This document shows, piece by piece, positions 1 to 64,000 of a DNA stretch of 64,000 bases. Source of the stretch: Bradyrhizobium diazoefficiens (lineage in GTDB: Bacteria; Pseudomonadota; Alphaproteobacteria; Rhizobiales; Xanthobacteraceae); contig NZ_CP067101.1 of NCBI RefSeq assembly GCF_016616425.1, forward strand, positions 6,936,001 to 7,000,000, read 5' to 3'. The position numbers and the translations under genes are program-made. A model generated the notes under the pieces. That model did not search any database and was not told the DNA's origin. It saw only the letters and a program-made list of their open reading frames with translations. Each line of letters begins with the position of its first letter. Within the stretch, counting starts at the first letter, position 1.

Positions 1-187
1 TGATCTTGCGTCCGACGCGATCGAAATAGGGCACGATCAAATTGAGCCCGGGGCTGAGCGTCTGGGTGTATTTGCCGAATCGCTCGATGGTCCAGTCATA
101 GCCCTGCGGCACCGTCTTCACGCCGGCAACGAGCGTGACGATGACGAGCAACACCAGAACAATCGCGAAAATGTCGAAACCGCTCAT
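1..187 (-). CDS. SPFH/band-7 (stomatin-like) membrane protein, 3' end cut by window
   Basis: Only the first 62 residues are in the window; the gene runs off the left edge. The protein opens with a short cytoplasmic stub and one hydrophobic segment (about residues 5-22), followed by the typical start of an SPFH domain (VPQGYDWTIERFGKY, then LSPGLNLIVPYFDRVG). Such proteins (QmcA/stomatin type) form membrane-anchored oligomers and often work with an NfeD partner or a protease. A strong GGAGG lies just upstream of the ATG. The family call is firm; the subfamily is not resolvable from this fragment. Confidence 0.85.
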   Translation of the reverse strand, partial: MSGFDIFAIVLVLLVIVTLVAGVKTVPQGYDWTIERFGKYTQTLSPGLNLIVPYFDRVGRKI

Positions 188-405
188 ATTTCCTCCAAGC
201 CGGAAAAGGGCCTTTCCCGCGCTCTCGTTGGTCGGGAATGCGACCCTACCGGTTCAGCGGCTGGAAGTAACGCCGGCATCGGCGCGATTCTGCACAAGAC
301 GCAACGAGAGGGAACGGTCCCGAACATGTATATGCACAAGGCTCTTGAAAGCGCGTGGGCGCAGACCTGGCGGGAAAGTTGAGAAATACGCCGTCACGGC
401 GAGCT

Positions 406-1374
406 CTATTCGATGACGTCGTTCGCGATTGCGAGCAGGCTCGGAGCAAGCGTCACGCCAAGCGCCTTGGCCGTTTTCAGGTTGACCGCAAGCTCGAACT
501 TGGTCGGGTTCTGCACTGGCAGATCGGCAGGCCGCGCGCCCTTCAGGATGCGATCGATATAGTCCGCGGCGCGGCGGAGCTGCTCGGCGCTATCGGTGCT
601 GTAGGACATCAGCCCACCTTCGTCGACGAAAGTGCGGCTCCAGAACACCGCGGGCAGGCGCGCTTCCGCGATGGCCGCCAGAAGGTGCGCGCGGTTGGCC
701 ATGGTGAAGAAATCCGGCAGGACCAGCATCCCGCCGGCCGCCCGCGAGGCCAGCGCCGAGATCGAGCCCGTATCATGCACCGGCGCGGTCTCGATCGACA
801 TATGGAGCGCGCGGCCAGCGTCCTCGATGGTGCGCAACATCAGGGGCGCGAACGGCGCGGTGGCTGGATTGTAGACGACGGCAACCCCGGACACCCTTGG
901 CGTGACCTGCGTCAGCATCTCCAGCCATTTGCCGGCGAGCGGACCGTCGTAATCGGTGAATCCGGTGACGTTGCCGCCGGGATGCGCGAGGTTTTCGACA
1001 AAACCCTGGCTGACGGGATCGGTGACGACGGCGAACACGATCGGGATCGTCGTGGTGCGCCGGCGCAGCTCCTCCACCGAGGGCGTGCCGAGCGCGAGCA
1101 GGATGTCGGGCTCGAGCGCGATCAGCTCCTCGGCAAGCTGCGCGATACGGGCGCGGTCGCCGCCGCCGCTGCGCCAGTCGATCTTGAGGTTGCCGCGTTC
1201 CTTCCAGCCATGAGCGGCGAGCGCCTCCGCCAGGCGAGCCTGGCCGATCACGTTATCGGAGGCGATGACCGAGAGCACGCCGAGCCGGCGCACCGCATTC
1301 GGCTGCTGCGCTTGCACTGAGGCCGGCAGCGCCGCGATCGTCCCAAGAAGCGCCAGGCACCGGCGACGGTTCAT
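406..1374 (-). CDS. ABC transporter substrate-binding protein (ABC_sub_bind/TrpX-like family)
   Basis: A 322-residue exported protein. The N-terminus (MNRRRCLALLG...ASVQAQ) is a signal peptide cleaved near residue 22. The body has the two-lobe pattern of the ABC_sub_bind family (RRLGVLSVIASD, ALGTPSVEEL, PIVFAVVTDPVSQGFV, GGNVTGF), which binds small ligands in the periplasm. It starts 11 bp after the ferrochelatase stop, so the two are probably cotranscribed. No permease or ATPase gene is next to it, so its partner lies elsewhere or outside the window. Ligand unknown. Confidence 0.85.
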   Translation of the reverse strand: MNRRRCLALLGTIAALPASVQAQQPNAVRRLGVLSVIASDNVIGQARLAEALAAHGWKERGNLKIDWRSGGGDRARIAQLAEELIALEPDILLALGTPSVEELRRRTTTIPIVFAVVTDPVSQGFVENLAHPGGNVTGFTDYDGPLAGKWLEMLTQVTPRVSGVAVVYNPATAPFAPLMLRTIEDAGRALHMSIETAPVHDTGSISALASRAAGGMLVLPDFFTMANRAHLLAAIAEARLPAVFWSRTFVDEGGLMSYSTDSAEQLRRAADYIDRILKGARPADLPVQNPTKFELAVNLKTAKALGVTLAPSLLAIANDVIE

Positions 1375-1385
1375 GGGGCGCCCTT

Positions 1386-2423
1386 TCAGATCCAGCCCTG
1401 AAGCTCGCGCAGCACGAGCGACTGGATCACGTCCATGCCGGACTCGCTGTCGTTGAGGCAGGGGATCGCGGAAAACTGCTCGCCGCCATTATGCCTGAAT
1501 ATCTCCGCGTTCTCCTGCGCGATCTCCTCCAGCGTCTCCAGGCAGTCGGCCGAAAAACCGGGCATTACCACCGCGATGCGGCGCACGCCTTCCTTTGCGA
1601 GCCGCTCCATCGTCTTGTCGGTGTAGGGCTGGAGCCACTCGTCACTGCCGAAGCGCGACTGGAAGGTCAGCAGCAGCTTCGTCTCGTCCATGTCGAGCCG
1701 TCGGCGCAGCGCCTCCGTGGTAGCGATGCAGTGCTGCTGATAGGGATCGCCCTTGTCGACATAGGATTTCGGCATGCCGTGGAAGGACGCCACGATCAGC
1801 TCCGGCGCGAATGGCAGGCCCGCCAGATGCGTCTCGATCGAGGTCGCGAGGGCCTCGATGTAGGCGACGTCCTCGTAGTAAGGCGGCGTCACCCGCAGCG
1901 TCGGCTGGTTGCGCAGGCGGGCGAGCACACGGAACACTTCGTCGCAGACGGTCGCCGAGGTCGAGGCGGAGTATTGCGGATAGAGCGGCACGGCGAGGAT
2001 GCGCTCGCAGCCTTTCGCGATCAGCGCGTCGATGGCCGACTTGATCGAGGGATTGCCGTACCGCATCGCCCAGTCCACCACGACGTGGGGGCGGTCGGCG
2101 AGAACAGCAGCCAGCTTGTCGGCTTGCGACCGCGTGATGGTCTTCAGCGGCGACTCGTTCTTCTCTTCATTCCAGATCTTGCGATAGTCGAGCGCCTTGA
2201 TGCGGGGACGGCGGCGCAGGATGATGCCGTTCAGCACCAGCTGCCAGATCAGGCCCTGGTCCTCGATGACGCGGCGGTCGCTGAGAAATTCCTTGAGGTA
2301 GACGCGCACGCCCCGCTCGTCCGCCGTGTCGGGCGTGCCAAGATTGATCAGGAGCACGCCGATACTCTGCGCGCCGGCTTGCGGGGCCGGCTTCGAGGCC
2401 TCGATGGGGACAAGCTTCGTCAT
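1386..2423 (-). CDS. hemH: Ferrochelatase
   Basis: A 345-residue protein that inserts Fe2+ into protoporphyrin IX, the last step of heme synthesis. It shows the family hallmarks in order: GVLLINLGTPD near the N-terminus, YPQYSASTS in the middle, the SFHGMP segment carrying the metal-binding histidine, and LLTFQSRFGSDEWLQPYTD, then the conserved C-terminal FSADCLETLEEI. Length is normal for bacterial HemH. The first about 18 residues before IGVLLINLG are variable, so a slightly later start cannot be excluded. No iron-control element was recognised in the 83 bp upstream. Confidence 0.97.
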   Translation of the reverse strand: MTKLVPIEASKPAPQAGAQSIGVLLINLGTPDTADERGVRVYLKEFLSDRRVIEDQGLIWQLVLNGIILRRRPRIKALDYRKIWNEEKNESPLKTITRSQADKLAAVLADRPHVVVDWAMRYGNPSIKSAIDALIAKGCERILAVPLYPQYSASTSATVCDEVFRVLARLRNQPTLRVTPPYYEDVAYIEALATSIETHLAGLPFAPELIVASFHGMPKSYVDKGDPYQQHCIATTEALRRRLDMDETKLLLTFQSRFGSDEWLQPYTDKTMERLAKEGVRRIAVVMPGFSADCLETLEEIAQENAEIFRHNGGEQFSAIPCLNDSESGMDVIQSLVLRELQGWI

Positions 2424-2506
2424 GGCGCTCGTGGGTTCGCGCGTTGTATCGAACTTGTCAAGGTTGGGCCGATTTCGCTAGGCTTCGCCGCGCGGGGGAT
2501 GAAACC

Positions 2507-2905
2507 ATGACGGTCGCCGAATGGTGCGTGTTCGGAGCGGTGCTGCTCTATCTCTTGACGCTCGCGGGCGGCAAATTGACGGCGATCCGCCAGTTCGACA
2601 ACGCCAATCCGCGCGATCCGGCCTTCTTCCAGGACCCGATCCGGGCCCGCGCGCTCGGCGCCCATCAGAACGGCATCGAGACCTTCCCCTTCTTCGCCTT
2701 CGCGGTCCTGCTCGCGGAATTCCGGGATTCGCCGCAGCGCCTGATCGACGAGCTCGCCCTGCTTTTCCTCATCGTCCGCCTCGCCTATGTGCTGACCTAT
2801 CTTGGCAACCGCCCGACGCTGCGCTCGATCCTCTGGAACATCGGCTTTGCGCTCAACGTGGTGATCTTCTTCATGCCGGCCTTGAAGCGGTTTCTGCCGG
2901 TGTGA
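2507..2905 (+). CDS. MAPEG family membrane protein
   Basis: A 132-residue integral membrane protein with about four hydrophobic helices. The family signature is visible: NPRDP near the start of helix 1, RARALGAHQNGIETFPFFAFAV, then LAYVLTYLGNRPTLRSILWNIGF. MAPEG proteins include glutathione-dependent membrane enzymes, but bacterial members of this short type have no proven substrate. The ATG at 2507 follows a GGGGGA ribosome site; an upstream in-frame ATG would add 21 unrelated residues. It is transcribed divergently from hemH. Confidence 0.88.
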   Translation: MTVAEWCVFGAVLLYLLTLAGGKLTAIRQFDNANPRDPAFFQDPIRARALGAHQNGIETFPFFAFAVLLAEFRDSPQRLIDELALLFLIVRLAYVLTYLGNRPTLRSILWNIGFALNVVIFFMPALKRFLPV

Positions 2906-2908
2906 TGC

Positions 2909-3072
2909 TCTCGTGTCCCGGACGCGGTGCAGCGCTCCCCGGCGATGCGAAGCATCGTCCGGTGCGCTGCTCCGCAGAGCCGGGACCTAGAAAAACGTTT
3001 CCCATACGGTGGATGGGCCCCGGCCCTGCAGCGCACCGTCGAAGGGACGCTGCGCTGCGTCCGGGGCACGAG
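2909..3072. repeat. Intergenic palindromic repeat, family A copy 1
   Basis: A 164-bp GC-rich element whose ends are inverted (CTCGTGTCCCGGACGC at the left, GCGTCCGGGGCACGAG at the right) with several internal stem-forming blocks. Related copies lie at 43055-43160, 44421-44542 and 52779-52902. It sits in the space between the convergent MAPEG and NicO genes, a typical place for REP/BIME-like elements, and may act as a bidirectional terminator. Confidence 0.8.
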
Positions 3073-3077
3073 CTGCT

Positions 3078-4160
3078 TCAAAAACACGTCGTCCGTTCGG
3101 CGGCGATGTAGCCGAACAACAGGCCGACGCCGAACAGCAGCACGAGGCCGGCGGCGCCGAATTCGATGCCGCGCATGAACAACGCGCCGCCGCCCTCGCG
3201 CCCTCTGCTGAGACGCGCGGCGGCGCCCTTGGCAGAGACGGCGACGAGCGCGATGGCGGCGACCGTGATCGCGGTGCCGAGCCCCATCAGGAACGTGGCG
3301 GCGATGCCGGCCCAGAACAGGCCTTGGGCCAGGGCAAATACCAGGACCAGGATCGCACCCGAGCAAGGGCGGATACCGACGGTGAGGATGGCGGCAAAGC
3401 CCCGCCGCCAGCCGCCGGGGCCGGCGAGTTCGCTCGGGGTCGGCCCGTGAGAATGGCCGCAATGCTCGTCGTGGACGTGATCATCCACTTGATGGGCGTG
3501 CGCGTGGTCGTGAGTGTGACCGCGGTGATGATGATCGTGATCAAGATCGTGCGGCACGCCGGCGACGACCGGCACCGGCTGGATCGCCTGCAGCGCCTGC
3601 ATGAACGTGCGGCCCTTGACCAAGACGAGGCGCAGCCCGAACAGCGCGATCAAGGCGTAACTCGCGATCTCGATCGCGCCTTCCGCCCGGCACATCGTTT
3701 TCGCCGTCGCATTCAGCACCCAGGCAGAAATGCCGACGATCAGAATCGCCACCAGCGACTGCATCAGGGCGGAGGCAAATGACAGCGCGACGCCGCGCCG
3801 CGCGGTCTCGCGATTGGCGACAAGATAGGAGGCGATCACCGCCTTGCCATGGCCGGGGCCGGCGGCGTGGAAGACGCCGTAGGCGAACGAGATGAAAAGC
3901 AGCGTCCACACCGCCGAGCCGTCGGATTTCGCGGCACGGATGGTCGCCGACATCTGGCGATAGAATTCCGACTGTTTTGCCAGTAGCCAGCCGATCAGGC
4001 CGCTTGCCTCAGGTTCGGCCGCCCGCGCGGGGTGAGGCACGCCAAAGGGATTTTGCGCGAAGAGATCGTGAAGCGCGGCATCAGCCAGGCCGAGCACGAC
4101 TATAATTGCGGCGCCGGCAAGAAGCCCGCGGGCGAGCGGAGAAGGATGACGACCGGTCAA
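3078..4160 (-). CDS. NicO-family nickel/cobalt exporter with His-rich loop
   Basis: A polytopic membrane protein of about 360 residues related to RcnA/NicO. It has FAYGVFHAAGPGHGKAVI (family HxxGPGHGK motif), then a cytoplasmic His/Asp-rich loop (HDLDHDHHHRGHTHDHAHAH and beyond), then TVGIRPCSGAILVLVFAL. It likely exports Ni2+ or Co2+. No ATG fits: TTG at 4160 overlaps the TGA of the upstream DUF1007 gene and has GGTGGA 6 bp before it; TTG at 4166 is an alternative. The overlap implies translational coupling. The DUF1007-NicO pairing is widespread. Metal specificity is inferred. Confidence 0.87.
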   Translation of the reverse strand: MTGRHPSPLARGLLAGAAIIVVLGLADAALHDLFAQNPFGVPHPARAAEPEASGLIGWLLAKQSEFYRQMSATIRAAKSDGSAVWTLLFISFAYGVFHAAGPGHGKAVIASYLVANRETARRGVALSFASALMQSLVAILIVGISAWVLNATAKTMCRAEGAIEIASYALIALFGLRLVLVKGRTFMQALQAIQPVPVVAGVPHDLDHDHHHRGHTHDHAHAHQVDDHVHDEHCGHSHGPTPSELAGPGGWRRGFAAILTVGIRPCSGAILVLVFALAQGLFWAGIAATFLMGLGTAITVAAIALVAVSAKGAAARLSRGREGGGALFMRGIEFGAAGLVLLFGVGLLFGYIAAERTTCF

Positions 4161-4795
4161 GGGCAATCCACCGTGATCTTGTTGGCGAACATCATGCCGA
4201 AATTGGTGTTCTCGCCGCTCATGAAGGTCTGTTCGTTGAGCTTCTGCGCACTCGCGGTGCCGTCGCTCGGCCGCTCAAGCTTCATCTGGCAGCCCGCGGG
4301 CGCGCCGACCAGCTTGACCGGATTGTCCTTGGCCATCTGGAAATCGATGAAGAAGGAGCGGTCGAACACTTCAAGCACCAGCTGCTTGGGCTTGACCGGG
4401 TTCTTCAGCGGCAGCGTGAAGTGCAGGGTCAGGACCGTATCCTTGTAGTCGAGGAAATAGTCGACCGGCTCCTGGAATCGCTCTTTCTTGCCGTCGGCTC
4501 GCGCGAAGGTGAAGTAGGCATATTCCTTCAGCGACTCGACATTGGTCTGCGCCAACGGTCTCAGCTCCTCGCGCGTATACGCGCCCTTGGTCTTGCTCTC
4601 GAGCCCCTGCACGGCATAGGCCGAGAACATGTCGTCGAAGGTCCAGGCATGGCGGACGCCGGTGATCGAGCCGTCCTCGGCGTAGAGCAACTCGCTGGTC
4701 GCGGTGATCCAGACATGCGGATGGGCGTGCGCCGCGCCTGCCGCGAGTGACAGGCCGGCGGCGAGCAGGAGTCCGAACAGGGCGCGCATGCGCAT
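4157..4795 (-). CDS. DUF1007 family periplasmic protein
   Basis: A 212-residue exported protein. It starts with a signal peptide (ALFGLLLAAGLSLAAGAAHA) directly followed by HPHVWITATSELLY, the DUF1007 signature, and later HAWTFDDMFSAYAVQG and VDYFLDYKDTVLTLHF. The mature N-terminus HPHVW offers histidines near the cleavage site, a plausible metal-binding end. DUF1007 genes are commonly linked to NicO exporters, as here, so a role in delivering or sensing nickel/cobalt in the periplasm is inferred. Its ATG shares one base with the TGA of the upstream peptidase gene (TGATG). Confidence 0.88.
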   Translation of the reverse strand: MRMRALFGLLLAAGLSLAAGAAHAHPHVWITATSELLYAEDGSITGVRHAWTFDDMFSAYAVQGLESKTKGAYTREELRPLAQTNVESLKEYAYFTFARADGKKERFQEPVDYFLDYKDTVLTLHFTLPLKNPVKPKQLVLEVFDRSFFIDFQMAKDNPVKLVGAPAGCQMKLERPSDGTASAQKLNEQTFMSGENTNFGMMFANKITVDCP

Positions 4796-6876
4796 CACGC
4801 CGCCTTCGGGGCGTCGAGCAGGCCGCGCCGGCGCAGCAGCGCGTCGGGCTCCGGCGGGCGGCCGCGGAAGGCCTCGTAGGCGGCCTCCGGATCGACCGAT
4901 CCGCCCGAGGCGTAGATGTCGTCGTGCAGACGCTTGGCCACTGCGGGATCGAAGATGTCCCCGGCCTCCTCGAACGCGCCGAAGGCGTCGGCGTCCATCA
5001 CCTCCGACCACATGTAGCTGTAATAGCCCGCGGCGTAGTGATCACCCGTGAAGATGTGTCCGAACTGCGTGGGACGGTGACGCAGCGCGATCTCCTCGGG
5101 CATGCCGATCTTCTCGAGCTCCTTCTTCTCGAAGGCGCGCACGTCGCTGACCGCGGCGGCCGGCTGGGTGTGAAATTCGAGGTCGACCAGGGCCGAGGAG
5201 ACGAACTCGACCGTGGCAAAGCCCTGGTTGAATTTTCGTGCGGCAAGAAACCGCTGCAACAGCTCGTCCGGCAGCGGCTCGCCGGTCCGGTAGTGACGGG
5301 CGAACTTCTGGAGCACCTCGGGCCGCTCCTGCCAGTGCTCATAGAGCTGCGAGGGCAACTCGACGAAGTCGGTGAAGACGGAGGTGCCCGACAGCGACGG
5401 GTAGGTCACGTTCGAGAGCATGCCGTGCAGGCCATGGCCGAACTCGTGGAACAGAGTCCGGGCGTCGTCCGGCGACAGCAGCGAGGGCTCGCCCCCGGCG
5501 CCCTTGGCAAAATTGCAGATATTGAGGATGAGCGGCGCGACCTCGCCGTCGAGCTTCTGCTGGTCGCGCAGTGAGGTCATCCAGGCGCCGGAGCGCTTCG
5601 ACGGCCGGGCGAAGTAGTCGCCATAAAACAGCGCTTTGTGCTTGCCGTCCGCTCCCTTCATCTCCCAGACCCGGACGTCGGGGTGCCAGACCGGGACGTC
5701 CTTGCGCTCCTCGAAGGTGACGCCGAACAGGCGCATGGCGCAGTCGAAGGCGGCGGCGATCATGTGGTCGAGCGAAAGATACGGCTTGATCGCGGCGTCG
5801 TCGAAATTGGCGCGCTGAAGACGCAGCTTCTCGGCGTAGAAGCGCCAGTCCCAGGGGGCGAGCCTGAAATTGCCGCCCTCCTCCGTGATCATCGCCTGCA
5901 TGTCGTCGCGGTCGGCAAGCGCCCGCGCCCGGGCCGGCTTCCAGACCCGCTCCAGCAGGCCCCGCACCGCTTCCGGCGTCTTGGCCATCGAATCCTCGAG
6001 CCGGTAGGCGGCGAAGGTCGGATAGCCCAACAGCTTGGCGCTCTCTTCGCGCAGCGTCAGGATCTCGACGATGGTTCCGTTGTTGTCGTTGGCATTGCCG
6101 TTGTCACCTCGCGCGATGAAAGCCTTGTAGACCTTCTCGCGCAGGTCGCGTCTTGCCGAGCTCTTCAGGAACTGCTCGACCGAAGAGCGCGACAACGTGA
6201 CGATGGCCTTGCCTTCCATGCCGCGCTCTTGTGCCGCAGCCCTGGCGCCGGCGACAAAGCTCTCCGGCAGGCCCTGGCGGTCGGCCTCTCCCAGCTCCAT
6301 GACCCAGTCCTGCTCGTCGCCGAGCAGATGATGGCTGAAGCTGGTGCCGAGTTGGGCGAGCCTCTCGTTGATCTCGGCCATCCGTGTCTTGGCTTCCTCG
6401 GAGAGGCCGGCACCGGCGCGGTGAAAGCGGGTGTAGGTGCGCTCCAAGAGACGAAGCTGTTCCGGCGCCAGACCGAGATTGGCGCGATTTTCGTGCAACT
6501 GGGCGATGCGGCCGAACAGCACCGCGTTCATCATGATCGGATTCCAGTGCCGCGCCATCCGTAAGGAGACATCCTTGTCGATCTCCAGGATGGCCGGGTT
6601 GGAATGCGCCGAGACCAGATCATAGAAGACGGCCGCGACCTTGCTCAGCAGCTTGCCGGAGCGCTCCAGCGCCGTGATCGTGTTGGCGAAGTCGGGCGCG
6701 GCCGGATCGTTGGTGATCGCCGCGATCTCGGCGGCGTGGTCGGCGAAGGCCTGCTCGAAGGCCGGGAGGAAGTGCTCCGGCTTGATCTCGTCGAAGGGCG
6801 GGGTCGCAAACGGCGTCACCCAGGGCCTCAGCAGCGGATTGGCCTCGGGGTCCGTAGTTTGGCGCGGTTCTGACAT
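4795..6876 (-). CDS. M3 family metallopeptidase (oligopeptidase A / Dcp type)
   Basis: A 693-residue cytosolic zinc peptidase of the thimet oligopeptidase family, which degrades short peptides. The zinc-binding HEFGH begins at about residue 477 (LFHEFGHGLHGML), with the second part of the site in the following helix. The N-terminal half is the usual helical lid, and the C-terminus has HIFTGDHYAAGYYSYMW. The start MSEPRQTTDPEANPLL is chosen because homologous sequence begins there; the open frame extends 99 residues further upstream without similarity. Translation of the next gene is coupled to it by a TGATG overlap. Confidence 0.95.
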   Translation of the reverse strand: MSEPRQTTDPEANPLLRPWVTPFATPPFDEIKPEHFLPAFEQAFADHAAEIAAITNDPAAPDFANTITALERSGKLLSKVAAVFYDLVSAHSNPAILEIDKDVSLRMARHWNPIMMNAVLFGRIAQLHENRANLGLAPEQLRLLERTYTRFHRAGAGLSEEAKTRMAEINERLAQLGTSFSHHLLGDEQDWVMELGEADRQGLPESFVAGARAAAQERGMEGKAIVTLSRSSVEQFLKSSARRDLREKVYKAFIARGDNGNANDNNGTIVEILTLREESAKLLGYPTFAAYRLEDSMAKTPEAVRGLLERVWKPARARALADRDDMQAMITEEGGNFRLAPWDWRFYAEKLRLQRANFDDAAIKPYLSLDHMIAAAFDCAMRLFGVTFEERKDVPVWHPDVRVWEMKGADGKHKALFYGDYFARPSKRSGAWMTSLRDQQKLDGEVAPLILNICNFAKGAGGEPSLLSPDDARTLFHEFGHGLHGMLSNVTYPSLSGTSVFTDFVELPSQLYEHWQERPEVLQKFARHYRTGEPLPDELLQRFLAARKFNQGFATVEFVSSALVDLEFHTQPAAAVSDVRAFEKKELEKIGMPEEIALRHRPTQFGHIFTGDHYAAGYYSYMWSEVMDADAFGAFEEAGDIFDPAVAKRLHDDIYASGGSVDPEAAYEAFRGRPPEPDALLRRRGLLDAPKAA

Positions 6877-7014
6877 CACAAGTCCCGATTTGTGTGGCTC
6901 GATTGTTGCTGCCGCTATAGCACGCGATGGGGCTTTTTTGGGCCATTTGGCCTTGCTCCCGGCCGCCTTTTCAGGGAGATTGCGGCCCTCGACAGACCAC
7001 GGACCCCTGAGCTC

Positions 7015-7269
7015 ATGAACGCGCCTTCCTCGTCTTCCCGTCAGATCGCCTGGCCAAGCGTTATCACCGTCATCAGCGCCGCCATCCTGATCGGCGCCGA
7101 AGTGTTCGGCGCGGCGTTCGCCGGCGGCTGGGCGCTCGCGATCCTGTTCGGGCTCGGCGACCAGGGCACGCATATCCTGCAGGCCGTGCTGTTCGCGCTA
7201 GGCGTGTTCGTGATGACCGCATTCATCCGCGCAGCTCAGCGCGTCGAGCCCTTCACGAAGCGCGGCTGA
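7015..7269 (+). CDS. Small two-helix membrane protein, unknown function
   Basis: An 84-residue protein with two clear hydrophobic segments (about residues 13-37 and 45-67: VITVISAAILIGAEVFGAAFAG and ILQAVLFALGVFVMTAFI) joined by a short loop, and a charged C-terminus (RAAQRVEPFTKRG). The ATG at 7015 was chosen over an upstream start because it removes a low-complexity extension. It is divergent from the M3 peptidase gene. I do not recognise a named family. Confidence 0.7.
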   Translation: MNAPSSSSRQIAWPSVITVISAAILIGAEVFGAAFAGGWALAILFGLGDQGTHILQAVLFALGVFVMTAFIRAAQRVEPFTKRG

Positions 7270-7420
7270 AGCGCACACGCGCGCGAGCGGCGCGCGCGTC
7301 AGCTTGAAAACTTAACGCGCGTTCATCTTCCGCGTCGCTGGCGCAACACTGCGCAAGCGGATGTTAGGCAATTCTGTTTTCAGCCTAAAAAAATTCTTGC
7401 GAACCAGAGTCAAAACGCTT

Positions 7421-7474
7421 ATGTGCGGACTTGCCCAATTTCGCACGTGCCTGTGGTCGTGTGTCAGTCGGTAG
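7421..7474 (+). CDS. Possible 17-residue leader peptide ahead of ornithine decarboxylase
   Basis: A short frame, ATG to TAG, encoding MCGLAQFRTCLWSCVSR, lies at the start of the structured leader of the decarboxylase gene. There is no convincing ribosome site before it (the preceding bases are A/T rich), so it may be chance. It is listed because leader peptides control ornithine decarboxylase genes in some bacteria. Confidence 0.2.
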   Translation: MCGLAQFRTCLWSCVSR

Positions 7475-7698
7475 GTATCCGGACAAGAGGCCGGACAGCC
7501 GCCAAGGGGTGAAGAAGCCGAGGGGCTCTTCGGAAGTGCGGAAGTCGAAAGACCGCAAGGTCGAACGAGCAAGCAAACCCGAAGTGTCCAGCATCTCTCT
7601 CAAGAGGTGCCTTGTCGAAGGTGACTTCACTTTTTGCAACCGTGACTGGCAGCCGGAGGCGAACCGGCGCACCCCGCTCTCAACGGGGGACGCGACTT
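7475..7698 (+). ncRNA. Structured 5' leader, candidate speF-motif RNA
   Basis: This stretch lies upstream of an ornithine decarboxylase, the position known for the alphaproteobacterial speF RNA motif. It holds nested complementary segments: CCGA/TCGG around 7528-7541, GCCGG-AGGCGAA-CCGGC near 7653-7669, and CCCCG-CTCTCAA-CGGGG near 7672-7688. It has no good coding frame. A terminator-like stem with six T follows at 7699-7724. The motif assignment is inference from position and appearance; a covariance-model search would settle it. Confidence 0.55.
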
Positions 7699-7724
7699 AA
7701 AGCAACGACGGATCGGGCTTTTTT
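7699..7724 (+). terminator. Terminator-like stem with T6 tail in the decarboxylase leader
   Basis: AAAGC at 7699-7703 can pair with GCTTT at 7717-7721, with an inner CGA/TCG helix and a CGGA tetraloop, followed by six T (7719-7724). It stands about 220 bp before the start codon of the decarboxylase, so it would act as a conditional terminator (attenuator) rather than the end of a gene. Confidence 0.5.
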
Positions 7725-7943
7725 GGTCTCTACCGGCAGTCCAACGCCGGCGCGGGCTACTGAAAAGGCTTGTCCTTCATTGCCAGGTGTGCGGGCGGGA
7801 AAATTCCCGACCAATCCACGGCAGCACAATTCGGTCTAGGGTTTTAGCCCTGTCGCGTCTCCATCGTGCGGCAGCGGCGAAGCACCCTCGTCCGAGAACC
7901 GCTTTGAACGAGCTCCGTCGCTGGGGCCGCTTTGGAGAGTGCT
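7725..7943 (+). other. Remainder of the decarboxylase 5' region, no gene seen
   Basis: The stretch between the terminator-like stem and the start codon at 7944 has no convincing coding frame. It may hold a second promoter or continue the untranslated leader. GGAGAG at 7934-7939 is the ribosome site for the decarboxylase. Confidence 0.5.
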
Positions 7944-9086
7944 ATGACCGAACGTATCCAGGAATTCCTGCGCAACCGCCGCAAGGATGGCCTCGACACC
8001 GAGCCGTGCCTCGTCGTCGACCTCGAGGTCGTGCGCGACAATTACCAGAGCTTCGCCAAGGCGCTGCCCGACAGCCGCGTGTTCTACGCCGTCAAGGCGA
8101 ACCCGGCGCCGGAAGTGCTGGCCCTGCTCGCCTCCATGGGCTCCTGCTTCGACACCGCGACGGTCGCCGAGATCGAGATGGCACTGGCTGCGGGTGCGAC
8201 GCCTGACCGCATCTCCTTCGGCAACACGATCAAGAAGGAGCGCGACATCGCGCGCGCCTTCGCGCTCGGCATTCGGCTGTTCGCGGTCGATTGCGCCGCC
8301 GAGGTCGAGAAGGTCGCCCGTGCCGCCCCCGGCGCGAAGGTGTTCTGCCGCATCCTCTATGATTGCGCCGGCGCCGAATGGCCGCTGTCGCGCAAGTTCG
8401 GCTGTGATCCGGAGATGGCCGTCGAGGTGCTCGACCTCGCCAAGCGCCTTCGGCTGGAGCCGTGCGGCATCTCCTTCCATGTCGGCTCGCAGCAGCGCAA
8501 GGTGAAGGCGTGGGACCGCGCGCTGGCGATGGCCTCGCAGGTGTTCCGCGACTGCGCCGAGCGCGGCATCAACCTGTCCATGGTCAACATGGGCGGCGGC
8601 TTTCCGACCAAGTACCTGAAGGACGTGCCGCCGGTGGTGACCTACGGCCGCTCGATCTTCCGCGCGCTGCGCAAGCACTTCGGCAACCAGATCCCGGAAA
8701 CCATCATCGAGCCGGGCCGCGGCATGGTGGGCAATGCCGGCGTCATCGAATCCGAGGTCGTGCTCATCTCGAAGAAGAGCGACGAGGACGAGGTGCGCTG
8801 GGTCTATCTGGACATCGGCAAGTTCGGCGGCCTCGCCGAGACCATGGACGAGTCGATCCGTTACGCCATCCGCACCCGTCACGACGGCGCGGACATGACG
8901 CCGTGCGTGCTCGCAGGTCCCACCTGCGACAGCGCCGACGTGCTGTACGAGAAGACCCCGTATCCGCTTCCCGTCACGCTCGAGATCGGCGACAAGGTGC
9001 TGATCGAAGGCACCGGGGCGTATACGTCGACCTACTCGTCAGTGGCGTTCAACGGCATCCCACCGTTGAGGACGTACCACATCTGA
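7944..9086 (+). CDS. Ornithine/lysine-type decarboxylase (group IV, alanine-racemase fold)
   Basis: A 380-residue PLP enzyme that decarboxylates ornithine (possibly lysine) to putrescine. The barrel carries the PLP lysine Lys51 in FYAVKANP; the glycine-rich phosphate loop is GGGFPTKYL, and C328DSAD supplies the active-site cysteine of eukaryotic-type ODCs. Length fits bacterial short ODCs. The ATG at 7944 follows GGAGAG; an upstream TTG is less likely. It is the first enzyme of a polyamine cluster that ends with homospermidine synthase, for which putrescine is the substrate. Probably regulated through its long structured leader. Confidence 0.92.
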   Translation: MTERIQEFLRNRRKDGLDTEPCLVVDLEVVRDNYQSFAKALPDSRVFYAVKANPAPEVLALLASMGSCFDTATVAEIEMALAAGATPDRISFGNTIKKERDIARAFALGIRLFAVDCAAEVEKVARAAPGAKVFCRILYDCAGAEWPLSRKFGCDPEMAVEVLDLAKRLRLEPCGISFHVGSQQRKVKAWDRALAMASQVFRDCAERGINLSMVNMGGGFPTKYLKDVPPVVTYGRSIFRALRKHFGNQIPETIIEPGRGMVGNAGVIESEVVLISKKSDEDEVRWVYLDIGKFGGLAETMDESIRYAIRTRHDGADMTPCVLAGPTCDSADVLYEKTPYPLPVTLEIGDKVLIEGTGAYTSTYSSVAFNGIPPLRTYHI

Positions 9087-9216
9087 TCCGCCTCTGATCC
9101 GAGGCCTGACGAACCTGGAGCCGGCTTGCCGGCTCCTCCCTCACATCTCGATTTCTGACGACGTCTTGGACAGGCGTGCCTTCGGGTACGTTCGTTCAAG
9201 CGGGGACTGACGCGCC

Positions 9217-9804
9217 ATGACTGCTTTTCGGAAGCCACAGATCGCCCTCACCTCGAAAGCCGCTCCGTTCGCGATCCGCAACGAGCGTGCTGGCGACGTC
9301 GCGATGCGTGAAGCGCTGCTCGATGCCTGCTTTGGCGAAGACCGCCTTGGCCGCACCTGCCAGCGCCTGCGCGACGGACGCGCACCCGCTGCCGGCCTCG
9401 CGCTGGCCGCCGTGCGCGAGGGAAAACTCGTGGGTACCGTGCGGCTGTGGCACGTCAGCGCCGGAGGCAGGCCCGCTCTGGTCCTCGGACCGCTGGCGGT
9501 CGATCCTGCCTGCCGCGAGCTCGGGATCGGCGCCGCGCTGATGCATCAAGCGCTGGCCGCCGCCCGGGCGCGCGGGCATGCCGCCGTGATCCTGCTCGGC
9601 GATGCCCCCTATTACGCCCGCTTCGGCTTCTCGGCGGAGAAGACCGGCGCGCTGTCGCTGCCAGGCCCATTCGAACGCGACCGCCTGCTGGCAATCGAGT
9701 TCTCGGAAGGCGCGCTCGACGGTGCCGAAGGGATGATCGTGCCGACCGGCGCGGCCCTGCCCAAACGGAGGGCGGTTCGCGCCCTCCACGCGCACGCGGC
9801 GTAA
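9217..9804 (+). CDS. GNAT family N-acetyltransferase
   Basis: A 195-residue acetyltransferase. Acetyl-CoA binding is indicated by LVLGPLAVDPACRELGIGAALM, with the RxxGIG-like phosphate loop, followed by AVILLGDAPYYARFGFSAE, the typical GNAT C-terminal strand and turn. It resembles YhbS-type enzymes, which have an unknown acceptor. It lies 130 bp after the decarboxylase, in the same direction and between polyamine genes, so a polyamine or related amine acceptor is possible but unproven. Confidence 0.85.
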   Translation: MTAFRKPQIALTSKAAPFAIRNERAGDVAMREALLDACFGEDRLGRTCQRLRDGRAPAAGLALAAVREGKLVGTVRLWHVSAGGRPALVLGPLAVDPACRELGIGAALMHQALAAARARGHAAVILLGDAPYYARFGFSAEKTGALSLPGPFERDRLLAIEFSEGALDGAEGMIVPTGAALPKRRAVRALHAHAA

Positions 9805-9951
9805 GGGATTGCCATGATGGCGACAGCTGATGCCGCGTTGAGCGGCAACGCCCGGCCGCGCCTGCGCCGATCCCTGTCCTTTGGGGTTGCGTGAGCTCCG
9901 GAAACGCCCTTTAACCCCGCGAAATATCCCGCTTCAGTCGAGGTCCGAGAC

Positions 9952-10341
9952 ATGTCCCGTCGCCTGATTTCCACCGGCTCCCCCTTCGAGAAGACCGCCG
10001 GCTACAGCCGCGCCGTGATCGATGGCGAATTCGCCTTCGTCGCAGGAACCACCGGCTATGACTACACGACGATGACGATGCCGGCCGATGTCACGAGCCA
10101 GTCACGCAACTGCTTCAAGACCATCGAAGCTGCCCTGAAGGAGGGTGGTTTCGAGATGGCCGACATCGTCCGCGTGACGTACTACCTCACCGACATCAAC
10201 GATGCGGACGCCCATTTCGCCGTCTGCGGCGAAGTCCTCGGCGGCATCCGCCCTGCCGCAACGCTTCTCGTCGTCTCGGCGCTCTACAAGCCCGAGATGA
10301 AGATCGAGATCGAAGCCACTGCGAAGCGCCGCGGCGCCTGA
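9952..10341 (+). CDS. RidA family protein
   Basis: A 129-residue YjgF/YER057c/UK114 protein. The conserved active-site arginine appears in GGIRPAATLLVV and the C-terminal acidic residue in MKIEIEATA. Canonical RidA hydrolyses reactive enamine/imine intermediates made by PLP enzymes. Placement between a PLP-dependent decarboxylase and homospermidine synthase, whose mechanism passes through an imine, suggests local damage control. It lies 48 bp upstream of the synthase and is likely cotranscribed with it. Confidence 0.92.
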   Translation: MSRRLISTGSPFEKTAGYSRAVIDGEFAFVAGTTGYDYTTMTMPADVTSQSRNCFKTIEAALKEGGFEMADIVRVTYYLTDINDADAHFAVCGEVLGGIRPAATLLVVSALYKPEMKIEIEATAKRRGA

Positions 10342-10389
10342 TTCACCCTCACCCTTTGTTCGCCCAGTACTTTCCGGAGAAACCATCCC

Positions 10390-11832
10390 ATGAGCCTCGC
10401 CTCGCAAATCTACGCGAAGATTACCGGCCCCATCGTCATGGTCGGCTTCGGCTCCATCGGCAAAGGCACGTTGCCGCTGATCGAGCGGCATCTCGATTAC
10501 GACAAGTCGCGCGTCACCGTGATCGATCCCAAGGACGAGGGCCGCAAGGCGCATTGCGAGAAGCACAATGTGCGCTTCATCCAGAAGGGCGTGACAAAGG
10601 ACAATTATCGCGACTTGCTGACCCCGCTGCTCACTGAAGGCGGCGGCCAGGGCTTTTGCGTCAATCTCTCGGTCGATACCGGCTCAACCGACATCATGGA
10701 GCTCTGCAACGAGCTTGGCGCTCTCTACATCGACACCGTCAACGAGCCCTGGCTCGGCTTCTATTTCGATTCGTCGAAGGGCCCGGAAGCGCGTTCCAAC
10801 TACGCGCTTCGCGAAGTGACGCTGGCCGCCAAGAAGGCGCGCCCCGCGGGCTCGACGACGGCCGTCTCCTGCTGTGGCGCCAATCCCGGCATGGTCTCCT
10901 TTTTCGTCAAGCAGGCGCTGCTCAATGTCGCCGCTGATCTGAAGCTCAATGCCCCCAAGCCGAAGACCAGGGCCGAGTGGGCGGACCTGATGCGGCAGGC
11001 CGGCATCAAGGGCATCCACATCGCCGAACGCGACACCCAGCGCTCCAGGAAGCCGAAAGAGCCTGACGTCTTCGTCAACACCTGGTCGGTGGAAGGTTTC
11101 CTGTCGGAAGGCGTGCAACCGTCCGAACTCGGCTGGGGCACCCATGAAAAATGGATGCCCGAGAATGCGCGGACCCATGAGGCCGGCTGCGGCGCCGCCA
11201 TCTATCTGATGCAGCCCGGCGCCAACACGCGCGTGCGCACCTGGTGCCCGACCCGCGGCGCGCAATATGGCTTCCTCGTCACCCACAACGAGTCGATCTC
11301 GATCGCCGACTACTTCACGGTGCGTGACGCATCGGGCACCGCGGTCTACCGGCCGACCTGCCACTATGCCTATCATCCCGCCGACGATGCCGTGCTGTCG
11401 CTGCATGAAATGTTCGGCCGCGCCGCGAAGATGCAGGAGAAGCACCACATCCTCGACGAGAACGAGATCGTCGATGGCATCGACGAACTCGGCGTGCTGC
11501 TGTTCGGCCACGACAACAATGCCTACTGGTACGGCTCGCAGCTCTCGATCGAAGAGACCCGCAAACTGGCGCCGTATCAGAACGCAACCGGCCTGCAGGT
11601 GACCTCCGCGGTGCTCGGCGGCATGGTCTGGGCGCTGGAAAATCCGAACGAAGGCATCGTCGAAGCCGACGAGATGGATTTCGATCGTCTCTTGGAGATC
11701 CAGCTGCCCTATCTCGGCCCGGTGAGGGGTTTTTACACCGACTGGACGCCGCTGACGGATCGTCCGGGCCTGTTCCCGGAGGACATCGACAGCAGCGATC
11801 CCTGGCAGTTCCGGAACATTCTGGTGCGGTGA
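10390..11832 (+). CDS. hss: Homospermidine synthase
   Basis: A 480-residue NAD-dependent enzyme joining two putrescine units (or spermidine plus putrescine) into sym-homospermidine, the main polyamine of many rhizobia. It opens with a Rossmann fold (IVMVGFGSIGKGTLPLI) and continues with family segments such as SVDTGSTDIMELCNELG, SCCGANPGMVSFFVKQAL and RGAQYGFLVTHNESISIADYF. Length matches bacterial Hss. The decarboxylase upstream supplies its substrate. Confidence 0.96.
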   Translation: MSLASQIYAKITGPIVMVGFGSIGKGTLPLIERHLDYDKSRVTVIDPKDEGRKAHCEKHNVRFIQKGVTKDNYRDLLTPLLTEGGGQGFCVNLSVDTGSTDIMELCNELGALYIDTVNEPWLGFYFDSSKGPEARSNYALREVTLAAKKARPAGSTTAVSCCGANPGMVSFFVKQALLNVAADLKLNAPKPKTRAEWADLMRQAGIKGIHIAERDTQRSRKPKEPDVFVNTWSVEGFLSEGVQPSELGWGTHEKWMPENARTHEAGCGAAIYLMQPGANTRVRTWCPTRGAQYGFLVTHNESISIADYFTVRDASGTAVYRPTCHYAYHPADDAVLSLHEMFGRAAKMQEKHHILDENEIVDGIDELGVLLFGHDNNAYWYGSQLSIEETRKLAPYQNATGLQVTSAVLGGMVWALENPNEGIVEADEMDFDRLLEIQLPYLGPVRGFYTDWTPLTDRPGLFPEDIDSSDPWQFRNILVR

Positions 11833-11852
11833 GGGGCCGCCTCTCTCCGCAA

Positions 11853-11889
11853 GTCATTCCGGACTCGCGCTTCGCGCGCCCGGAATGAC
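11853..11889. repeat. Short palindrome, family B copy 1, between convergent genes
   Basis: GTCATTCCGG and CCGGAATGAC form the ends of a strong stem with inner GCGC...GCGC pairs. It is the minimal form of the larger elements at 18046-18145 and 59145-59269. It lies between the stop codons of hss and the small leftward gene and could terminate transcription from both sides. Confidence 0.75.
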
Positions 11890-11898
11890 AGAAAAAGC

Positions 11899-12228
11899 CT
11901 ACTTCTTCTCGATCGGCGGTGCGATCTTCTCCGGCGGTGCCGGCGGCAGTGCCGGCTTGGTTGCCGCACCCTGCGTTTGCGAGTCGGGGCGAGCCGGCTC
12001 GGGGGCCGGCGTGGTCGGCCGGTCGCCGCCAGGCTTGGCTTCAGCGGGCTTGTTCTGATCGTCAGAAGGCGTGCCCTGGAGCGGTTGCGTCGCCTGCGCC
12101 AGCTCCATCCGGCTCTCGGCGCGGATTTGGGCGAGCGGCATCACCGACACCGCGATTCCCGCTGCGAACAGCGAGGCTGCGATTGTCAGGTCGAGCTTCA
12201 GTCTGCGCTTGTCATCTTGGCCGGGCAT
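11899..12228 (-). CDS. Small one-helix protein with Pro-rich tail, unknown function
   Basis: A 109-residue protein. The first about 18 residues are charged (MPGQDDKRRLKLD), then comes one hydrophobic segment (LTIAASLFAAGIAVSVMPL), then a low-complexity tail rich in Pro, Ala and Lys ending PPAPPEKIAPPIEKK. This suggests an inner-membrane anchored or exported linker-like protein. The ATG at 12228 was chosen because upstream codons lack coding character. It is read in the same direction as mgtC, 100 bp away. Confidence 0.6.
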   Translation of the reverse strand: MPGQDDKRRLKLDLTIAASLFAAGIAVSVMPLAQIRAESRMELAQATQPLQGTPSDDQNKPAEAKPGGDRPTTPAPEPARPDSQTQGAATKPALPPAPPEKIAPPIEKK

Positions 12229-12328
12229 TCGATCACCGCCTTTTTCCACGGGATCAACGAAATCGGGGCGGGCGGGTTCCGCGCCCGCCCGGCTGGAACC
12301 GCTGAACTCGGGCGCTAAAACGCCGCGC

Positions 12329-13045
12329 TTATTCCGTCGTGCTGACATCCCAGGTGGCGTGGCGCACGCCGGGCAAATGCTCCAGATCGGTCGCCACCGC
12401 GTTGAGCTCGTTCGGGTCGACCGCGCTCGCGACGAGCTTCGCGACAACTTCCAGCATGTCCTCGCCCATCTCGACGATCTCGATACCCGCCACGGCGTAT
12501 TTCGCGGCCTCGAGCTTTTCGACGAGGCGGTCGCGCAAGTCCGGCAAGGCATCGGCAGTAACCGCAAGCTTGAAGTAGTAGGTCGCCTCCGACACCTTCT
12601 CGTTCAGAGGAATGCGGTTGATGGCGTTGACCAGCGGGCGCAGCAGCGTGTTGCCGGCGATGACGAACACGGTGAGGGCAGCCGCCTGCGCGATCATGTC
12701 GGCGCCGGCAGAGGAGCCGACCGCGGCGGAGGCCCACAGCGTCGCCGCGGTGTTCAGCCCACGCACGTCCATGCCCTGCTTCATGATGACGCCCGCGCCA
12801 AGGAAGCCGATGCCCGACACAACATAGGCGATCACCCGCACCGCGCCGTCGGCAGCCTCCAGCCGCATGGCGAGATCGACGAAGGCGGCCGCGCCGACCG
12901 CGACCAGCACATTGGTGCGCAGGCCCGCCGTGCGCTGGCGGTACTGCCGCTCGGCGCCGATCAGCGTCCCCAGCACAAAGGCCGTGGTCAGGCTGACCAG
13001 CGTGTCGAGGAAGTCAGCAAGCTGGAAGGTCGTCAGAAACCGCAT
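12329..13045 (-). CDS. MgtC/SapB family membrane protein
   Basis: A 238-residue protein. The N-terminal half has about five hydrophobic helices with MgtC family segments (LGTLIGAERQYRQRTAGLRTNVLV, GIGFLGAGVIMKQG, GLNTAATLWASAAVG). The C-terminal about 80 residues form an ACT-like cytoplasmic domain, as in enterobacterial MgtC. MgtC proteins aid survival at low Mg2+ and low pH, partly by modulating ATP synthase. It follows the WD40 gene by 30 bp in the same direction, so it may be the last member of the metal unit. Confidence 0.92.
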   Translation of the reverse strand: MRFLTTFQLADFLDTLVSLTTAFVLGTLIGAERQYRQRTAGLRTNVLVAVGAAAFVDLAMRLEAADGAVRVIAYVVSGIGFLGAGVIMKQGMDVRGLNTAATLWASAAVGSSAGADMIAQAAALTVFVIAGNTLLRPLVNAINRIPLNEKVSEATYYFKLAVTADALPDLRDRLVEKLEAAKYAVAGIEIVEMGEDMLEVVAKLVASAVDPNELNAVATDLEHLPGVRHATWDVSTTE

Positions 13046-13075
13046 GGCCCCCTATACGGCCCGAACGATGACAGA

Positions 13076-14095
13076 TCAAAGCTCGAGCAGGCCGCCGTCC
13101 CCACTTTCATCGGCGAAGGCGAGCAGCGTGCCCTTGGCGTTCCAGGCGAGCGCGGCCACAGGCGGGGTGCCGTTGCGGCGGACCAGGATCTCGGCGCCGT
13201 CCTCCAGCCGCACCATCAGCACGGTGCCGTCGCTGTAGCCGGCAGCGAGGATGTCGTTCTTGGGGTGACAGGCGACCACGGAGACGCGGGCCTGGAGCGG
13301 CGCGAGCATTGCGGGCTCCTTGCCCATCGGACCCTCCTTGCTGCCGAACGGCCATACGATGACTGTGTCGGCACCCGACGTCGCCAGCCCCTTGCCTCCC
13401 GCGCTCCAGGACATCGAGCGGACGCGGCCGGGATAGCCGGTCATGCGCATGTGCCTGTTGTCGGCGAGCCGCCAGCCGTGCAGCGCCGCCTCGTGCATCG
13501 TGGTGACCAGAAATTTGTTGTCCGGGCTGAAGGTGACGCCGAGATGCGAGCCGGCCCAGGGCAGGAATTCGGCTGAGCCCGCCATGTTCGGAAACCACAG
13601 CGTCGCACCGTTGTAATGCGCGATCGCAAGCCGCAAGCCTTTCGGCGCGAAGGCGAGGCCGCCGACGGTCGAGGGCACCTCGAGCGACTTCTCCTCCAGC
13701 TTGCCGCTCTTGACGGAAGCTGTCTTGCCGGCCGACCAGGCAAAAGCGCCATCCGGATGCACCGCCACCGCGTCAATCCAACGCCGCTTCGGGTCGGTGG
13801 CGAGCAGCGTCACCTCGCCCTTGGCATCGAGCGACACGACCTTGCCGTCGTCGCCGCCCATGACGAGACGCTTGCCGTCGGAGGCGGTCGAGAGAATGCC
13901 GCCGCCGTGCACGGCGGCCGTCGTGATCTCGCCGTTGGCGTCGACGAAGGCGACGTTCTCCTCACCGCCGACGAAGACGGCGCGCGGGCCAAGAAAATGC
14001 ACGGAGGTCACGGCCATCCGGAGCGCGATCGGCTTGACGCGGTCGGTGACAGAGACGATCGAGGCGGAATCGGGAGCCGGCGTAAACTCTTTCAT
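13076..14095 (-). CDS. WD40 repeat protein coupled to a CobW GTPase
   Basis: A 339-residue beta-propeller. Repeating WD40-like strands are visible, for example VTSVHFLGPRAVFVGGEENV, VGGLAFAPKGLRLAIAHYNG, GVTFSPDNKFLVTTMHEAAL, VRSMSWSAGGKGLATSGADT, VSVVACHPKNDILAAGYSDG and VAALAWNAKGTLLAFADESG, giving six to seven blades. There is no signal peptide, so it is cytosolic. Its ATG shares a base with the TGA of the CobW gene (TGATG), which indicates coupled translation. A role as partner or scaffold of the metal GTPase is inferred. Confidence 0.88.
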   Translation of the reverse strand: MKEFTPAPDSASIVSVTDRVKPIALRMAVTSVHFLGPRAVFVGGEENVAFVDANGEITTAAVHGGGILSTASDGKRLVMGGDDGKVVSLDAKGEVTLLATDPKRRWIDAVAVHPDGAFAWSAGKTASVKSGKLEEKSLEVPSTVGGLAFAPKGLRLAIAHYNGATLWFPNMAGSAEFLPWAGSHLGVTFSPDNKFLVTTMHEAALHGWRLADNRHMRMTGYPGRVRSMSWSAGGKGLATSGADTVIVWPFGSKEGPMGKEPAMLAPLQARVSVVACHPKNDILAAGYSDGTVLMVRLEDGAEILVRRNGTPPVAALAWNAKGTLLAFADESGDGGLLEL

Positions 14096-15156
14096 CACGA
14101 GACGATGCAGCTCTCGAAACCCCTGCGAATGGCCTCTTCGGGCAGTTCGCGGCCGATGAAGACGAGGCGGCTCTCGCGCGGCTCGCCCTCCTTCCACTTC
14201 CGCTGATGATTGCCCTCCAGCATCATGTGGACGCCCTGGAACACGTAGCGATCGTCGTCGTCGTGGAAGGCGAGGATGCCCTTGGAGCGCAAAATCTTGC
14301 CGCCCTCGACCTGCACCAGGTTCTGGAGCCAGGGCATGAACACGTTCGGATCGAGCGGCTTGTCGGTCTTGAGCGAGAGCGACTGCATGTCCTCGTCGTG
14401 ATAGTGCTTCAGGCCATGACTGTGATTTTGGCTGTGATCATGGTGATGATGATCATGGCCATCATGATGGTGATGATCATGGTCGTGGTCATGATCGTCG
14501 GCCTCAAGGAAATCCGGCTCGATGTCGAGGATGCGGTCGAGGTCGAACGCGCCACGGTCGAGCACGTCGGCCAGGGCGACCGAGCAGCGCTCGGTGCGAT
14601 GGAGCTTCGCATAGGGGTTGATGGCGCGAATGCGGGCCTCGACCTCAGCGAGTTCGCCCTTGGTAACGAGATCGGTCTTGTTCAGCACGATGACGTCGGC
14701 GAAGGCGATCTGGTTCTTGGCCTCGGGCGCGTCCTTGAGCCGATCGGACAGCCATTTGGCGTCGGCGACCGTGACGACCGCATCTAACCGCGCGTTCTTC
14801 TGCACGTCCTCGTCGACGAAGAAGGTCTGGGCAACGGGCGCGGGATCGGCAAGGCCGGTGGTCTCGACGATGATGGCGTCGAACTTGCCCTTGCGCTTGA
14901 TCAGACCGTCCATGATGCGCACGAGGTCACCGCGCACGGTGCAGCAGATGCAGCCGTTATTCATTTCGAATACTTCCTCATCAGCGCCGATGATGAGGTC
15001 GTTGTCGATGCCGATCTCGCCGAACTCGTTGACGATGACGGCGTATTTCTTGCCGTGGTTTTCCGACAGGATGCGGTTCAAGAGCGTGGTCTTGCCGGCG
15101 CCGAGATAGCCGGTCAGGACGGTCACGGGAATCTTCGAGGAGGTCGCTTCAGGCAT
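14095..15156 (-). CDS. CobW/COG0523 G3E GTPase, putative zinc metallochaperone
   Basis: A 353-residue GTPase. Visible motifs are Walker A (GYLGAGKTTLL, residues 16-26), the metal-binding Cys-x-Cys-Cys (C69ICC), ETTGLADP (Walker B region) and NKTD. Before the C-terminal CobW domain sits a long His/Asp-rich stretch (residues about 216-255) for metal binding. It is placed after a zinc-type ABC importer, so it fits the ZNG1/ZigA kind of zinc chaperone that hands metal to client proteins. It lies 53 bp after the binding-protein gene and overlaps the WD40 gene. Confidence 0.93.
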   Translation of the reverse strand: MPEATSSKIPVTVLTGYLGAGKTTLLNRILSENHGKKYAVIVNEFGEIGIDNDLIIGADEEVFEMNNGCICCTVRGDLVRIMDGLIKRKGKFDAIIVETTGLADPAPVAQTFFVDEDVQKNARLDAVVTVADAKWLSDRLKDAPEAKNQIAFADVIVLNKTDLVTKGELAEVEARIRAINPYAKLHRTERCSVALADVLDRGAFDLDRILDIEPDFLEADDHDHDHDHHHHDGHDHHHHDHSQNHSHGLKHYHDEDMQSLSLKTDKPLDPNVFMPWLQNLVQVEGGKILRSKGILAFHDDDDRYVFQGVHMMLEGNHQRKWKEGEPRESRLVFIGRELPEEAIRRGFESCIVS

Positions 15157-15209
15157 AAGAACTCCGACATCAGGCTTGGTCGCGCGACGCGAGGCGGGTG
15201 GCCCCTGCC

Positions 15210-16079
15210 CTAATGGTCAAGCGCGCTGGTCAGGGCCTTTATATTGTGCCTGACCATGTCAATGTAAGTGGGTGCAGGCCCCTTTTCGACGGTCAAACCG
15301 TCCGAAATCAGGGTCCCGCCGATTCTTGCGCCGGTCTCCGCCGCGATCCGCCGGATCAGCCGGTCGTCACTGATATTCTCCAGAAACACGGCGGGGGTTT
15401 TTTGAGCCTTAATCTGGCCGATGATGGCCGCGATGTCGCGCGCGCTCGGCTCGGTTTCGGTCGAGACGCCCAGGGGCGCGATGAACTGGATACCGTATTC
15501 GGCGGAAAAATAGCCAAAGGCGTCATGGGTGGAGATTACCTTGCGGCGCTCCGGCGGGATCTTGGCCACGGCCTCGCGAACCTCGCGGTCGAGCGTTTCG
15601 AGCTTTTCCAGATAGGCTTTTTCCTGGGCACGGAAGAAGTCCGCGTCATCGGGGGCGGCCGCGGCCAGCGCCTTGGCGATGTCGGTGACGTAGATTTTGG
15701 CGTTGGGGACGGACTGCCAGGCGTGGGGATCGACGGCCGCACCTGATTTCAGGGGCGTGATGCCGGCGCTCGCAGTAACGACCGTGGCTTTGCTACCCGC
15801 GGACTGCACGAGGCGCGGCAGCCAGCCCTCAAGGCCGAATCCGTTGACGATGACGAGCTTTGCATCCGCGATCCGCTTCGCATCGGCGGGGGCCGGCGTA
15901 TAGACATGGACGTCGCTGTCGGGACCGACCAGCGTCGTCAGATTGATCCGGTCACCACCAACATTGCGGACGAAGTCGCCGAGGATCGAGAAGCTTGCAA
16001 CGACGTTGATTCGCTCCGCGGCATGCAGCGGTGAGGCGATCAGCAACAGCGCACAAAACAGGATGATCCGCATCGTCAT
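15210..16079 (-). CDS. Metal (Zn/Mn) ABC transporter, periplasmic binding protein
   Basis: A 289-residue cluster A-I binding protein with signal peptide (IILFCALLLIASPLHAAE). Metal ligands of the TroA/ZnuA type are visible: His58 (SDVHVYTP), His119 (DPHAWQ), His185 (STHDAFGY) and an acidic residue in VFLENISDD. It lacks the long His-rich loop of E. coli ZnuA, which is seen in AztC/TroA-like members. The Zur-like box ahead of the operon favours zinc. Its ATG overlaps the permease stop (ATGA). Confidence 0.9.
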   Translation of the reverse strand: MTMRIILFCALLLIASPLHAAERINVVASFSILGDFVRNVGGDRINLTTLVGPDSDVHVYTPAPADAKRIADAKLVIVNGFGLEGWLPRLVQSAGSKATVVTASAGITPLKSGAAVDPHAWQSVPNAKIYVTDIAKALAAAAPDDADFFRAQEKAYLEKLETLDREVREAVAKIPPERRKVISTHDAFGYFSAEYGIQFIAPLGVSTETEPSARDIAAIIGQIKAQKTPAVFLENISDDRLIRRIAAETGARIGGTLISDGLTVEKGPAPTYIDMVRHNIKALTSALDH

Positions 16080-16945
16080 GCTTCCAGATGCCGGCCGGGA
16101 AACAGTTGCCGGACGATACCGCCGACGCGGCCGAAGAGGACGGAGACCACGTAGAGCACCGTCGCCACGAGAATGACCGCAGGGCCCGACGGCACGCGGG
16201 TCTGGAACGACAGCACAAGACCGGCATAGCCCGAGACCGCGGCAGCAACGACAGCGATGCAGATCATGGCGGTGAGATCGCGCGACCAGAACCGCGCGAT
16301 ACCGGCCGGCAGGATCATCAGCCCTACTGCGAGCAGCGTACCCAAGGCCTGAAAGCCGTTGACGAGGTTGATGACGACCAACGCAAGAAAGGCGAGATGC
16401 GCAGGTCCGCCGGCCCGGCTGACAGTGCGCAGGAACAAGGGATCGACGCTCTCGATCACCAGCGGGCGGTAGATCACGGCGAGCACCAGCAGCGTCACCG
16501 TGGCGTTGAAGGCGACCACCAGCAGGGTTTGGTCGTCCATCGCGAGGATGTTGCCGAACAGCACGTGGAGCAGGTCGATATTCGTGCCCTTGATCGAGAC
16601 GATGGTGACGCCCAACGCCAGCGAGGCCAGATAGAAGGTCGCGAGCGAAGCGTCCTCCTTCAGCCCGGTCGAGCGCGCAACCACGCCGGCAAGGATGGCG
16701 ACGGCAAAACCGGCGATCAGGCCGCCGGCCGTCATCGCGAACAGGTTAAGGCCGGAGAGCAGGAAGCCGACCGCGGCGCCCGGCAGGATCGCATGCGCCA
16801 TGGCATCGCCGACGAGGCTCATCCGCCGCAGCATCAGGAACACGCCGATCGGCGCGCCGGCCAGCGACAGTGCGATCACGGCGGCGAGCGCGCGCCGCAT
16901 GAATTCGAATTCGGTGAACGGGCCGATCAGCACGTCATAGAGCAT
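16076..16945 (-). CDS. znuB: Metal ABC transporter permease (ZnuB type)
   Basis: A 289-residue membrane protein with about eight helices, ABC-3 family. Recognisable segments are GVFLMLRRMSLVGDAMAHAILPGAAVGFLL near the N-terminus, ALGVTIVSIKGTNIDLLHVLFGNILAM, and FQALGTLLAVGLMILPAGIARFW. It forms the channel for the adjacent ATPase and binding protein. It starts 6 bp after the ATPase stop and overlaps the binding-protein start by four bases, so the three are a tight operon. Confidence 0.92.
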   Translation of the reverse strand: MLYDVLIGPFTEFEFMRRALAAVIALSLAGAPIGVFLMLRRMSLVGDAMAHAILPGAAVGFLLSGLNLFAMTAGGLIAGFAVAILAGVVARSTGLKEDASLATFYLASLALGVTIVSIKGTNIDLLHVLFGNILAMDDQTLLVVAFNATVTLLVLAVIYRPLVIESVDPLFLRTVSRAGGPAHLAFLALVVINLVNGFQALGTLLAVGLMILPAGIARFWSRDLTAMICIAVVAAAVSGYAGLVLSFQTRVPSGPAVILVATVLYVVSVLFGRVGGIVRQLFPGRHLEA

Positions 16946-16951
16946 CTGCGA

Positions 16952-17707
<756 letters not shown>

Positions 17708-17709
17708 CG

Positions 17710-17934
17710 TCACCTCATCGCCAGGAAGACCGCTCCCCAGAGCACAACACTGACTGCGAGCGCGGCCGCGAGGCGCGCGGCCATGGTCATGCGCAGGACC
17801 GACCAGGGCGCGTCCTGGGCGGGATGCGGCGAGGCCGCATCGTGGATATGGGCATGGGTGTGATCGTGCCCATGCTCATGGGAATGGCCGTGAGCATGGT
17901 CGTGATGATGGGCGTGGGACGCGGCGGGAACCAT
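17710..17934 (-). CDS. His-rich single-helix membrane microprotein at the head of the zinc operon
   Basis: A 74-residue protein. Residues about 7-38 hold 15 histidines alternating with Asp, Gly, Ala and Ser (HAHHHDHAHGHSHEHGHD and on). The C-terminal part is a single hydrophobic segment (LAAALAVSVVLWGAVFLAM). It ends three bases before the znuC start and follows the Zur-like box by 8 bp, so it is the first gene of the zinc unit. The start is uncertain because the box leaves little room for a ribosome site. A metal-buffering or donor role is inferred. Confidence 0.65.
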   Translation of the reverse strand: MVPAASHAHHHDHAHGHSHEHGHDHTHAHIHDAASPHPAQDAPWSVLRMTMAARLAAALAVSVVLWGAVFLAMR

Positions 17935-17942
17935 GCCAAGAC

Positions 17943-17955
17943 GTTATATTATAAC
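17943..17955. promoter_or_regulatory. Candidate Zur box
   Basis: GTTATATTATAAC is a palindrome around a central T with flanking ACG/ATTAC bases. It matches the GTTATA-N-TATAAC core known for alphaproteobacterial Zur operators. It lies 9 bp before the first codon of the zinc operon, suited to block RNA polymerase when zinc is plentiful. Assigned from sequence likeness and context. Confidence 0.75.
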
Positions 17956-18009
17956 ATTACGCCTGTCCACGGGAGGCTCGCGCACCGCCAGGGCAATTCC
18001 GCATAGCAA

Positions 18010-18037
18010 AAAGGCGGCCGCGCATGCGACCGCCTTT
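18010..18037 (-). terminator. Rho-independent terminator of sodB
   Basis: AAAGGCGG and CCGCCTTT form an eight-pair stem around a GC-rich loop. Read on the minus strand it is followed by a run of T, which is the correct direction for sodB. Confidence 0.75.
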
Positions 18038-18045
18038 CATATTTG

Positions 18046-18145
18046 GCATTCCGGGGCGGCGCGTCAGCGCCGCGCCCGAATCCGTCGGGCGTCAGCCCGC
18101 CTGGATGAATGGATCCCGGGCTCGCGCTTCGCGGCCCGGAATGAC
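18046..18145. repeat. Intergenic palindromic repeat, family B copy 2
   Basis: A 100-bp element bounded by GCATTCCGGGGC and GCCCGGAATGAC with internal short palindromes (GGCGCGTCAGCGCCGCGCC region). It belongs with the elements at 11853-11889 and 59145-59269. It lies between the sodB stop and the sodB terminator. Confidence 0.8.
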
Positions 18146-18154
18146 TCCAAATTT

Positions 18155-18751
18155 TTAGGCCTTCTCGAACAGGGACTCGACGTATTCCCAGTTCACGAGG
18201 TTCTCGACGAACGCCTTGAGATAGTCGGGACGGCGGTTGCGATAATCGATGTAGTAGGAGTGCTCCCAGACGTCGCAGCCGAGGATCGGGGTGGCGCCGT
18301 GCACCAGCGGATTCTCGCCGTTCGGGGTCTTGGAGATCTCGAGCTTGCCGTTCTTGACCTGGAGCCAGCACCAGCCCGAGCCGAACTGGCCGACGCCGGC
18401 CGCCTGGAAGTCAGTCTTGAACTTCTCGAAGCCGCCGAGGTCCTCGTTGATCTTCTTCTCGAGCTTGCCCGGCAGCTTGCTGCCGCCGCCATTGGGCTTC
18501 ATCCAGCTCCAGAAGTGGATGTGGTTGTAGTGCTGGCCGGCATTGTTGAACACCGCGGGGTTCTTGCCGAACGAGCCCTTGACGATCTCCTCAAGGGACT
18601 TGCCTTCCCATTCGGTGCCCTTGAGCGCGTTGTTGCCGTTGGTGACGTAGGCCTGATGATGCTTGTCGTGGTGGAATTCCAGCGTCTCCTTCGACATGAA
18701 CTGGCCGAGGGCGTCATAGGCGTAAGGGAGTGGGGGCAGCGTGAAGGTCAT
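18155..18751 (-). CDS. sodB: Superoxide dismutase, Fe/Mn family (Fe-type features)
   Basis: A 198-residue cytosolic enzyme that disproportionates superoxide. It has the N-terminal TLPPLPYAYDAL, the metal-ligand segments HHDKHHQAYV and NHIHFWSWM, and C-terminal DVWEHSYYIDYRNRRPDYL with Asp and His ligands. NAGQHYNH places Gln in the position used by iron enzymes, and FGSGWCWL likewise resembles the Fe type, so an Fe or cambialistic enzyme is likely. Single gene with its own terminator. Confidence 0.95.
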   Translation of the reverse strand: MTFTLPPLPYAYDALGQFMSKETLEFHHDKHHQAYVTNGNNALKGTEWEGKSLEEIVKGSFGKNPAVFNNAGQHYNHIHFWSWMKPNGGGSKLPGKLEKKINEDLGGFEKFKTDFQAAGVGQFGSGWCWLQVKNGKLEISKTPNGENPLVHGATPILGCDVWEHSYYIDYRNRRPDYLKAFVENLVNWEYVESLFEKA

Positions 18752-18993
18752 GGGTTGTTGTCCGCAACTGATGGGGAATTGGCTTAACGGGGACTCTTAT
18801 AGAAGGTTCCACGGCCGTTAAATACCGCCAATTTGCGAAAATGGGTGATGCGACCGATTGGCCGGATTGCAAAAATCGACGCAGGCCGCTGACGATCATC
18901 GAGGCTTGGCCGGTCGTCGCAAAATATCATTGCGTTTGAAATGGTTATGACCGAACGAATGCACCACGAACTGAAGATACGAGAGACGGAGCA

Positions 18994-19521
18994 ATGAGCG
19001 TCGAGATCGACATCCTGAACGGCGACGCCTCGTGGCCGATCGTGGAGCCGCTGCACCAGGCGATCTGGGGACCGCAGATGGTTGCGGATAAGCCTTGGGC
19101 TCGCGTCAAATGGGCCAATGCCGATCTGCGCGTACTGATCGAGACCCCCGAGGATGGCCTAGTCTGCCATGTCGGCATCTACTTCCGCACCATCACCTGG
19201 AACGGACAAAAGGCACATGTCGGCGGCATTGGCGGGGTCTGCACCCGCGAGGACCGGCGCGGCCGCGGCTACGCGACCATGGCGATCGACGCGGCGCTGC
19301 ACACCATAAGGGCTAACGAGGCGGTCCGTTTCGCGCTGCTGTTCTGCGAGCCGCACAATGTCGCGTTCTACGAAGCCCGCAGATGGCGACCCTTCACAGG
19401 GGAAGTCTATTGCGAGCAGCCGGAGGGGCGGATCCGCTTCGACCATATGGCACCCTACGTCTTCGATATCGTTCGCGCGCCGACGCTGGGCACCATCGAC
19501 CTCTGCGGCCTGCCCTGGTGA
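18994..19521 (+). CDS. GNAT family N-acetyltransferase
   Basis: A 175-residue acetyltransferase. The acetyl-CoA loop is in IGGVCTREDRRGRGYATMAI (RRGRGY), and FCEPHNVAFYEARRWRPF is the usual C-terminal GNAT turn. The C-terminus (TLGTIDLCGLPW) and overall shape recall AAC(2')-like acetyltransferases, but the acceptor cannot be named. It starts just before a MATE exporter gene (81 bp apart) and the pair may be cotranscribed. ATG 18994 follows GAGACGGAG. Confidence 0.82.
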   Translation: MSVEIDILNGDASWPIVEPLHQAIWGPQMVADKPWARVKWANADLRVLIETPEDGLVCHVGIYFRTITWNGQKAHVGGIGGVCTREDRRGRGYATMAIDAALHTIRANEAVRFALLFCEPHNVAFYEARRWRPFTGEVYCEQPEGRIRFDHMAPYVFDIVRAPTLGTIDLCGLPW

Positions 19522-19602
19522 GCCCTGCGCGGTGAGGGGTGGTGCGGGCATCGCGCGCCCTATAATATGTCGATCATCATCCAATATTCCGACCGGTGAC
19601 AG

Positions 19603-20988
19603 ATGACGATCGACGCCTCTCTTGACGCCGCGCCGCCGCGGGCTCCGGTCGCCTCTCCCATTGCAAGCCTGCTGACGGCCCCGATCCTGCCGACGCTGCT
19701 GCGGCTCGCGATCCCCAACATGATCGCGATGGTCGGCAGCACCCTGGTTGCGATCGCCGAGACCTCCTATATCGGCCGGCTCGGCACCATTCCGCTCGCC
19801 GCGATCGCGCTGGTGTTTCCGTTCGCGATGCTGACGCAGATGATGAGCGCGGGCGCGATGGGCGGCGGCGTTTCGTCCGCGATCAGCCGCGCGCTCGGCG
19901 CCAGGGATCATGACCGCGCCGCAACGCTCGCGCTGCATGCCGCCATCATCGGCCTCTGCGGCGGACTGTTCTTCACGGTGATGATGCTGGCCTTCGGCCC
20001 CAGCTTCTTCACGCTGCTCGGCGGCCGTGAGCGCGTGCTCGATGAAGCCTGCGGCTACTCGCAGGTGCTGTTCTCCGGTGCGGTCGCGATCTGGCTCGTC
20101 AACACGCTGGCTTCGGTGATCCGCGGCACCGGCGACATGCGCCTGCCCTCGATGACGCTGATCGGGGCGAGCGTGCTCCAGATCGCGCTCGGCGGCACGC
20201 TGGGGCTCGGCCTGTTCGGTGTGAAGCAATTCGGCATGCCGGGCGTCGCGAGCGGCCAGTTGATCGCGTTCAGCTGCGCCGCGATCTTCCTGCTCTGGTA
20301 TCTGTTGTCCGGTCGCAGCCGGCTACCGCTGAATTTTCGCGCCTTTCGCTTCGAGCGCGCGATGTTCCTGGACATCCTCAAGGTCGGCGCGATGGCCTGC
20401 CTGTCGCCGCTCCAGACTGTCCTCACGATTTTGATCTTCACGAAGATCCTGGCCACGTTCGGCATCGAGATGCTGGCCGGTTACGGCATCGGCTCGCGGC
20501 TGGAATTCCTGCTGATCCCGATCACCTTCGCCTTCGGCATCGCCTCGGTGCCGATGGTCGGCATGGCCATCGGCGCCGGCCATTTAAAACGGGCGCGGCG
20601 TGTCGCCTGGACCGCGGCTGCCGCCTCCGGACTCACGGTCGGCCTGATCGGGCTCGTCATTGCGCTCGATCCCTCGCTGTGGGTCGCGCTCTTCACGCGG
20701 GATCCCGGCGTCACCGCCGCGGCGCACAGCTACTTCCATTGGGCCGGCCCGGCCTTCGTGTTCTTCGGCATCGGCGTGTCGCTCTACTTCTCCTCGCAGG
20801 GCGCCGCGCGCGTCGGCGGCCCCGTGCTCGCTTCCACCGCGCGGCTTCTGATCGTTGCGATCGGCGGCATCGGCCTGATGATGGTGCAGGCGCCGGCATG
20901 GATGCTGTTCGCGCTGGTCGGCGGCGCCATGGTCGTGTTCGGGCTGTCGACCGCGGCCTCCGTCGCCTTTGCGCGCTGGGGCAAATGA
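19603..20988 (+). CDS. MATE family multidrug efflux transporter
   Basis: A 461-residue membrane protein with twelve predicted helices in two bundles. Family marks are PTLLRLAIPNMIAMVGSTLVAIAETSYIGRLG at helix 1-2, SSAISRALGARDHDRA in the first loop, and NTLASVIRGTGDMRLPSM in the first half. It exports cationic compounds in exchange for Na+ or H+. It ends 13 bp before the end of the convergent DUF3095 gene. Confidence 0.93.
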   Translation: MTIDASLDAAPPRAPVASPIASLLTAPILPTLLRLAIPNMIAMVGSTLVAIAETSYIGRLGTIPLAAIALVFPFAMLTQMMSAGAMGGGVSSAISRALGARDHDRAATLALHAAIIGLCGGLFFTVMMLAFGPSFFTLLGGRERVLDEACGYSQVLFSGAVAIWLVNTLASVIRGTGDMRLPSMTLIGASVLQIALGGTLGLGLFGVKQFGMPGVASGQLIAFSCAAIFLLWYLLSGRSRLPLNFRAFRFERAMFLDILKVGAMACLSPLQTVLTILIFTKILATFGIEMLAGYGIGSRLEFLLIPITFAFGIASVPMVGMAIGAGHLKRARRVAWTAAAASGLTVGLIGLVIALDPSLWVALFTRDPGVTAAAHSYFHWAGPAFVFFGIGVSLYFSSQGAARVGGPVLASTARLLIVAIGGIGLMMVQAPAWMLFALVGGAMVVFGLSTAASVAFARWGK

Positions 20989-21001
20989 GCGCTGTAACGC
21001 C

Positions 21002-22147
21002 TTACGCAATCATTGCCTTCAGCGCCGTCGCCGCCGAGGCATAGCCGCCCCGCGCGCCGTCAATGAAGTGCACGTGATCGCTGCGCAGCGCCGAGGGCGT
21101 GAAGCAGGTCATCATCGCGGCGTCCTGCCGATAGAGGCCATAGCGCGCGATGCCCTCGCGCGCGGCCGCCGCGAGACGATCGCTGAGCGCGCGTTCGAGC
21201 TCCGGCGTACAGTCGAGGATCATGCGCAGGCCGTCGTCATACTTCCTGAAGTCCGAGTTCTCGACCACCTGACGCCTGTAGACGTTCGGCACGAAGCCGC
21301 CAATCTTGATGTCGAAGCGCATGATCAGATAGGCAAACAGCGTATAAGCCAGCACGCCGGCGCGACGCGCGAGTAGCGAACCACCGCGCCTGGTGCGGGC
21401 CTCATAGTCCAGCCCCTGCGGCGGCCATTTCAGCGGCGGCCCTTGCGGCGGCACCGGGCGCGCACCATCCGGGCTGCGCTCGACGAGGTGGATGATGTCC
21501 TCGATCACCTTGCGGAAGAGATGCGGATCGGCGTCACGTGCCGGCATCGCCAGCACCGACAGGATCAGTCCACGTGAGGCCGGGATCACCTCGAAGCGGC
21601 AGGACAGGCCGGACAGATCAGGCTGCGTGCCGGCAGGCGCCTCCGTGACCGCAAACTCGCCGCGCTTCATGGCGGCATCGGCCCAGGCGAGCCCGCCTCC
21701 CGAGAACATCGCATAGGACAGGTTTGCCGACGGACCGAAACGTGCGATGCGCACGTCAAGACCCTGCGCACGGATCGCGCTCACCGGCACCAGGGCAATC
21801 CGCATCGTCAGGTCGAGATCTTCCCGCACCCAGGTCGCGGTCGCGGCCAGCGCCTCGCGGGCAGGTTCGAGATCGCAAAGCGCAACCGCGAAGCTCGCGC
21901 CGTCGCCCCCGAACACGAAGGGGAATTCGCGTCCTTCCAATGCGTTCGTCACTGCCGCGATCACGGCCGCGCCGGCCATGTTGACCGCCTTGTAGCGCTG
22001 CGCCGCGATCGCCTTGGTGGAATCGACGATATCGGCAACGCCGATGCTCCAGTCGTCGGGGAGCGGCACATAGAGCGCAGGGTCCATCAGGCTGGTGAAG
22101 CCGCGGAAAACGGGAATGCCGCCATAGAAGGAGTCGCCTGATGTCAT
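21002..22147 (-). CDS. DUF3095 protein with class III nucleotidyl-cyclase-like N-terminus
   Basis: A 381-residue protein. The segment WSIGVADIVDSTKAIAAQRY followed by MAGAAVIAAVTNAL and FVFGGDGASFAV resembles the start and central GDG turn of class III adenylate/guanylate cyclase domains. The C-terminal half (DIKIGGFVPNVYRRQVVENSDFRKYDDGLRM) is typical of DUF3095. Catalytic competence is unknown. The ATG at 22147 is chosen because the conserved region begins shortly after; the frame extends further upstream. Confidence 0.8.
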   Translation of the reverse strand: MTSGDSFYGGIPVFRGFTSLMDPALYVPLPDDWSIGVADIVDSTKAIAAQRYKAVNMAGAAVIAAVTNALEGREFPFVFGGDGASFAVALCDLEPAREALAATATWVREDLDLTMRIALVPVSAIRAQGLDVRIARFGPSANLSYAMFSGGGLAWADAAMKRGEFAVTEAPAGTQPDLSGLSCRFEVIPASRGLILSVLAMPARDADPHLFRKVIEDIIHLVERSPDGARPVPPQGPPLKWPPQGLDYEARTRRGGSLLARRAGVLAYTLFAYLIMRFDIKIGGFVPNVYRRQVVENSDFRKYDDGLRMILDCTPELERALSDRLAAAAREGIARYGLYRQDAAMMTCFTPSALRSDHVHFIDGARGGYASAATALKAMIA

Positions 22148-22332
22148 CGGGGATGCCGGATGGTTGGAATACGAAACAAATACGTGGCAGGATCGATCCG
22201 GTTTCGCCGGTCGGCGGTCCCTTTCAATCATTGGCCGAAACGGACCCCGGCAACAAGATGCGGCCGCGTTGCAATGCCGCAGCAGGTCATTGATCGGCAT
22301 CAAACGACCGGCTGGGGAGTGCGGCTATGAGC

Positions 22333-22438
22333 AGGTGAAGCGCGATCGGAAAAGTGCGCATCGACTTTTCGAAGCATCATGCTCGAACAACAACCTAAAG
22401 GCGTGACGACGATTCGTCCCAATCGCATCGCGCTTTAG
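22333..22438. repeat. Intergenic repeat, family D (copy near 22.4 kb)
   Basis: The stretch from GTGAAGCGCGATCGG to CGCATCGCGCTTTAG includes GCATCATGCTCGAACAACAA and is the reverse-oriented relative of the element at 63799-63916. Such segments are abundant between genes in Bradyrhizobium. They have no coding content. The rest of the 287-bp gap before 22148 shows no other feature. Confidence 0.6.
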
Positions 22439-22644
22439 TGCAGCTTCTCGTCCTGGCGCTTGCGCAAAGTCTCAAGAGACGTGTCATGGCAGCCGATCAG
22501 GCGCACGAATTGCTGCGGGTACATTTCATGGCCGTGACTGCCGGAATTCTGATGCGTCATCGGCGGGCAGTGGACGTCGTCCGGCTTCGCGGGGGATTGC
22601 TCCATCAGGCCCTGGTTTGAAGCGGTCATGCGTGGCACGGCCAT
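22435..22644 (-). CDS. Hypothetical small protein
   Basis: A 69-residue hydrophilic protein (MAVPRMTASNQGLMEQ...), with a middle part rich in His and Ser and a C-terminus CHDTSLETLRKRQDEKLH. No signal peptide or membrane helix. GGGAG stands seven bases before the ATG at 22644, which favours this start over an in-frame ATG at 22704. No family recognised. The coding call rests mainly on the ribosome site and length. Confidence 0.5.
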   Translation of the reverse strand: MAVPRMTASNQGLMEQSPAKPDDVHCPPMTHQNSGSHGHEMYPQQFVRLIGCHDTSLETLRKRQDEKLH

Positions 22645-22770
22645 GGACTGCTCCCTGTCGATTAGGGCAGATCGATTGACATAACCCAATGGATTGCGGG
22701 GCATCTTACAACCAAAGCCGGCCGAATGTCATTGTGCCGGCGCACCGCATTCATGACGGCGGAGTTCCGC

Positions 22771-23493
22771 TTATGCCGTATTCCCCGCGTCGACGGTGAA
22801 CACGGTCCCGGTGACGTTGCGGCCGCCTTCCCCCAGCAGATATTCCACCATGCGCGCGACGTCATCCGTCTCCGGCAGGCGGCGCAGCGCGCTGCGGCCA
22901 GCGATGCGCTTGCGCCCCTCGTCGGAAAGATTGTGCGTGAGCTCGGTGTCGATGAAGCCCGGTGCGATCGCATTCACGGTGATGCCGAGCCTGCCGACCT
23001 CGCGCGCAAGCGAACGGGTGAAGCCGGTGGCCGCCGCCTTGGTCGCGCCATAGACGGACAAGCCGTTGTAGCCGGTGGTCGCGATGATCGAGGAGATGTT
23101 GATGATGCGGCCGAAGCCGTCCGCCATCATCTGCCGCGCGACATATTTGGTGAGGATGATCGGCGACAGCACGTTGAGCTGCACCAGCGCTTCGATCTCC
23201 GAATTGTGCATGGTGGCGAGCAGGCCTTCGGTGCCGAGGCCCGCATTGTTGACGAGGCCGTAGATCGGGCCGAATTCGTCGCGCACGAATTTTGCAAACG
23301 CCGGAATGGCGTCGATCACGGCAAGGTCGGAGGCGCGGAAATGCAGGCGCCCTTCGGACTCCGCAACCGCAGCCTTGAGCTCGTCGCTTTCGCGCCGCGC
23401 CACCGCTATCACATTGTAGCCGGCGCCAACGAGGCGTCTGCCGATCGCAAGGCCGATGCCGCGGCTGCCGCCGGTGACGAGGACATTATGCAT
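22771..23493 (-). CDS. SDR family oxidoreductase (FabG-like)
   Basis: A 240-residue short-chain dehydrogenase. It has the NAD(P) loop VTGGSRGIGLAIG, the NNAG motif (VNNAGLGTEG), catalytic Ser in INISSIIATTGYNG, and YGATKAA with Tyr and Lys. FabG-like members reduce 3-oxoacyl groups on acyl carrier protein. The start at 23493 overlaps the ligase stop by eight bases; an ATG at 23526 is possible. The overlap with a ligase-ACP pair suggests it acts on an ACP-bound or CoA-bound acyl substrate. Confidence 0.9.
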   Translation of the reverse strand: MHNVLVTGGSRGIGLAIGRRLVGAGYNVIAVARRESDELKAAVAESEGRLHFRASDLAVIDAIPAFAKFVRDEFGPIYGLVNNAGLGTEGLLATMHNSEIEALVQLNVLSPIILTKYVARQMMADGFGRIINISSIIATTGYNGLSVYGATKAAATGFTRSLAREVGRLGITVNAIAPGFIDTELTHNLSDEGRKRIAGRSALRRLPETDDVARMVEYLLGEGGRNVTGTVFTVDAGNTA

Positions 23494-24868
23494 CGGTTCG
23501 CGCCAGTTTTCCGGCCGGGGTGACATCGAGCGCCTCGACGAAGCGGATCACCGCCGGCACCTTGTGGGATGCGAGCTGCACTCGGCACTGATTCATGATC
23601 TGGTCGCGGATCTCTTTCGCGCGCGCGGGATCAGTGCCGTCGGCGAGGATCACGTCAGCGACCACGATGCCGCCGGTGATCGGGCTCTTCCGCGATTTGG
23701 CCCGCGACATCCGCACGTCGGGATGGCGGTTGATGACCGCCTCGATCTCTTCGGGGTGGACCTTCAGCCCGCCGATATTGATGATGCCGCCGCGGCGGCC
23801 GACGAAATAGTAGCGATCGCCGCGCAGCTCGACGATGTCGCCGCTGTCGACAAATCCGTCGTCATCGGTAAGCGCCGCGGCGTTGCGGCCGACATAGGCA
23901 TGCGCGGTGCGCGTCGAACGGATGCGCAGCGAGCCGTCAACCACCTTCATCTCGACGCCGTTGCGATTGCCGAGATAGTCGGCCGGAAAGCCTTCCAGCC
24001 CGTCATTCACGGCGAAGCCGACGCCGGCTTCGGTCGAGGCATAGGCATGACCGACGGAAGAATTGGGGAATGCCGCCTTTAGCCCGTCGAGCACCGCCTG
24101 GTCGGCGATTTCACCGGAGAGGCGGACGTAGCGAGGGGCGAATTGCGTGGCCGAACCGCTCATCAGGAGCTTGCGCCAGTGCGAGGGTGTGCCGGAGATG
24201 TGCGAGACGCCACGCGCCTTCAGCCGCGCGACGTGATCGCCGAGTGCCTCATGCGGGTCCGACAAAACCATCGAGCCGCCGGAGAGAATTGCGCGAAGGA
24301 AGATTTGCAGACCGCCATAGCGGCGGATGTCGTAGAAGGTCGCCCAGACCGGCGCCGGGCCACGGGCCGGGCCTTCGGCGACGATCGCGCCGGTCAGTGC
24401 TTCCAGCGTATGGCCGACGATTTTCGGTACGCCCGACGTGCCCGAGGTGAGCATCAGCCATTCCGTGGCGCGTTCGGTCGTGACCGGCGCGGTGGCTTCA
24501 AGCGGCAATTGCGCGGCGACGACGAGCCCGAGGCCCGTGTCGGGCCAGCGACCGGGCTCGTCGGTAACGACGGCATCAATACCGGCATCCGCGATCAGGG
24601 CGTCGAGATGTGCCGGGTTAAGGTCGGGCGGGCACAGCAGCATGCGACGGACGATGCCGTCGAGCTCGATCATGGCAAGGCCCGACCGGAGCTGGTCGGA
24701 CAATTTGAGCAGCACGGAGCGGCCCGACAATTCGCGCAGGCGGCCGCCCAGGACGGTCTGCGACAGGATGTCGGTCAACGATACGCTGGTCCGCGGATCG
24801 GACAGCGTGCGGCCTTTCAACTCCGCGCCGAGATGGTCGCGGAGCGCAAAGATCTCACGCGGGGACAT
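23486..24868 (-). CDS. AMP-dependent acyl/aryl ligase (adenylation enzyme)
   Basis: A 460-residue ANL-superfamily enzyme. Core motifs are LMLTSGTSGVPK, YASTEAG, DSGDIVELRGDRYYFVGR and GGLKVHPEEIE, with the terminal lysine motif TPAGKLAR. The N-terminal part is shorter than in typical fatty acyl-CoA ligases. Its ATG lies inside the end of the acyl-carrier-protein gene (14-bp overlap). It likely loads a carboxylic acid onto that carrier. Substrate unknown. Confidence 0.87.
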   Translation of the reverse strand: MSPREIFALRDHLGAELKGRTLSDPRTSVSLTDILSQTVLGGRLRELSGRSVLLKLSDQLRSGLAMIELDGIVRRMLLCPPDLNPAHLDALIADAGIDAVVTDEPGRWPDTGLGLVVAAQLPLEATAPVTTERATEWLMLTSGTSGVPKIVGHTLEALTGAIVAEGPARGPAPVWATFYDIRRYGGLQIFLRAILSGGSMVLSDPHEALGDHVARLKARGVSHISGTPSHWRKLLMSGSATQFAPRYVRLSGEIADQAVLDGLKAAFPNSSVGHAYASTEAGVGFAVNDGLEGFPADYLGNRNGVEMKVVDGSLRIRSTRTAHAYVGRNAAALTDDDGFVDSGDIVELRGDRYYFVGRRGGIINIGGLKVHPEEIEAVINRHPDVRMSRAKSRKSPITGGIVVADVILADGTDPARAKEIRDQIMNQCRVQLASHKVPAVIRFVEALDVTPAGKLARTDA

Positions 24869-25100
24869 TTTCGTAGGCCCGCACGAAATCGCCCACCGTG
24901 GCGGGGAACGCTGCGTCCTCGGAAATGGTGAAGGGATCGACGCCGGTCTCGTCCTCGAGGCGCGCGACCAGAATGGCGAAGGCGAGCGAGTCGAAACCCG
25001 TCTCGTGCAGCGACAGATCGTCCGATAGTGCGGGAAGCGTGACGTGCTGCTCCCTGGCGATCTGCTGGATCGCCTCAATGACTTTAGACCTTACCGACAT
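24855..25100 (-). CDS. Stand-alone acyl carrier protein
   Basis: An 81-residue acidic carrier protein. The phosphopantetheine serine is in ETGFDSLAFAIL (GFDSL), flanked by helices typical of ACP/PCP domains. It is not the housekeeping AcpP, because the DSL context and surrounding sequence differ and it is embedded with a ligase and an SDR. It is first in the overlapping trio, 140 bp after the stop of a fatty-acyl ligase gene. Confidence 0.9.
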   Translation of the reverse strand: MSVRSKVIEAIQQIAREQHVTLPALSDDLSLHETGFDSLAFAILVARLEDETGVDPFTISEDAAFPATVGDFVRAYENVPA

Positions 25101-25240
25101 GGCTGGCTCGCTTTGTTATAGTTGGTATTGCGGCGGCTCTTGCTGGCCGCCTCCCATCGCCGCTTGTTTACCCGACAGAAGTAAATGGCTTCTTGGACAA
25201 TTCAGATAAAATTGGACCTGTCCGCGGATTTTGGCGGGAT

Positions 25241-27052
25241 CTACAGCCTGATCGAGCCGTCCACGATTCGCGCATAGGCCTCGGAATCGAACGCAACATA
25301 GGCGCCAGACGTCGGATCGAGCATGAACAGCGGATCGAAGATCGCGGCCGGATCGAAGCCTTCGCGGGTCAGACCGCCCTTCCTCTGCTTGAAGGTCTCG
25401 GTCGCATCGATATCGCTGGAGATGCGGATGAAGACGGGACGGGCATAGGCCGGCAGGCGCTGCGCGAGATGTGCGGGCAATGCCTTGATGTCAAAGCCCT
25501 CGTTGACGACGATCGCGCTCATGCCGGCCCGGCCGTCGGCACCGGGGATGCTGACGCCGTAGGTGGTGGCGTCGACCACGCCGGTGAAATCGCGCATCGC
25601 GTCGTTCACCTCCGAGGTCGCGACGTTCTCGCCTTTCCAGCGAAAGGTGTCGCCGATGCGATCGACGAAATGAAAGAAGCCCTTGTCGTCGATCCGCATG
25701 AGATCGCCGGTGCGGAACCATGCATCGCCCCTGGCAAAGACATCGCGGAGAATCTTCTTCTCGGTCTCGCCGGTGTCGGTGTAACCCTCGAAGCGGCCGC
25801 CGCCTTCATCGGCGGTGCCGATACGGCCGATGGCTTCGCCGGTCTCGCCGCGGGCGCAGGCGAGGCAAAATCCCTGGTCATTGCGCAGCGGCACGCCGCT
25901 GTCGGGATCGAGCTTGACGAGACTGGCGGGGAAGCGATGCGCAAGCAGCGGCGGAATGCGGCCGATCGCACCCGGCTGCCCCTCGACGTTGAACAGCGAG
26001 AAATTGCCTTCCGTGGCCGCATAGAACTCGAGGATCCGTGGAATGGCGAAGCGCGCCTGGAAATCCTCCCAGATGTCCCCGCGCAGGCCGTTGCCGCAGA
26101 CGAGCCGCAGGCGATGGCGGTTCTCGTATTCCGACGGCGGTGCCTTCAGCAGATAACGGCAGAGCTCGCCGATATATTGAAACAGCGTGCAATCATGGCG
26201 CACGATGTCGGGCCAGAAATGCGAGGCCGAGAACCTGTCCGCGATTACCACCGAGCCGCCGGCGGCCAGCATGCTGCACGGAGCGACGATGCCGCCGACC
26301 GAGTGGAACAACGGCAGGCAATCGTAGAGCCGGTCTTGCGGGCTCGCGCCGGTGAGGCCGGCGAACCAGAAGCCCCAATTGAGAATGCGGCGGTGGCTGA
26401 TGCTGGCGGCCTTCGGCAGGCCGGTGGTGCCTGATGTGTAGATCAGCAGCGCACGGTCGTCGATGGTGACCCCGCCGTGCTCCTCCGGCGAGAGGGGAGC
26501 GTCGCCCAGCGCCGCAAGCGCGACGTCGATGGCGCGTTCGCTGCGGGCATCGCCATGCGTCCAGACCTTGGCCTGATTCTTCAGATGCGGCGTCGCGGTG
26601 TCCAATACCTCCGTCAGACAATGCGCGACGATGACATGCGATGGCTTCGCAACGTCGATGCAATGCGCGAGGGATTGCCCCACCAGCTTCGTGTTGACCA
26701 GCGCCACCACGCCGCCGACCCGACTGATGCCGAGCCATGCGGCGAGATAGTCGATGCCGTTCGGCATGATCAAGGCAACAGTATCGTTCTTGGCCACGCC
26801 GACCGAGCGCGCCCAACGGGCGTAGCGGTTGATGCGCTTCGACAGACCTTCGTAGTCGAGACTGGTGTCCGTGACCAGCGCGACGCGGCCGGGCTGGCGC
26901 TGCGCCCAATCGTCGATGACGTCCGCGAACAGACGCGCCGGCAGCGTCTCGATCCGCGCGGTAAGCTCGATGGCCTTCAGCCAGATCTTTGAAGCCGACG
27001 GCGCGCGCGCGGCTTTCGGTTGCGCGATAACGCCGGTAATCATGTCGTTCAT
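25241..27052 (-). CDS. Long-chain acyl-CoA synthetase (FATP-like)
   Basis: A 603-residue ANL enzyme related to very-long-chain acyl-CoA synthetases/fatty acid transport proteins. Motifs: IYTSGTTGLPKAASISH, FYAATEGNFSLFN (FATP-type), WFRTGDLMRIDDKGFFHFVDR and ETFKQRKGGL near the C-terminus. It activates fatty or related acids with ATP and CoA. It lies upstream of the ACP-ligase-SDR trio in the same direction and may belong to the same acyl-metabolising unit. Confidence 0.92.
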   Translation of the reverse strand: MNDMITGVIAQPKAARAPSASKIWLKAIELTARIETLPARLFADVIDDWAQRQPGRVALVTDTSLDYEGLSKRINRYARWARSVGVAKNDTVALIMPNGIDYLAAWLGISRVGGVVALVNTKLVGQSLAHCIDVAKPSHVIVAHCLTEVLDTATPHLKNQAKVWTHGDARSERAIDVALAALGDAPLSPEEHGGVTIDDRALLIYTSGTTGLPKAASISHRRILNWGFWFAGLTGASPQDRLYDCLPLFHSVGGIVAPCSMLAAGGSVVIADRFSASHFWPDIVRHDCTLFQYIGELCRYLLKAPPSEYENRHRLRLVCGNGLRGDIWEDFQARFAIPRILEFYAATEGNFSLFNVEGQPGAIGRIPPLLAHRFPASLVKLDPDSGVPLRNDQGFCLACARGETGEAIGRIGTADEGGGRFEGYTDTGETEKKILRDVFARGDAWFRTGDLMRIDDKGFFHFVDRIGDTFRWKGENVATSEVNDAMRDFTGVVDATTYGVSIPGADGRAGMSAIVVNEGFDIKALPAHLAQRLPAYARPVFIRISSDIDATETFKQRKGGLTREGFDPAAIFDPLFMLDPTSGAYVAFDSEAYARIVDGSIRL

Positions 27053-27280
27053 TCTTTCGGGCCGTGTCCGCTTGTTCCAGCAGCTTAGCCCGTGCTTCCT
27101 GCCCAGGCGTTAAGAGACAAGGTAAAGCCCGCTTAGCCCTCGATTAACTCCAGTCATCCTTGACCGCGGAGACCGGCCGCTAGCGCGAGATAGCGGAGCG
27201 GTCGGGGGGATCACGCAGGAGTAGCAGCCGGACCTGCTTGCGGGGCGCCCGAATGTCCTCGAATGTCGCATCCCGGATCG

Positions 27281-27559
27281 CTAATGCATCTTCTTGTGAT
27301 GCCGGCGCGACGGCGGCGGCTGGTTGAAGGCATAATAGGGATTGACATCGCACGTCGCCGCGAGGCCCAACGCGGTGGCACGGCATTGCGGCAACGAGGT
27401 GAAGGAGCAGTCGAAATAGTCGCCACCCCCGCCGTCCATACCGCCGCCGACGTAGCGGTGCATGCACACGGGATAGGCCGGATCGTACGTCTGCGCGCTG
27501 GCATCTGCCGCGCTCAGCAACGTCACAATTGCAGTAAGGGTCAGGATCGACAGGCGCAT
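27281..27559 (-). CDS. DUF3551 family exported protein
   Basis: A 92-residue protein with signal peptide (LSILTLTAIVTLLSAADASA) and the DUF3551 core: YPVCMHRYVGGGMDGGGGDY, then FDCSFTSLPQCRATA and GLAATCDVNPYY, with four conserved cysteines, and a basic C-terminus (RRHHKKMH). These small periplasmic proteins are common in Bradyrhizobium; function unknown. GGAAAT precedes the ATG at 27559. Confidence 0.85.
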   Translation of the reverse strand: MRLSILTLTAIVTLLSAADASAQTYDPAYPVCMHRYVGGGMDGGGGDYFDCSFTSLPQCRATALGLAATCDVNPYYAFNQPPPSRRHHKKMH

Positions 27560-27961
27560 CGGATATTTCCTCAAATCGATAGCGGCGGCATGTGCTATGC
27601 TATTTCGATATGGCACAACAGCACGAAAGGAGCGATTGTTCCTATCCATACCTCTCTCCCTTGTGACATGCGCCGAAACGGAATGAGAGACAGCGCCGTA
27701 ACGTTACAAAAACGGAAAAGCGCTTCGTCTCCGACCTGCGCAAAACGCATATCTCGGACAGCATTTCTTCGACAAAGGTCGTAGCGTCCGGCGCAGGATT
27801 CCGTTCGCAGGCCCGCGCGAACGGACTAGTCTTCCGATGACAAAGCCGGCCCCGGACCGACGACGTTCCGGAGCCATCAACAAATAGAGGGGCTGAGGGA
27901 AACGCACATTCGCGCTCGGGCGCGGCTCCACTGCGCGGAGAGAAGGTGCGCTGGCCTGTCG
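27560..27961. other. 402-bp intergenic control region of DUF3551 and RND genes
   Basis: There is no convincing coding frame. It holds a perfect 10-bp palindrome GTAACGTTAC at 27698-27707, a candidate repressor site, and an eight-pair stem CCGTTCGC/GCGAACGG at 27801-27824, about 140 bp before the RND start. Promoters for both divergent genes must lie here, but I cannot place -35/-10 boxes with confidence. Confidence 0.5.
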
Positions 27962-30900
27962 ATGGTTTCAGGCATGCAAGAGAGCATCTCGTCCCCGTTC
28001 ATCCGCTATCCGATCGGCACCTCGCTGCTGATGGCCGGCATCCTCTTCGTGGGCCTTGTGGCCTACCCGCTGCTGCCGGTCGCACCGCTACCCCAGGTCG
28101 ACTTTCCGACCATCCAGGTGTCCGCGTCACTTCCGGGCGGCAGCCCCGAGACGATGGCATCCTCGGTGGCGCAGCCGCTCGAGCGCCAGCTCGCGCAGAT
28201 TCCCGGCATCACGCAGATGACCTCGACGAGCTCACTCGGCTCGGCCGCGATCACCATTCAGTTCGATCTCAACCGCCGGATCGACGCTGCTGCCAACGAC
28301 GTGCAGGCCGCCATCAATGCGGCGAGCGGCCAATTGCCGAAGAACCTGCCCTCGCCACCGACCTACCGGAAGGTCAACCCGGCGGATTCGCCGATCATGA
28401 TCTTGTCGGCGACCTCGGACACGCTGCCGCTGACCACTGTCAGCGACCGCACCGACGCCCAGCTCGCGCAGCAGATCAGCCAGATTCCCGGCGTCGCCCA
28501 GGTGTTCGTCGGCGGGCAGCAGAAGCCCTCGGTGCGCATCCAGATCGATCCGGCCAAGCTGGTCGCCAAGGGATTGTCGCTGGAGGACGTCCGCAGCCAG
28601 ATCGCGATCGCGACCGCGGACAGCCCGAAGGGCAGCATCGACGGCACCAGGCGGGCCTATACCATTTACGCCAACGACCAGTTGCTCGACGCCGCGCACT
28701 GGAACGACGTCATCATTGCCTATCGCAACGGTGCCCCATTGCGAATCGCCGACATCGGCGAGGCCGTGGCCGGTCCGGAGGACATGAAGACCGCGGCCTG
28801 GGCCGACGGCAAGCGCGGCGTGTTCCTGGTCATCTTCAAGCAGCCCGGCGCCAACGTGATCGACACCGTCGACCGCATCAAGGCGAAACTGCCGCGGCTG
28901 ACCGCCGCAATCCCGCCGGCGATCAAGATCAAGGTCATCAGCGACCGCACCATCACCATTCGCGCTGCGGTCGATGACGTGCAGATCACGCTCCTGATCA
29001 CCATCGCGCTGGTCGTGATGGTGATCTTCGTCTTCCTGCGCAGCTTCTGGGCCACGATCATCCCGAGCATCACCGTTCCACTGGCGCTGCTGGGAGCCTG
29101 CTCGTTGATGTGGGTGATCGGCTATTCGCTGGACAACCTCTCGCTGATGGCGCTGACGATTGCGGTCGGCTTCGTGGTCGACGACGCCATTGTGATGCTT
29201 GAAAACATCACGCGCTACGTCGAACAAGGCGTAAGCCCGCTGGCCGCCGCCTACAAAGGCGCGGCCGAGATCAGCTTTACCATCGTCTCGATCAGCATTT
29301 CGTTGATCGCCGTGCTGATCCCGCTGTTGCTGATGGGCGGCATCATCGGCCGGCTGTTCCGCGAGTTCGCAGTGACGCTGTCGATGGCGATCCTCGTCTC
29401 ACTGGTGGTGTCGCTGAGCCTGACACCGATGATGGCCTCGCGCTTCCTGCGCGCCAACCACGAGGCGCGGCATGGCCGCTTCTACCAATGGAGCGAGCGG
29501 ATGTTCGAGCGCCTGCTCGGCGCTTATGAACGCGGACTTGATCTCGCGCTGCGGCACAGCTTCGTCACGCTCTGCATCTTCTTCAGCACCATCGCGCTCT
29601 CGGTCGCGCTGTTCATCCATATCCCGAAGGGCTTCTTCCCCCAACAAGACAACGGCTTCCTCACCGCCGTATCGGAGATGCCCCAAGACATTTCTTTCGC
29701 CGAAATGAAGCGGCGGCAGGAGCAGCTCAACGCCATCGTGCAGGCCGATCCCGCCGTCGATTCGATCGCGATGTTCATCGGCGGCGGCGGCACCGCACTG
29801 AATTCGGGCCGCATGTACATCACGCTGAAGCCGATCGCGGAGCGTGACGCCAGCGCGCAGCAGATCATCGCGCGCCTGCGGCCGAAGCTCGCCGAGGTCG
29901 AGGGCGCACGTCTCTTTATGCAGGCCTCGCAGGACGTTCGCCTCGGCGGCCGCGCCACCCGCACGCAGTTCGAGTTCACGCTCCAGGACGCCAATCTCGC
30001 CGAGCTGAACGAATGGGCGCCGCGGATCCTGACACGCATGAAGGAGCTGCCACAGCTCCGCGACGTCGCCACCGATCAGCAGACCGAAGGCACGACGCTG
30101 CAGCTCACGATCAACCGGGAGACCGCCGCCCGCTACGGCATCCAGCCCCAGCTGATCGACGACACCCTCTACGACGCGTTCGGCCAACGCCAGGTGGCAC
30201 AGTATTTCACTCAAACCAACACCTATCGCGTCGTGCTCGAGATCACGCCGGCCCTGCAAGGCAAGCTCGACACACTCGACAGGCTCTACATCAAGTCGCC
30301 ACTGACCGGCGATCAGGTGCCGCTCTCGGTGATCTGCACCTGGACCAACGAACCGGTGCGGCCGCTCGCGATTGCCCACCAGGGCCAGTTTCCCGCGGTG
30401 ACCGTGAGCTTCAACCTCGCCGAGGGCATCGCGCTGGGACAGGCGACCGACGCTGTGCTGCGCGCAGTCTCCGAGATGGGCGCGCCGCCGACGCTGGCGA
30501 CGAGCTTTCAGGGCACGGCGCAGGCGTTCCAGCAATCGCTCGGCACCGTACCGCTGCTGATCCTCGCCGCACTCGTCGTGGTCTACCTGGTGCTGGGCGT
30601 GCTCTACGAGAGCTACATCCACCCGCTCACCATTCTCTCCACACTGCCGTCGGCCGGTGTCGGCGCGATCGCGATCCTGATGATCTTCGGCTTTGATTTC
30701 AGCCTCATTGCGTTGATCGGCGTCATCCTCCTGATCGGCATCGTCAAGAAGAACGGCATCATGATGGTGGATTTTGCCATCGCCGCGGAGCGCGAGCAGC
30801 ATTTGACACCGGAACAGTCGATCCGCCAGGCCGCCCTCCTGCGCTTCCGCCCGATCATGATGACGACGATGGCGGCCCTGCTCGGAGGCGTTCCCTTGAT

Positions 30901-31108
30901 GCTGGGCAGGGGAACCGGCGCCGAGATCCGCCAGCCGCTTGGCTATGCCATGGTCGGCGGTCTCGTGGTGAGCCAGGCGCTGACGCTGTTCACGACCCCA
31001 GTCGTTTATCTCTACCTCGACCGCTTTTCCAACCTGCTATCACGCTGGATGGAGAGGAAGCCGGCGGCAGAGGCTGTGAACGACGACCAGAAGGATGCGG
31101 CCGAGTGA
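27962..31108 (+). CDS. RND multidrug efflux transporter (AcrB/MdtB-C family)
   Basis: A 1048-residue inner-membrane proton antiporter with twelve helices and two large periplasmic loops. The intramembrane Asp pair falls at residues 407-408 (VGFVVDDAIVM), as in AcrB. The N-terminus SSPFIRYPIGTSLLMAGILF is close to MdtB/MdtC/MuxB proteins. No membrane-fusion or outer-membrane partner gene is adjacent. ATG 27962 is taken, with ATG 27974 possible; neither has a strong ribosome site. Confidence 0.95.
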   Translation: MVSGMQESISSPFIRYPIGTSLLMAGILFVGLVAYPLLPVAPLPQVDFPTIQVSASLPGGSPETMASSVAQPLERQLAQIPGITQMTSTSSLGSAAITIQFDLNRRIDAAANDVQAAINAASGQLPKNLPSPPTYRKVNPADSPIMILSATSDTLPLTTVSDRTDAQLAQQISQIPGVAQVFVGGQQKPSVRIQIDPAKLVAKGLSLEDVRSQIAIATADSPKGSIDGTRRAYTIYANDQLLDAAHWNDVIIAYRNGAPLRIADIGEAVAGPEDMKTAAWADGKRGVFLVIFKQPGANVIDTVDRIKAKLPRLTAAIPPAIKIKVISDRTITIRAAVDDVQITLLITIALVVMVIFVFLRSFWATIIPSITVPLALLGACSLMWVIGYSLDNLSLMALTIAVGFVVDDAIVMLENITRYVEQGVSPLAAAYKGAAEISFTIVSISISLIAVLIPLLLMGGIIGRLFREFAVTLSMAILVSLVVSLSLTPMMASRFLRANHEARHGRFYQWSERMFERLLGAYERGLDLALRHSFVTLCIFFSTIALSVALFIHIPKGFFPQQDNGFLTAVSEMPQDISFAEMKRRQEQLNAIVQADPAVDSIAMFIGGGGTALNSGRMYITLKPIAERDASAQQIIARLRPKLAEVEGARLFMQASQDVRLGGRATRTQFEFTLQDANLAELNEWAPRILTRMKELPQLRDVATDQQTEGTTLQLTINRETAARYGIQPQLIDDTLYDAFGQRQVAQYFTQTNTYRVVLEITPALQGKLDTLDRLYIKSPLTGDQVPLSVICTWTNEPVRPLAIAHQGQFPAVTVSFNLAEGIALGQATDAVLRAVSEMGAPPTLATSFQGTAQAFQQSLGTVPLLILAALVVVYLVLGVLYESYIHPLTILSTLPSAGVGAIAILMIFGFDFSLIALIGVILLIGIVKKNGIMMVDFAIAAEREQHLTPEQSIRQAALLRFRPIMMTTMAALLGGVPLMLGRGTGAEIRQPLGYAMVGGLVVSQALTLFTTPVVYLYLDRFSNLLSRWMERKPAAEAVNDDQKDAAE

Positions 31109-31150
31109 CGAGGCTCTCGTAAGCAACAATTGCCGGAGGGAACGCAGGAT

Positions 31151-31177
31151 GCGCTCCCTCTCCTCTTGAGGGAGCGC
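31151..31177. terminator. Stem between convergent RND and htpG genes
   Basis: GCGCTCCCTC and GAGGGAGCGC form a perfect ten-pair stem with a seven-base loop. There is no long T run, but its place between two convergent stops suits termination of both transcripts. Confidence 0.5.
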
Positions 31178-31203
31178 AGCGCGACGCCTGATGCGGGCTT
31201 CGC

Positions 31204-33081
31204 CTATCCGCCGAGCCCCTGCAACACCAGCCGGTTCAGCCTCGCCGCAAAGGCGGCGGGATCTTCCGGCAATTCGCCGTCCAGAATCTGCGCCTGTTCG
31301 AGCAGGAGCAGGCTGAGATCGTCGACCGCCTTCGAGCCGGCTTGCGCCTTGGTGATTGCAGTCACCAGTGGATGGCGCAAATTGATCTCGAGGATCGGCT
31401 TGGTGCGCATGCCGCGGTTCTGCTGCGACAGGATGCGCTCCAGCTCGCGGCTCGGGCCCTGACTGTCGGCGACGAGGCAGGAGGCGGAACTGGTAAGGCG
31501 CGTCGAAGCCTTGACGTCGCTGACGCGCTCGCCGAGCGCGGCCTTGATCACGGCGATGGTGGCGGCTTCATCGGCGGCCGGCTCGTCCTTCTTCGCTTCA
31601 TCCGCCTCGTCGACGCGCGGGATCAGGTCGAGATTGAGGTCGCCCTGGCTCAGCGACTTCAGCGGCTTGCCCTCGAACTCCGACGGCATCGAGGTCCAAA
31701 ACGCGTCGACCGGATCGGACAGCAGCAGCACCTCGATGCCGCGCGCGGTCGCAGCCTCCAGCCGCGGATTGGATTTCAGGCGCTCGATGCTGTCGCCGAC
31801 GAGATAGTAGATCTCGGTCTGGTTCGGCTTGAAATCGGCAATCACCTGCTTCAGCGACCGCTTCTCGCCTGACGTGGTGGTGAAGCGCGACAGCGCGAGC
31901 AGCTTTTCGCGCCGCTCGAAATCCTCGTAGATGCCTTCCTTGAGCACCGCACCAAAAGCGTCCCAGATCCTGGCAAAATTCTCCGGATCCTTCTCGGCGA
32001 GGCTTTCGAGCTCGGATACGACCCGCGTCGCCACGGCTTTGCGGATCTGCGCGAGCTGCGGATTGTTCTGGAGCATCTCGCGCGAGATGTTGAGCGGGAG
32101 ATCCTCGCTGTCGACGACGCCACGGATGAAGCGCAGATAGCCCGGCAACAGATCGGCATCATCGGTGATGAAGACGCGGCGGACGTAAAGCTTCACCCGG
32201 CCCTTGCGGTTCGGCTCGAACAGGTCGAATGGCTTGGTCGAGGGCGCGAACAGCAGCACGGCGTAGGAATAGCGGCCCTCCGCGCGGTAATGCAGCGTCA
32301 TCGCAGGATCATCGAAGGCGGAGGCGATCTGCTGATAGGCCTTCTTGTAGTCCTCTGCGGTCAGCTCGGACTTCGAGCGCTGCCACAGCGCGCTCGCCGA
32401 ATTGATCTGACGCGGCTCGCCCTCGGCCGGCACGAGCTCGATGGGAAACAGGATGTTGTCGGAATAGGCGCTGACGATGCGCTCGATCTCGTAGGTCTCG
32501 AGATATTTCCTGGCATCGTCCTTCAGGTGCAGGACGATCTCGGTGCCGCGCGTCACGCGCGCCGCCTCCTCGTCGCCGGCACGGGCGATCTCGAAACCGG
32601 AGCCGCCGGAGGACGTCCAGGTCCAGACGTCGCTCTCGCCGGCGCGGCGGCTGATCACCACGATCTTCTCGGCCACCATGAAGGCGGAATAGAAGCCGAC
32701 CCCGAACTGGCCGATCAAGCCGAGGCCGTCCTTGGCCTCCTTCAGCTTCGACACGAACGCCTTGGTGCCGGAGCGGGCGATGGTGCCGAGATGGTCGATC
32801 AGTTCCTGCCGCTCCATGCCGATGCCGTTGTCGGCGATGGCGAGCGTTCCGGCCGTCTTGTTCGGGATGATGCGGATCCTGAGCGCCTCGCCGTCGCCCA
32901 GCAGCGCGGGACTTGCGATCGCCTCGTAGCGCAGCTTGTCGCAGGCGTCGGAGGCGTTGGAGACGAGCTCGCGCAGGAAGATGTCGGTCTCGGAATAGAC
33001 GGAGTGCACCATGAGGTGCAAGAGCTCGGAAACCTCGGCCTGGAAGGGCTGCGTATGCACAGCCGTATCTGACGTCGTCAT
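31204..33081 (-). CDS. htpG: Chaperone HtpG (Hsp90)
   Basis: A 625-residue ATP-dependent chaperone. The GHKL ATPase domain shows [21 protein letters not shown] and [13 protein letters not shown]; the middle domain has [16 protein letters not shown] and [15 protein letters not shown]; the C-terminal dimer domain follows. Length is normal. It is a single gene, transcribed towards the RND gene. I found no clear heat-shock element (ROSE or CIRCE) in the short upstream gap. Confidence 0.97.
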
Positions 33082-33202
33082 GCGTTTACCCGGTCAAAAT
33101 GAAGGGGAGAAACCCGGGATATAACGCGAACGTACAGGGGATCAAGTGGACATGAACAATCGTCCTTCCGGCGGAAGGACGCCTTGTCCGGGGGTGGGGA
33201 AA

Positions 33203-33625
33203 TCAGGTCACGCAACGACCGGGCTGGAGCAGCTTTGCGACCTCGGTCAGCGAGCTGACCATCGGCTCGCAGGCGATCGTCGGCTTATTGCGGATCCGCT
33301 TCTGGTTCTGGAGCAGCACCGGCGGCTTGGCGTTGCCGGTCTCAATCACCGCGGGGATTCGCAGCAGCACCGAGGTGTCGGCGAGGTCGTTCAGCCGCAT
33401 TGAGACGGTGCGGGTGGGAACCGGCGCCGGCTTGATCTCGGCGAGGCGATCGGCCTTGCCGGCACGATTGACGTTGTGGCTTGGCGCATAGTTTGAGCTG
33501 TGGCTGGGTATATCGGCAACCGCCTGCCAGCGGTCGGCCAGACCGTGGCCGGAGGCCAATTGCACCGCGCCGAGCGTTGCAGCAATCGTGACGGCGCCTA
33601 AAAATACCTTTTGAATCTGTGACAT
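33203..33625 (-). CDS. Hypothetical exported protein
   Basis: A 140-residue protein with a signal peptide (VFLGAVTIAATLGAVQLASG). The mature part contains two cysteines near the C-terminus (TIACEPMVSSL and LQPGRCVT) that may form a disulfide, and a stretch RNKPTIACEPMVSSLTEVAK seen in Bradyrhizobium hypothetical proteins. Function unknown. The gene stands alone, upstream of htpG in the same direction. Confidence 0.72.
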   Translation of the reverse strand: MSQIQKVFLGAVTIAATLGAVQLASGHGLADRWQAVADIPSHSSNYAPSHNVNRAGKADRLAEIKPAPVPTRTVSMRLNDLADTSVLLRIPAVIETGNAKPPVLLQNQKRIRNKPTIACEPMVSSLTEVAKLLQPGRCVT

Positions 33626-34060
33626 GGCTGTCGATCCCTCGCCCCATGGCGGTCACGGGAACAACGCTGGCGGAGGATCAGGGGTTCTCGGCTGTCACGA
33701 TCACTTAACCGTGTGCGAAAAAGTCGCGGCTTGCAAAATATTTCGGAAGCCGTGGAACGAGTCTGGCGCCTGGGAGTCGTCTCAGCAGCCGGCTATTCCC
33801 CCCTGCCCCATAAGCCGGCGACGTAGGGCGCGACTGTGGTGATGCCAGTCGCGCCTTACTTTTGTCTGCAAGAACCCTCCACGAGATCCGGTTTGAAGGC
33901 CGCGGAGAGCGTCCGGCGAGAGCCGGCCATGCGCGCATTTCGCTGCGCCGTCGGGACGTCGGGAATTTCCTGACGGTCTCTGGGGACTCAACCCGACTAG
34001 TCCCGGGGCCATTTGAACTCCAGCTTTACCGAGCACCGCTGCCATCCCGGGAGACTGGAT
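33626..34060. other. 435-bp stretch without a supported gene
   Basis: Frames here lack coding character and ribosome sites. The only clear structure is the stem at 33827-33855. The part nearest 33625 must hold the promoter of the leftward exported-protein gene. Confidence 0.5.
33827..33855. other. Strong ten-pair stem-loop in a gene-poor stretch
   Basis: GGCGCGACTG (33827-33836) and CAGTCGCGCC (33846-33855) pair perfectly around a nine-base loop, followed on the plus strand by TTACTTTTG. No gene ends just before it, so it may be the end of a small untranslated RNA or a cis element. Confidence 0.45.
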
Positions 34061-34291
34061 ATGACAATGTTCGTGCGATCGACAATCGGCAGCAGACCGC
34101 CCACCGGCCGAAGTAACGATCCGCTCACTCTGTTGCCCGGACCGGCAGGCCGCCGGCCCACGCGCAACGTTCCGGTACCCGCCGGGAAGTCGTGGCGTCG
34201 GACGGCTATCTTCCAGACAATTCTGGACCGGATTTGGGAAGCGGTCTTGGCGAGCTACGTGTCATCCCGCACATCGAAGGCACGAGAATGA
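34061..34291 (+). CDS. Possible small protein, first of an overlapping pair
   Basis: A 76-residue basic frame (MTMFVRSTIGSRPPTG...QTILDRIWEAVLASYVSS). GGGAG lies seven bases before the ATG, and the TGA overlaps the ATG of the next small gene as ATGA, an arrangement that supports translation. No family recognised and no conserved motif seen. It could still be chance. Confidence 0.35.
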   Translation: MTMFVRSTIGSRPPTGRSNDPLTLLPGPAGRRPTRNVPVPAGKSWRRTAIFQTILDRIWEAVLASYVSSRTSKARE

Positions 34292-34389
34292 TCGGAATTG
34301 TCGTCGCCTGCATGATGTTCTTCAGCGTCAGCATTCTTGTGGCGCACCTGATCGACGCCATCAACAATCCGGCCGAGGATTCCTCCTAG
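34288..34389 (+). CDS. 33-residue single-helix membrane microprotein
   Basis: The protein consists of one hydrophobic helix (MIGIVVACMMFFSVSILVAH) and a short polar tail (LIDAINNPAEDSS). It begins with ATGA overlapping the stop of the frame at 34061 and has AAGG upstream. Such very small membrane proteins often modulate larger membrane complexes. No family assigned. Confidence 0.5.
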   Translation: MIGIVVACMMFFSVSILVAHLIDAINNPAEDSS

Positions 34390-34524
34390 GCGTCGCCGTT
34401 TCGTAGCCGTAGATGGCGGCACGCGAAGACGTGGGTCCCTTCCCCGAAAGAAATGTCTGCAGCGCAAAGCGTGTTTGGCCGCTCATTCCACAAACTGCCA
34501 GGTGGATCGACTGCGCAAAGCCGG

Positions 34525-34761
34525 TCAGAGGACTGCTTTCAACCGCGCACGCAGCTTCAGACGCTCGGCGGCCCGCGCAACAGCCGGATCGTAAATAATG
34601 AACTCGATCATGCTCAGGAGCTCGTGCTGCTCGGACCTGCACGTCGGGCCGGCAGCTTCGGCCGACGCAAGGAGGCGCTTGGTCTCCTCGAGTGCCTCCA
34701 CCAGAACTTCCACATCAGACTGCAATTTTATGTTTCCAACGGTCGTGGCCGCCAAACTCAT
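34525..34761 (-). CDS. Hypothetical 78-residue protein
   Basis: A mostly helical protein (DVEVLVEALEETKRLLASAE ... HELLSMIEFIIYDPAVARAAERLKLRARL) without signal peptide. AAGGAG stands nine bases before the ATG at 34761, a near-perfect ribosome site, which makes it a real gene despite its size. It follows the Crp/Fnr regulator by 44 bp in the same direction and may be its cotranscribed companion. Confidence 0.68.
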   Translation of the reverse strand: MSLAATTVGNIKLQSDVEVLVEALEETKRLLASAEAAGPTCRSEQHELLSMIEFIIYDPAVARAAERLKLRARLKAVL

Positions 34762-34805
34762 ATCGCTGCACTCCTTTACATCAGCCCGGCGCAAAAACCG
34801 TGAGG

Positions 34806-35624
34806 TCAAGGATGCGCGACGCGCAACGCGACCGGTCCGGACAGAGAATTCTCGTGGGCGGACCGAATGACGCGGAAGCAGTTGCAGGACGCCTCCTCCA
34901 GCCGGGTCTCGTCGACGATCACAATTCGCCCGCGGCTCCGCCGAATCAGGCCGTTGGCTTCCATGTCGCCCACCGCCGTCGTGATGCCGGCACGGCGTAC
35001 GCCGAGCGCCTGCGCCATGCATTTGTGAGTCAGTGCAACCTCGTTGTCTCCGATCCGGTCGCGCGCGACCAGCAGCCATCGGGCCAGCCGCTGGAACAGA
35101 TTGTGCCGCGAGTTGCATGCGACCAGCTGCGAGCTGTGAATCAGCGTTGCCTGGACGTAGCGCAGCAACAGCTTCTCCACCTCGGTGTCCGTCTTGATCA
35201 ACCCGATCAGGGCTTCGGTTTCGATCCGCAGCGCCTTTCCAGGGACGTGAACGGTGCACCGGTGCGGAGAGACTCGCATTCCCAGCACCAGGGGGACGCC
35301 GACGAAGTCCTTTTTCCCTAGAGTGTGGATTTCAACAGGCGGGCAATCTCCGGCCCGGGTCGTGAGCGACGCCGCGCCGGACTCGATAAAATATGCGTAT
35401 TGCAGGGGAAGACCTCGCTCCTGCAGCACCTGTCTTGCCGTCAAGCGGATCGAATCGCAGCGGTCCAGAAGCAATCGACGTGATCGCGGCGAGAGATGCG
35501 CGATGAGGTCGTTGCCCGTGGCGGGAGGCGACAGGTCGCGCGCCTGGGGAGCGATCCTCGATACGATCGACGATGCAGTCCCCGAGTTTCGCGCGTCCAT
35601 TTTCGCAAGATCCACTTCCAGCAT
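34806..35624 (-). CDS. Crp/Fnr family transcriptional regulator
   Basis: A 272-residue regulator with an N-terminal cyclic-nucleotide-binding-like beta-roll (LPLQYAYFIESGAASLTT, GKKDFVGVPLVLG) and a C-terminal winged helix (THKCMAQALGVRRAGITTAV). It lacks the N-terminal cysteine cluster of oxygen-sensing Fnr, so it belongs to the redox/NO-or-unknown branch. The ATG at 35624 is chosen for its GAGG site; an ATG at 35657 would add 11 residues. It is divergent from a two-component pair. Confidence 0.88.
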   Translation of the reverse strand: MLEVDLAKMDARNSGTASSIVSRIAPQARDLSPPATGNDLIAHLSPRSRRLLLDRCDSIRLTARQVLQERGLPLQYAYFIESGAASLTTRAGDCPPVEIHTLGKKDFVGVPLVLGMRVSPHRCTVHVPGKALRIETEALIGLIKTDTEVEKLLLRYVQATLIHSSQLVACNSRHNLFQRLARWLLVARDRIGDNEVALTHKCMAQALGVRRAGITTAVGDMEANGLIRRSRGRIVIVDETRLEEASCNCFRVIRSAHENSLSGPVALRVAHP

Positions 35625-35787
35625 GTGCCACCTCATGGTTGCCGTTTGACCAATCATGGGGAGCGGGTCACGTTTGGCCCAGTCGGGCAGAAGGACGGTT
35701 CCCGTCAGGAAAAGCCTGACAATTGGTTTTTTTGCTGGGTTGCGACGCTTTTCGCATCGCGGCTATGCTGAGCATGAGGCATCGAGA

Positions 35788-37818
35788 GTGAAAGCAGTTG
35801 TCCAACCAGGTTCAGCGCGGGCCGCGCAACGTCCGCTGATCCTGCTCGTCATGGCGGCGGCCATTCCGCTCGTTCTGTTCGCGGGCTGGGTCGTTTTCCT
35901 GAATGCCCGCCAAGAGCGAACCGACTCGCGCCTTGCCGCCCTCGGAACGCTGGACCGTGTCGTGACACGCATCTCTTCGGATCTGGCGCTTCAGGTCCAG
36001 ATCGCAGAGACGCTCGCCGCCTCAGCCAGCCTCGATGCCTCGGATCTCGCATCGTTTTATGTCGAGGCCCTACGCGTCAAGGAGACCAGGCCTCTCTGGG
36101 AGACGATCGAGCTGGTTGATCCCGAGGGCAACCAAGTGCTCAATCTGCTGCGCCCCATCGGGGCCGATCTCGGGGCGACTGCAGATCGGGAAAATTTCGA
36201 GAGAATCCTGACGACCCGCAAGGCGGCGATCGGGGGAATTGGACCGCTGGGCCCGATTTCAGGCAAACGCCTCGTCGCCTTGCGAGCACCCGTCGAACGG
36301 AACGGCAAACTCAGGTTCGTCCTGACCGTTGCGCTGGTGCCCGACGCGGTCAGCCAGATCTTGAAGAGCGCGGGGGCGCCGCCTGGATGGATTGGCGTCG
36401 TCGTCGATCGCAAGGGCAACATCGTCGCGCGGACGGTTGCCGAGCAATTTGAGCTCGGACGTCCGGCCGGCGCATCCGTGCGGAAAGCAATCGCCCAGGG
36501 GCCTCAGGGCAGCTACGTCGGTACGACGCTCGAAGGAGCCGAAGTCGACTCCATCTACAAGGAACTGCCAGGCACAGGCGGCTGGTCCGTGCATCTCGGC
36601 ATCCCGACGGACCAACTCGATGCGCCGGTCCGCCGCTCGGCGATCGTTCTCGCCAGTGGAGGCGCCGTCAGCTTGGCCCTCGGGCTCGCGCTCGTCTGGT
36701 TCACCGCGCGTGACATATCGCAGCGACGCGTCGAGCAGGAGGCTCAGGCCGCGCTGGCCCTGAGACAGAGCGAGGAAAGACGACGGCTCATGGTCGACGC
36801 GGCGGATCTTGGGGTATTCAGCTGGAACGTGCCGACCGGCGAAGTCATCGCTTCGCAACGGGCCCTGGACATGCTCAAGATCACCAAGAGCGCCGCCACC
36901 GGTGACGTGAGTCTGCCCTTCGAGACACTCCTGACCGGCATCGATCCGGCGGACCGCGCCTCATTCGAAAAAATATTGCTGCAATCCCGCAAGAGCGACG
37001 CCGTCGCCGCAGAGTTCCGCACCGCTCCTCCGGACGGCCGCTGGCTGCGCGCCAGCGGGCGCAGCTCGCGGATCGACGGACACAACGCCGAAGTTGTCAT
37101 CGGCGTGCTTCTGGACATCGACGAGATGAAGCGGGCAGAGTTCGATCGCCAGCGCCTGCTGCGCCGGCTCGGCGACGCCGAGGAGAACGAACGCCGCCGG
37201 ATCTCCCGTGAATTGCACGATCAAATCGGTCAGACCGTGACCGGATTGCTGCTGGGTTTGAAGAACCTCGAACAATCGCTTGCGACGACGTCCTCCGATC
37301 CGGCCCAATTCGATAAGCTGCACTGGCTGCAGGGACTCGCCAGCGGGATCGGACGAGACATTCACCAGATCGCTGCAGACCTTCGTCCCACGGCCCTGGA
37401 CGATCTTGGACTGCACAGAGCCATCGAAGCATTCTGTGCGGAGTGGACCCGGCGCTTTGGAATCAGTACCGACGTCCAGTTGATCGGACCGGCAGATCGT
37501 CTCCCGCTCGAAGTCGAGATCGCACTTTACCGGGCGATTCAGGAAGCTCTCAACAACGTGGCCAAGCACGGCAATGCGCGCAATGTCAGCCTCGTCTTCG
37601 ACCGGCGAAAGGACGAACTTCGCGTCATCGTCGAAGACGACGGGACTGGCTTCGATCCGTCGAAATTGTCGGGTCTCAATGCATCCAGGCTCGGCCTTTC
37701 CGTCATGGAGGAGCGGCTGGCGCTGCTCGGCGGATCGCTTACCGTCGAATCCGCGCCCAACATCGGGACGACGCTCTTCATGATAGTACCTCTTGCAGGA
37801 CGGGATGCGGGCTCGTGA
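35788..37818 (+). CDS. Sensor histidine kinase (NarL/HisKA_3 type) with extracytoplasmic sensor and PAS
   Basis: A 676-residue membrane kinase. Helix 1 (PLILLVMAAAIPLVLFAGWV) is followed by a long extracytoplasmic Cache-like domain (about residues 50-285), helix 2 (AIVLASGGAVSLALGLALVW), a PAS domain (ADLGVFSWNVPTGEVIAS), HisKA_3 with His477 (SRELHDQIGQTVTG) and an HATPase (RAIQEALNNVAKHGNARN, DDGTGFD). GTG 35788 with GAGGC is taken; the frame stays open back to 35656, but that start would collide with the divergent regulator. Its stop overlaps the regulator start (GTGA). Confidence 0.9.
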   Translation: MKAVVQPGSARAAQRPLILLVMAAAIPLVLFAGWVVFLNARQERTDSRLAALGTLDRVVTRISSDLALQVQIAETLAASASLDASDLASFYVEALRVKETRPLWETIELVDPEGNQVLNLLRPIGADLGATADRENFERILTTRKAAIGGIGPLGPISGKRLVALRAPVERNGKLRFVLTVALVPDAVSQILKSAGAPPGWIGVVVDRKGNIVARTVAEQFELGRPAGASVRKAIAQGPQGSYVGTTLEGAEVDSIYKELPGTGGWSVHLGIPTDQLDAPVRRSAIVLASGGAVSLALGLALVWFTARDISQRRVEQEAQAALALRQSEERRRLMVDAADLGVFSWNVPTGEVIASQRALDMLKITKSAATGDVSLPFETLLTGIDPADRASFEKILLQSRKSDAVAAEFRTAPPDGRWLRASGRSSRIDGHNAEVVIGVLLDIDEMKRAEFDRQRLLRRLGDAEENERRRISRELHDQIGQTVTGLLLGLKNLEQSLATTSSDPAQFDKLHWLQGLASGIGRDIHQIAADLRPTALDDLGLHRAIEAFCAEWTRRFGISTDVQLIGPADRLPLEVEIALYRAIQEALNNVAKHGNARNVSLVFDRRKDELRVIVEDDGTGFDPSKLSGLNASRLGLSVMEERLALLGGSLTVESAPNIGTTLFMIVPLAGRDAGS

Positions 37819-38477
37819 AACCGATCCGAATTACGCTGGCTGACGATCATCCGCTAGTCCTCGCAGGCATGAAGGCCTTGCTCGAGCCCGTTCAGGACAT
37901 CTCCATCGTTGGCGAGGCGACCGACGGGCAGAAAGCGATCGACGTCATTGGCAGGGAGCGGCCGGATATTGCCGTGCTGGATATCTCGCTTCCGGTCATG
38001 GGCGGCATCGAGCTGGCGCAACGAATTGCGATCGAGTTCCCTAACGTTCGATTGCTGGCACTCACGGTGCACGAGGATCGTGCTTACGTTCAGCCGATGC
38101 TGCAGGCCGGCGCACGCGGATATCTGCTCAAGCGATCCGCAGCGGATGAACTGGTGCGTGCCATCCGCGCGATCGCCGAAGGCGGAATCTATCTGGACCC
38201 TGCGATCGCGGAGAAGGCGCTGCCATCTCCACCGGGCGATCACGCACCTTCCGAAAGCGCAACGCAGCTGGAGCTCACGCCGCGCGAGGCCGAGGTACTC
38301 CGCTTCATTGCCCAGGGATTCAGCAACAAGGAAATCGCTGCGCGTCTGGACGTCAGCATCAAGACCATCGAAACCCATAAGTCGAGAGCCGTCGAGAAAC
38401 TCGGGCTGCATAAGCGTGCCGACATCGTACGTTACGGCGTCTCGCAAGGCTGGCTCGATCATCTGTCCAAGGAATGA
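37815..38477 (+). CDS. LuxR/NarL-type response regulator
   Basis: A 220-residue regulator. The receiver domain has ADDHPLV, phosphoacceptor Asp56 (VLDISLPVMGG) and the conserved Lys (YLLKRSA). The output domain is a LuxR helix-turn-helix (LTPREAEVLRFIAQGFSNKE, IAARLDVSIKTIETHKSR). It starts with GTG overlapping the kinase TGA, so the two are translationally coupled and form a cognate pair. Confidence 0.93.
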   Translation: MKPIRITLADDHPLVLAGMKALLEPVQDISIVGEATDGQKAIDVIGRERPDIAVLDISLPVMGGIELAQRIAIEFPNVRLLALTVHEDRAYVQPMLQAGARGYLLKRSAADELVRAIRAIAEGGIYLDPAIAEKALPSPPGDHAPSESATQLELTPREAEVLRFIAQGFSNKEIAARLDVSIKTIETHKSRAVEKLGLHKRADIVRYGVSQGWLDHLSKE

Positions 38478-38788
38478 TCGGTTCAAGAAGAGCGGGCGGA
38501 CTTCTCAGCCCGACGGAAAACGGCTCCTGCGTAAGCGCCGGAGCCGTACTCCCTCCTGGAGATGATTTTGGCGGCCCGAATTTTTGTCTTCGCCGCAACG
38601 CCATTTTACGATGGACCCGCGCAGATGTCAGTGCAGACCGGCGCGGAACGTACGATTCGGTACGCACTCCTGCAGGACTCCTCGATCGACAGCTTGCTTC
38701 GGTACGGGTCTGTACCCTCCTTGACTGAACTCCGGGCGCGCCAATGAATTTGCCTGACGCGAAGCAAGACAAACGGAGATTGGAAGTG
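38478..38788. other. 311-bp stretch between response regulator and BA14K gene
   Basis: It contains a stem CGGCTCC/GGAGCCG at 38521-38546 (possible terminator, without T run) and two small palindromes, CGTAC/GTACG at 38649-38664 and GGTAC/GTACC at 38701-38716. A 61-codon frame from 38562 ends as ATGA at 38744, but its ATG has its GGAG too close, so it is not listed as a gene. Confidence 0.45.
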
Positions 38789-39157
38789 CGACATCTGCAA
38801 ATGCTAACCGTTGCAAGCGCGCTGCTTGCGGCCACTCTTGGCGCGAACAATGCGATCGCCGCACCTCTCGCGGTGCAGAGCAAACCCGGCACTCCCTCCG
38901 ACCTCGTCGCCGTTCAATGGCGGGGAGGTTGGCATCGTCATCACCATCACGGATGGCGCTATGGGTATCCGCACCGCTACGGTTGGGGCCCGGCGCTGGG
39001 CGGATTTGCGGCTGGCGCCGTTATTGGCGGAGCAATCGCGAACAGCCGCGCCCAGGCTGCGCAGAACGATGCGTATTGCTCGCAGCGCTTCAGATCCTAC
39101 GACCCGGGTTCGGGCACGTATCTTGGATATGACGGGCAGAGGCATCCCTGTCCGTGA
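38789..39157 (+). CDS. BA14K family exported protein
   Basis: A 122-residue protein with signal peptide (LTVASALLAATLGANNAIAA), a His/Gly/Tyr-rich middle (WRGGWHRHHHHGWRYGYPHR), a hydrophobic Gly-rich stretch (GGFAAGAVIGGAIAN) and the BA14K end: YCSQRFRSYDPGSGTYLGYD and HPCP. BA14K proteins were described as immunoreactive in Brucella and are common in Rhizobiales. GTG 38789 with GGAG is chosen; an ATG at 38744 is an alternative. Confidence 0.85.
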   Translation, partial: RHLQMLTVASALLAATLGANNAIAAPLAVQSKPGTPSDLVAVQWRGGWHRHHHHGWRYGYPHRYGWGPALGGFAAGAVIGGAIANSRAQAAQNDAYCSQRFRSYDPGSGTYLGYDGQRHPCP

Positions 39158-39321
39158 TTGGTGCCTCATGCGGGCGACGGACCTCGGGCAACCGTTCCTG
39201 ATACGCCCAGCGCCGAGCAGGACATCGGAACGTCGTGCTCGACGCGAACGGGATCGGTCGAGAGACGGCTTCCGTCGCTCCTTGCCATGCCGCCATTCGG
39301 CCGCGTCGGCACGCGATCGTA

Positions 39322-39507
39322 TCAGTCGAGAGAGAAAACGACCTGAGCCGTACCGATCGCGATGAACACAAGGATCAGGGGTGGATACAGGATCGATGCG
39401 GCCCCGAAACGCAGGAAACGCGGGCTGTCGCCCTGTCGATCGGGCAGTCCGACATAAATCAGCACCACGGCAATCACCAGCATAACCAAGCCGATCGCGA
39501 GTCCCAT
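39322..39507 (-). CDS. Small two-helix membrane protein, unknown function
   Basis: A 61-residue protein with two hydrophobic segments (LAIGLVMLVIAVVLIYVGL and ILYPPLILVFIAIGTAQVVF) and a short polar loop (PDRQGDSPRFLRFG). A very strong site (GAGGAGGAG) precedes the ATG at 39507, which makes it a credible gene. No family recognised. Confidence 0.65.
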   Translation of the reverse strand: MGLAIGLVMLVIAVVLIYVGLPDRQGDSPRFLRFGAASILYPPLILVFIAIGTAQVVFSLD

Positions 39508-39652
39508 GATCTCCTCCTCGACGGTCCCGGCTGGACTTTGCGTGTCCTTGCGCGCTGCCGTCAGTCAGGTAACGTCCAATCCGAGGTCAGGAAATTCCCG
39601 ACTCGCACGCACCGCATCGGGCCGTCAGGGATCGTGGCCAATCGCCCGACGC

Positions 39653-40252
39653 TTAGTTCGCTGTCCCCGCCAGCCAGTCCCGTCCCTCGCCGTAGAGCTT
39701 CTCGACCTCGGGCCCGGTGAGGCCCGGCATGTCGCGTTTGACCTTGTAGCCGATCAGCTCCTGCATGTAGGCGAGGTGGCGGTAGCCTTCGGGCAGTGCG
39801 GCCAGTGCTTTCTGGTCGAGCTGAAGCGTCGCGGCGGGATCGACGGGATCGATCCGGTCCTTTTCGTAGATCGGCTGGCGGCGCACGATGCCCCATTTTC
39901 CCTGCCGCTTCTCCAGGAAGTCGTAGAAGCGCCCAGTGCAGACGACGTCGCAGAGCAAGTCGTGCACCAGAGCGCGCTGCGAGATCGTCATCTTGGTCTG
40001 CGCGATGGCCCGCGCGCCTTCGAGGTCGATGCTGGTGCCGCCGAGGAAATGCAGGATGCGCACGCCCTTGGCAAATCCCTCCTGGCTGACGCGCATGAAA
40101 TCCCGCGCCGGCCCCTGAAACCAGGTCGCGGACATCCAGCCTTCCTCGTGCCAGACCGTGGCAAAGCGCTCCCAGTCGCCGGCGTCGCGCCAGACCGCCC
40201 AGTTCTCGACGAGGTCGCGGATGGCGAGGCGATCGAGCAGTTGCTGGTCCAT
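39653..40252 (-). CDS. Nuclear transport factor 2 / SnoaL-like family protein
   Basis: A 199-residue protein. The N-terminal LLDRLAIRDLVENWAVWRDA, then GDWERFATVWHEEGWM, is the usual beginning of SnoaL_4-type cone-fold proteins, which bind or convert small ring compounds. The C-terminal part (LPEGYRHLAYMQELIGYKVK) is an added helical tail. GGAGAT precedes the ATG at 40252. Reaction unknown. Confidence 0.8.
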   Translation of the reverse strand: MDQQLLDRLAIRDLVENWAVWRDAGDWERFATVWHEEGWMSATWFQGPARDFMRVSQEGFAKGVRILHFLGGTSIDLEGARAIAQTKMTISQRALVHDLLCDVVCTGRFYDFLEKRQGKWGIVRRQPIYEKDRIDPVDPAATLQLDQKALAALPEGYRHLAYMQELIGYKVKRDMPGLTGPEVEKLYGEGRDWLAGTAN

Positions 40253-40353
40253 GGGCACATCTCCAATTGCGGTACGGCCGCAAGCGCAGCCGCTGCATGA
40301 GCTATGAGCGGCGAATTCGATGGCCGTCAAGCGCAGCGAGCGCACCATGAAAA

Positions 40354-40381
40354 ATCCGGCGTGCCTTGCAGCACGCCGGAT
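40354..40381 (-). terminator. Rho-independent terminator of phyR
   Basis: ATCCGGCGTGC and GCACGCCGGAT form an eleven-pair stem around CTTGCA. On the minus strand it is followed by five T, in the right direction for phyR. Confidence 0.8.
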
Positions 40382-40417
40382 CAATTGCTTCGCCAATGAC
40401 AGACCGTTGAGTCTTCC

Positions 40418-41224
40418 TTACGCCGCCGGCGCCTTCGGCGTGCGGTTGCGCGAGTTGCGCTGGAAGAAAAGGGCCTGGCTCGCAACCGCCGACACCATCG
40501 CGGGCTGGAACGGTTTTGAGATCAGGAACGCCGGCTCGGGACGCTCGCCGGTGAGGAAGCGCTCCGGGTAGGCGGTGATGAACACCACCGGCACCTCGAA
40601 AGTGCGCAGCAGTTCGTTGACGGCGTCCAGGCCCGACGAGCCGTCGGCGAGCTGGATGTCGGCGAGGATCAGACCCGGCCGCTTGTTCTTGGCCAGCGCC
40701 ACCGCATCGGCGTGAGTGCGCGCGACGCCGACGACGTTGTGACCGAGATTCTTCACCAGGCTCTCGAGGTCCATGGCGATGAAGGTCTCGTCCTCGATGA
40801 TGAGCACGTCGGTCGCGATCTCGGCCGCCATCTCGCGGCCCGCGGCGTCCGCAAGCCGCCGTGTCTCGGCAACGTCGGTGCCGAGGATGTAGCTGACCTC
40901 CTCTTCCGAAAATCCCTCCAGCGAGAGCAGCAGGAAGGCCTGTCGCGGGAGCGGGGTGATGTTCGACAGCCGCCGCTCGGGCGGCATCGGCAGGGTTGTC
41001 ACCTCCGAATCGTCGTTGACGGAAACCGAATTCCAGATCTGGGTGAACAGCCGGAACAGGCCGGCGCGCGGCCCATGGCTCTCGTCAAGCACCGCCGGAT
41101 CCCCCAGCATGGCTTCCAGCATGGCTGCGACATAGGCGTCGCCCGAGGCCTGGCTGCCTGTCAGGGCGCGTGCGTACCGGCGCAACAAAGGCAAGTGTTC
41201 AGCAACAAGCTGTGAACGGGACAT
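40418..41224 (-). CDS. phyR: General stress response regulator PhyR
   Basis: A 268-residue anti-anti-sigma regulator. The N-terminal sigma-like domain has regions 2 and 4 (LPLLRRYARALTGSQASGDA; PLPRQAFLLLSLEGFSEEEV). The C-terminal receiver has ED at 145-146, phosphoacceptor Asp189 (LILADIQLADGSSG), FITAYP and ISKPF. When phosphorylated it binds NepR and frees the sigma factor EcfG. ATG 41224 follows GGAGTGGGG. It is divergent from nepR-ecfG, the standard arrangement. Confidence 0.97.
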   Translation of the reverse strand: MSRSQLVAEHLPLLRRYARALTGSQASGDAYVAAMLEAMLGDPAVLDESHGPRAGLFRLFTQIWNSVSVNDDSEVTTLPMPPERRLSNITPLPRQAFLLLSLEGFSEEEVSYILGTDVAETRRLADAAGREMAAEIATDVLIIEDETFIAMDLESLVKNLGHNVVGVARTHADAVALAKNKRPGLILADIQLADGSSGLDAVNELLRTFEVPVVFITAYPERFLTGERPEPAFLISKPFQPAMVSAVASQALFFQRNSRNRTPKAPAA

Positions 41225-41315
41225 CCCCACTCCATTCGTCTTCGGGCCAGCCTTGAGGTCAAGTTCCTGAGGTCAGGCGTCATGCGGGGGGCCCGGGTTC
41301 CCCTGCTCGGCTGAT

Positions 41316-41340
41316 TACGCCTCAGGCCAAGAAAAGTTCC
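41316..41340 (-). promoter_or_regulatory. Candidate sigma-EcfG promoter of phyR
   Basis: On the minus strand GGAAC (41340-41336), a 16-bp spacer, then CGTA (41319-41316). This fits the GGAAC-N16/17-CGTT pattern of EcfG promoters with one base changed in the -10 box. It lies about 90 bp ahead of phyR and would give positive feedback. Confidence 0.6.
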
Positions 41341-41455
41341 TCGCGCGCGGGAACTTTTTCTCGAACCTGGAATTGTGCCTAACCAGGGAACGGCTCCCGG
41401 TTGAGAAACCTCTCGAATTTACAGTCACTTAACTCGGGGAAACGCGGAACAGGTC

Positions 41456-41689
41456 ATGAAAGATCTCAAGTCTCAAGCAACCAGAAGCACGACCCCCGGC
41501 AAGGGAGGGCTCACTCCGGAGATTCAATCCCGGATCGGCCATCAACTGCGCGCCATGTATGATGACGTGGTGCGGCAGGGGGTTCCGGATCGGTTCGCAG
41601 AACTGATCAAGAAGCTTGATGCCCAGGGGGCGACATCCCAAGTGGAAAATGACGGGGGATCTAACGACAACAACAATGGGAGGGATTAA
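41456..41689 (+). CDS. nepR: Anti-sigma factor NepR
   Basis: A 77-residue protein with the conserved NepR core LTPEIQSRIGHQLRAMYDDV and PDRFAELIKKLD, flanked by disordered ends (final GGSNDNNNGRD). NepR binds and silences EcfG until PhyR~P takes it away. Its stop shares a base with the ecfG start (TAATG), so both are made together. Confidence 0.96.
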   Translation: MKDLKSQATRSTTPGKGGLTPEIQSRIGHQLRAMYDDVVRQGVPDRFAELIKKLDAQGATSQVENDGGSNDNNNGRD

Positions 41690-42237
41690 TGCCTCTCACC
41701 GACTCCCTGCGTAACGACATCCTGGCGGCCGTACCCAGTCTTCGCGCGTTCGCCATCTCGCTCAGCGGCAATGCGGACCGCGCCGATGATCTGGTGCAGG
41801 AGACGCTGCTCCGCGCGCTTGCCAACATCGACTCGTTCCAGCCCGGCTCCAACCTGCCGGCGTGGCTGTTCACGATCCTGCGCAACCTGTTTCGCTCGGA
41901 CTATCGCAAGCGGCGGCGCGAGGTCGAGGATGCCGAAGGCAACTACGCCAAGACGCTGAAGACGCAGCCGTCGCAGAATGCGCATCTCGAGTTCGAGGAG
42001 TTTCGCACGGCGCTCGACAAGCTTCCGCAGGACCAGCGCGAAGCCTTGATCCTGGTCGGCGCCTCCGGCTTCTCCTACGAGGACGCGGCTTCGATCTGCG
42101 GCTGCGCAGTCGGCACGATCAAGAGCCGCGTCAACCGCGCCCGCTCGAAGCTCGCCGCACTGCTTTATGTCGACGGCGCCGAGGACTTCGGACCGGACGA
42201 GACCGTGCGGGCCGTGATCGGCGGCAGCGGCGGCTGA
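41689..42237 (+). CDS. ecfG: ECF sigma factor EcfG
   Basis: A 182-residue ECF15-group sigma factor. Region 2 is LRAFAISLSGNADRADDLVQ and TLLRALANIDSFQPGSNLPA; region 4 is LPQDQREALILVGASGFSYE with SICGCAVGTIKSRVNRARSK. It directs the alphaproteobacterial general stress regulon. It is translationally coupled to nepR. Confidence 0.97.
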   Translation: MPLTDSLRNDILAAVPSLRAFAISLSGNADRADDLVQETLLRALANIDSFQPGSNLPAWLFTILRNLFRSDYRKRRREVEDAEGNYAKTLKTQPSQNAHLEFEEFRTALDKLPQDQREALILVGASGFSYEDAASICGCAVGTIKSRVNRARSKLAALLYVDGAEDFGPDETVRAVIGGSGG

Positions 42238-42267
42238 CGGCCGGCATCAATCGGACCGAGACAGATG

Positions 42268-42293
42268 AAGGCGGCCGTTTCCGCGGCCGTCTT
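42268..42293 (+). terminator. Likely terminator of nepR-ecfG
   Basis: AAGGCGGCCG pairs with CGGCCGTCTT (one G-T pair) around TTTCCG, followed by TGTG. It stands about 30 bp after the ecfG stop. The T tail is short. Confidence 0.55.
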
Positions 42294-42328
42294 TGTGCGC
42301 ACCGATGGCGCAGAGCTACGCCGCTCGA

Positions 42329-43042
42329 TTACGTATCCGCGAAGGTCACGGTCTCGGCGACGCTCGCGCGCGAGGTGCGGTAGCTGTTGACCTTGTGGGC
42401 GTCGTCGGCATAGCCGAACGAAATGCCGCAGACGACACGGCGGTCGTTGGGCAGATTGAAGTGGCGGCGGATCAGTCCGGAATGCCGTGCGAGCGCGGCT
42501 TGCGGAATCGTGCCGAGCCCGAGCGCCTGCGCGGCCAGCATGAAATTGCTGACATAGGCGCCGCAATCGATCGCACCGTAGATGCCGAGCGGCTCGTTGG
42601 TGTGGATGATGGCGACGTGCGGCGCACCGAAGAAATTGTAGTTCTCCAGCGCCTGCTTGGCGTAGGCGGCCTTGTCGCCGCGGGCGATGCCGAGGGTGTT
42701 GTAGAGCTGAAAACCGCTTTCGCGGCGGCGCTCGAGATAGACGCCGACATATTCGCGCGGCGGCGTGAAATCGTAATCGTCGCCGAGACCGCCTGAGGCC
42801 TCCTTGTAGATCAGCTGGCGGAAGCGCTCCTTGGCCTCGCCGCTGGCGATGATCACCTGCCAGGGCTGGCTGTTGCACCAGGACGCCGTGCGCTGCGCGG
42901 TGGTCAGCACATGCTCGATGGTTGCGCGGTCGACCTGCTTGGGAAGGAATGCGCGAACGGAGTAGCGCTCGTTGAGGAGCTCTTCGAGCACCGCGATGCG
43001 GTGCTCGGTGGAATGGCGTACGTTGGGTGCTTTGGCGTCCAT
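42329..43042 (-). CDS. Nitroreductase family protein
   Basis: A 237-residue FMN-dependent oxidoreductase. It shows the family's N-terminal ERYSVRAFLPKQV and TTAQRTASWCNSQPWQVII (FMN-binding), then GAIDCGAYVSNFMLAAQALGLGT and the C-terminal ISFGYAD. Such enzymes reduce nitro groups, quinones or flavins with NAD(P)H; the true substrate is unknown. ATG 43042 is chosen because the frame upstream runs into a family A repeat. Confidence 0.9.
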   Translation of the reverse strand: MDAKAPNVRHSTEHRIAVLEELLNERYSVRAFLPKQVDRATIEHVLTTAQRTASWCNSQPWQVIIASGEAKERFRQLIYKEASGGLGDDYDFTPPREYVGVYLERRRESGFQLYNTLGIARGDKAAYAKQALENYNFFGAPHVAIIHTNEPLGIYGAIDCGAYVSNFMLAAQALGLGTIPQAALARHSGLIRRHFNLPNDRRVVCGISFGYADDAHKVNSYRTSRASVAETVTFADT

Positions 43043-43054
43043 AGCTTGTCTCGC

Positions 43055-43160
43055 TTTCGTGCCCCGGACGCGACGCAGCACGAAAGTGATGCGGCGCAGA
43101 GCCGAGGCCCATTGTGGCCCCTGGGTCCCGGCTCGCGCTTCGCGCGTCCGGGACACGAGA
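43055..43160. repeat. Intergenic palindromic repeat, family A copy 2
   Basis: Bounded by TTCGTGCCCCGGACGCG and CGCGTCCGGGACACGA. It lies just past the stop of the first acyl-CoA dehydrogenase gene. The copy after the tandem paralogue (44421-44542) sits in the same relation to its gene. Confidence 0.8.
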
Positions 43161-43161
43161 G

Positions 43162-44406
43162 TTATCGCCCCTTGGTCGGGATCTTGTTATATGGCACGTC
43201 CTTGTCGACGCGGATGTCGCCGGGCAGGCCCAGCACGCGCTCGGCGATGATGTTGCGCAGGATCTCGTCGGTGCCGCCGGCGATGCGCATCGAGGGCGAG
43301 GACAGCAGCATCTGCTGGAACTGGCCCTGCACCGTCTGCTCGTCGCTGCCTGTGAGTACGCCGGCCGCTCCCTGAAGATCCATGGCGTAGGTCGCGATAT
43401 CCTGGAGCATCATTCCCGACACGAGCTTGCCGATGGAATTTTCCGGCCCCGGCCGCTCGCCCTTCGACAGCGCCGAGATCGCGCGATAGCTGGTGTATTT
43501 CAGCCCGTTCGACTTCACCGCCCAGCTCGCGAGCTTGGAGCGCACCGCGGGATCGTCGATGGCGAGACCGTCCTCCAGCATGAGGTTGGAGCAGAACTCG
43601 AACATTTCAGGCACGCCGGTCGCAAGCCGCGAACCGATCGACATGCGCTCGTTCATCAGCGTGGTCAGGGACACGCTCCAGCCCTCGCCGACGGCGCCGA
43701 GCCGCTGGCTGTCGGGGATCACGACGTCGGTGAAATAGACCTCGTTGAACTCCTGCATGCCATTGGCCTGCTTGATCGGACGAACCTCGACGCCCGGGCT
43801 CTTCATGTTCAGGAAGAACATGGTGAGGCCCTTGTGCTTGGGCACGTTCGGATCGGTGCGCGCGATCAGGAGACCATAGTCGGAGTAATGCGCGCCCGAG
43901 GTCCAGATCTTCTGACCGTTGACGATCCAGTTGTCGCCCTTCTTCTCCGCGCGGGTGCGCAGGCCGGCGACGTCAGAACCGGCGGACGGTTCGGAGAACA
44001 GCTGGCACCAGATCTCCTCGCCCGAGGCGAGCTTCGGCAAATAGCGGCGCTTGGCATCCTCGCTGCCGAAAGCCATCACGGTCGGTCCGCACATGCCCTC
44101 GCCGATCTGGAACGGTTGTGTCAGCTTGCCGTAGACGCCCTCCTCCTGCTGCCAGATCACGCGCTCGATCGGCGTGGCGCCGCGGCCGCCATAGTCTTTC
44201 GGCCAGTGCAGGCAGGCCCAGTTGCCCTCGAATTTCTTCTTCTGCCAGGCCTTGCCGATATCGACGATGTCGTGCCTGGCCAGGCGGATGCGGCCGAGCG
44301 AGGACTTTGACAGCTCGGCATGTAACTCTTTCGGCGCGTTGGCCTCGATCCATTGGCGCGCTGTCCGGCGGAATGCGGCTTCCTGCGGCGTGTCGTCGAA
44401 ATTCAT
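43162..44406 (-). CDS. Acyl-CoA dehydrogenase (tandem paralogue 1)
   Basis: A 414-residue FAD enzyme. Visible marks are FSEPSAGSDVAGLRTRAEKK, GQKIWTSGAHYSDYGLLIAR (FAD/substrate region) and the C-terminal GGTDEILRNIIAERVLGLPG. It oxidises an acyl-CoA to the enoyl-CoA. It is very similar along its whole length to the next gene and is most like the large-subunit type of ACDs linked to pimeloyl/aryl-acid degradation. Last gene of a leftward catabolic run. Confidence 0.93.
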   Translation of the reverse strand: MNFDDTPQEAAFRRTARQWIEANAPKELHAELSKSSLGRIRLARHDIVDIGKAWQKKKFEGNWACLHWPKDYGGRGATPIERVIWQQEEGVYGKLTQPFQIGEGMCGPTVMAFGSEDAKRRYLPKLASGEEIWCQLFSEPSAGSDVAGLRTRAEKKGDNWIVNGQKIWTSGAHYSDYGLLIARTDPNVPKHKGLTMFFLNMKSPGVEVRPIKQANGMQEFNEVYFTDVVIPDSQRLGAVGEGWSVSLTTLMNERMSIGSRLATGVPEMFEFCSNLMLEDGLAIDDPAVRSKLASWAVKSNGLKYTSYRAISALSKGERPGPENSIGKLVSGMMLQDIATYAMDLQGAAGVLTGSDEQTVQGQFQQMLLSSPSMRIAGGTDEILRNIIAERVLGLPGDIRVDKDVPYNKIPTKGR

Positions 44407-44420
44407 CTTCGAACTCTCCT

Positions 44421-44542
44421 CTCTCGCGCCCCGGACGCGGCGCAGCGCGAAGCGGTACGCTGCAGAGCCGGGGCCATTGTAGCTCTCTGGGTCCCGGCTC
44501 TGCGAAGCGGCGCCTCAGCGCCGCATCGCGTCCGGGACACGA
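44421..44542. repeat. Intergenic palindromic repeat, family A copy 3
   Basis: Bounded by CTCGCGCCCCGGACGCGG and CGCGTCCGGGACACGA, separating the two tandem dehydrogenase genes. Same family as 2909-3072, 43055-43160 and 52779-52902. Confidence 0.8.
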
Positions 44543-44544
44543 AC

Positions 44545-45789
44545 TCATCTTCCCTTGGTCGGGATCTTGTTGAACGGCACGTCCTTGTCGACACGAATAT
44601 CGCCCGGCAGGCCCAGCACCCGCTCGGCGATAATGTTGCGCATGATCTCGTCGGTGCCGCCCTCGACGCGCGTGCCGGGCGCACGCAGCAGCATCGCCTG
44701 GAAGCGGCCGGCAACTTCTGCATCCTCCGGGCCGCTGACCACACCGCTCGCGCCCTGCAAGTCCAGCGCATAGGTTGCAACATCCTGGATCATCGAGCCC
44801 GCGACCAGCTTGCCGATGGAATTCTCCGGCCCTGGCCGCTCGCCCTTCGACAGCGCCGAGATTGCGCGCATGCTGGTATATTTCAGCCCGCTCGCCTTCA
44901 CCGCCCAGTTCGCGAGCCTGGAGCGCACCGCAGCGTTCTCGATCGCGGGACCGTCCTCCAGCATCAGGCTGGAGCAATAGTCGAACAGCTCCGGGAAGCC
45001 GGTCGAGACGCCCGCGCCGATCGACATGCGCTCATTCATCAGCGTGGTCAGCGAGACGTTCCAGCCGTCATTGACCTCACCGAGGCGCTGGTGATCGGGA
45101 ATGCGGACGTTGGTGAAGTAGACCTCGTTGAAGTCGGACGCACCGCTCGCCTGCCTGATCGGCCTGACCTCGACGCCGGGGCTCTTCATGTCCAGGAAGA
45201 ACATGGTGAGACCCTTGTGCTTGGGCACAGCCGGGTCGGTGCGCGTCAGGAGAATGCCGAAGTCGGAATAATGCGCGCCGGACGTCCAGATCTTCTGACC
45301 GTTGATGACCCAGTCGTCGCCGTCCTTTTCGGCGCGCGTACGAAGCCCGGCGACATCCGAACCGCCGGCCGGCTCGGAAAACAGCTGGCACCACACCTTC
45401 TCGCCGGACGCGAGCGGCGGCAGATAGGTCCGCTTATGCTCCTCGCGCGCGAACGCCATCACGGTCGGCCCGCACATGCCGTGGCCGATGATGAACATGT
45501 GGGAGAGTTTGCCGAATGCTCCCTCCTCCTGCTGCCAGATCACGCGCTCGATCGGCGATGATCCGCGCCCGCCATACTCCTTCGGCCAGTGCAGGCAGGC
45601 CCAGCCAGCATCGGCCTTTTTCTTCTGCCAAGCCTTTGCGACCTGGAGAATGTCAGCATTCTTGAGCTGGGTGCGGCCGAGCGAAGACTTGCGCAGCTCG
45701 TCCTCATATTGCTTCGGCGCGTTCGCGCCGATCCAGGCACGCGCAGTGGCGCGAAACTCGGCTTCCTGCGGGGTGTCGTCGAAGTTCAT
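44545..45789 (-). CDS. Acyl-CoA dehydrogenase (tandem paralogue 2)
   Basis: A 414-residue FAD enzyme of the same length and layout as the preceding paralogue, with FSEPAGGSDVAGLRTRAEKD, GQKIWTSGAHYSDFGILLTR and GGTDEIMRNIIAERVLGLPG. The C-terminal hexapeptide IPTKGR is shared. The gene ends two bases before a family A repeat, just as its paralogue does, showing that gene plus repeat were duplicated or each targeted. Follows the small-type ACD by 15 bp. Confidence 0.93.
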   Translation of the reverse strand: MNFDDTPQEAEFRATARAWIGANAPKQYEDELRKSSLGRTQLKNADILQVAKAWQKKKADAGWACLHWPKEYGGRGSSPIERVIWQQEEGAFGKLSHMFIIGHGMCGPTVMAFAREEHKRTYLPPLASGEKVWCQLFSEPAGGSDVAGLRTRAEKDGDDWVINGQKIWTSGAHYSDFGILLTRTDPAVPKHKGLTMFFLDMKSPGVEVRPIRQASGASDFNEVYFTNVRIPDHQRLGEVNDGWNVSLTTLMNERMSIGAGVSTGFPELFDYCSSLMLEDGPAIENAAVRSRLANWAVKASGLKYTSMRAISALSKGERPGPENSIGKLVAGSMIQDVATYALDLQGASGVVSGPEDAEVAGRFQAMLLRAPGTRVEGGTDEIMRNIIAERVLGLPGDIRVDKDVPFNKIPTKGR

Positions 45790-45804
45790 GACGTTGCCTC
45801 TCGC

Positions 45805-46932
45805 TTACGCCGCGTTCTTCTTGCGCATGCGGTCGATCAGCTGGTCTTCCCAATAAGAGAGGCTACCGAGCCCGAGCGCCAGGGCGTTGGCGCGGCGGTA
45901 GTACATGTGGCAGTCGAACTCCCAGGTGAAACCCATGCCGCCGTGAACCTGGATGTTGTTCTTGGCGCAGTGCTGGAACGCCTGCGTCGCGCTGATGCGC
46001 GCTGCCGCGGCGGCTTCAGGCAGCTCGCCCGCGTTGGTCGAGAGCGCCCAAGCGCCGTAATAGCTGTTCGAGCGCGCCAGCGTCGCCGAGACATACATGT
46101 CCGCGAGCATGTGCTTGACCGCCTGAAACGAGCCGATCTGGCGGCCGAAGGCGATGCGGTCGAGCGCGTAGTCGCGGCCCATCTCCAGCGCGCGATCGGC
46201 ACCACCAACTTGCTCGAAGGCACACAGCACCGCGGCGCGGTCGAGCACCTGGGTCAGGATGCTCCAGCCTTCTCCCGCCGCGCCAAGCGGCTCGGCCTTG
46301 CAGTCTTTGAAGCTGATTTCGGCCTGTCCGCGCGTCGGATCGAGGTTGGTGAGGCTCTTCACCTCGACGCCGCCGGCCTTCAGATCGACCAGAAACAGCG
46401 AGACGTCGCCCTCGCGCCCGCTCGATCCCGTACGGGCGGCAACGACCGCGAAGTTCGCGATCGCTCCGTCGGCGACCGGCTTCTTGACGCCGTTGAGCAC
46501 GCCGCTCGCAGCGGTGAGCTTGACGTTCTGCGGCGACGGATTGCCCTTGCCTTCGAACAGCGCCAGCGTGCCGATCGCCTCGCCCGACGCAATCGCGGGC
46601 AACCATTTCTTTTTCTGCGCGTCGCTGCCGGCGATCAGCAGCGCTTCGGCCGCGAGGTAGACCGTCGAGGAGAACGGCACCGGCGCATTGGCCCGCCCCA
46701 TCTCCTCCGCGATCACGCAGAGCTCGAGATGTCCGGCGCCGGCGCCGCCAAACTCTTCGGGAATCGCGACGCCGAGGAAGCCCATCTCGGCGAGGCCCTT
46801 CCACAGATCTTTGTCATAGGGCGCCTTGCCGTCGAGCACGACGCGCGCCGCCTTGGGCGGACACTTCTCGGCGAGGAATTTGCGCGCCTGGTCGCGGAGC
46901 TGCTTCTGGTCGTCGGAGAAATCGAAGTTCAT
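45805..46932 (-). CDS. Acyl-CoA dehydrogenase, small type
   Basis: A 375-residue member, shorter and divergent from its two neighbours. It has MGFLGVAIPEEFGGAGAGHL near the N-terminus, LDRIAFGRQIGSFQAVKHML, and IQVHGGMGFTWEFDCHMYYR at the end. This pattern fits the small subunit of pimeloyl-CoA-dehydrogenase-like pairs, so it may form a hetero-oligomer with a 414-residue partner (inference). It follows the ligase gene across a family C repeat. Confidence 0.9.
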   Translation of the reverse strand: MNFDFSDDQKQLRDQARKFLAEKCPPKAARVVLDGKAPYDKDLWKGLAEMGFLGVAIPEEFGGAGAGHLELCVIAEEMGRANAPVPFSSTVYLAAEALLIAGSDAQKKKWLPAIASGEAIGTLALFEGKGNPSPQNVKLTAASGVLNGVKKPVADGAIANFAVVAARTGSSGREGDVSLFLVDLKAGGVEVKSLTNLDPTRGQAEISFKDCKAEPLGAAGEGWSILTQVLDRAAVLCAFEQVGGADRALEMGRDYALDRIAFGRQIGSFQAVKHMLADMYVSATLARSNSYYGAWALSTNAGELPEAAAAARISATQAFQHCAKNNIQVHGGMGFTWEFDCHMYYRRANALALGLGSLSYWEDQLIDRMRKKNAA

Positions 46933-46959
46933 GGCGGCTTACCTTGTTATTGCTGTTCT

Positions 46960-47040
46960 GTAGGATGGGTGGAGCGAAGCGATACCCATCAAATTATCTG
47001 ACAAAGAGAGATGGGTTTCGCTGCGCTCTACCCATCCTAC
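46960..47040. repeat. Inverted repeat, family C copy 1
   Basis: GTAGGATGGG and CCCATCCTAC bound the element, with inner GGGT...ACCC and GAGCGAAGCGA/TCGCTGCGCTC complementarity. It lies in the short gap between the ligase and small-type ACD genes. The related element is at 62948-63044. Confidence 0.8.
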
Positions 47041-47045
47041 GGCGT

Positions 47046-48917
47046 TCATCGCAGCACGATCACATCTTCATCCGGCTCATCCGCATAGAGCCGCTCCACC
47101 AGTGCGGCGCGGCGCTCCAGGCCGGCGCGCTGGTTGATGTAGCCCTTGTCGGTGAGCTCGTTGCCGTCGATCGAGGGCGGCTCGACCATCAGCATGGCGC
47201 GGGCGATGATGCGGCTGCTGGCACCCTCACAGTCTTTATTGTGCGCTTCCAATCCTTGCCTGAAGCAGGCGATGACCTCGGGATGCTTCACCGCCTCTGC
47301 AAAGCTCAGATCGGGATTGCCGACGAACTGGCGGCAGGCATGCAGATTCGGCCAGGCGAGCAGGCCGATGAAGGGACGATCCTGCCCCGCGACCAGTGCG
47401 TCATGGACGACAGGCGTTGCAGCCGCGATCGCGTCGGTGCGGAGCGATCCGACGTGAACGAATGTCCCGGTGGTGAGCTTGAAGTCCTCCACCACACGCC
47501 CGGCGAAGATGATGCCCTGCACCGGATCGGACTCGTCGACGAAGATGCCGGCATCGCCGATACAGTAAAAGCCTTCCTCGTCGAACATCTTCTTCGTCAG
47601 CTCCGGCTGGCCGAAATAGCCGGGCGTGACGTTGACGCCGCGCAGGCGCAGCTCGTATTTCGAGCCGCACGGCACCATCTTCAATTCGACGCCGGGGAAC
47701 GGCAGGCCGATCAGGCCGACGCGCTCGGTGTCCCAATAGGTGCCGGTCGAGGTCGGTGCGGTCTCGGTCGAGCCCCAGCCGGTGTAGAACACGATGCGTT
47801 CGCCGGTGGTCTTCACCGCAAGCGCCTGCATGCGGTCGTAGAGATCGTCAGGCAGGCGCGCGCCGCCATAGGCCATGATCGAGAGATTCTTGAAGAAGGA
47901 GCGGCAGAGCGCGTCGTCCTTTTCCATGGCGGCGGCGAGCGCGGCATAGCCGGCCGGCACATTGGCGTAATAGGTCGGCGAGATCTCGCGCAGGTTCCGC
48001 AGCGTCTCCTCGAACTGGCCCGGCATCGGCCGGCCGTCGTCGATATAGAGCGTGCCGCCATCGACCAGGATCGGGTGAAACGCCGCATTGCCGCCCATGG
48101 TATGGTTCCAGGGCATCCAGTCCAGCATGGTCGCAACAGGACCGCTGGGATCGCGCGGACGAACCTGCATCATCATCGCCGCATTGGCGCACATCATCTC
48201 CTGCGTGTTGATGACGGCCTTGGGCATGCCGGTCGAGCCCGACGTGAACAGCAGCTTGCCAACGGTCTGTGGCGTGATCTTTGCGATCGACGCATCGACG
48301 TCGGCGGTCACAGGCGTTGCCGCAAGCTCGGTGAAACTGACGCTCTTGATGCCCTCGCAGGGCCGCGCGACGTGAACGACGGTAACGCCGGTGAGATCGA
48401 GTGCATTCAGTGCCTTCTCGAAGGTCGGGCCGTCCTGCACCATCACCACGGCCGGCTTGATCAGGTCGAACAGGTACTTCAGCTTGACGTGATCGTGGCT
48501 CATCAGGGAATAGGCCGGCGACACCGGTGCCGCTGGCGACCGTGCCTGCATCGCAGCCTGCGTCATCAACGCATGCTCGATCGAATTGCCGGAGAGGATC
48601 GCAACGGGGCGACCATCGAGCCCGAGATTGAGCAGGCCTTGCGTCAGCGCATCCACGGTGCGCTTGGCTCCGCCATAGGGCACTTTGCGCCATTCCCGAT
48701 TGGGACCGCCACGCTGCGCCAGCCAGATGCGCTCGGGCGCTTCCTTCGCCCACTTCGCCAGCGAAGCCGGAATGTGCTTTTCGTAGGGCTTCAGCGGAAT
48801 GCGCGACTTCAGCACCACCGTGCCGTCGCTGCGGCGCTCGATGTCGATGTCGCGTGCGAGCCACGCGACCTTGCGAAAGGCGGGCTTCGTCATCACCGCC
48901 GCCGCGCTTCCACTCAT
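47046..48917 (-). CDS. Feruloyl-CoA-synthetase-like acyl/aryl-CoA ligase
   Basis: A 623-residue ANL enzyme. Motifs: LLFTSGSTGMPKAVINTQE, FYTGWGSTETAPTSTGTYWD and GFYCIGDAGIFVDESDPVQG. The STET-APT pattern and overall length match feruloyl-CoA synthetase relatives, which activate hydroxycinnamic or related acids. Context (ACDs, crotonase, hydroxyacyl dehydrogenase, thiolase) indicates full beta-oxidation of the product. GGGAGACG precedes the ATG at 48917. Exact substrate not determined. Confidence 0.88.
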   Translation of the reverse strand: MSGSAAAVMTKPAFRKVAWLARDIDIERRSDGTVVLKSRIPLKPYEKHIPASLAKWAKEAPERIWLAQRGGPNREWRKVPYGGAKRTVDALTQGLLNLGLDGRPVAILSGNSIEHALMTQAAMQARSPAAPVSPAYSLMSHDHVKLKYLFDLIKPAVVMVQDGPTFEKALNALDLTGVTVVHVARPCEGIKSVSFTELAATPVTADVDASIAKITPQTVGKLLFTSGSTGMPKAVINTQEMMCANAAMMMQVRPRDPSGPVATMLDWMPWNHTMGGNAAFHPILVDGGTLYIDDGRPMPGQFEETLRNLREISPTYYANVPAGYAALAAAMEKDDALCRSFFKNLSIMAYGGARLPDDLYDRMQALAVKTTGERIVFYTGWGSTETAPTSTGTYWDTERVGLIGLPFPGVELKMVPCGSKYELRLRGVNVTPGYFGQPELTKKMFDEEGFYCIGDAGIFVDESDPVQGIIFAGRVVEDFKLTTGTFVHVGSLRTDAIAAATPVVHDALVAGQDRPFIGLLAWPNLHACRQFVGNPDLSFAEAVKHPEVIACFRQGLEAHNKDCEGASSRIIARAMLMVEPPSIDGNELTDKGYINQRAGLERRAALVERLYADEPDEDVIVLR

Positions 48918-48960
48918 TTTGCGTCTCCCGGAATTAACGTCCTTTGCGGATCGTTTTCGT

Positions 48961-49767
48961 TCAGCGCTTGATATAGACAGGCTTTCGCTTCTCAAGGAAG
49001 GCCCTGATGCCTTCCGAAAATTCCTCGGAACGGCTGCACAGGACCTGGTTGCGATCCTCCATCGCGATCACGGCTTCGAGCGATCCCGCATCGATGCTCA
49101 TGTTGAGACATTCCTTGGATAAACGCAGGCCCACCGGCGAAGCCGTCATCATCGCGTCGATGTAAGTCACGGCCGCGTCATCGAGCCCGTCTTCGTCTAC
49201 GATCTCCGAGACCAGCCCGACCGCCAGCGCGCGCTCGGCACCGATGAAGCGGCCGGTGAGGATCAGTTCAGATGCCACGGACACGCCGACGAGCCGTGGC
49301 AGAAAATAGCTGGTGCCGATATCGCAGCCGCCGAGGCCAAGCTTGATGAAGGCACAGTTCATCCGCGCCGACTTGGCGGCGATGCGGATATCGGAGGCAA
49401 GCGCCAGCGCAAAGCCGCCGCCGGCCGCGGCACCCTGCACCAGCGCGATGATTGGCTGCGGGCAGCGCCGCATCAGCATCACGATGTCGGCGATGCGGCG
49501 CTGCGAGTCGAGTGACTCGGTAACGCCGGGGAGTTCCTGCTGCCCGGCCCGGCGTGCCATCGCGGCCTTGAGGTCGAGGCCAGCGCAGAAATTCTTGCCC
49601 GCGCCCTTCAACACGACGACGCGCGTGTCGCGGTTGCGCTGGAGGCCCTGGAAATAGACGTTCAGCGCATCGATCAGTGTGGGATCGAGGGCGTTGAGGC
49701 TGTCGGGACGGTTGAGCGTCACCCGGTCGACGCCGTCGTCATGCTCGATCAGCAACGGTTGGGACAT
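48961..49767 (-). CDS. Enoyl-CoA hydratase/isomerase family protein (crotonase)
   Basis: A 268-residue crotonase with FCAGLDLKAA and GAAAGGGFALALASDIRIAA forming the oxyanion hole. The usual first catalytic Glu site reads FIKLGLGG, and the second region GGCDIGTSYFLPRL carries Asp, a pattern closer to dienoyl-CoA isomerases than to classic hydratases. So the reaction may be isomerisation rather than hydration. ATG 49767 is chosen; an ATG four codons earlier is possible. Confidence 0.88.
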   Translation of the reverse strand: MSQPLLIEHDDGVDRVTLNRPDSLNALDPTLIDALNVYFQGLQRNRDTRVVVLKGAGKNFCAGLDLKAAMARRAGQQELPGVTESLDSQRRIADIVMLMRRCPQPIIALVQGAAAGGGFALALASDIRIAAKSARMNCAFIKLGLGGCDIGTSYFLPRLVGVSVASELILTGRFIGAERALAVGLVSEIVDEDGLDDAAVTYIDAMMTASPVGLRLSKECLNMSIDAGSLEAVIAMEDRNQVLCSRSEEFSEGIRAFLEKRKPVYIKR

Positions 49768-49803
49768 GGGGCCTCGCACTTTGTTGCCGCACGCAGACTG
49801 TCT

Positions 49804-49966
49804 CCCGACCCTCCCCTGGAGGGGGAGGGTCGGCTCACATGGAGCGCAGTGAAGTGTGAGACGGGGTGGGGTGACGCTCTCTCCGCTTGAGACGCTGCCC
49901 GTGTGGAGAGATCACCCCGCCCCGCTCCGCTGCACGCGATCGACCCTCCCCCTCCAGGGGAGGGTA
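49804..49966. repeat. Inverted repeat, family E
   Basis: CGACCCTCCCCTGGAGGGGG-type stems at both ends (49805-49832 and 49941-49965) enclose a 100-bp middle with GGTGGGGTGA/TCACCCCGCC complementarity. It lies between the SDR and crotonase genes. No coding content. Confidence 0.75.
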
Positions 49967-49976
49967 AGTGCACCGC

Positions 49977-50735
49977 TTACCGCGGCGCCATACGAATGGC
50001 GCCGTCGAGGCGGATGGTCTCGCCGTTCAGCATCGCGTTCTCGACGATGTGCACGGCGAGCGAACCGTATTCGGCGGCATCGCCGAGTCGCGAGGGATGC
50101 GGCACCTGGGCGCCCAGGCTCTTGCGGGCCTCTTCGTTGAGACCCATCAAGAGCGGCGTGAAGAACAGGCCAGGCGCGATGGTGTTGACGCGGATCTTCT
50201 GGCTGGCGAGATCGCGCGCGGCCGGCAGGGTCAGGCCGACGACGCCCCCCTTCGACGCAGAATAGGCGATCTGGCCGATCTGGCCTTCGTAAGCCGCAAC
50301 CGACGCCGTGTTGATGATGACGCCGCGCTCCTCGCCGACGGGCTCGATCGTGACGAGACGCTCGGCGAACAGACGCAGGCAGTTGAAGGTGCCGATCAAA
50401 TTGACATTGATGATGCGCGCGAACTTTTCGAGCGGATAGACGCCGTCGCGACCGACGATGCGCTGCGAGCCACCGATGCCGGCGCAGTTCATCAGCACGC
50501 GGGCGACGCCATGCGCGGCTTCCGCCTTGGCGATTGCCGCCTTGATCTGCTCCTCGCTGGTGACATCCGCATGCAGCGCAACGCCCTTCACCTCGGCGGC
50601 GACCTTCTCGGCATTGTCCTTGTTCTGGTCGATCACGCCGATCTTGGCGCCCTTGGCCGCCATGGCGCGAGCGGTCGCCTCGCCGAGACCCGAACCACCG
50701 CCGGTGATGAGAACGGCTACGTCTTTCAACTGCAT
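49977..50735 (-). CDS. SDR family 3-hydroxyacyl-CoA dehydrogenase (type II-like)
   Basis: A 252-residue short-chain dehydrogenase. NAD loop ITGGGSGLGEATARA, NCAG (MNCAGIGGSQRI), catalytic Ser in NTASVAAYEGQIGQ and YSASKGG. The length and KFARIINVNLIGTFNCLRLF resemble the HSD10/type II 3-hydroxyacyl-CoA dehydrogenase group. It would oxidise the hydroxyacyl-CoA formed by the neighbouring crotonase. Confidence 0.92.
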   Translation of the reverse strand: MQLKDVAVLITGGGSGLGEATARAMAAKGAKIGVIDQNKDNAEKVAAEVKGVALHADVTSEEQIKAAIAKAEAAHGVARVLMNCAGIGGSQRIVGRDGVYPLEKFARIINVNLIGTFNCLRLFAERLVTIEPVGEERGVIINTASVAAYEGQIGQIAYSASKGGVVGLTLPAARDLASQKIRVNTIAPGLFFTPLLMGLNEEARKSLGAQVPHPSRLGDAAEYGSLAVHIVENAMLNGETIRLDGAIRMAPR

Positions 50736-50787
50736 CGCTTGTACCTTTCCTTGGGCGTTTCTTCTCTGGACTTGGGAGTTCGGTCGA

Positions 50788-51447
50788 TTATCCGGCTGCG
50801 ACAGCTTCCGCGGCTTGCGTGAGGATGCCGCCGCAGATCAGCGTTTCCATGTGTTTGATGTACTGCCGGCAGACGTCGTCGGTGACCGGGCCGACGCCGG
50901 TCGCGCGGGACATCGCGTGCCGGCCGAAGAACAGGTGATCGCAGGCGCCGATCAGGCTGGTGTAGAACAGCACCGGATCGGTGGCGCGGAATTCGCCGCG
51001 GCTGACGCCATCGGCCAGCAGGCGGCGGTGGAAGTCCAGCAGCGGCGCGACGAAGAATTTCGACACCTCGTCCGCACATTCCGGCTTGGTCTCGTGCAGC
51101 AGATAGTGGATCAACCGGTTCATGTAGGGGAACCGGTAGTAGGCGCGGATGATGCCGCCGATATGCAGCTTCAGCTTCGCCGTCGGCGTGATCGGCTGCG
51201 CCAGGAGATATTCGAGATTGGAGAGCTCGGTCGCGGCATTGCGCTCGAGCAGCGCCAGCAGCAGGCCATCCTTGTTGCCGTAGTGATATTTGACCAGTGC
51301 GGCGTTGGCGCCCGACTTCTGGGCGATGTCGGAAAGCGAGATCTCGATCGAGGAGCGCTCGATCATCAGCTCGCTCGCGGCCACGAGCAATTTCTCCGCC
51401 GTGGAATTCTTCCCGCTGGGGAGCCTGTTCGGTACGCTGGTAGCCAC
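50788..51447 (-). CDS. TetR family transcriptional regulator
   Basis: A 219-residue regulator. The N-terminal helix-turn-helix is SLSDIAQKSGANAALVKYHYGNKDGLL; the remaining about 150 residues form the ligand domain (ACDHLFFGRH near the C-terminus). It is divergent from the thiolase gene and precedes the beta-oxidation genes on its own strand, so it probably represses both arms and responds to an acyl-CoA. Confidence 0.92.
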   Translation of the reverse strand: MATSVPNRLPSGKNSTAEKLLVAASELMIERSSIEISLSDIAQKSGANAALVKYHYGNKDGLLLALLERNAATELSNLEYLLAQPITPTAKLKLHIGGIIRAYYRFPYMNRLIHYLLHETKPECADEVSKFFVAPLLDFHRRLLADGVSRGEFRATDPVLFYTSLIGACDHLFFGRHAMSRATGVGPVTDDVCRQYIKHMETLICGGILTQAAEAVAAG

Positions 51448-51513
51448 GGAGATCCCTGTTCTCGCCGCTTGAAGCGGGCCGCAGATAAGCCCAAGCAGCG
51501 CCTCATCACAAGA

Positions 51514-51531
51514 GTTAATTGATCGATTGAC
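51514..51531. promoter_or_regulatory. Candidate TetR operator
   Basis: GTTAATTGATCGATTGAC is an 18-bp imperfect palindrome with 14 of 18 positions symmetric; the mismatches are all transitions. It lies centrally in the 153-bp gap between tetR and the thiolase gene, where a divergent repressor would act. Confidence 0.55.
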
Positions 51532-51600
51532 TAAACGATCTCTCGCCCCTTAAATCCGTCCCCGACAACCACTCAATCAAGAATTCAGGGAGAGACCGAC

Positions 51601-52773
51601 ATGGCCGAGGCTTACATCGTCGCCGCTGCGCGCACTGCGGGCGGGCGCAAGGGGGGCCGCCTCGCCGGCTGGCATCCGGCCGATCTCGCCGCGAAGGTGC
51701 TGGACGAGCTGGTCGATCGCACCAAGGTCGATCCCGCCCTGGTCGAGGACGTGATCATGGGCTGCGTGATGCAGGTCGGCGAGCAGTCCAACAACGTCGC
51801 ACGCAACGCGGTCATGGCGTCGAAATTGCCGGAGAGCGTGCCGGGCACGTCGATCGACCGCCAGTGCGGCTCCTCGCAGCAGGCGCTGCACTTCGCCGCG
51901 CAAGCCGTGATGTCCGGCGCCATGGACGTCGTGATCGCCGCCGGCGTGGAATCGATGACGCGCGTGCCGATGGGCCTGTCGTCGCAGCTTCCCGCCAAGA
52001 ACGGCTTTGGCAATTACAAGAGCCCGGGCATCGAGACGAAGTATCCCAACATCGTGTTCAGCCAGTTCACCGGCGCGGAGATGATGGCCGAGAAGTACGG
52101 CCTCTCCAAGGATGAGCTCGACGAATATTCTTATCAGAGCCATCAGCGCGCAATCGCGGCGACGCAAGGAGGCCACTTCAAGAAGGAGATCGTGCCGCTC
52201 GAGATCACCCGCGCCGACGGCAGCAAAGATACCCACCACATCGACGAAGCCATTCGCTTCGATGCCACGCTCGACGGCATCAAGGGCGTCAAGCTGATCG
52301 CCGAGAACGGCAAGCTGAGCGCCGCCAGCGCCAGCCAGATCTGCGACGGTGCGTCCGGCGTCATGGTGGTCAATGAGCGCGGGCTGAAGCAGCTCGGCGT
52401 CAAGCCGCTGGCGCGCATCCACCACATGACCATGATGGGCGGCGATCCCGTGATCATGCTCGATGCTCCCTTGCACGCCACCAAGCGCGCGCTGGAGAAG
52501 GCCGGCATGACGATCGGCGACATCGATCTGTTCGAGGTCAACGAGGCCTTCGCCTCGGTGCCGACCGCGTGGCTGAAGACCACCGGCGCGGACCCCGAGC
52601 GTCTCAACGTCAACGGCGGCGCCATCGCACTCGGCCACCCCCTCGGCGGCTCCGGCACCAAGCTGATGACGACGCTGGTGCACGCCCTGCACCAGCGCGG
52701 CAAGCGCTACGGCCTGCAGACCATGTGCGAGGGCGGCGGCATGGCCAACGTGACGATCGTGGAACGCCTGTAA
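51601..52773 (+). CDS. Acetyl-CoA C-acyltransferase (thiolase)
   Basis: A 390-residue thiolase. Nucleophilic Cys89 in DRQCGSSQQALHF, NVNGGAIALGHPLGGSG with the catalytic His, and a C-terminal MCEGGGMANVTIVE with the second Cys. It cleaves 3-oxoacyl-CoA to acetyl-CoA and a shortened acyl-CoA, ending the beta-oxidation turn. Divergent from TetR and followed by a ligase gene. Confidence 0.95.
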   Translation: MAEAYIVAAARTAGGRKGGRLAGWHPADLAAKVLDELVDRTKVDPALVEDVIMGCVMQVGEQSNNVARNAVMASKLPESVPGTSIDRQCGSSQQALHFAAQAVMSGAMDVVIAAGVESMTRVPMGLSSQLPAKNGFGNYKSPGIETKYPNIVFSQFTGAEMMAEKYGLSKDELDEYSYQSHQRAIAATQGGHFKKEIVPLEITRADGSKDTHHIDEAIRFDATLDGIKGVKLIAENGKLSAASASQICDGASGVMVVNERGLKQLGVKPLARIHHMTMMGGDPVIMLDAPLHATKRALEKAGMTIGDIDLFEVNEAFASVPTAWLKTTGADPERLNVNGGAIALGHPLGGSGTKLMTTLVHALHQRGKRYGLQTMCEGGGMANVTIVERL

Positions 52774-52778
52774 TTCCT

Positions 52779-52902
52779 CTCTCGTGTCCCGGACGCGCTG
52801 CAGCGTGAAACACTGCGGCGCAGAGCCGGGACCCATGCCTCACGGTGGACCCCGGATCTGCAGCGCGCCGCTGCGCGCTGCGCTGGCGTCCGGGGAACGT
52901 CA
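52779..52902. repeat. Intergenic palindromic repeat, family A copy 4
   Basis: Starts with CTCGTGTCCCGGACGCG and ends with GCGTCCGGGGAACG, with the internal GCGGCGCAGAGCCGGGACCC block shared by the other copies. It separates the thiolase and ligase genes, which may still be cotranscribed. Confidence 0.78.
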
Positions 52903-52931
52903 CATCCATTTGCCGGTATTGAAACAGCGCC

Positions 52932-54476
52932 ATGACCCACCCCTCCATCCACGCAAAGACCACGCCCGACAAGATTGCCTACCGGATGGCCGGGACCGGC
53001 AAGGCGATTACCTATCGCGAGCTCGACGAGCTCTCGAACCAGGGCGCGCAGCTGTTCCGCTCACTCGGGCTGAAGGCCGGCGACCACATCGCGCTGCTGA
53101 TGGAGAACCGCCTCGCCCTCATGGAGCTCTGCTGGGCAGCGCAGCGGAGCGGACTCTATTACACCGCGATCAGCCGCTATCTGAAGCAGGACGAGATCGA
53201 CTACATCATCGCCGATTGCGGTGCCAAGGTCGTGATCACCACGCCGAAATGCGCCGATCAGATCAAGGGTCTGATCAAGGGCGCAGCCGGCGAGCCGATT
53301 TTCTACATGATGGACGACCCGCTGCCCGGCTTCCGCTCCTACGACAAGGAAGCCGCTGCGCAGCCGATCACGCCGATTGCAGACGAAGTCGCCGGCTACG
53401 ACATGCTGTATTCATCCGGCACCACGGGCCGCCCCAAGGGCATCAAGAAAGGGTTCGAAGGCAAGCCGATCGACGAGCCGAACGCCTTCCTGCGCGTGCT
53501 CTGCGCCAACATGTGCGGCATGAACGCCGACACGATCTACCTCTCTCCTGCGCCGCTCTATCACGCGGCTCCCCTGCGCTTCAACATGATGGCGATCGTG
53601 CTCGGCGGCACCTCCATCATCATGGAGCATTTCGACGCCGAAGAATTCCTGAAGCTGGTTGAGAGGTACAAGGTGACGCAGTCGCAGCTGGTGCCGACCA
53701 TGTTCGTGCGCATGCTGAAGCTGCCGGACGAGGTCCGCAACCGATACAACGTCTCGACGCTGAAGGGCGCGATCCACGCCGCGGCGCCCTGCCCAATCGA
53801 CGTCAAGGCAAAGATGATCGAATGGTGGGGGCCGATCCTGATCGAGTATTACGCAGGCTCGGAAGGCAACGGCGTCACCGTCTGCAATTCGCAACAATGG
53901 CTGGAGCATCGCGGCAGCGTCGGCCGCGCCGTGGTCGGCAAGATCAAGATTCTCGACGAAAACGACGAGGAGCAACCGACGGGCGAGATCGGCACCGTCT
54001 ATTTCGCCGACGCCCCCGCCTTCACCTATCACAACGACCCTGAAAAGACGAAGAAGGCCTACAACGCCAAAGGCTGGTCGACGCTCGGCGACGTCGGCTA
54101 TCTCGACAAGGACGGCTTTCTCTATCTGACCGACCGCAAGTCCTACATGATCATCTCCGGCGGGGTGAACATCTACCCGCAGGAGACCGAAGACGTGCTG
54201 ATCACCCACCCCGAAATCGCCGACGTCGCCGTATTCGGCGTGCCCAACGAGGAGATGGGCGAAGAGGTGAAGGCGGTGGTGCAGCCGCACGATATGAGCC
54301 GTGCTGGCAAGGAGCTCGAGGCCGACCTGATTGCGTTTTGCAAGACGCGGCTTTCGGCGATCAAGTGTCCGCGCTCGATCGATTTCGAGGCCGAGCTGCC
54401 GCGCACGCCCACCGGCAAGCTGGTGAAGCGGCATTTGCGCGATCGGTATTGGCCGAAGACGACGGCGAAGATTTAG
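52932..54476 (+). CDS. AMP-binding acyl-CoA synthetase
   Basis: A 514-residue ANL enzyme with MLYSSGTTGRPKGIKKGF, EYYAGSEGNGVTVCN, STLGDVGYLDKDGFLYLTDR and the C-terminal PRTPTGKLVKR lysine motif. It activates a carboxylic acid to its CoA ester. Placed after the thiolase, it feeds the same degradative pathway as the feruloyl-CoA-synthetase-like ligase, perhaps for a different acid. Confidence 0.92.
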   Translation: MTHPSIHAKTTPDKIAYRMAGTGKAITYRELDELSNQGAQLFRSLGLKAGDHIALLMENRLALMELCWAAQRSGLYYTAISRYLKQDEIDYIIADCGAKVVITTPKCADQIKGLIKGAAGEPIFYMMDDPLPGFRSYDKEAAAQPITPIADEVAGYDMLYSSGTTGRPKGIKKGFEGKPIDEPNAFLRVLCANMCGMNADTIYLSPAPLYHAAPLRFNMMAIVLGGTSIIMEHFDAEEFLKLVERYKVTQSQLVPTMFVRMLKLPDEVRNRYNVSTLKGAIHAAAPCPIDVKAKMIEWWGPILIEYYAGSEGNGVTVCNSQQWLEHRGSVGRAVVGKIKILDENDEEQPTGEIGTVYFADAPAFTYHNDPEKTKKAYNAKGWSTLGDVGYLDKDGFLYLTDRKSYMIISGGVNIYPQETEDVLITHPEIADVAVFGVPNEEMGEEVKAVVQPHDMSRAGKELEADLIAFCKTRLSAIKCPRSIDFEAELPRTPTGKLVKRHLRDRYWPKTTAKI

Positions 54477-54480
54477 CGAC

Positions 54481-55023
54481 TCAATCGAACAAGCTCGGCG
54501 TGTGGTTCACCAGCGCACCTTCAATCTCGAGCATCTTCAGCTTCGTCACCACCCCGCCATTCGCCGAGAAGCCGCCGGGCTTGTTGCCGGCGGCAAGCAC
54601 GCGGTGGCAGGGCACGACGATCGGGCACGGGTTGTGCCCCAGCGCCTGGCCGACGTCGCGCGACAGCTGGACGCCGCCGAGGCGTTTTGCGATATCGCCA
54701 TAGGTCATGGTCTTCCCGGGCGGAATCGCACGGGCGATCTCGTAGACGCCGCGGTTGAAGTCGGGCACGCCGTCAAGATCGAGCGGAATGTCGGTGAGGT
54801 CATCCGGCTCGCCGGCGAGCAGCTTGACGATGCGGTCGATCGCCTGTTGCACCTCGGCGGTCGGCTCGGCCTCGCTGGCGTCGGCATGACGCTGGCTGAT
54901 GCGGGTGCGGATCTTCTGTTCGCCGCCCATCGGCAATTGCGTGCCGTTGATGCCACGCCGGCCCCAGGCGATGGCGCAAAGGCCAATCCGGGTATCGAAC
55001 AGGGCAAAATGCTGGTCGGTCAT
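54481..55023 (-). CDS. ogt: Methylated-DNA-[protein]-cysteine S-methyltransferase
   Basis: A 180-residue suicide DNA-repair protein. The acceptor cysteine is in the PCHR motif (PIVVPCHRVLAAGNKPGGFS), preceded by the helix-turn-helix region GKTMTYGDIAKRLGGVQLSR. It removes O6-alkyl groups from guanine. ATG 55023 is chosen because conserved sequence begins close after it. It ends 4 bp from the convergent ligase gene. Confidence 0.94.
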   Translation of the reverse strand: MTDQHFALFDTRIGLCAIAWGRRGINGTQLPMGGEQKIRTRISQRHADASEAEPTAEVQQAIDRIVKLLAGEPDDLTDIPLDLDGVPDFNRGVYEIARAIPPGKTMTYGDIAKRLGGVQLSRDVGQALGHNPCPIVVPCHRVLAAGNKPGGFSANGGVVTKLKMLEIEGALVNHTPSLFD

Positions 55024-55160
55024 GGCTTGGCTCCTGACTTGCCTCCTCGTCGCATGCCCCAATTGCGAGCTCGAGCCAAATCTAGGCTTGGAAATAGTTG
55101 CGATCCACCCGGTTTCCGGGAATCTTGCACAGGAGTTCCGCCTGCCTCGCGAGCCCCAGA

Positions 55161-55979
55161 ATGCAAAGCCTCCACGTCAACGGATCTGACATGGCCTATC
55201 TCGACGTTGGCGAAGACAGGAGCCGACCGCCGCTGGTCTGCGTGCACGGCTCGCTCAACGACTTCCGTGTCTGGGGCTGCGTGCTCGGGCCGCTGACGCA
55301 GCGGCACCGGCTGATCGCTGTCAGCTTGCGGCACTTCTTCCCGGCCCGGTGGGACGGCGTTGGCGACACCTATTCGATCGCCCAGCATGTCGACGACGTC
55401 ATCGCCTTCATCGAGAAGCTCGACCTCGGTCCGGTCGACCTGATGGGCCATTCCCGCGGCGGGCACATCTGCTTTCGGGTGGCTCAGCGGCGGCCGGATC
55501 TGTTGCGGCGGCTGATCTTAGCCGAGCCCGGGGGCGAGCTCGATGCGAGCCTCGATCCTGACTATGTCGGCGGGCCCTCGCCGCTGCTGGCGCGCTTCAC
55601 GGCTTCGGCCGAGAAGATCGCGGCCGGCGATGTCGACGGCGGCCTCGCCGTCTTCGTCGACACGCTGGAAGGCGCCGGCACTTGGCCGCGGCTGCCGGCC
55701 ATGGTGAAGCAGAATTTGCGCGATAACGCCACTACGCTGATCGGCCAGGTGCGCGACAATCGTCCGCCGTTCTCGAAGGCGGATGCGGAGCAGATCAGGA
55801 TGCCGACGCTGTTCATCCTGGGCGCGCGGACCAAGGGCCTGCTGCAAAAAGTGCTGCACGCGCTCGCCGCGCATGTGCCCTACGCCAAGACGGCGATCAT
55901 CCCGAACGCGACGCATCCGATGTTCGAGCAGGCGCCGCAGAAATTCTCCGAAGTGGTTCTCGATTTCCTGGCGAGCTGA
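55161..55979 (+). CDS. Alpha/beta hydrolase (tandem paralogue 1)
   Basis: A 272-residue hydrolase. Oxyanion-side motif PLVCVHGSLNDFRVW, the nucleophile elbow GHSRGG (LMGHSRGGHICFRVA) and a late His (IIPNATHPMFEQAP) complete a Ser-acid-His triad. The sequence is near-identical in layout to the next gene, two bases downstream. Substrate unknown. Confidence 0.9.
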   Translation: MQSLHVNGSDMAYLDVGEDRSRPPLVCVHGSLNDFRVWGCVLGPLTQRHRLIAVSLRHFFPARWDGVGDTYSIAQHVDDVIAFIEKLDLGPVDLMGHSRGGHICFRVAQRRPDLLRRLILAEPGGELDASLDPDYVGGPSPLLARFTASAEKIAAGDVDGGLAVFVDTLEGAGTWPRLPAMVKQNLRDNATTLIGQVRDNRPPFSKADAEQIRMPTLFILGARTKGLLQKVLHALAAHVPYAKTAIIPNATHPMFEQAPQKFSEVVLDFLAS

Positions 55980-55981
55980 TC

Positions 55982-56794
55982 ATGCAGACATTTCGCGTCA
56001 ACGGTTACGACATGGCGTATCTCGAGGTCGGAGACGGCCCGCCGCTGGTCTGTGTGCACGGCACGCTCGGGGATTTCCGCACATGGTATTCGGTGCTCGG
56101 TCCGCTCTCAAAGTCCCATCGGGTGATCTCGGTCAGCTTGCGGCACTTCTTCCCCGAGCATTGGGACGCCGTCGGCAACGACTACAAGATGGCGCAGCAT
56201 GTTGCCGACGTGATCGCGTTCATCGAGCAGGTGAGGCCTGCACCCGTCGACCTGATGGGCCATTCGCGCGGCGGCCATATTGCATTTCGAGTCGCGCAGG
56301 CACGGCCTGATCTCCTGCGCAAGCTGGTGCTGGCCGAGCCGGGCGGCGATCTCGATGCGTTCCTGCCGGTGCCGCAAGGCACGCCCAGCCATCCGCCACT
56401 GGCGGCGCGGACGGCGCGCTCGGTCGAGATGATCCGCGCCGGCGATATCGAGGGCGCGCTGCGGAATTTCTACGAGGGAATTGAAGGCGACGGCGCCTGG
56501 CGGCGCGTGCCGGCGGCGGCCAAGCAGCAGCTGCGCGACAACGCGCTGACGTTTCTCGGCCAGGTCGACGAGCAGCGCCGGCCCTACACGCACGCGGACG
56601 CGCAGGCGATCAGGACCCCGACGCTGCTGATCGGCGGCGGCGCCACCACCGGCAGCCTGGCGGTGATGTGGCGCGTGCTCGCCGAGCACATCGCGGGCGC
56701 GAGGACGGCGCTGATCCCGAACGCCGGCCACTGGATGTTCGAGCAGGCGCCGCTGGAGTTCGCCGACGCCGTGAGCAGGTTTCTGGCGGAGTAG
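55982..56794 (+). CDS. Alpha/beta hydrolase (tandem paralogue 2)
   Basis: A 270-residue hydrolase with PLVCVHGTLGDFRTW, LMGHSRGGHIAFRVA and LIPNAGHWMFEQAP, matching the upstream gene position by position. Starting two bases after its twin's stop, it is certainly in the same transcript. The middle lid region (residues about 130-190) differs most between the two, so they may have different substrates. Confidence 0.9.
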   Translation: MQTFRVNGYDMAYLEVGDGPPLVCVHGTLGDFRTWYSVLGPLSKSHRVISVSLRHFFPEHWDAVGNDYKMAQHVADVIAFIEQVRPAPVDLMGHSRGGHIAFRVAQARPDLLRKLVLAEPGGDLDAFLPVPQGTPSHPPLAARTARSVEMIRAGDIEGALRNFYEGIEGDGAWRRVPAAAKQQLRDNALTFLGQVDEQRRPYTHADAQAIRTPTLLIGGGATTGSLAVMWRVLAEHIAGARTALIPNAGHWMFEQAPLEFADAVSRFLAE

Positions 56795-56801
56795 GCGCTC
56801 C

Positions 56802-56835
56802 CGTTGCCTCTCCCCGCACGCGAGGAGAGGCAACG
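56802..56835. terminator. Bidirectional stem between convergent genes
   Basis: CGTTGCCTCTCC and GGAGAGGCAACG form a twelve-pair stem with a ten-base loop, lying between the stops of the hydrolase and the CMD-family gene. There is no T run, but position and strength suggest a shared terminator. Confidence 0.55.
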
Positions 56836-56842
56836 AAGGACC

Positions 56843-57298
56843 TCACACCTTCCACACGCCGACCGGCATCTTGATCGTTGCGTTCAACCGGTTCCAGACG
56901 TTGATGGTCGCGATCGAAAGAATCAGCGTTGCGAGCTCGCGCTCGTCGAAATGCTTGTCGGCCTCGCTCCAGATCGCATCCGGCACTGGGTCCTCGCGAT
57001 CGGCGAGCCGCGTGACGGCCTCGGTCAGCGCCAGCGCAGCGCGCTCGGCGTCGGTGAAATAGGGCGCATCGCGCCAGGCGGACACGGCGAACAGGCGCTC
57101 ATCGGTCTCACCCAGCTTGCGGGCGATCTTGGGATGCATATCGACACAGACGCTGCAACCGTTGATCTGGCTGGCGCGCAGATGCACCAGTTCCAGGAGC
57201 TTTTCCGGCAGGCCCTGCTTGGTCAGATTGCCGAGGGACTGCAGGACATTCATGGCCTCGGGAAGGACCATAACGGGGTGATTCATGCGGGCGTGCAT
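56843..57298 (-). CDS. Carboxymuconolactone decarboxylase/AhpD-family protein
   Basis: A 151-residue AhpD-like protein. The redox-active motif is C48SVC51 followed by His55 (NGCSVCVDMH), with LLELVHLRASQI before it and LATLILSIATINVWNRLNA after it. Proteins of this type have peroxidase or disulfide-exchange activity. GGAG precedes ATG 57298; an ATG at 57313 is an alternative. It is divergent from an ECF sigma gene, the known genetic pairing of ECF41 sigma factors with CMD proteins. Confidence 0.9.
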   Translation of the reverse strand: MHARMNHPVMVLPEAMNVLQSLGNLTKQGLPEKLLELVHLRASQINGCSVCVDMHPKIARKLGETDERLFAVSAWRDAPYFTDAERAALALTEAVTRLADREDPVPDAIWSEADKHFDERELATLILSIATINVWNRLNATIKMPVGVWKV

Positions 57299-57334
57299 CT
57301 TTTTCGTCTCCATCGCTCGAATTTCGAAGGTTCC

Positions 57335-57361
57335 GGTCACATCGGCCGGATTGGCTTCGTC
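57335..57361 (+). promoter_or_regulatory. ECF41-like promoter driving the ECF sigma gene
   Basis: GGTCACA at 57335-57341, a 16-bp spacer, and CGTC at 57358-57361, about 37 bp before the sigma start codon. It differs at one base from the TGTCACA-N16-CGTC pattern reported for ECF41 targets. Confidence 0.7.
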
Positions 57362-57369
57362 ATGGGCAT

Positions 57370-57396
57370 GACGGATCGCGACGAGGGAATGTGACC
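57370..57396 (-). promoter_or_regulatory. ECF41-like promoter driving the CMD-family gene
   Basis: On the minus strand GGTCACA (57396-57390), 16 bp, CGTC (57373-57370). It is the mirror image of the promoter at 57335-57361 and points to the CMD-family gene, whose start is about 72 bp downstream. Between the two -10 boxes is ATGGGCAT, making CGTCATG/CATGACG symmetric. Confidence 0.7.
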
Positions 57397-57397
57397 G

Positions 57398-58267
57398 ATG
57401 ACCGAAAAAAACTTTGACGAGGATTTTCTCAGCCACCAATTCGAGGCCAGCAGGGATCATTTGCGCGCGGTCGCCTACCGAATGCTGGGATCCCGCGCTG
57501 AGGTCGACGATGCCGTGCAGGAGGCCTGGCTGCGGGTCAGCCGCTACGACATGTCCGATGTCGCTAATCTGCGCGGCTGGTTGACGACCGTGGTCGCGCG
57601 CATCTGTCTCGACATGCTGCGCGCACGGAAGTCGCGCAAGGAAGATCCGATGGGCCCGCACGTGCCCGAACCCGTCGACGAGACGCCGGAGCGCGAGGCG
57701 GAGATGGCTGACTCCGTCGGCGCCGCGCTGCTGGTCGTGCTGGAAACGCTGCAGCCTGCGGAGCGGCTCGCCTTCGTGCTGCACGACATGTTCGCAGTCC
57801 CCTTCGAGGAAATCGCACCGATCGTCGGCCGCTCGGTCGAGGCGTCGCGGCAACTCGCGAGCCGGGCGCGGCGGCGCGTGCAGGGAGCGCCGGTGCCGGA
57901 GACGGATCTGTCGCGCCAGCGCGGAATCGTCGATGCCTTCCTCAAGGCGTCGCGCGAAGGCAATTTCGAGGGCTTGCTCGCCGTGCTCGATCCCGACGTC
58001 GTATTCCGCGCCGACCAGGCCGCGGTGCGGCTCGGTACGCTGCCGGAGATCCGCGGCGCGGATGCGGTTGCGCAGCTCTACAAGGGCCGCGCCCGAGCCG
58101 CGCGGACGGCGCTGGTCGACGGTGAGATCGGCGTCGCCGTCATCCTCGGCGGACAGCTGCGCATCGCACTGCGGGTGACGTTCAATGGCGATCGTATTGC
58201 CGGGATCGAGGCGCTGGCCGATGCGGAACGGATCGCCACGCTGGACGTGGAAGTGCTGGAGGGCTGA
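57398..58267 (+). CDS. ECF sigma factor with C-terminal SnoaL-like domain (SigJ/ECF41-like)
   Basis: A 289-residue sigma factor. Region 2 (HLRAVAYRMLGSRAEVDDAV, SDVANLRGWLTTVVARICLD) and region 4 (LQPAERLAFVLHDMFAVPFE, IVGRSVEASRQLASRARRRV) are followed by a SnoaL-like domain (residues about 180-289; AFLKASREGNFEGLLAVLDP). In ECF41 proteins this extension replaces an anti-sigma factor. The DGGGK motif typical of ECF41 is not seen, so it may be a sister group. GAGGG precedes the ATG. Confidence 0.9.
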   Translation: MTEKNFDEDFLSHQFEASRDHLRAVAYRMLGSRAEVDDAVQEAWLRVSRYDMSDVANLRGWLTTVVARICLDMLRARKSRKEDPMGPHVPEPVDETPEREAEMADSVGAALLVVLETLQPAERLAFVLHDMFAVPFEEIAPIVGRSVEASRQLASRARRRVQGAPVPETDLSRQRGIVDAFLKASREGNFEGLLAVLDPDVVFRADQAAVRLGTLPEIRGADAVAQLYKGRARAARTALVDGEIGVAVILGGQLRIALRVTFNGDRIAGIEALADAERIATLDVEVLEG

Positions 58268-58411
58268 GGTGGACGCCCATATCGGCGAAAACAACCCCAT
58301 GCACAGTAGACGGGCCTAGCGATATCAATAGTTTAGTGGGGCACTTCAAAGCCGCTTGAGCGTGAACGCAGCAAGGTCGCCTTGACGTCCTTCCCCTCCT
58401 GCTATACCTTC

Positions 58412-58431
58412 GAATACGGAATTCCGTATTC
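58412..58431. promoter_or_regulatory. Perfect 20-bp palindrome, candidate GntR operator
   Basis: GAATACGGAATTCCGTATTC reads the same on both strands. It stands 23 bp before the GTG of the GntR regulator, a position for autoregulation. No second copy was noticed in front of the following enzyme genes. Confidence 0.7.
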
Positions 58432-58454
58432 CAATTTATCTCGGAGCCGCCGGC

Positions 58455-59132
58455 GTGATCCCCCTCGACCCGCTCCCGAACCTGATCGACCAGGTCTATG
58501 CACGGATCTTGGAGGCGATCTCCGATCGTACGCTTCAGCCCGGCCAGCGCATCCGGCAGAACGATCTGGCCGACAAGCTCGGCGTGTCGCGCCAGCCTGT
58601 CTCGCATGCGCTGCACCTGTTGCATCGCCAGGGCCTGGTCGCCGAGAGCGGCCGGCGCGGCTTCGAGGTCACCCAGCTCGATCCTGCGCGCATCCGCCAG
58701 CTGTACGAGGTGCGCGGCGCAATCGATGCGCTGGCCGCCCGGCTCGCGGCCGAACGCGCCGGGTACGATGCGGCCGGCCGCGCGCGGCTGGAAGCGGCGC
58801 TCGCCGCCGGCCGCCGCATCGACCGCACGACGACGCTGGCCGAGCTCATCGTGCTCGACGTCGATTTTCACCGCGCGATCTATCAGCTCGCCGGCAATCC
58901 CGTGATCGAGGAGACGATCGCGCCGCAATGGCCGCATATGCGGCGCTCGATGGCGACCGTGCTGTCGGAGCTCGACTATCGCGACAGCGCCTGGACGGAG
59001 CATGCCGATATCGCCAGCCACATTCTCGCAGGCGACGCCAAGGCAGCCGAAGCCGCTGCGCGGGCCCATGCGCAGACGGCGGGACGGATGACGGAGGAGA
59101 GGCTGAGGGCCACGGAAGAGGCGGCGGCGTAG
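58455..59132 (+). CDS. GntR family transcriptional regulator (FCD/FadR subfamily)
   Basis: A 225-residue regulator. The winged helix is ILEAISDRTLQPGQRIRQND then LADKLGVSRQPVSHALHLLH, followed by an FCD ligand domain with metal-binding His candidates (LDVDFHRAIYQLAGNP; EHADIASHILAGDA). GTG 58455 has GGAG eight bases upstream. FCD regulators usually respond to small carboxylic acids. It lies just upstream of a dioxygenase and a SAF-type dehydrogenase on the same strand, their likely target genes. Confidence 0.93.
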   Translation: MIPLDPLPNLIDQVYARILEAISDRTLQPGQRIRQNDLADKLGVSRQPVSHALHLLHRQGLVAESGRRGFEVTQLDPARIRQLYEVRGAIDALAARLAAERAGYDAAGRARLEAALAAGRRIDRTTTLAELIVLDVDFHRAIYQLAGNPVIEETIAPQWPHMRRSMATVLSELDYRDSAWTEHADIASHILAGDAKAAEAAARAHAQTAGRMTEERLRATEEAAA

Positions 59133-59144
59133 CCGCAAACGCCG

Positions 59145-59269
59145 TCATTCCGGGGCGACGCGAAAGCGTCGAGCCCGGAAATCCATCAGGCGGCCCGCGC
59201 TGAGGGTAAATGGATTCCCAGGTGCGCAATTGCGCACCGTAGTTCACGCTTCGCGTGCCCCGGAATGAC
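59145..59269. repeat. Intergenic palindromic repeat, family B copy 3
   Basis: Bounded by GTCATTCCGGGGC and GCCCCGGAATGAC, with an inner perfect palindrome GGTGCGCAATTGCGCACC at 59221-59238. Located between the GntR regulator and the dioxygenase gene. Confidence 0.8.
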
Positions 59270-59292
59270 ATAACAAAACAGGAGGACGACCC

Positions 59293-60093
59293 ATGAAACT
59301 GTCTCAGGAGCAATTGGAGTTCTTCCACCGCGAGGGCTGGTTGTTTCTGCCCGAATTGTTCAGCCAGGAAGAGGTCGATCTCCTCGCGCGCGAGGCGGTC
59401 GGCATCTATGATGCCAATCGGCCGGAGGTCTGGCGCGAGAAAAGCGGCGTGCCGCGTACGGCTTTTGCCGCGCATCTCTACAATGAGGCGTTCGGTCTGC
59501 TGGGCGCGCATCCGCGCATGATCGAACCGGTCGAGCAATTGTTCGGCGAGCCGGTCTACATGCACCAGTTCAAGATCAACGCGAAATCGGCCTTTACCGG
59601 CGACGTCTGGCAATGGCACCAGGATTACGGCACCTGGAAGCGCGACGACGGCATGCCGGAGCCGCGCGCGATGAACATCGCGATCTTCCTCGACGAGGTG
59701 ATGCCGATCAACGGTCCCTTGATGCTGGTGCCGCGCAGCCAGAACGCCGGCGACCTCGAAGCCTCGCACGACCTCGCCACCACCTCCTATCCGCTGTGGA
59801 CGCTGGACGAGGCAACGGTGACCCGGTTGGTCGAGCAGGGCGGCATCGTCGCACCGACCGGCAAGCCCGGCGGCATGCTGATGTTCCACGGCAATCTCGT
59901 GCACGGCTCGGCCGGCAACATCACGCCCTACCCCCGCAAGATCGTGTACCTGACGCTGAACGCGGTCTCGAACTACATCCGAACCCCGACGCGGCCGGAC
60001 TACATCGCGCATCGCGACTTCGCACCGATCAGGACGGTGGACGACGACGCGCTGCTGCGCCTTGCCCGTGCGCCGCGGCAGGCGGCGGAGTAA
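59293..60093 (+). CDS. Phytanoyl-CoA dioxygenase (PhyH) family protein, EctD-like
   Basis: A 266-residue Fe(II)/2-oxoglutarate dioxygenase. The iron ligands appear as His109-x-Asp111 (WQWHQDYGTWKRDDGMP) and His204 (NLVHGSAGN), with a basic residue after PYPR for 2-oxoglutarate. The run WHQDYGTW...DGMP...NGPLMLVPRSQ closely resembles ectoine hydroxylase. It hydroxylates an unknown small substrate. The strong GGAGG lies before ATG 59293. Cooperates in context with a SAF oxidoreductase. Confidence 0.9.
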   Translation: MKLSQEQLEFFHREGWLFLPELFSQEEVDLLAREAVGIYDANRPEVWREKSGVPRTAFAAHLYNEAFGLLGAHPRMIEPVEQLFGEPVYMHQFKINAKSAFTGDVWQWHQDYGTWKRDDGMPEPRAMNIAIFLDEVMPINGPLMLVPRSQNAGDLEASHDLATTSYPLWTLDEATVTRLVEQGGIVAPTGKPGGMLMFHGNLVHGSAGNITPYPRKIVYLTLNAVSNYIRTPTRPDYIAHRDFAPIRTVDDDALLRLARAPRQAAE

Positions 60094-60112
60094 AGTTGCG
60101 CCACGGCGAGCT

Positions 60113-60238
60113 TCACCTCTCCCATTGGGAGAGGTCGGCGCGAAGCGCCGGGTGAGGGATTACGACCTCTCGTCGGAGCTGCGGCCCCTCACCCGGTTTG
60201 CTGCGCAAACCGTCCTCTCCCCTCCGGGGAGAGGTGAG
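60113..60238. repeat. Inverted repeat, family F
   Basis: CACCTCTCCCATTGGGAGAG at the left and CTCTCCCCTCCGGGGAGAGG at the right are separate stems that also pair with each other; the middle has GGCGCGAAGCGCC and GGTTTGCTGCGCAAACC. It separates the dioxygenase and the oxidoreductase. Confidence 0.75.
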
Positions 60239-60284
60239 CAGAATGCAAGCCTCATCAGCAACGCTGAAACATCGGAAGCGCCCC

Positions 60285-61598
60285 ATGAACCTCTTCCGCC
60301 TCCTCCAGGCCCGCGCGTCCGCCGGCAAGCCCGTCCGGGTCGCCTTGATCGGCGCGGGCAAATTCGGCTCGATGTTTCTGGCACAGGTGCCGCATACGCC
60401 GGGGCTGGAGGTGCCCATCATCATCGACATCGACCGCGATCGCGCGCGCGAGGCCTGTCGCACCGTTGGCTGGGACGCGACGCGCATTGCGGCGACCGTC
60501 TTTACCGATGACGGCGCGCGCGCCATTGCCGGCGGTGCGATGGACGCGGTGGTGGAGGCGACTGGAAATCCCGCCGCGGGGATCAAGCATGCGCGCGCCG
60601 CGATCGCGGCGGGCAAGCATATCGTCATGGTGAATGTCGAGGCCGACGTGCTGGCAGGTCCGCTGCTCGCCGAGGAAGCGCGCAAGGCGGGCGTGGTCTA
60701 TTCGCTCGCCTATGGCGACCAGCCGGCGCTGACCGCCGAGATGGTCGACTGGGCCCGTGCCACCGGCTTCCGCGTCGTCGCCGCCGGCAAGGGCACGAAG
60801 TACCTGCCGGCCTACCACGATGTGACGCCGGACGGCGTCTGGCAGCATTACGGTCTGACCGCGGGCGAAGCGCAGTCGGCAGGCATGAATCCGCAGATGT
60901 TCAACTCGTTTCTCGACGGCACCAAATCGGCGATCGAGATGGCCGCGATCGCCAACGCCTGCGCGCTCGACGTGCCCGCGGACGGCCTGCTGTTTCCGCC
61001 CTGCGGCGTCGACGATCTGCCGCACATCATGCGGCCGCGTGCGCGCGGCGGCGTGCTGGAACGGCCGGGCGTGGTGGAGGTCGTCTCCTCGCTCGAACGC
61101 GACGGCCGGCCGGTGTTTCGCGATCTGCGCTGGGGCGTCTATGTCGTGCTGGAGGCGCCGAACGACTACGCCGCCGACTGCTTCAGACAATACGGCCTCA
61201 AGACCGACGCCAGCGGGCGCTATGCTGCGATGTACAAGCCCTATCACCTGATCGGGCTCGAGCTGAACATCTCGGTGCTGTCGGCCGCGCTGCGGGGCGA
61301 GGCGACCGGTCAGGCGAGCGGCTTCCGCGGCGACGTCGCGGCGGTCGCCAAGCGCAATTTGCGCGCGGGCGAGATGCTGGACGGCGAAGGCGGTTACACG
61401 GTGTGGGGCAAGCTGGTACCGGCGGCCGCGAGCCTGAAGGCCGGCGCGTTGCCGATTGGCCTCGCACACCGTGTGAAGCTGAAGCATGACATCGCGCACG
61501 GCGCAATGGTGCGCTGGGGCGACGTCGAATTCGACGCGGGCAATGAGACGGTGAAGACGCGCAAGGCCATGGAAGCCGCGTTCGCAGCGCAGCATTGA
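60285..61598 (+). CDS. NAD(P)-dependent oxidoreductase with C-terminal SAF domain
   Basis: A 437-residue protein. The N-terminal Rossmann fold (VRVALIGAGKFGSMFLAQV) resembles homoserine dehydrogenase; the middle has YGDQPALTAEMVDWARATGF; the C-terminus is a SAF (antifreeze-like) domain (AVAKRNLRAGEMLDGEGGYT). Proteins of this type are poorly characterised and often placed in sugar-acid or amino-acid-derivative catabolic loci. ATG 60285 is chosen with GGAAG upstream; the frame extends 29 codons earlier into a repeat. Confidence 0.87.
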   Translation: MNLFRLLQARASAGKPVRVALIGAGKFGSMFLAQVPHTPGLEVPIIIDIDRDRAREACRTVGWDATRIAATVFTDDGARAIAGGAMDAVVEATGNPAAGIKHARAAIAAGKHIVMVNVEADVLAGPLLAEEARKAGVVYSLAYGDQPALTAEMVDWARATGFRVVAAGKGTKYLPAYHDVTPDGVWQHYGLTAGEAQSAGMNPQMFNSFLDGTKSAIEMAAIANACALDVPADGLLFPPCGVDDLPHIMRPRARGGVLERPGVVEVVSSLERDGRPVFRDLRWGVYVVLEAPNDYAADCFRQYGLKTDASGRYAAMYKPYHLIGLELNISVLSAALRGEATGQASGFRGDVAAVAKRNLRAGEMLDGEGGYTVWGKLVPAAASLKAGALPIGLAHRVKLKHDIAHGAMVRWGDVEFDAGNETVKTRKAMEAAFAAQH

Positions 61599-61618
61599 TC
61601 CGCACCATCGCAAGCGCG

Positions 61619-61655
61619 ACCAAAGTGCGCTTGATTCGCGGGCCCCCTTTGGTCA
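61619..61655 (+). terminator. Stem-loop after the SAF oxidoreductase gene
   Basis: GACCAAAG (61619-61626) pairs with CTTTGGTC (61648-61655) around a 21-base loop. It lies 21 bp after the stop codon. Without a T run it is only a possible terminator or transcript-end stabiliser. Confidence 0.35.
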
Positions 61656-61781
61656 TCCTGCCTGCGATCCGGGAATAGCAATTTCGGACAACAAGAAACG
61701 TCGGCCACCGGCGACCACAAAGCGGCGACAAGATCGCGATCCCTCGTCGAGGACTCGACATGACAACAAGAGGGGAGACGC

Positions 61782-62870
61782 ATGGAACGTCGTAAATTCC
61801 TGACGGCGGGCGGATTGGGCCTTGCAGCGAGTGCCGTTGCCGCGCCGGCTGTCGCGCAGTCGATGCCGGAGGTGAAATGGCGGCTCACCGCGAGCTGGCC
61901 GAAATCGCTCGATACGCTCTATGGCGGCTGCGAGTATTTCTGCAAGCGCGTCGCCGAGATCACCGACAACCGCTTTCAGATCCAGCCCTTTGCCGCCGGC
62001 GAAATCGTGCCGGGCCTGCAAGTGCTCGACGCCGTCTCGAACGGCACTGTCGAGATGGGCAACACTGCGCTCTATTACTATTGGGGCAAGAACCCGGCTT
62101 TCACCTTCGGCACAGCGCTGCCGTTCGGCCTCAACACGCGCCAGCACATTTCCTGGCTGTTGTGGAACGGCGGTCAGGACATGATCAACGATCTGCTGAA
62201 GGAGCACAATGCCATCGGCGTTCCCACGGGTTCGACCGGCGCCCAGATGGGCGGCTGGTTTCGCAAGGAGATCAAGACCATCGACGATCTCAAAGGCCTG
62301 AAATTCCGGGTTGGCGGTTTCGCCGGCAATATCATCGCGAAAGTCGGTGGCGTGCCGCAGCAGATCGCAGCGGGCGACATCTATCCCGCGCTGGAGAAGG
62401 GCACGATCGACGCGGCCGAGTGGGTGGGCCCGTACGACGACGAGAAGCTCGGCTTCGTCAAGGTCGCGAAATACTACTACTATCCGGGCTGGTGGGAAGG
62501 CACCGGCCAAGGCCACAACATCATGAATCTCGAGAAGTGGAATGCGCTGCCGAAACATTATCAGGCGGCGATTTCGGCGGCCTCGCTCGATACCTTCACC
62601 TGGGTGACCGGCAAGTACGACTCGGTCAATCCACCGGCCCTGAAGCGACTGCTGGCGGCCGGCGCGACGCTCAAGCCGTTCCCGCAGGAGGTGCTCGAAG
62701 CCTGTTACGGCGCGGCCAATGAGATCTATGCCGACCTCGCCAAGAGCAATCCGCATTTCGGCAAGATGTATTCGAGCCTCACCGCTTATCGGGCCGATTC
62801 GCTCGCCTGGATGCAGGTCGCCGAGCTCAGCTACGACAGCTTCATGATGCGGATGCGGACGCGGACGTAA
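61782..62870 (+). CDS. TRAP transporter substrate-binding protein (DctP family, TakP-like)
   Basis: A 362-residue periplasmic protein with a twin-arginine signal (MERRKFLTAGGLGLAASAVA). Family marks are LKGLKFRVGGFAGNIIAKVG, AAEWVGPYDDEKLGF and the aromatic KYYYYPGWWEGTGQ, all as in TakP-type proteins that bind 2-oxo acids with a cation. The membrane subunits (DctQM) are not adjacent, so they lie elsewhere. Ends in a clear terminator. Confidence 0.92.
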   Translation: MERRKFLTAGGLGLAASAVAAPAVAQSMPEVKWRLTASWPKSLDTLYGGCEYFCKRVAEITDNRFQIQPFAAGEIVPGLQVLDAVSNGTVEMGNTALYYYWGKNPAFTFGTALPFGLNTRQHISWLLWNGGQDMINDLLKEHNAIGVPTGSTGAQMGGWFRKEIKTIDDLKGLKFRVGGFAGNIIAKVGGVPQQIAAGDIYPALEKGTIDAAEWVGPYDDEKLGFVKVAKYYYYPGWWEGTGQGHNIMNLEKWNALPKHYQAAISAASLDTFTWVTGKYDSVNPPALKRLLAAGATLKPFPQEVLEACYGAANEIYADLAKSNPHFGKMYSSLTAYRADSLAWMQVAELSYDSFMMRMRTRT

Positions 62871-62894
62871 CTGCGCTGCGAGACGCGAGACGAC

Positions 62895-62922
62895 AAAGCC
62901 CCGGAGATGTCTCCGGGGCTTT
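62895..62922 (+). terminator. Rho-independent terminator of the TRAP binding-protein gene
   Basis: AAAGCCCCGGAGA and TCTCCGGGGCTTT form a thirteen-pair stem with a two-base loop gap, followed by CGTG; 24 bp after the stop codon. Confidence 0.75.
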
Positions 62923-62947
62923 CGTGTGACTCGGCTTGTCCGCCTAT

Positions 62948-63044
62948 CGTAGGGTGGGCAAAGCGAATCGTGCCCACCGAAATCAAAAAAGATCTGGGGC
63001 GGAGCAATGGTGGGCACGGCGCGTTGCGCCTTTGCCCCCCTACG
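62948..63044. repeat. Inverted repeat, family C copy 2
   Basis: CGTAGGGTGGGCAAAGCG and TTTGCCCCCCTACG bound the element, with an inner GTGCCCACC/GGTGGGCAC pair. Related in layout to 46960-47040. It lies between the TRAP gene and the convergent exported-protein gene. Confidence 0.75.
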
Positions 63045-63059
63045 GAAGCGCACGACGCG

Positions 63060-63647
63060 TCAATTCTCCTCGTCACCGAATGCGGCGACCAGCCTGTCGT
63101 AATACTTGCCGACGAGATCGATATTGCCCTTGTTCTCGACCGCGGGCGCCGGCGTCTTCAGCGCTTCGTTGAGCTCGTCGAGCGCTTCCTTCTTGTCCTT
63201 GGCCGGCATCTTCTTGTCGGCCTGCACCTGCGCGATCTGCGCCTTGATCACGGCGTCAGTGCCGACATATTTCTTGGTCGCCGGGTCGAAGCCGCCGATC
63301 ACGAGACTGATGTTGTCGACGACGTTGTTGTAGTCGTCATAACCGGCAAAGCCGTGCTTCCTGGCGACGCCGTCGAGCTGCGCAATCACCTTCGGGTCCG
63401 GCGCGGTGTTCTCGGGAAGTTTTTCCGTGATCGCGTCCATGTCCTTTTGCGCAGCGAGTACGCCCTCGATCTGCTTGTCGGTCAGCGCGATCTGCTTGAG
63501 CGCGGGCGCCTGTTGCTGTGCGGGCGCGGCCTGGCTCGGGGCCGGCTGCTGCCTGGCTTGCGCGAACGCGGAGCCGGCAAGCGATGCTGCCGACACGAGG
63601 CAGGCGACGCCGAACGCAACGAGGCCGGGACGAAGCAATGCGGACAT
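63060..63647 (-). CDS. Hypothetical exported protein
   Basis: A 195-residue protein with signal peptide (GLVAFGVACLVSAASLAGSAFAQ), a Gln/Pro/Ala-rich linker (residues about 31-49), then a helical domain (LTDKQIEGVLAAQKDMDAIT; GFAGYDDYNNVVDNISLVIG; MPAKDKKEALDELNEALK). Common in Bradyrhizobium but without known function. It is convergent with the TRAP binding-protein gene. Confidence 0.78.
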   Translation of the reverse strand: MSALLRPGLVAFGVACLVSAASLAGSAFAQARQQPAPSQAAPAQQQAPALKQIALTDKQIEGVLAAQKDMDAITEKLPENTAPDPKVIAQLDGVARKHGFAGYDDYNNVVDNISLVIGGFDPATKKYVGTDAVIKAQIAQVQADKKMPAKDKKEALDELNEALKTPAPAVENKGNIDLVGKYYDRLVAAFGDEEN

Positions 63648-63798
63648 GAGAATCTCCTCGGATCTCTGATCGGCAAAGTCACAAACGGGATTTCGATTAT
63701 CGCCCTCGACGTGAATGGCCTGTGAACTCGTGACTCCCGGTATTCAACTGCAGAGAGAGCGCGGCTCACGAGCCGCGAGCTGAGGCCGCCGCCATTGA
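63648..63798. other. Upstream region of the exported-protein gene, no other gene
   Basis: GAGGAG (minus strand) close to 63650 is the ribosome site of the gene at 63060-63647. Nothing else recognisable is present before the family D repeat. Confidence 0.45.
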
Positions 63799-63916
63799 AG
63801 CGCGATGAGATTGGGATGAATCGTCAGCGCGCTTTGGATCATTGTTTGAGCATGATCCTTCCGGGAAACCGCTTCACACGTTGCGCTAACGCGGCCCTTC
63901 GGGTCCGGATCATGCT
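63799..63916. repeat. Intergenic repeat, family D (copy near 63.8 kb)
   Basis: It runs from AGCGCGATGAGATTGGG through TTGTTTGAGCATGATCC to GGTCCGGATCATGCT. GCATGATCC and GGATCATGC pair, and a CGGCCCTTCGGGTCCGG stem lies inside. It is a relative of 22333-22438 and of the widespread Bradyrhizobium intergenic element. The rest up to 64000 shows no gene. Confidence 0.65.
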
Positions 63917-64000
63917 TTGGCTGATCCCATGCTGAACGGCGATCGTGACCGAAAGATGCAGCCGGTGCGGCATTCATCCGCACAAACACAAAAACGCCGC

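Follow-up and report, generated by a model that had tools for sequence, protein, structure and literature searches.

A 62-bp element at positions 57335-57396 of a 64,000-nucleotide stretch of Bradyrhizobium diazoefficiens DNA (the whole of which is called the window below) consists of two ECF41-type promoters, one on each strand, with their -10 boxes facing each other across 8 bp. It most probably serves as a bidirectional promoter for a single ECF sigma factor (we put the probability at about 0.8), holoenzyme bound in one orientation or the other giving the mRNA either of the sigma gene or of a divergent CMD gene. The sequences compared show both promoters, the gene that each one faces, spacing that is conserved, and a link between the reverse promoter and a divergent enzyme gene; that the window sigma reads both promoters is what we infer from them. 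Along the plus strand the order is GGTCACA-N16-CGTC, ATGGGCAT, GACG-N16-TGTGACC, and both promoters agree with TGTCACA-N16-CGTC except for a G in place of the first T. The first-pass annotation had this geometry exactly, with GGTCACA-N16-CGTC on both strands and CGTCATG-GG-CATGACG at 57358-57373. The features of the locus are as follows.

56843-57298, minus strand: CMD/AhpD-core protein with a CxxC motif (Pfam CMD, 73.9 bits; TIGR00778, 59.7 bits).
57335-57341, plus strand: -35 box GGTCACA of the sigma-gene promoter, by sequence match (published consensus TGTCACA).
57358-57361, plus strand: -10 box CGTC of the sigma-gene promoter, by sequence match and column counts.
57361, minus strand: predicted +1 (G) of the CMD transcript, placed within about 1 nt by the same 9-nt rule and the same analogy as the +1 at 57370.
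57362-57369, unstranded: centre ATGGGCAT, the 8 bp between the -10 boxes, by sequence and column counts.
57370, plus strand: predicted +1 (G) of the sigma transcript, placed to within about 1 nt at the 9th nt after CGTC, which is the first base of the opposite GACG, by analogy with Sinorhizobium meliloti.
57370-57373, minus strand (read 57373-57370): -10 box CGTC of the CMD-gene promoter, by sequence match and column counts.
57383-57389, plus strand: Shine-Dalgarno-like GAGGGAA of the sigma gene, inside the spacer of the reverse promoter, seen as a purine-rich run in the column counts.
57390-57396, minus strand (read 57396-57390): GGTCACA as -35 box for the CMD gene, flanked by the sigma gene's Shine-Dalgarno sequence on one side and its start codon on the other.
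57398-58267, plus strand: ECF sigma factor of 289 aa, SigJ/ECF41-like, with regions 2 and 4 and a SnoaL-like C-terminal part.

Perfect GGTCACA-N16-CGTC is found in the window at these two places only. Single promoters with up to two mismatches are at background level there (23 against 21.6 expected); the fused 62-mer, with up to three mismatches allowed, was found once in the window and in none of 100 shuffles, and the fused element is not a chance occurrence. Its two 16-nt spacers have no mirror symmetry to each other. Genome-wide, GGTCACA-N15..17-CGTC has 11 perfect matches, the window pair included, against 7 for the reversed control pattern, and perfect TGTCACA-type single sites number 2 against 2 in the control; these perfect matches are paired only at the window element. 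A wider regulon was considered and rejected, since the perfect single sites are at control level.

In the sigma protein, Pfam recognizes Sigma70_r2 (51.5 bits) and r4_2 (35.0 bits), both above cut-off; the SnoaL part is weak (SnoaL_2, 22.9 bits, below the cut-off of 27), and the NCBIfam SigJ model reaches 235.8 bits along residues 12-281, below its cut-off of 271. Several of the features that define ECF41 are present: regions 2 and 4 followed by a SnoaL-like C-terminal extension of about 100 aa, an adjacent gene of the CMD, oxidoreductase or epimerase type (here the divergent CMD gene), and the target promoter TGTCACA-N16-CGTC, found on both strands with G for the first T. Conserved letters of the C-terminal ECF41 motifs are DGGGR and NPDKV; the window sigma has neither DGGGK nor NPDKL, both of which are present in S. 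meliloti RpoE9. The ECF41 group has been described as having three such conserved C-terminal motifs and, between regions 2 and 4, a linker with WLPEP (PMC3426412). WLPEP is absent from the linker of the window sigma, which reads GPHVPEP, and from all 14 sigma proteins aligned here; the RpoE9 linker reads WLPDP. As it lacks WLPEP, DGGGK and NPDKL, the protein has been named ECF41-like rather than filed as an ECF41 member. It is 39% identical to RpoE9 over 218 aa, and at E <= 1e-15 it is the sole match of its kind in its genome.

The CMD gene more likely starts at 57298 (M-H-A-R-M) than at the in-frame ATG at 57313, which is also possible; homologues begin M-x-x-R-M, and 57298 is preceded at a distance of 9 nt by GGAG (57311-57308). 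Two tandem alpha/beta hydrolase-type ORFs, the second called by Pfam and the first by resemblance, occupy 55098-56794 and are convergent with the CMD gene. The upstream ORF of the window locus has homologues in 13 other loci.

Genomes of the same family were searched with GTCACA-N15..17-CGTC-N6..12-GACG-N16-TGTGAC, the reversed pattern serving as control. Matches were found in 29 of 296 genomes, including 16 of 27 in the same genus (the window genome among them), and the control gave none; 11 of the 26 other sampled genomes of the genus are without a perfect match to the pattern. When the centre was left free between 0 and 30, the phylum gave matches in 10 of 398 genomes and the order in 14 of 397, again with no control matches; these two sets overlap each other and the family set, and together they add six loci in six genomes (L040-L045). 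All of the resulting 35 loci, in 35 genomes including that of the window, have 16-nt spacers and an 8-bp centre. A sigma homologue of 55-100% identity lies on one side in 35 of 35, and a divergent CMD homologue on the other in 33; in L036 its place is taken by a VOC-type ORF, and L034 yielded no divergent gene. Of the conservation that had been proposed as a check on the element, that of both boxes and the 16-nt spacers is thus seen in the related loci (the 29 family genomes and the six more), as is a constant length of the centre. The sigma start codon lies exactly 2 nt past TGTGAC in 32 of the 35 (31 ATG and one GTG); in the remaining three the distance is 1 or 3 nt. Since the reverse -35 box sits between the sigma start codon and its Shine-Dalgarno sequence, translation of the sigma factor and transcription on the CMD side would draw on the same stretch.

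Column counts were made on 42 non-redundant centre-8 elements, mostly from loci found with the patterns, which largely fix GTCACA; that the GTCACA of the forward -35 box is present in 42 of 42 thus largely reflects the search. Its first base is T in 35, G in 4 and C in 3, and the first base of the reverse -35 box is G in 31 of 42. This first base thus differs between the sides, being mostly T on the sigma side and mostly G on the enzyme side, which could bias the direction of transcription. The A directly after CGTC (42 of 42) and the T directly before GACG (40 of 42), neither of which is set by the patterns, are nearly invariant, and the inner part of the centre is variable. The central palindrome claimed by the first-pass annotation is therefore present in the window, but the CATG-GG-CATG symmetry is mostly local, with only those two flanking bases kept throughout.

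Loci were also picked by sigma similarity, with 14 aligned sigma proteins as query, each of them from a locus that carries the element; named genomes were scanned, and the best 80 of 577 confirmed loci were taken. Promoters in them were scored with up to one mismatch in the -35 box and the -10 box as NGTC. Of these best 80 of 577, 37 have a face-to-face pair (35 with a centre of 8 and two with a centre of 9), 35 have the forward promoter only, 4 the reverse only and 4 neither. The 37 fused loci come from Bradyrhizobium, Rhizobium, Phyllobacterium, Mesorhizobium, several actinobacterial genera, three Chloroflexota MAGs and Dictyobacter; at least two of them (L114 and L123) have a 17-nt forward spacer. 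In 600-bp windows at the best 80 of 577 loci there are 51 plus/minus pairs in all. Besides the 35 at centre 8 and the two at centre 9, eight one-mismatch pairs lie at -46 to -48, which fits the near self-complementarity of TGTCACA; one perfect pair lies at -74 (L069), and single one-mismatch pairs are scattered at 21 (L091), 31, 162, 196 and -163. The control regions of the same best 80 of 577 loci (far-upstream, sigma-coding and downstream) gave one pair each and 20 base shuffles a mean of 0.65; the sigma-coding region also has 25 unpaired minus-strand matches.

L069 appears to carry a second, partly decayed fused element about 80 bp upstream of the intact one, with the reverse half and both -10 boxes present and the forward -35 box unrecognizable. 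Remnants of a reverse half are found in the forward-only loci L061, L062 and L072; in L062 the -35 box is intact and the -10 box lost, and in L072 the opposite holds. L092 and L112 are reverse-only with no partner identified, and their forward promoter has apparently decayed.

A second search covered the phylum of the Rhodococcus locus L071, with the -10 box relaxed to NGTC and the centre free between 0 and 30. It matched 14 places in 12 of 346 genomes, that of L071 included, with no control matches; a sigma homologue is present in 13 of the 14 loci, the exception being the short locus L140. The centre is 8 at three of the 14 places, 9 at eight and 11 at three. An absolutely fixed 8-bp spacing, which holds in the family and order of the window, has thus been rejected for this phylum; the spacing is not rigid there, yet it stays within 8-11. 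In L071 and L074, both from Rhodococcus, the divergent partner appears to be L,D-transpeptidase-like rather than a redox enzyme (YkuD plus Big_10 in L071; by tblastn in L074), and the -10 boxes are the variants GGTC and TGTC.

Partner genes at the best 80 of 577 loci were called by tblastn with fixed seeds (best hit with E <= 1e-5, lying no more than 450 bp upstream of the sigma start or 750-1400 bp downstream of it); calls made with an iterated HMM were set aside, being seemingly contaminated by ORFs antisense to the sigma gene, and the promoter classes were kept. An adjacent divergent CMD gene was found in 26 of the 37 fused loci and in 0 of the 43 others (best 80 of 577; Fisher p ~1e-12, uncorrected for kinship). 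Together with the conserved boxes, spacers and centre of related loci, this bears out the earlier assignment of each promoter to one of the two divergent genes. If VOC (3), YkuD (2) and SDR (1) genes are added, a divergent partner is present in 32 of the 37 (best 80 of 577), though only the CMD count is a fair test, because the VOC, SDR and YkuD seeds came from fused loci. In some loci, then, the CMD gene is replaced by a VOC, SDR/epimerase or YkuD gene with the element retained; Pfam identifies the divergent gene of L121 as an epimerase, and two reverse-only loci, L095 and L100, have divergent SDR genes. Among the other fused loci, the upstream gene is co-directional in L034, L068, L105 and L127, with no divergent gene found; the divergent gene of L129 encodes an ABC transporter, the sequence upstream in L078 is too short, and Pfam recognized no family for the neighbour in L108 and L130. 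In the four loci with a co-directional neighbour, the reverse promoter could make RNA antisense to the upstream gene. Nine of the 35 forward-only loci were scanned: six have unrelated divergent neighbours (HAD, NUDIX, GH16, glycerate kinase, LysR and SpoIIE), two have co-directional ones (FtsX and RF-1), and one has a neighbour without a family. In L110, a forward-only locus, a CMD homologue lies 1.2 kb upstream, on the far side of the glycerate kinase gene.

A quick tree of the 80 sigma proteins (best 80 of 577) was built without bootstrap, and its root is unsure because the outgroup, RpoE9, is on a very long branch. On it the 'fused or reverse-only' state changes at least 14 times and the divergent-gene state 9 times. 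The well-supported branches give three independent pairs, none of which opposes the link (best 80 of 577; median sign-test p 0.25). The link between the reverse promoter and a divergent gene is strong by count and is not significant once kinship has been removed.

For the positions of the transcript starts, the best guide is S. meliloti, in which TGTCACA-N16-CGTC lies 9 nt upstream of the mapped SMb20029-rpoE9 start (PMC3616915). The RpoE9 promoter sequence printed in Table 1 of PMC6180224 also ends nine bases after CGTC, in G; this last printed base has been taken as the start, another row of that table ending in the lower-case start letter of the legend. PMC3426412 reports a G start in two organisms, where the leaders are 22/23 nt long according to the text and 31/32 according to its Table 5, a difference that makes the offset unreadable from that source. 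If the 9-nt rule holds here, each predicted +1 would be the G that pairs with the last C of the other CGTC, and the sigma and CMD starts would be about 9 bp apart with the transcripts diverging; by the same rule a centre of 11 would give a start distance of 6.

The first-pass annotation had the two transcripts overlapping by tens of bases, with antisense pairing or collision of polymerases between them. The boxes do face each other, and read-through from farther upstream could yield RNAs across both arms. However, the two transcripts would overlap only if transcription began fewer than 5 nt beyond the -10 box, and the mapped distance of about 9 nt (PMC3616915) points to diverging starts and no primary overlap. 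With starts near 57370 on the plus strand and 57361 on the minus strand, antisense pairing and head-on collision are not expected, and competition for one binding place is; that the two transcripts pair or block each other we consider highly improbable.

We favour instead a bidirectional promoter at which RNA polymerase with the SnoaL-fused, ECF41-like sigma would bind the same ~60 bp in either orientation. In one orientation it would transcribe the sigma gene itself, a positive autoregulation, and in the other the divergent CMD/AhpD-like redox gene. Judging from their overlap, the melted regions and polymerase footprints of the two orientations would nearly coincide, and binding would therefore be mutually exclusive; each bound holoenzyme would give either sigma or enzyme mRNA, coupling the two outputs and restraining self-activation. 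Given the predicted starts, such exclusion seems a likelier form of interference than transcript overlap. At sigma-70 bidirectional promoters of E. coli, competition is seen at high activity and is small at low basal activity (PMC12825309), so exclusion may matter mainly when the sigma is active. A stronger version of this reading, which we hold only tentatively and at somewhat less than even odds, is that the element is a dedicated one-site, two-orientation switch at the only paired site of this sigma in the genome, whose output restrains self-activation and whose interlock (centre 8-11 bp) has been selected across Pseudomonadota, Actinomycetota and Chloroflexota while the enzyme gene was swapped.

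The low-activity behaviour of the E. coli promoters (PMC12825309) would also suit a simpler view, in which two independent divergent promoters overlap by chance and their close spacing is inherited without a function of its own. Descent alone could explain why no centre other than 8 occurs in the Hyphomicrobiales-type genomes sampled (the window's own family and order), and the fused state is clustered on the sigma tree (best 80 of 577). Each -35 box, moreover, lies in the leader of the other gene, and since the one on the sigma side is wedged between the Shine-Dalgarno sequence and the start codon, indels are limited already. Against this, the length of the element is constant while its distance from the CMD start codon ranges from 22 to 88 nt (in 27 of the 33 CMD loci, those with a start listed); the spacers have diverged, any two of the 42 elements being different at 14 or more of 86 positions; pattern scans with a centre of 0-30 gave only 8, 9 and 11; and the only perfect pair with another geometry, that at -74 in L069, involves the second, partly decayed copy (best 80 of 577). 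Chance overlap and inheritance without function thus seem to us rather unlikely. Far less probable is that the inverted repeat, instead of being a pair of promoters, binds a dimeric repressor or activator as its operator. GGTCACA and TGTGACC are indeed inverted repeats, but these arms are 48 bp apart with asymmetric spacers between them, the forward half stands alone before the sigma gene in 35 loci (best 80 of 577), and each half matches the experimentally defined sigma promoter with its 16-nt spacer (PMC3426412).

Much of what makes up the bidirectional promoter has precedents. The published ECF41 motif is TGTCACA-N16-CGTC, and its partner genes encode CMD, oxidoreductase or epimerase proteins (PMC3426412); of 55 sigma genes in divergent ECF41 loci 36 carry the motif, as do 41 of the 55 partner genes (Table 4 of Wecke et al., 2012, PMC3426412). 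The motif, the types of partner gene and the frequent presence of the motif before both divergent genes are thus the same as here, but that paper is not known to describe the two motifs as one overlapping element or to give the spacing between them, and neither 'palindrom' nor 'bidirection' appears in its main text. Bidirectional promoters for sigma-70 have divergent starts 7-25 bp apart, with -10 and +1 reciprocally overlapping, and opposed polymerases cannot bind them at once (PMC12825309, PMC10268837). The start distance of about 9 bp predicted here would fall within that range; theirs, however, commonly have one shared, near-symmetric TATAAT (PMC12825309, PMC10268837), whereas here two separate CGTC boxes are interlocked via the predicted starts, both have a full -35 box, and the sigma factor's own gene is one of the two outputs. 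HrpL-hrpJ of Pseudomonas syringae likewise has an ECF sigma gene divergent from its target, and there holoenzyme at the target promoter affects transcription of the sigma gene; hrpL, however, is sigma-54-transcribed and repressed, and the pair are not two promoters for the same sigma (PMC5263251). S. meliloti RpoE9/SMb20029 likewise has a CMD target and the same motif, with the start about 9 nt past it (PMC6180224, PMC3616915), but there a single promoter precedes the CMD and sigma genes, which form one operon, and the centre contains no reverse box. In one open-access library, the titles and abstract openings of the matches listed include no report of an interlocked bidirectional promoter for an ECF sigma. 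The motif, the partner genes, the motif on both divergent genes (PMC3426412) and bidirectional sigma-70 promoters are already known, and the interlocked ECF-sigma form seems to be a further kind of bidirectional promoter.

The near-symmetric -10 box of sigma-70 eases the formation of bidirectional promoters; here an ECF sigma with an asymmetric -10 box shows that layout, made up of two full promoters. It occurs in several phyla, and the regulator's own gene is one output. The locus would thus offer a natural system for asking whether competition of polymerases for one site sets the ratio of regulator to target and damps positive feedback, for which the loci where the reverse half is patchily absent would provide ready controls.
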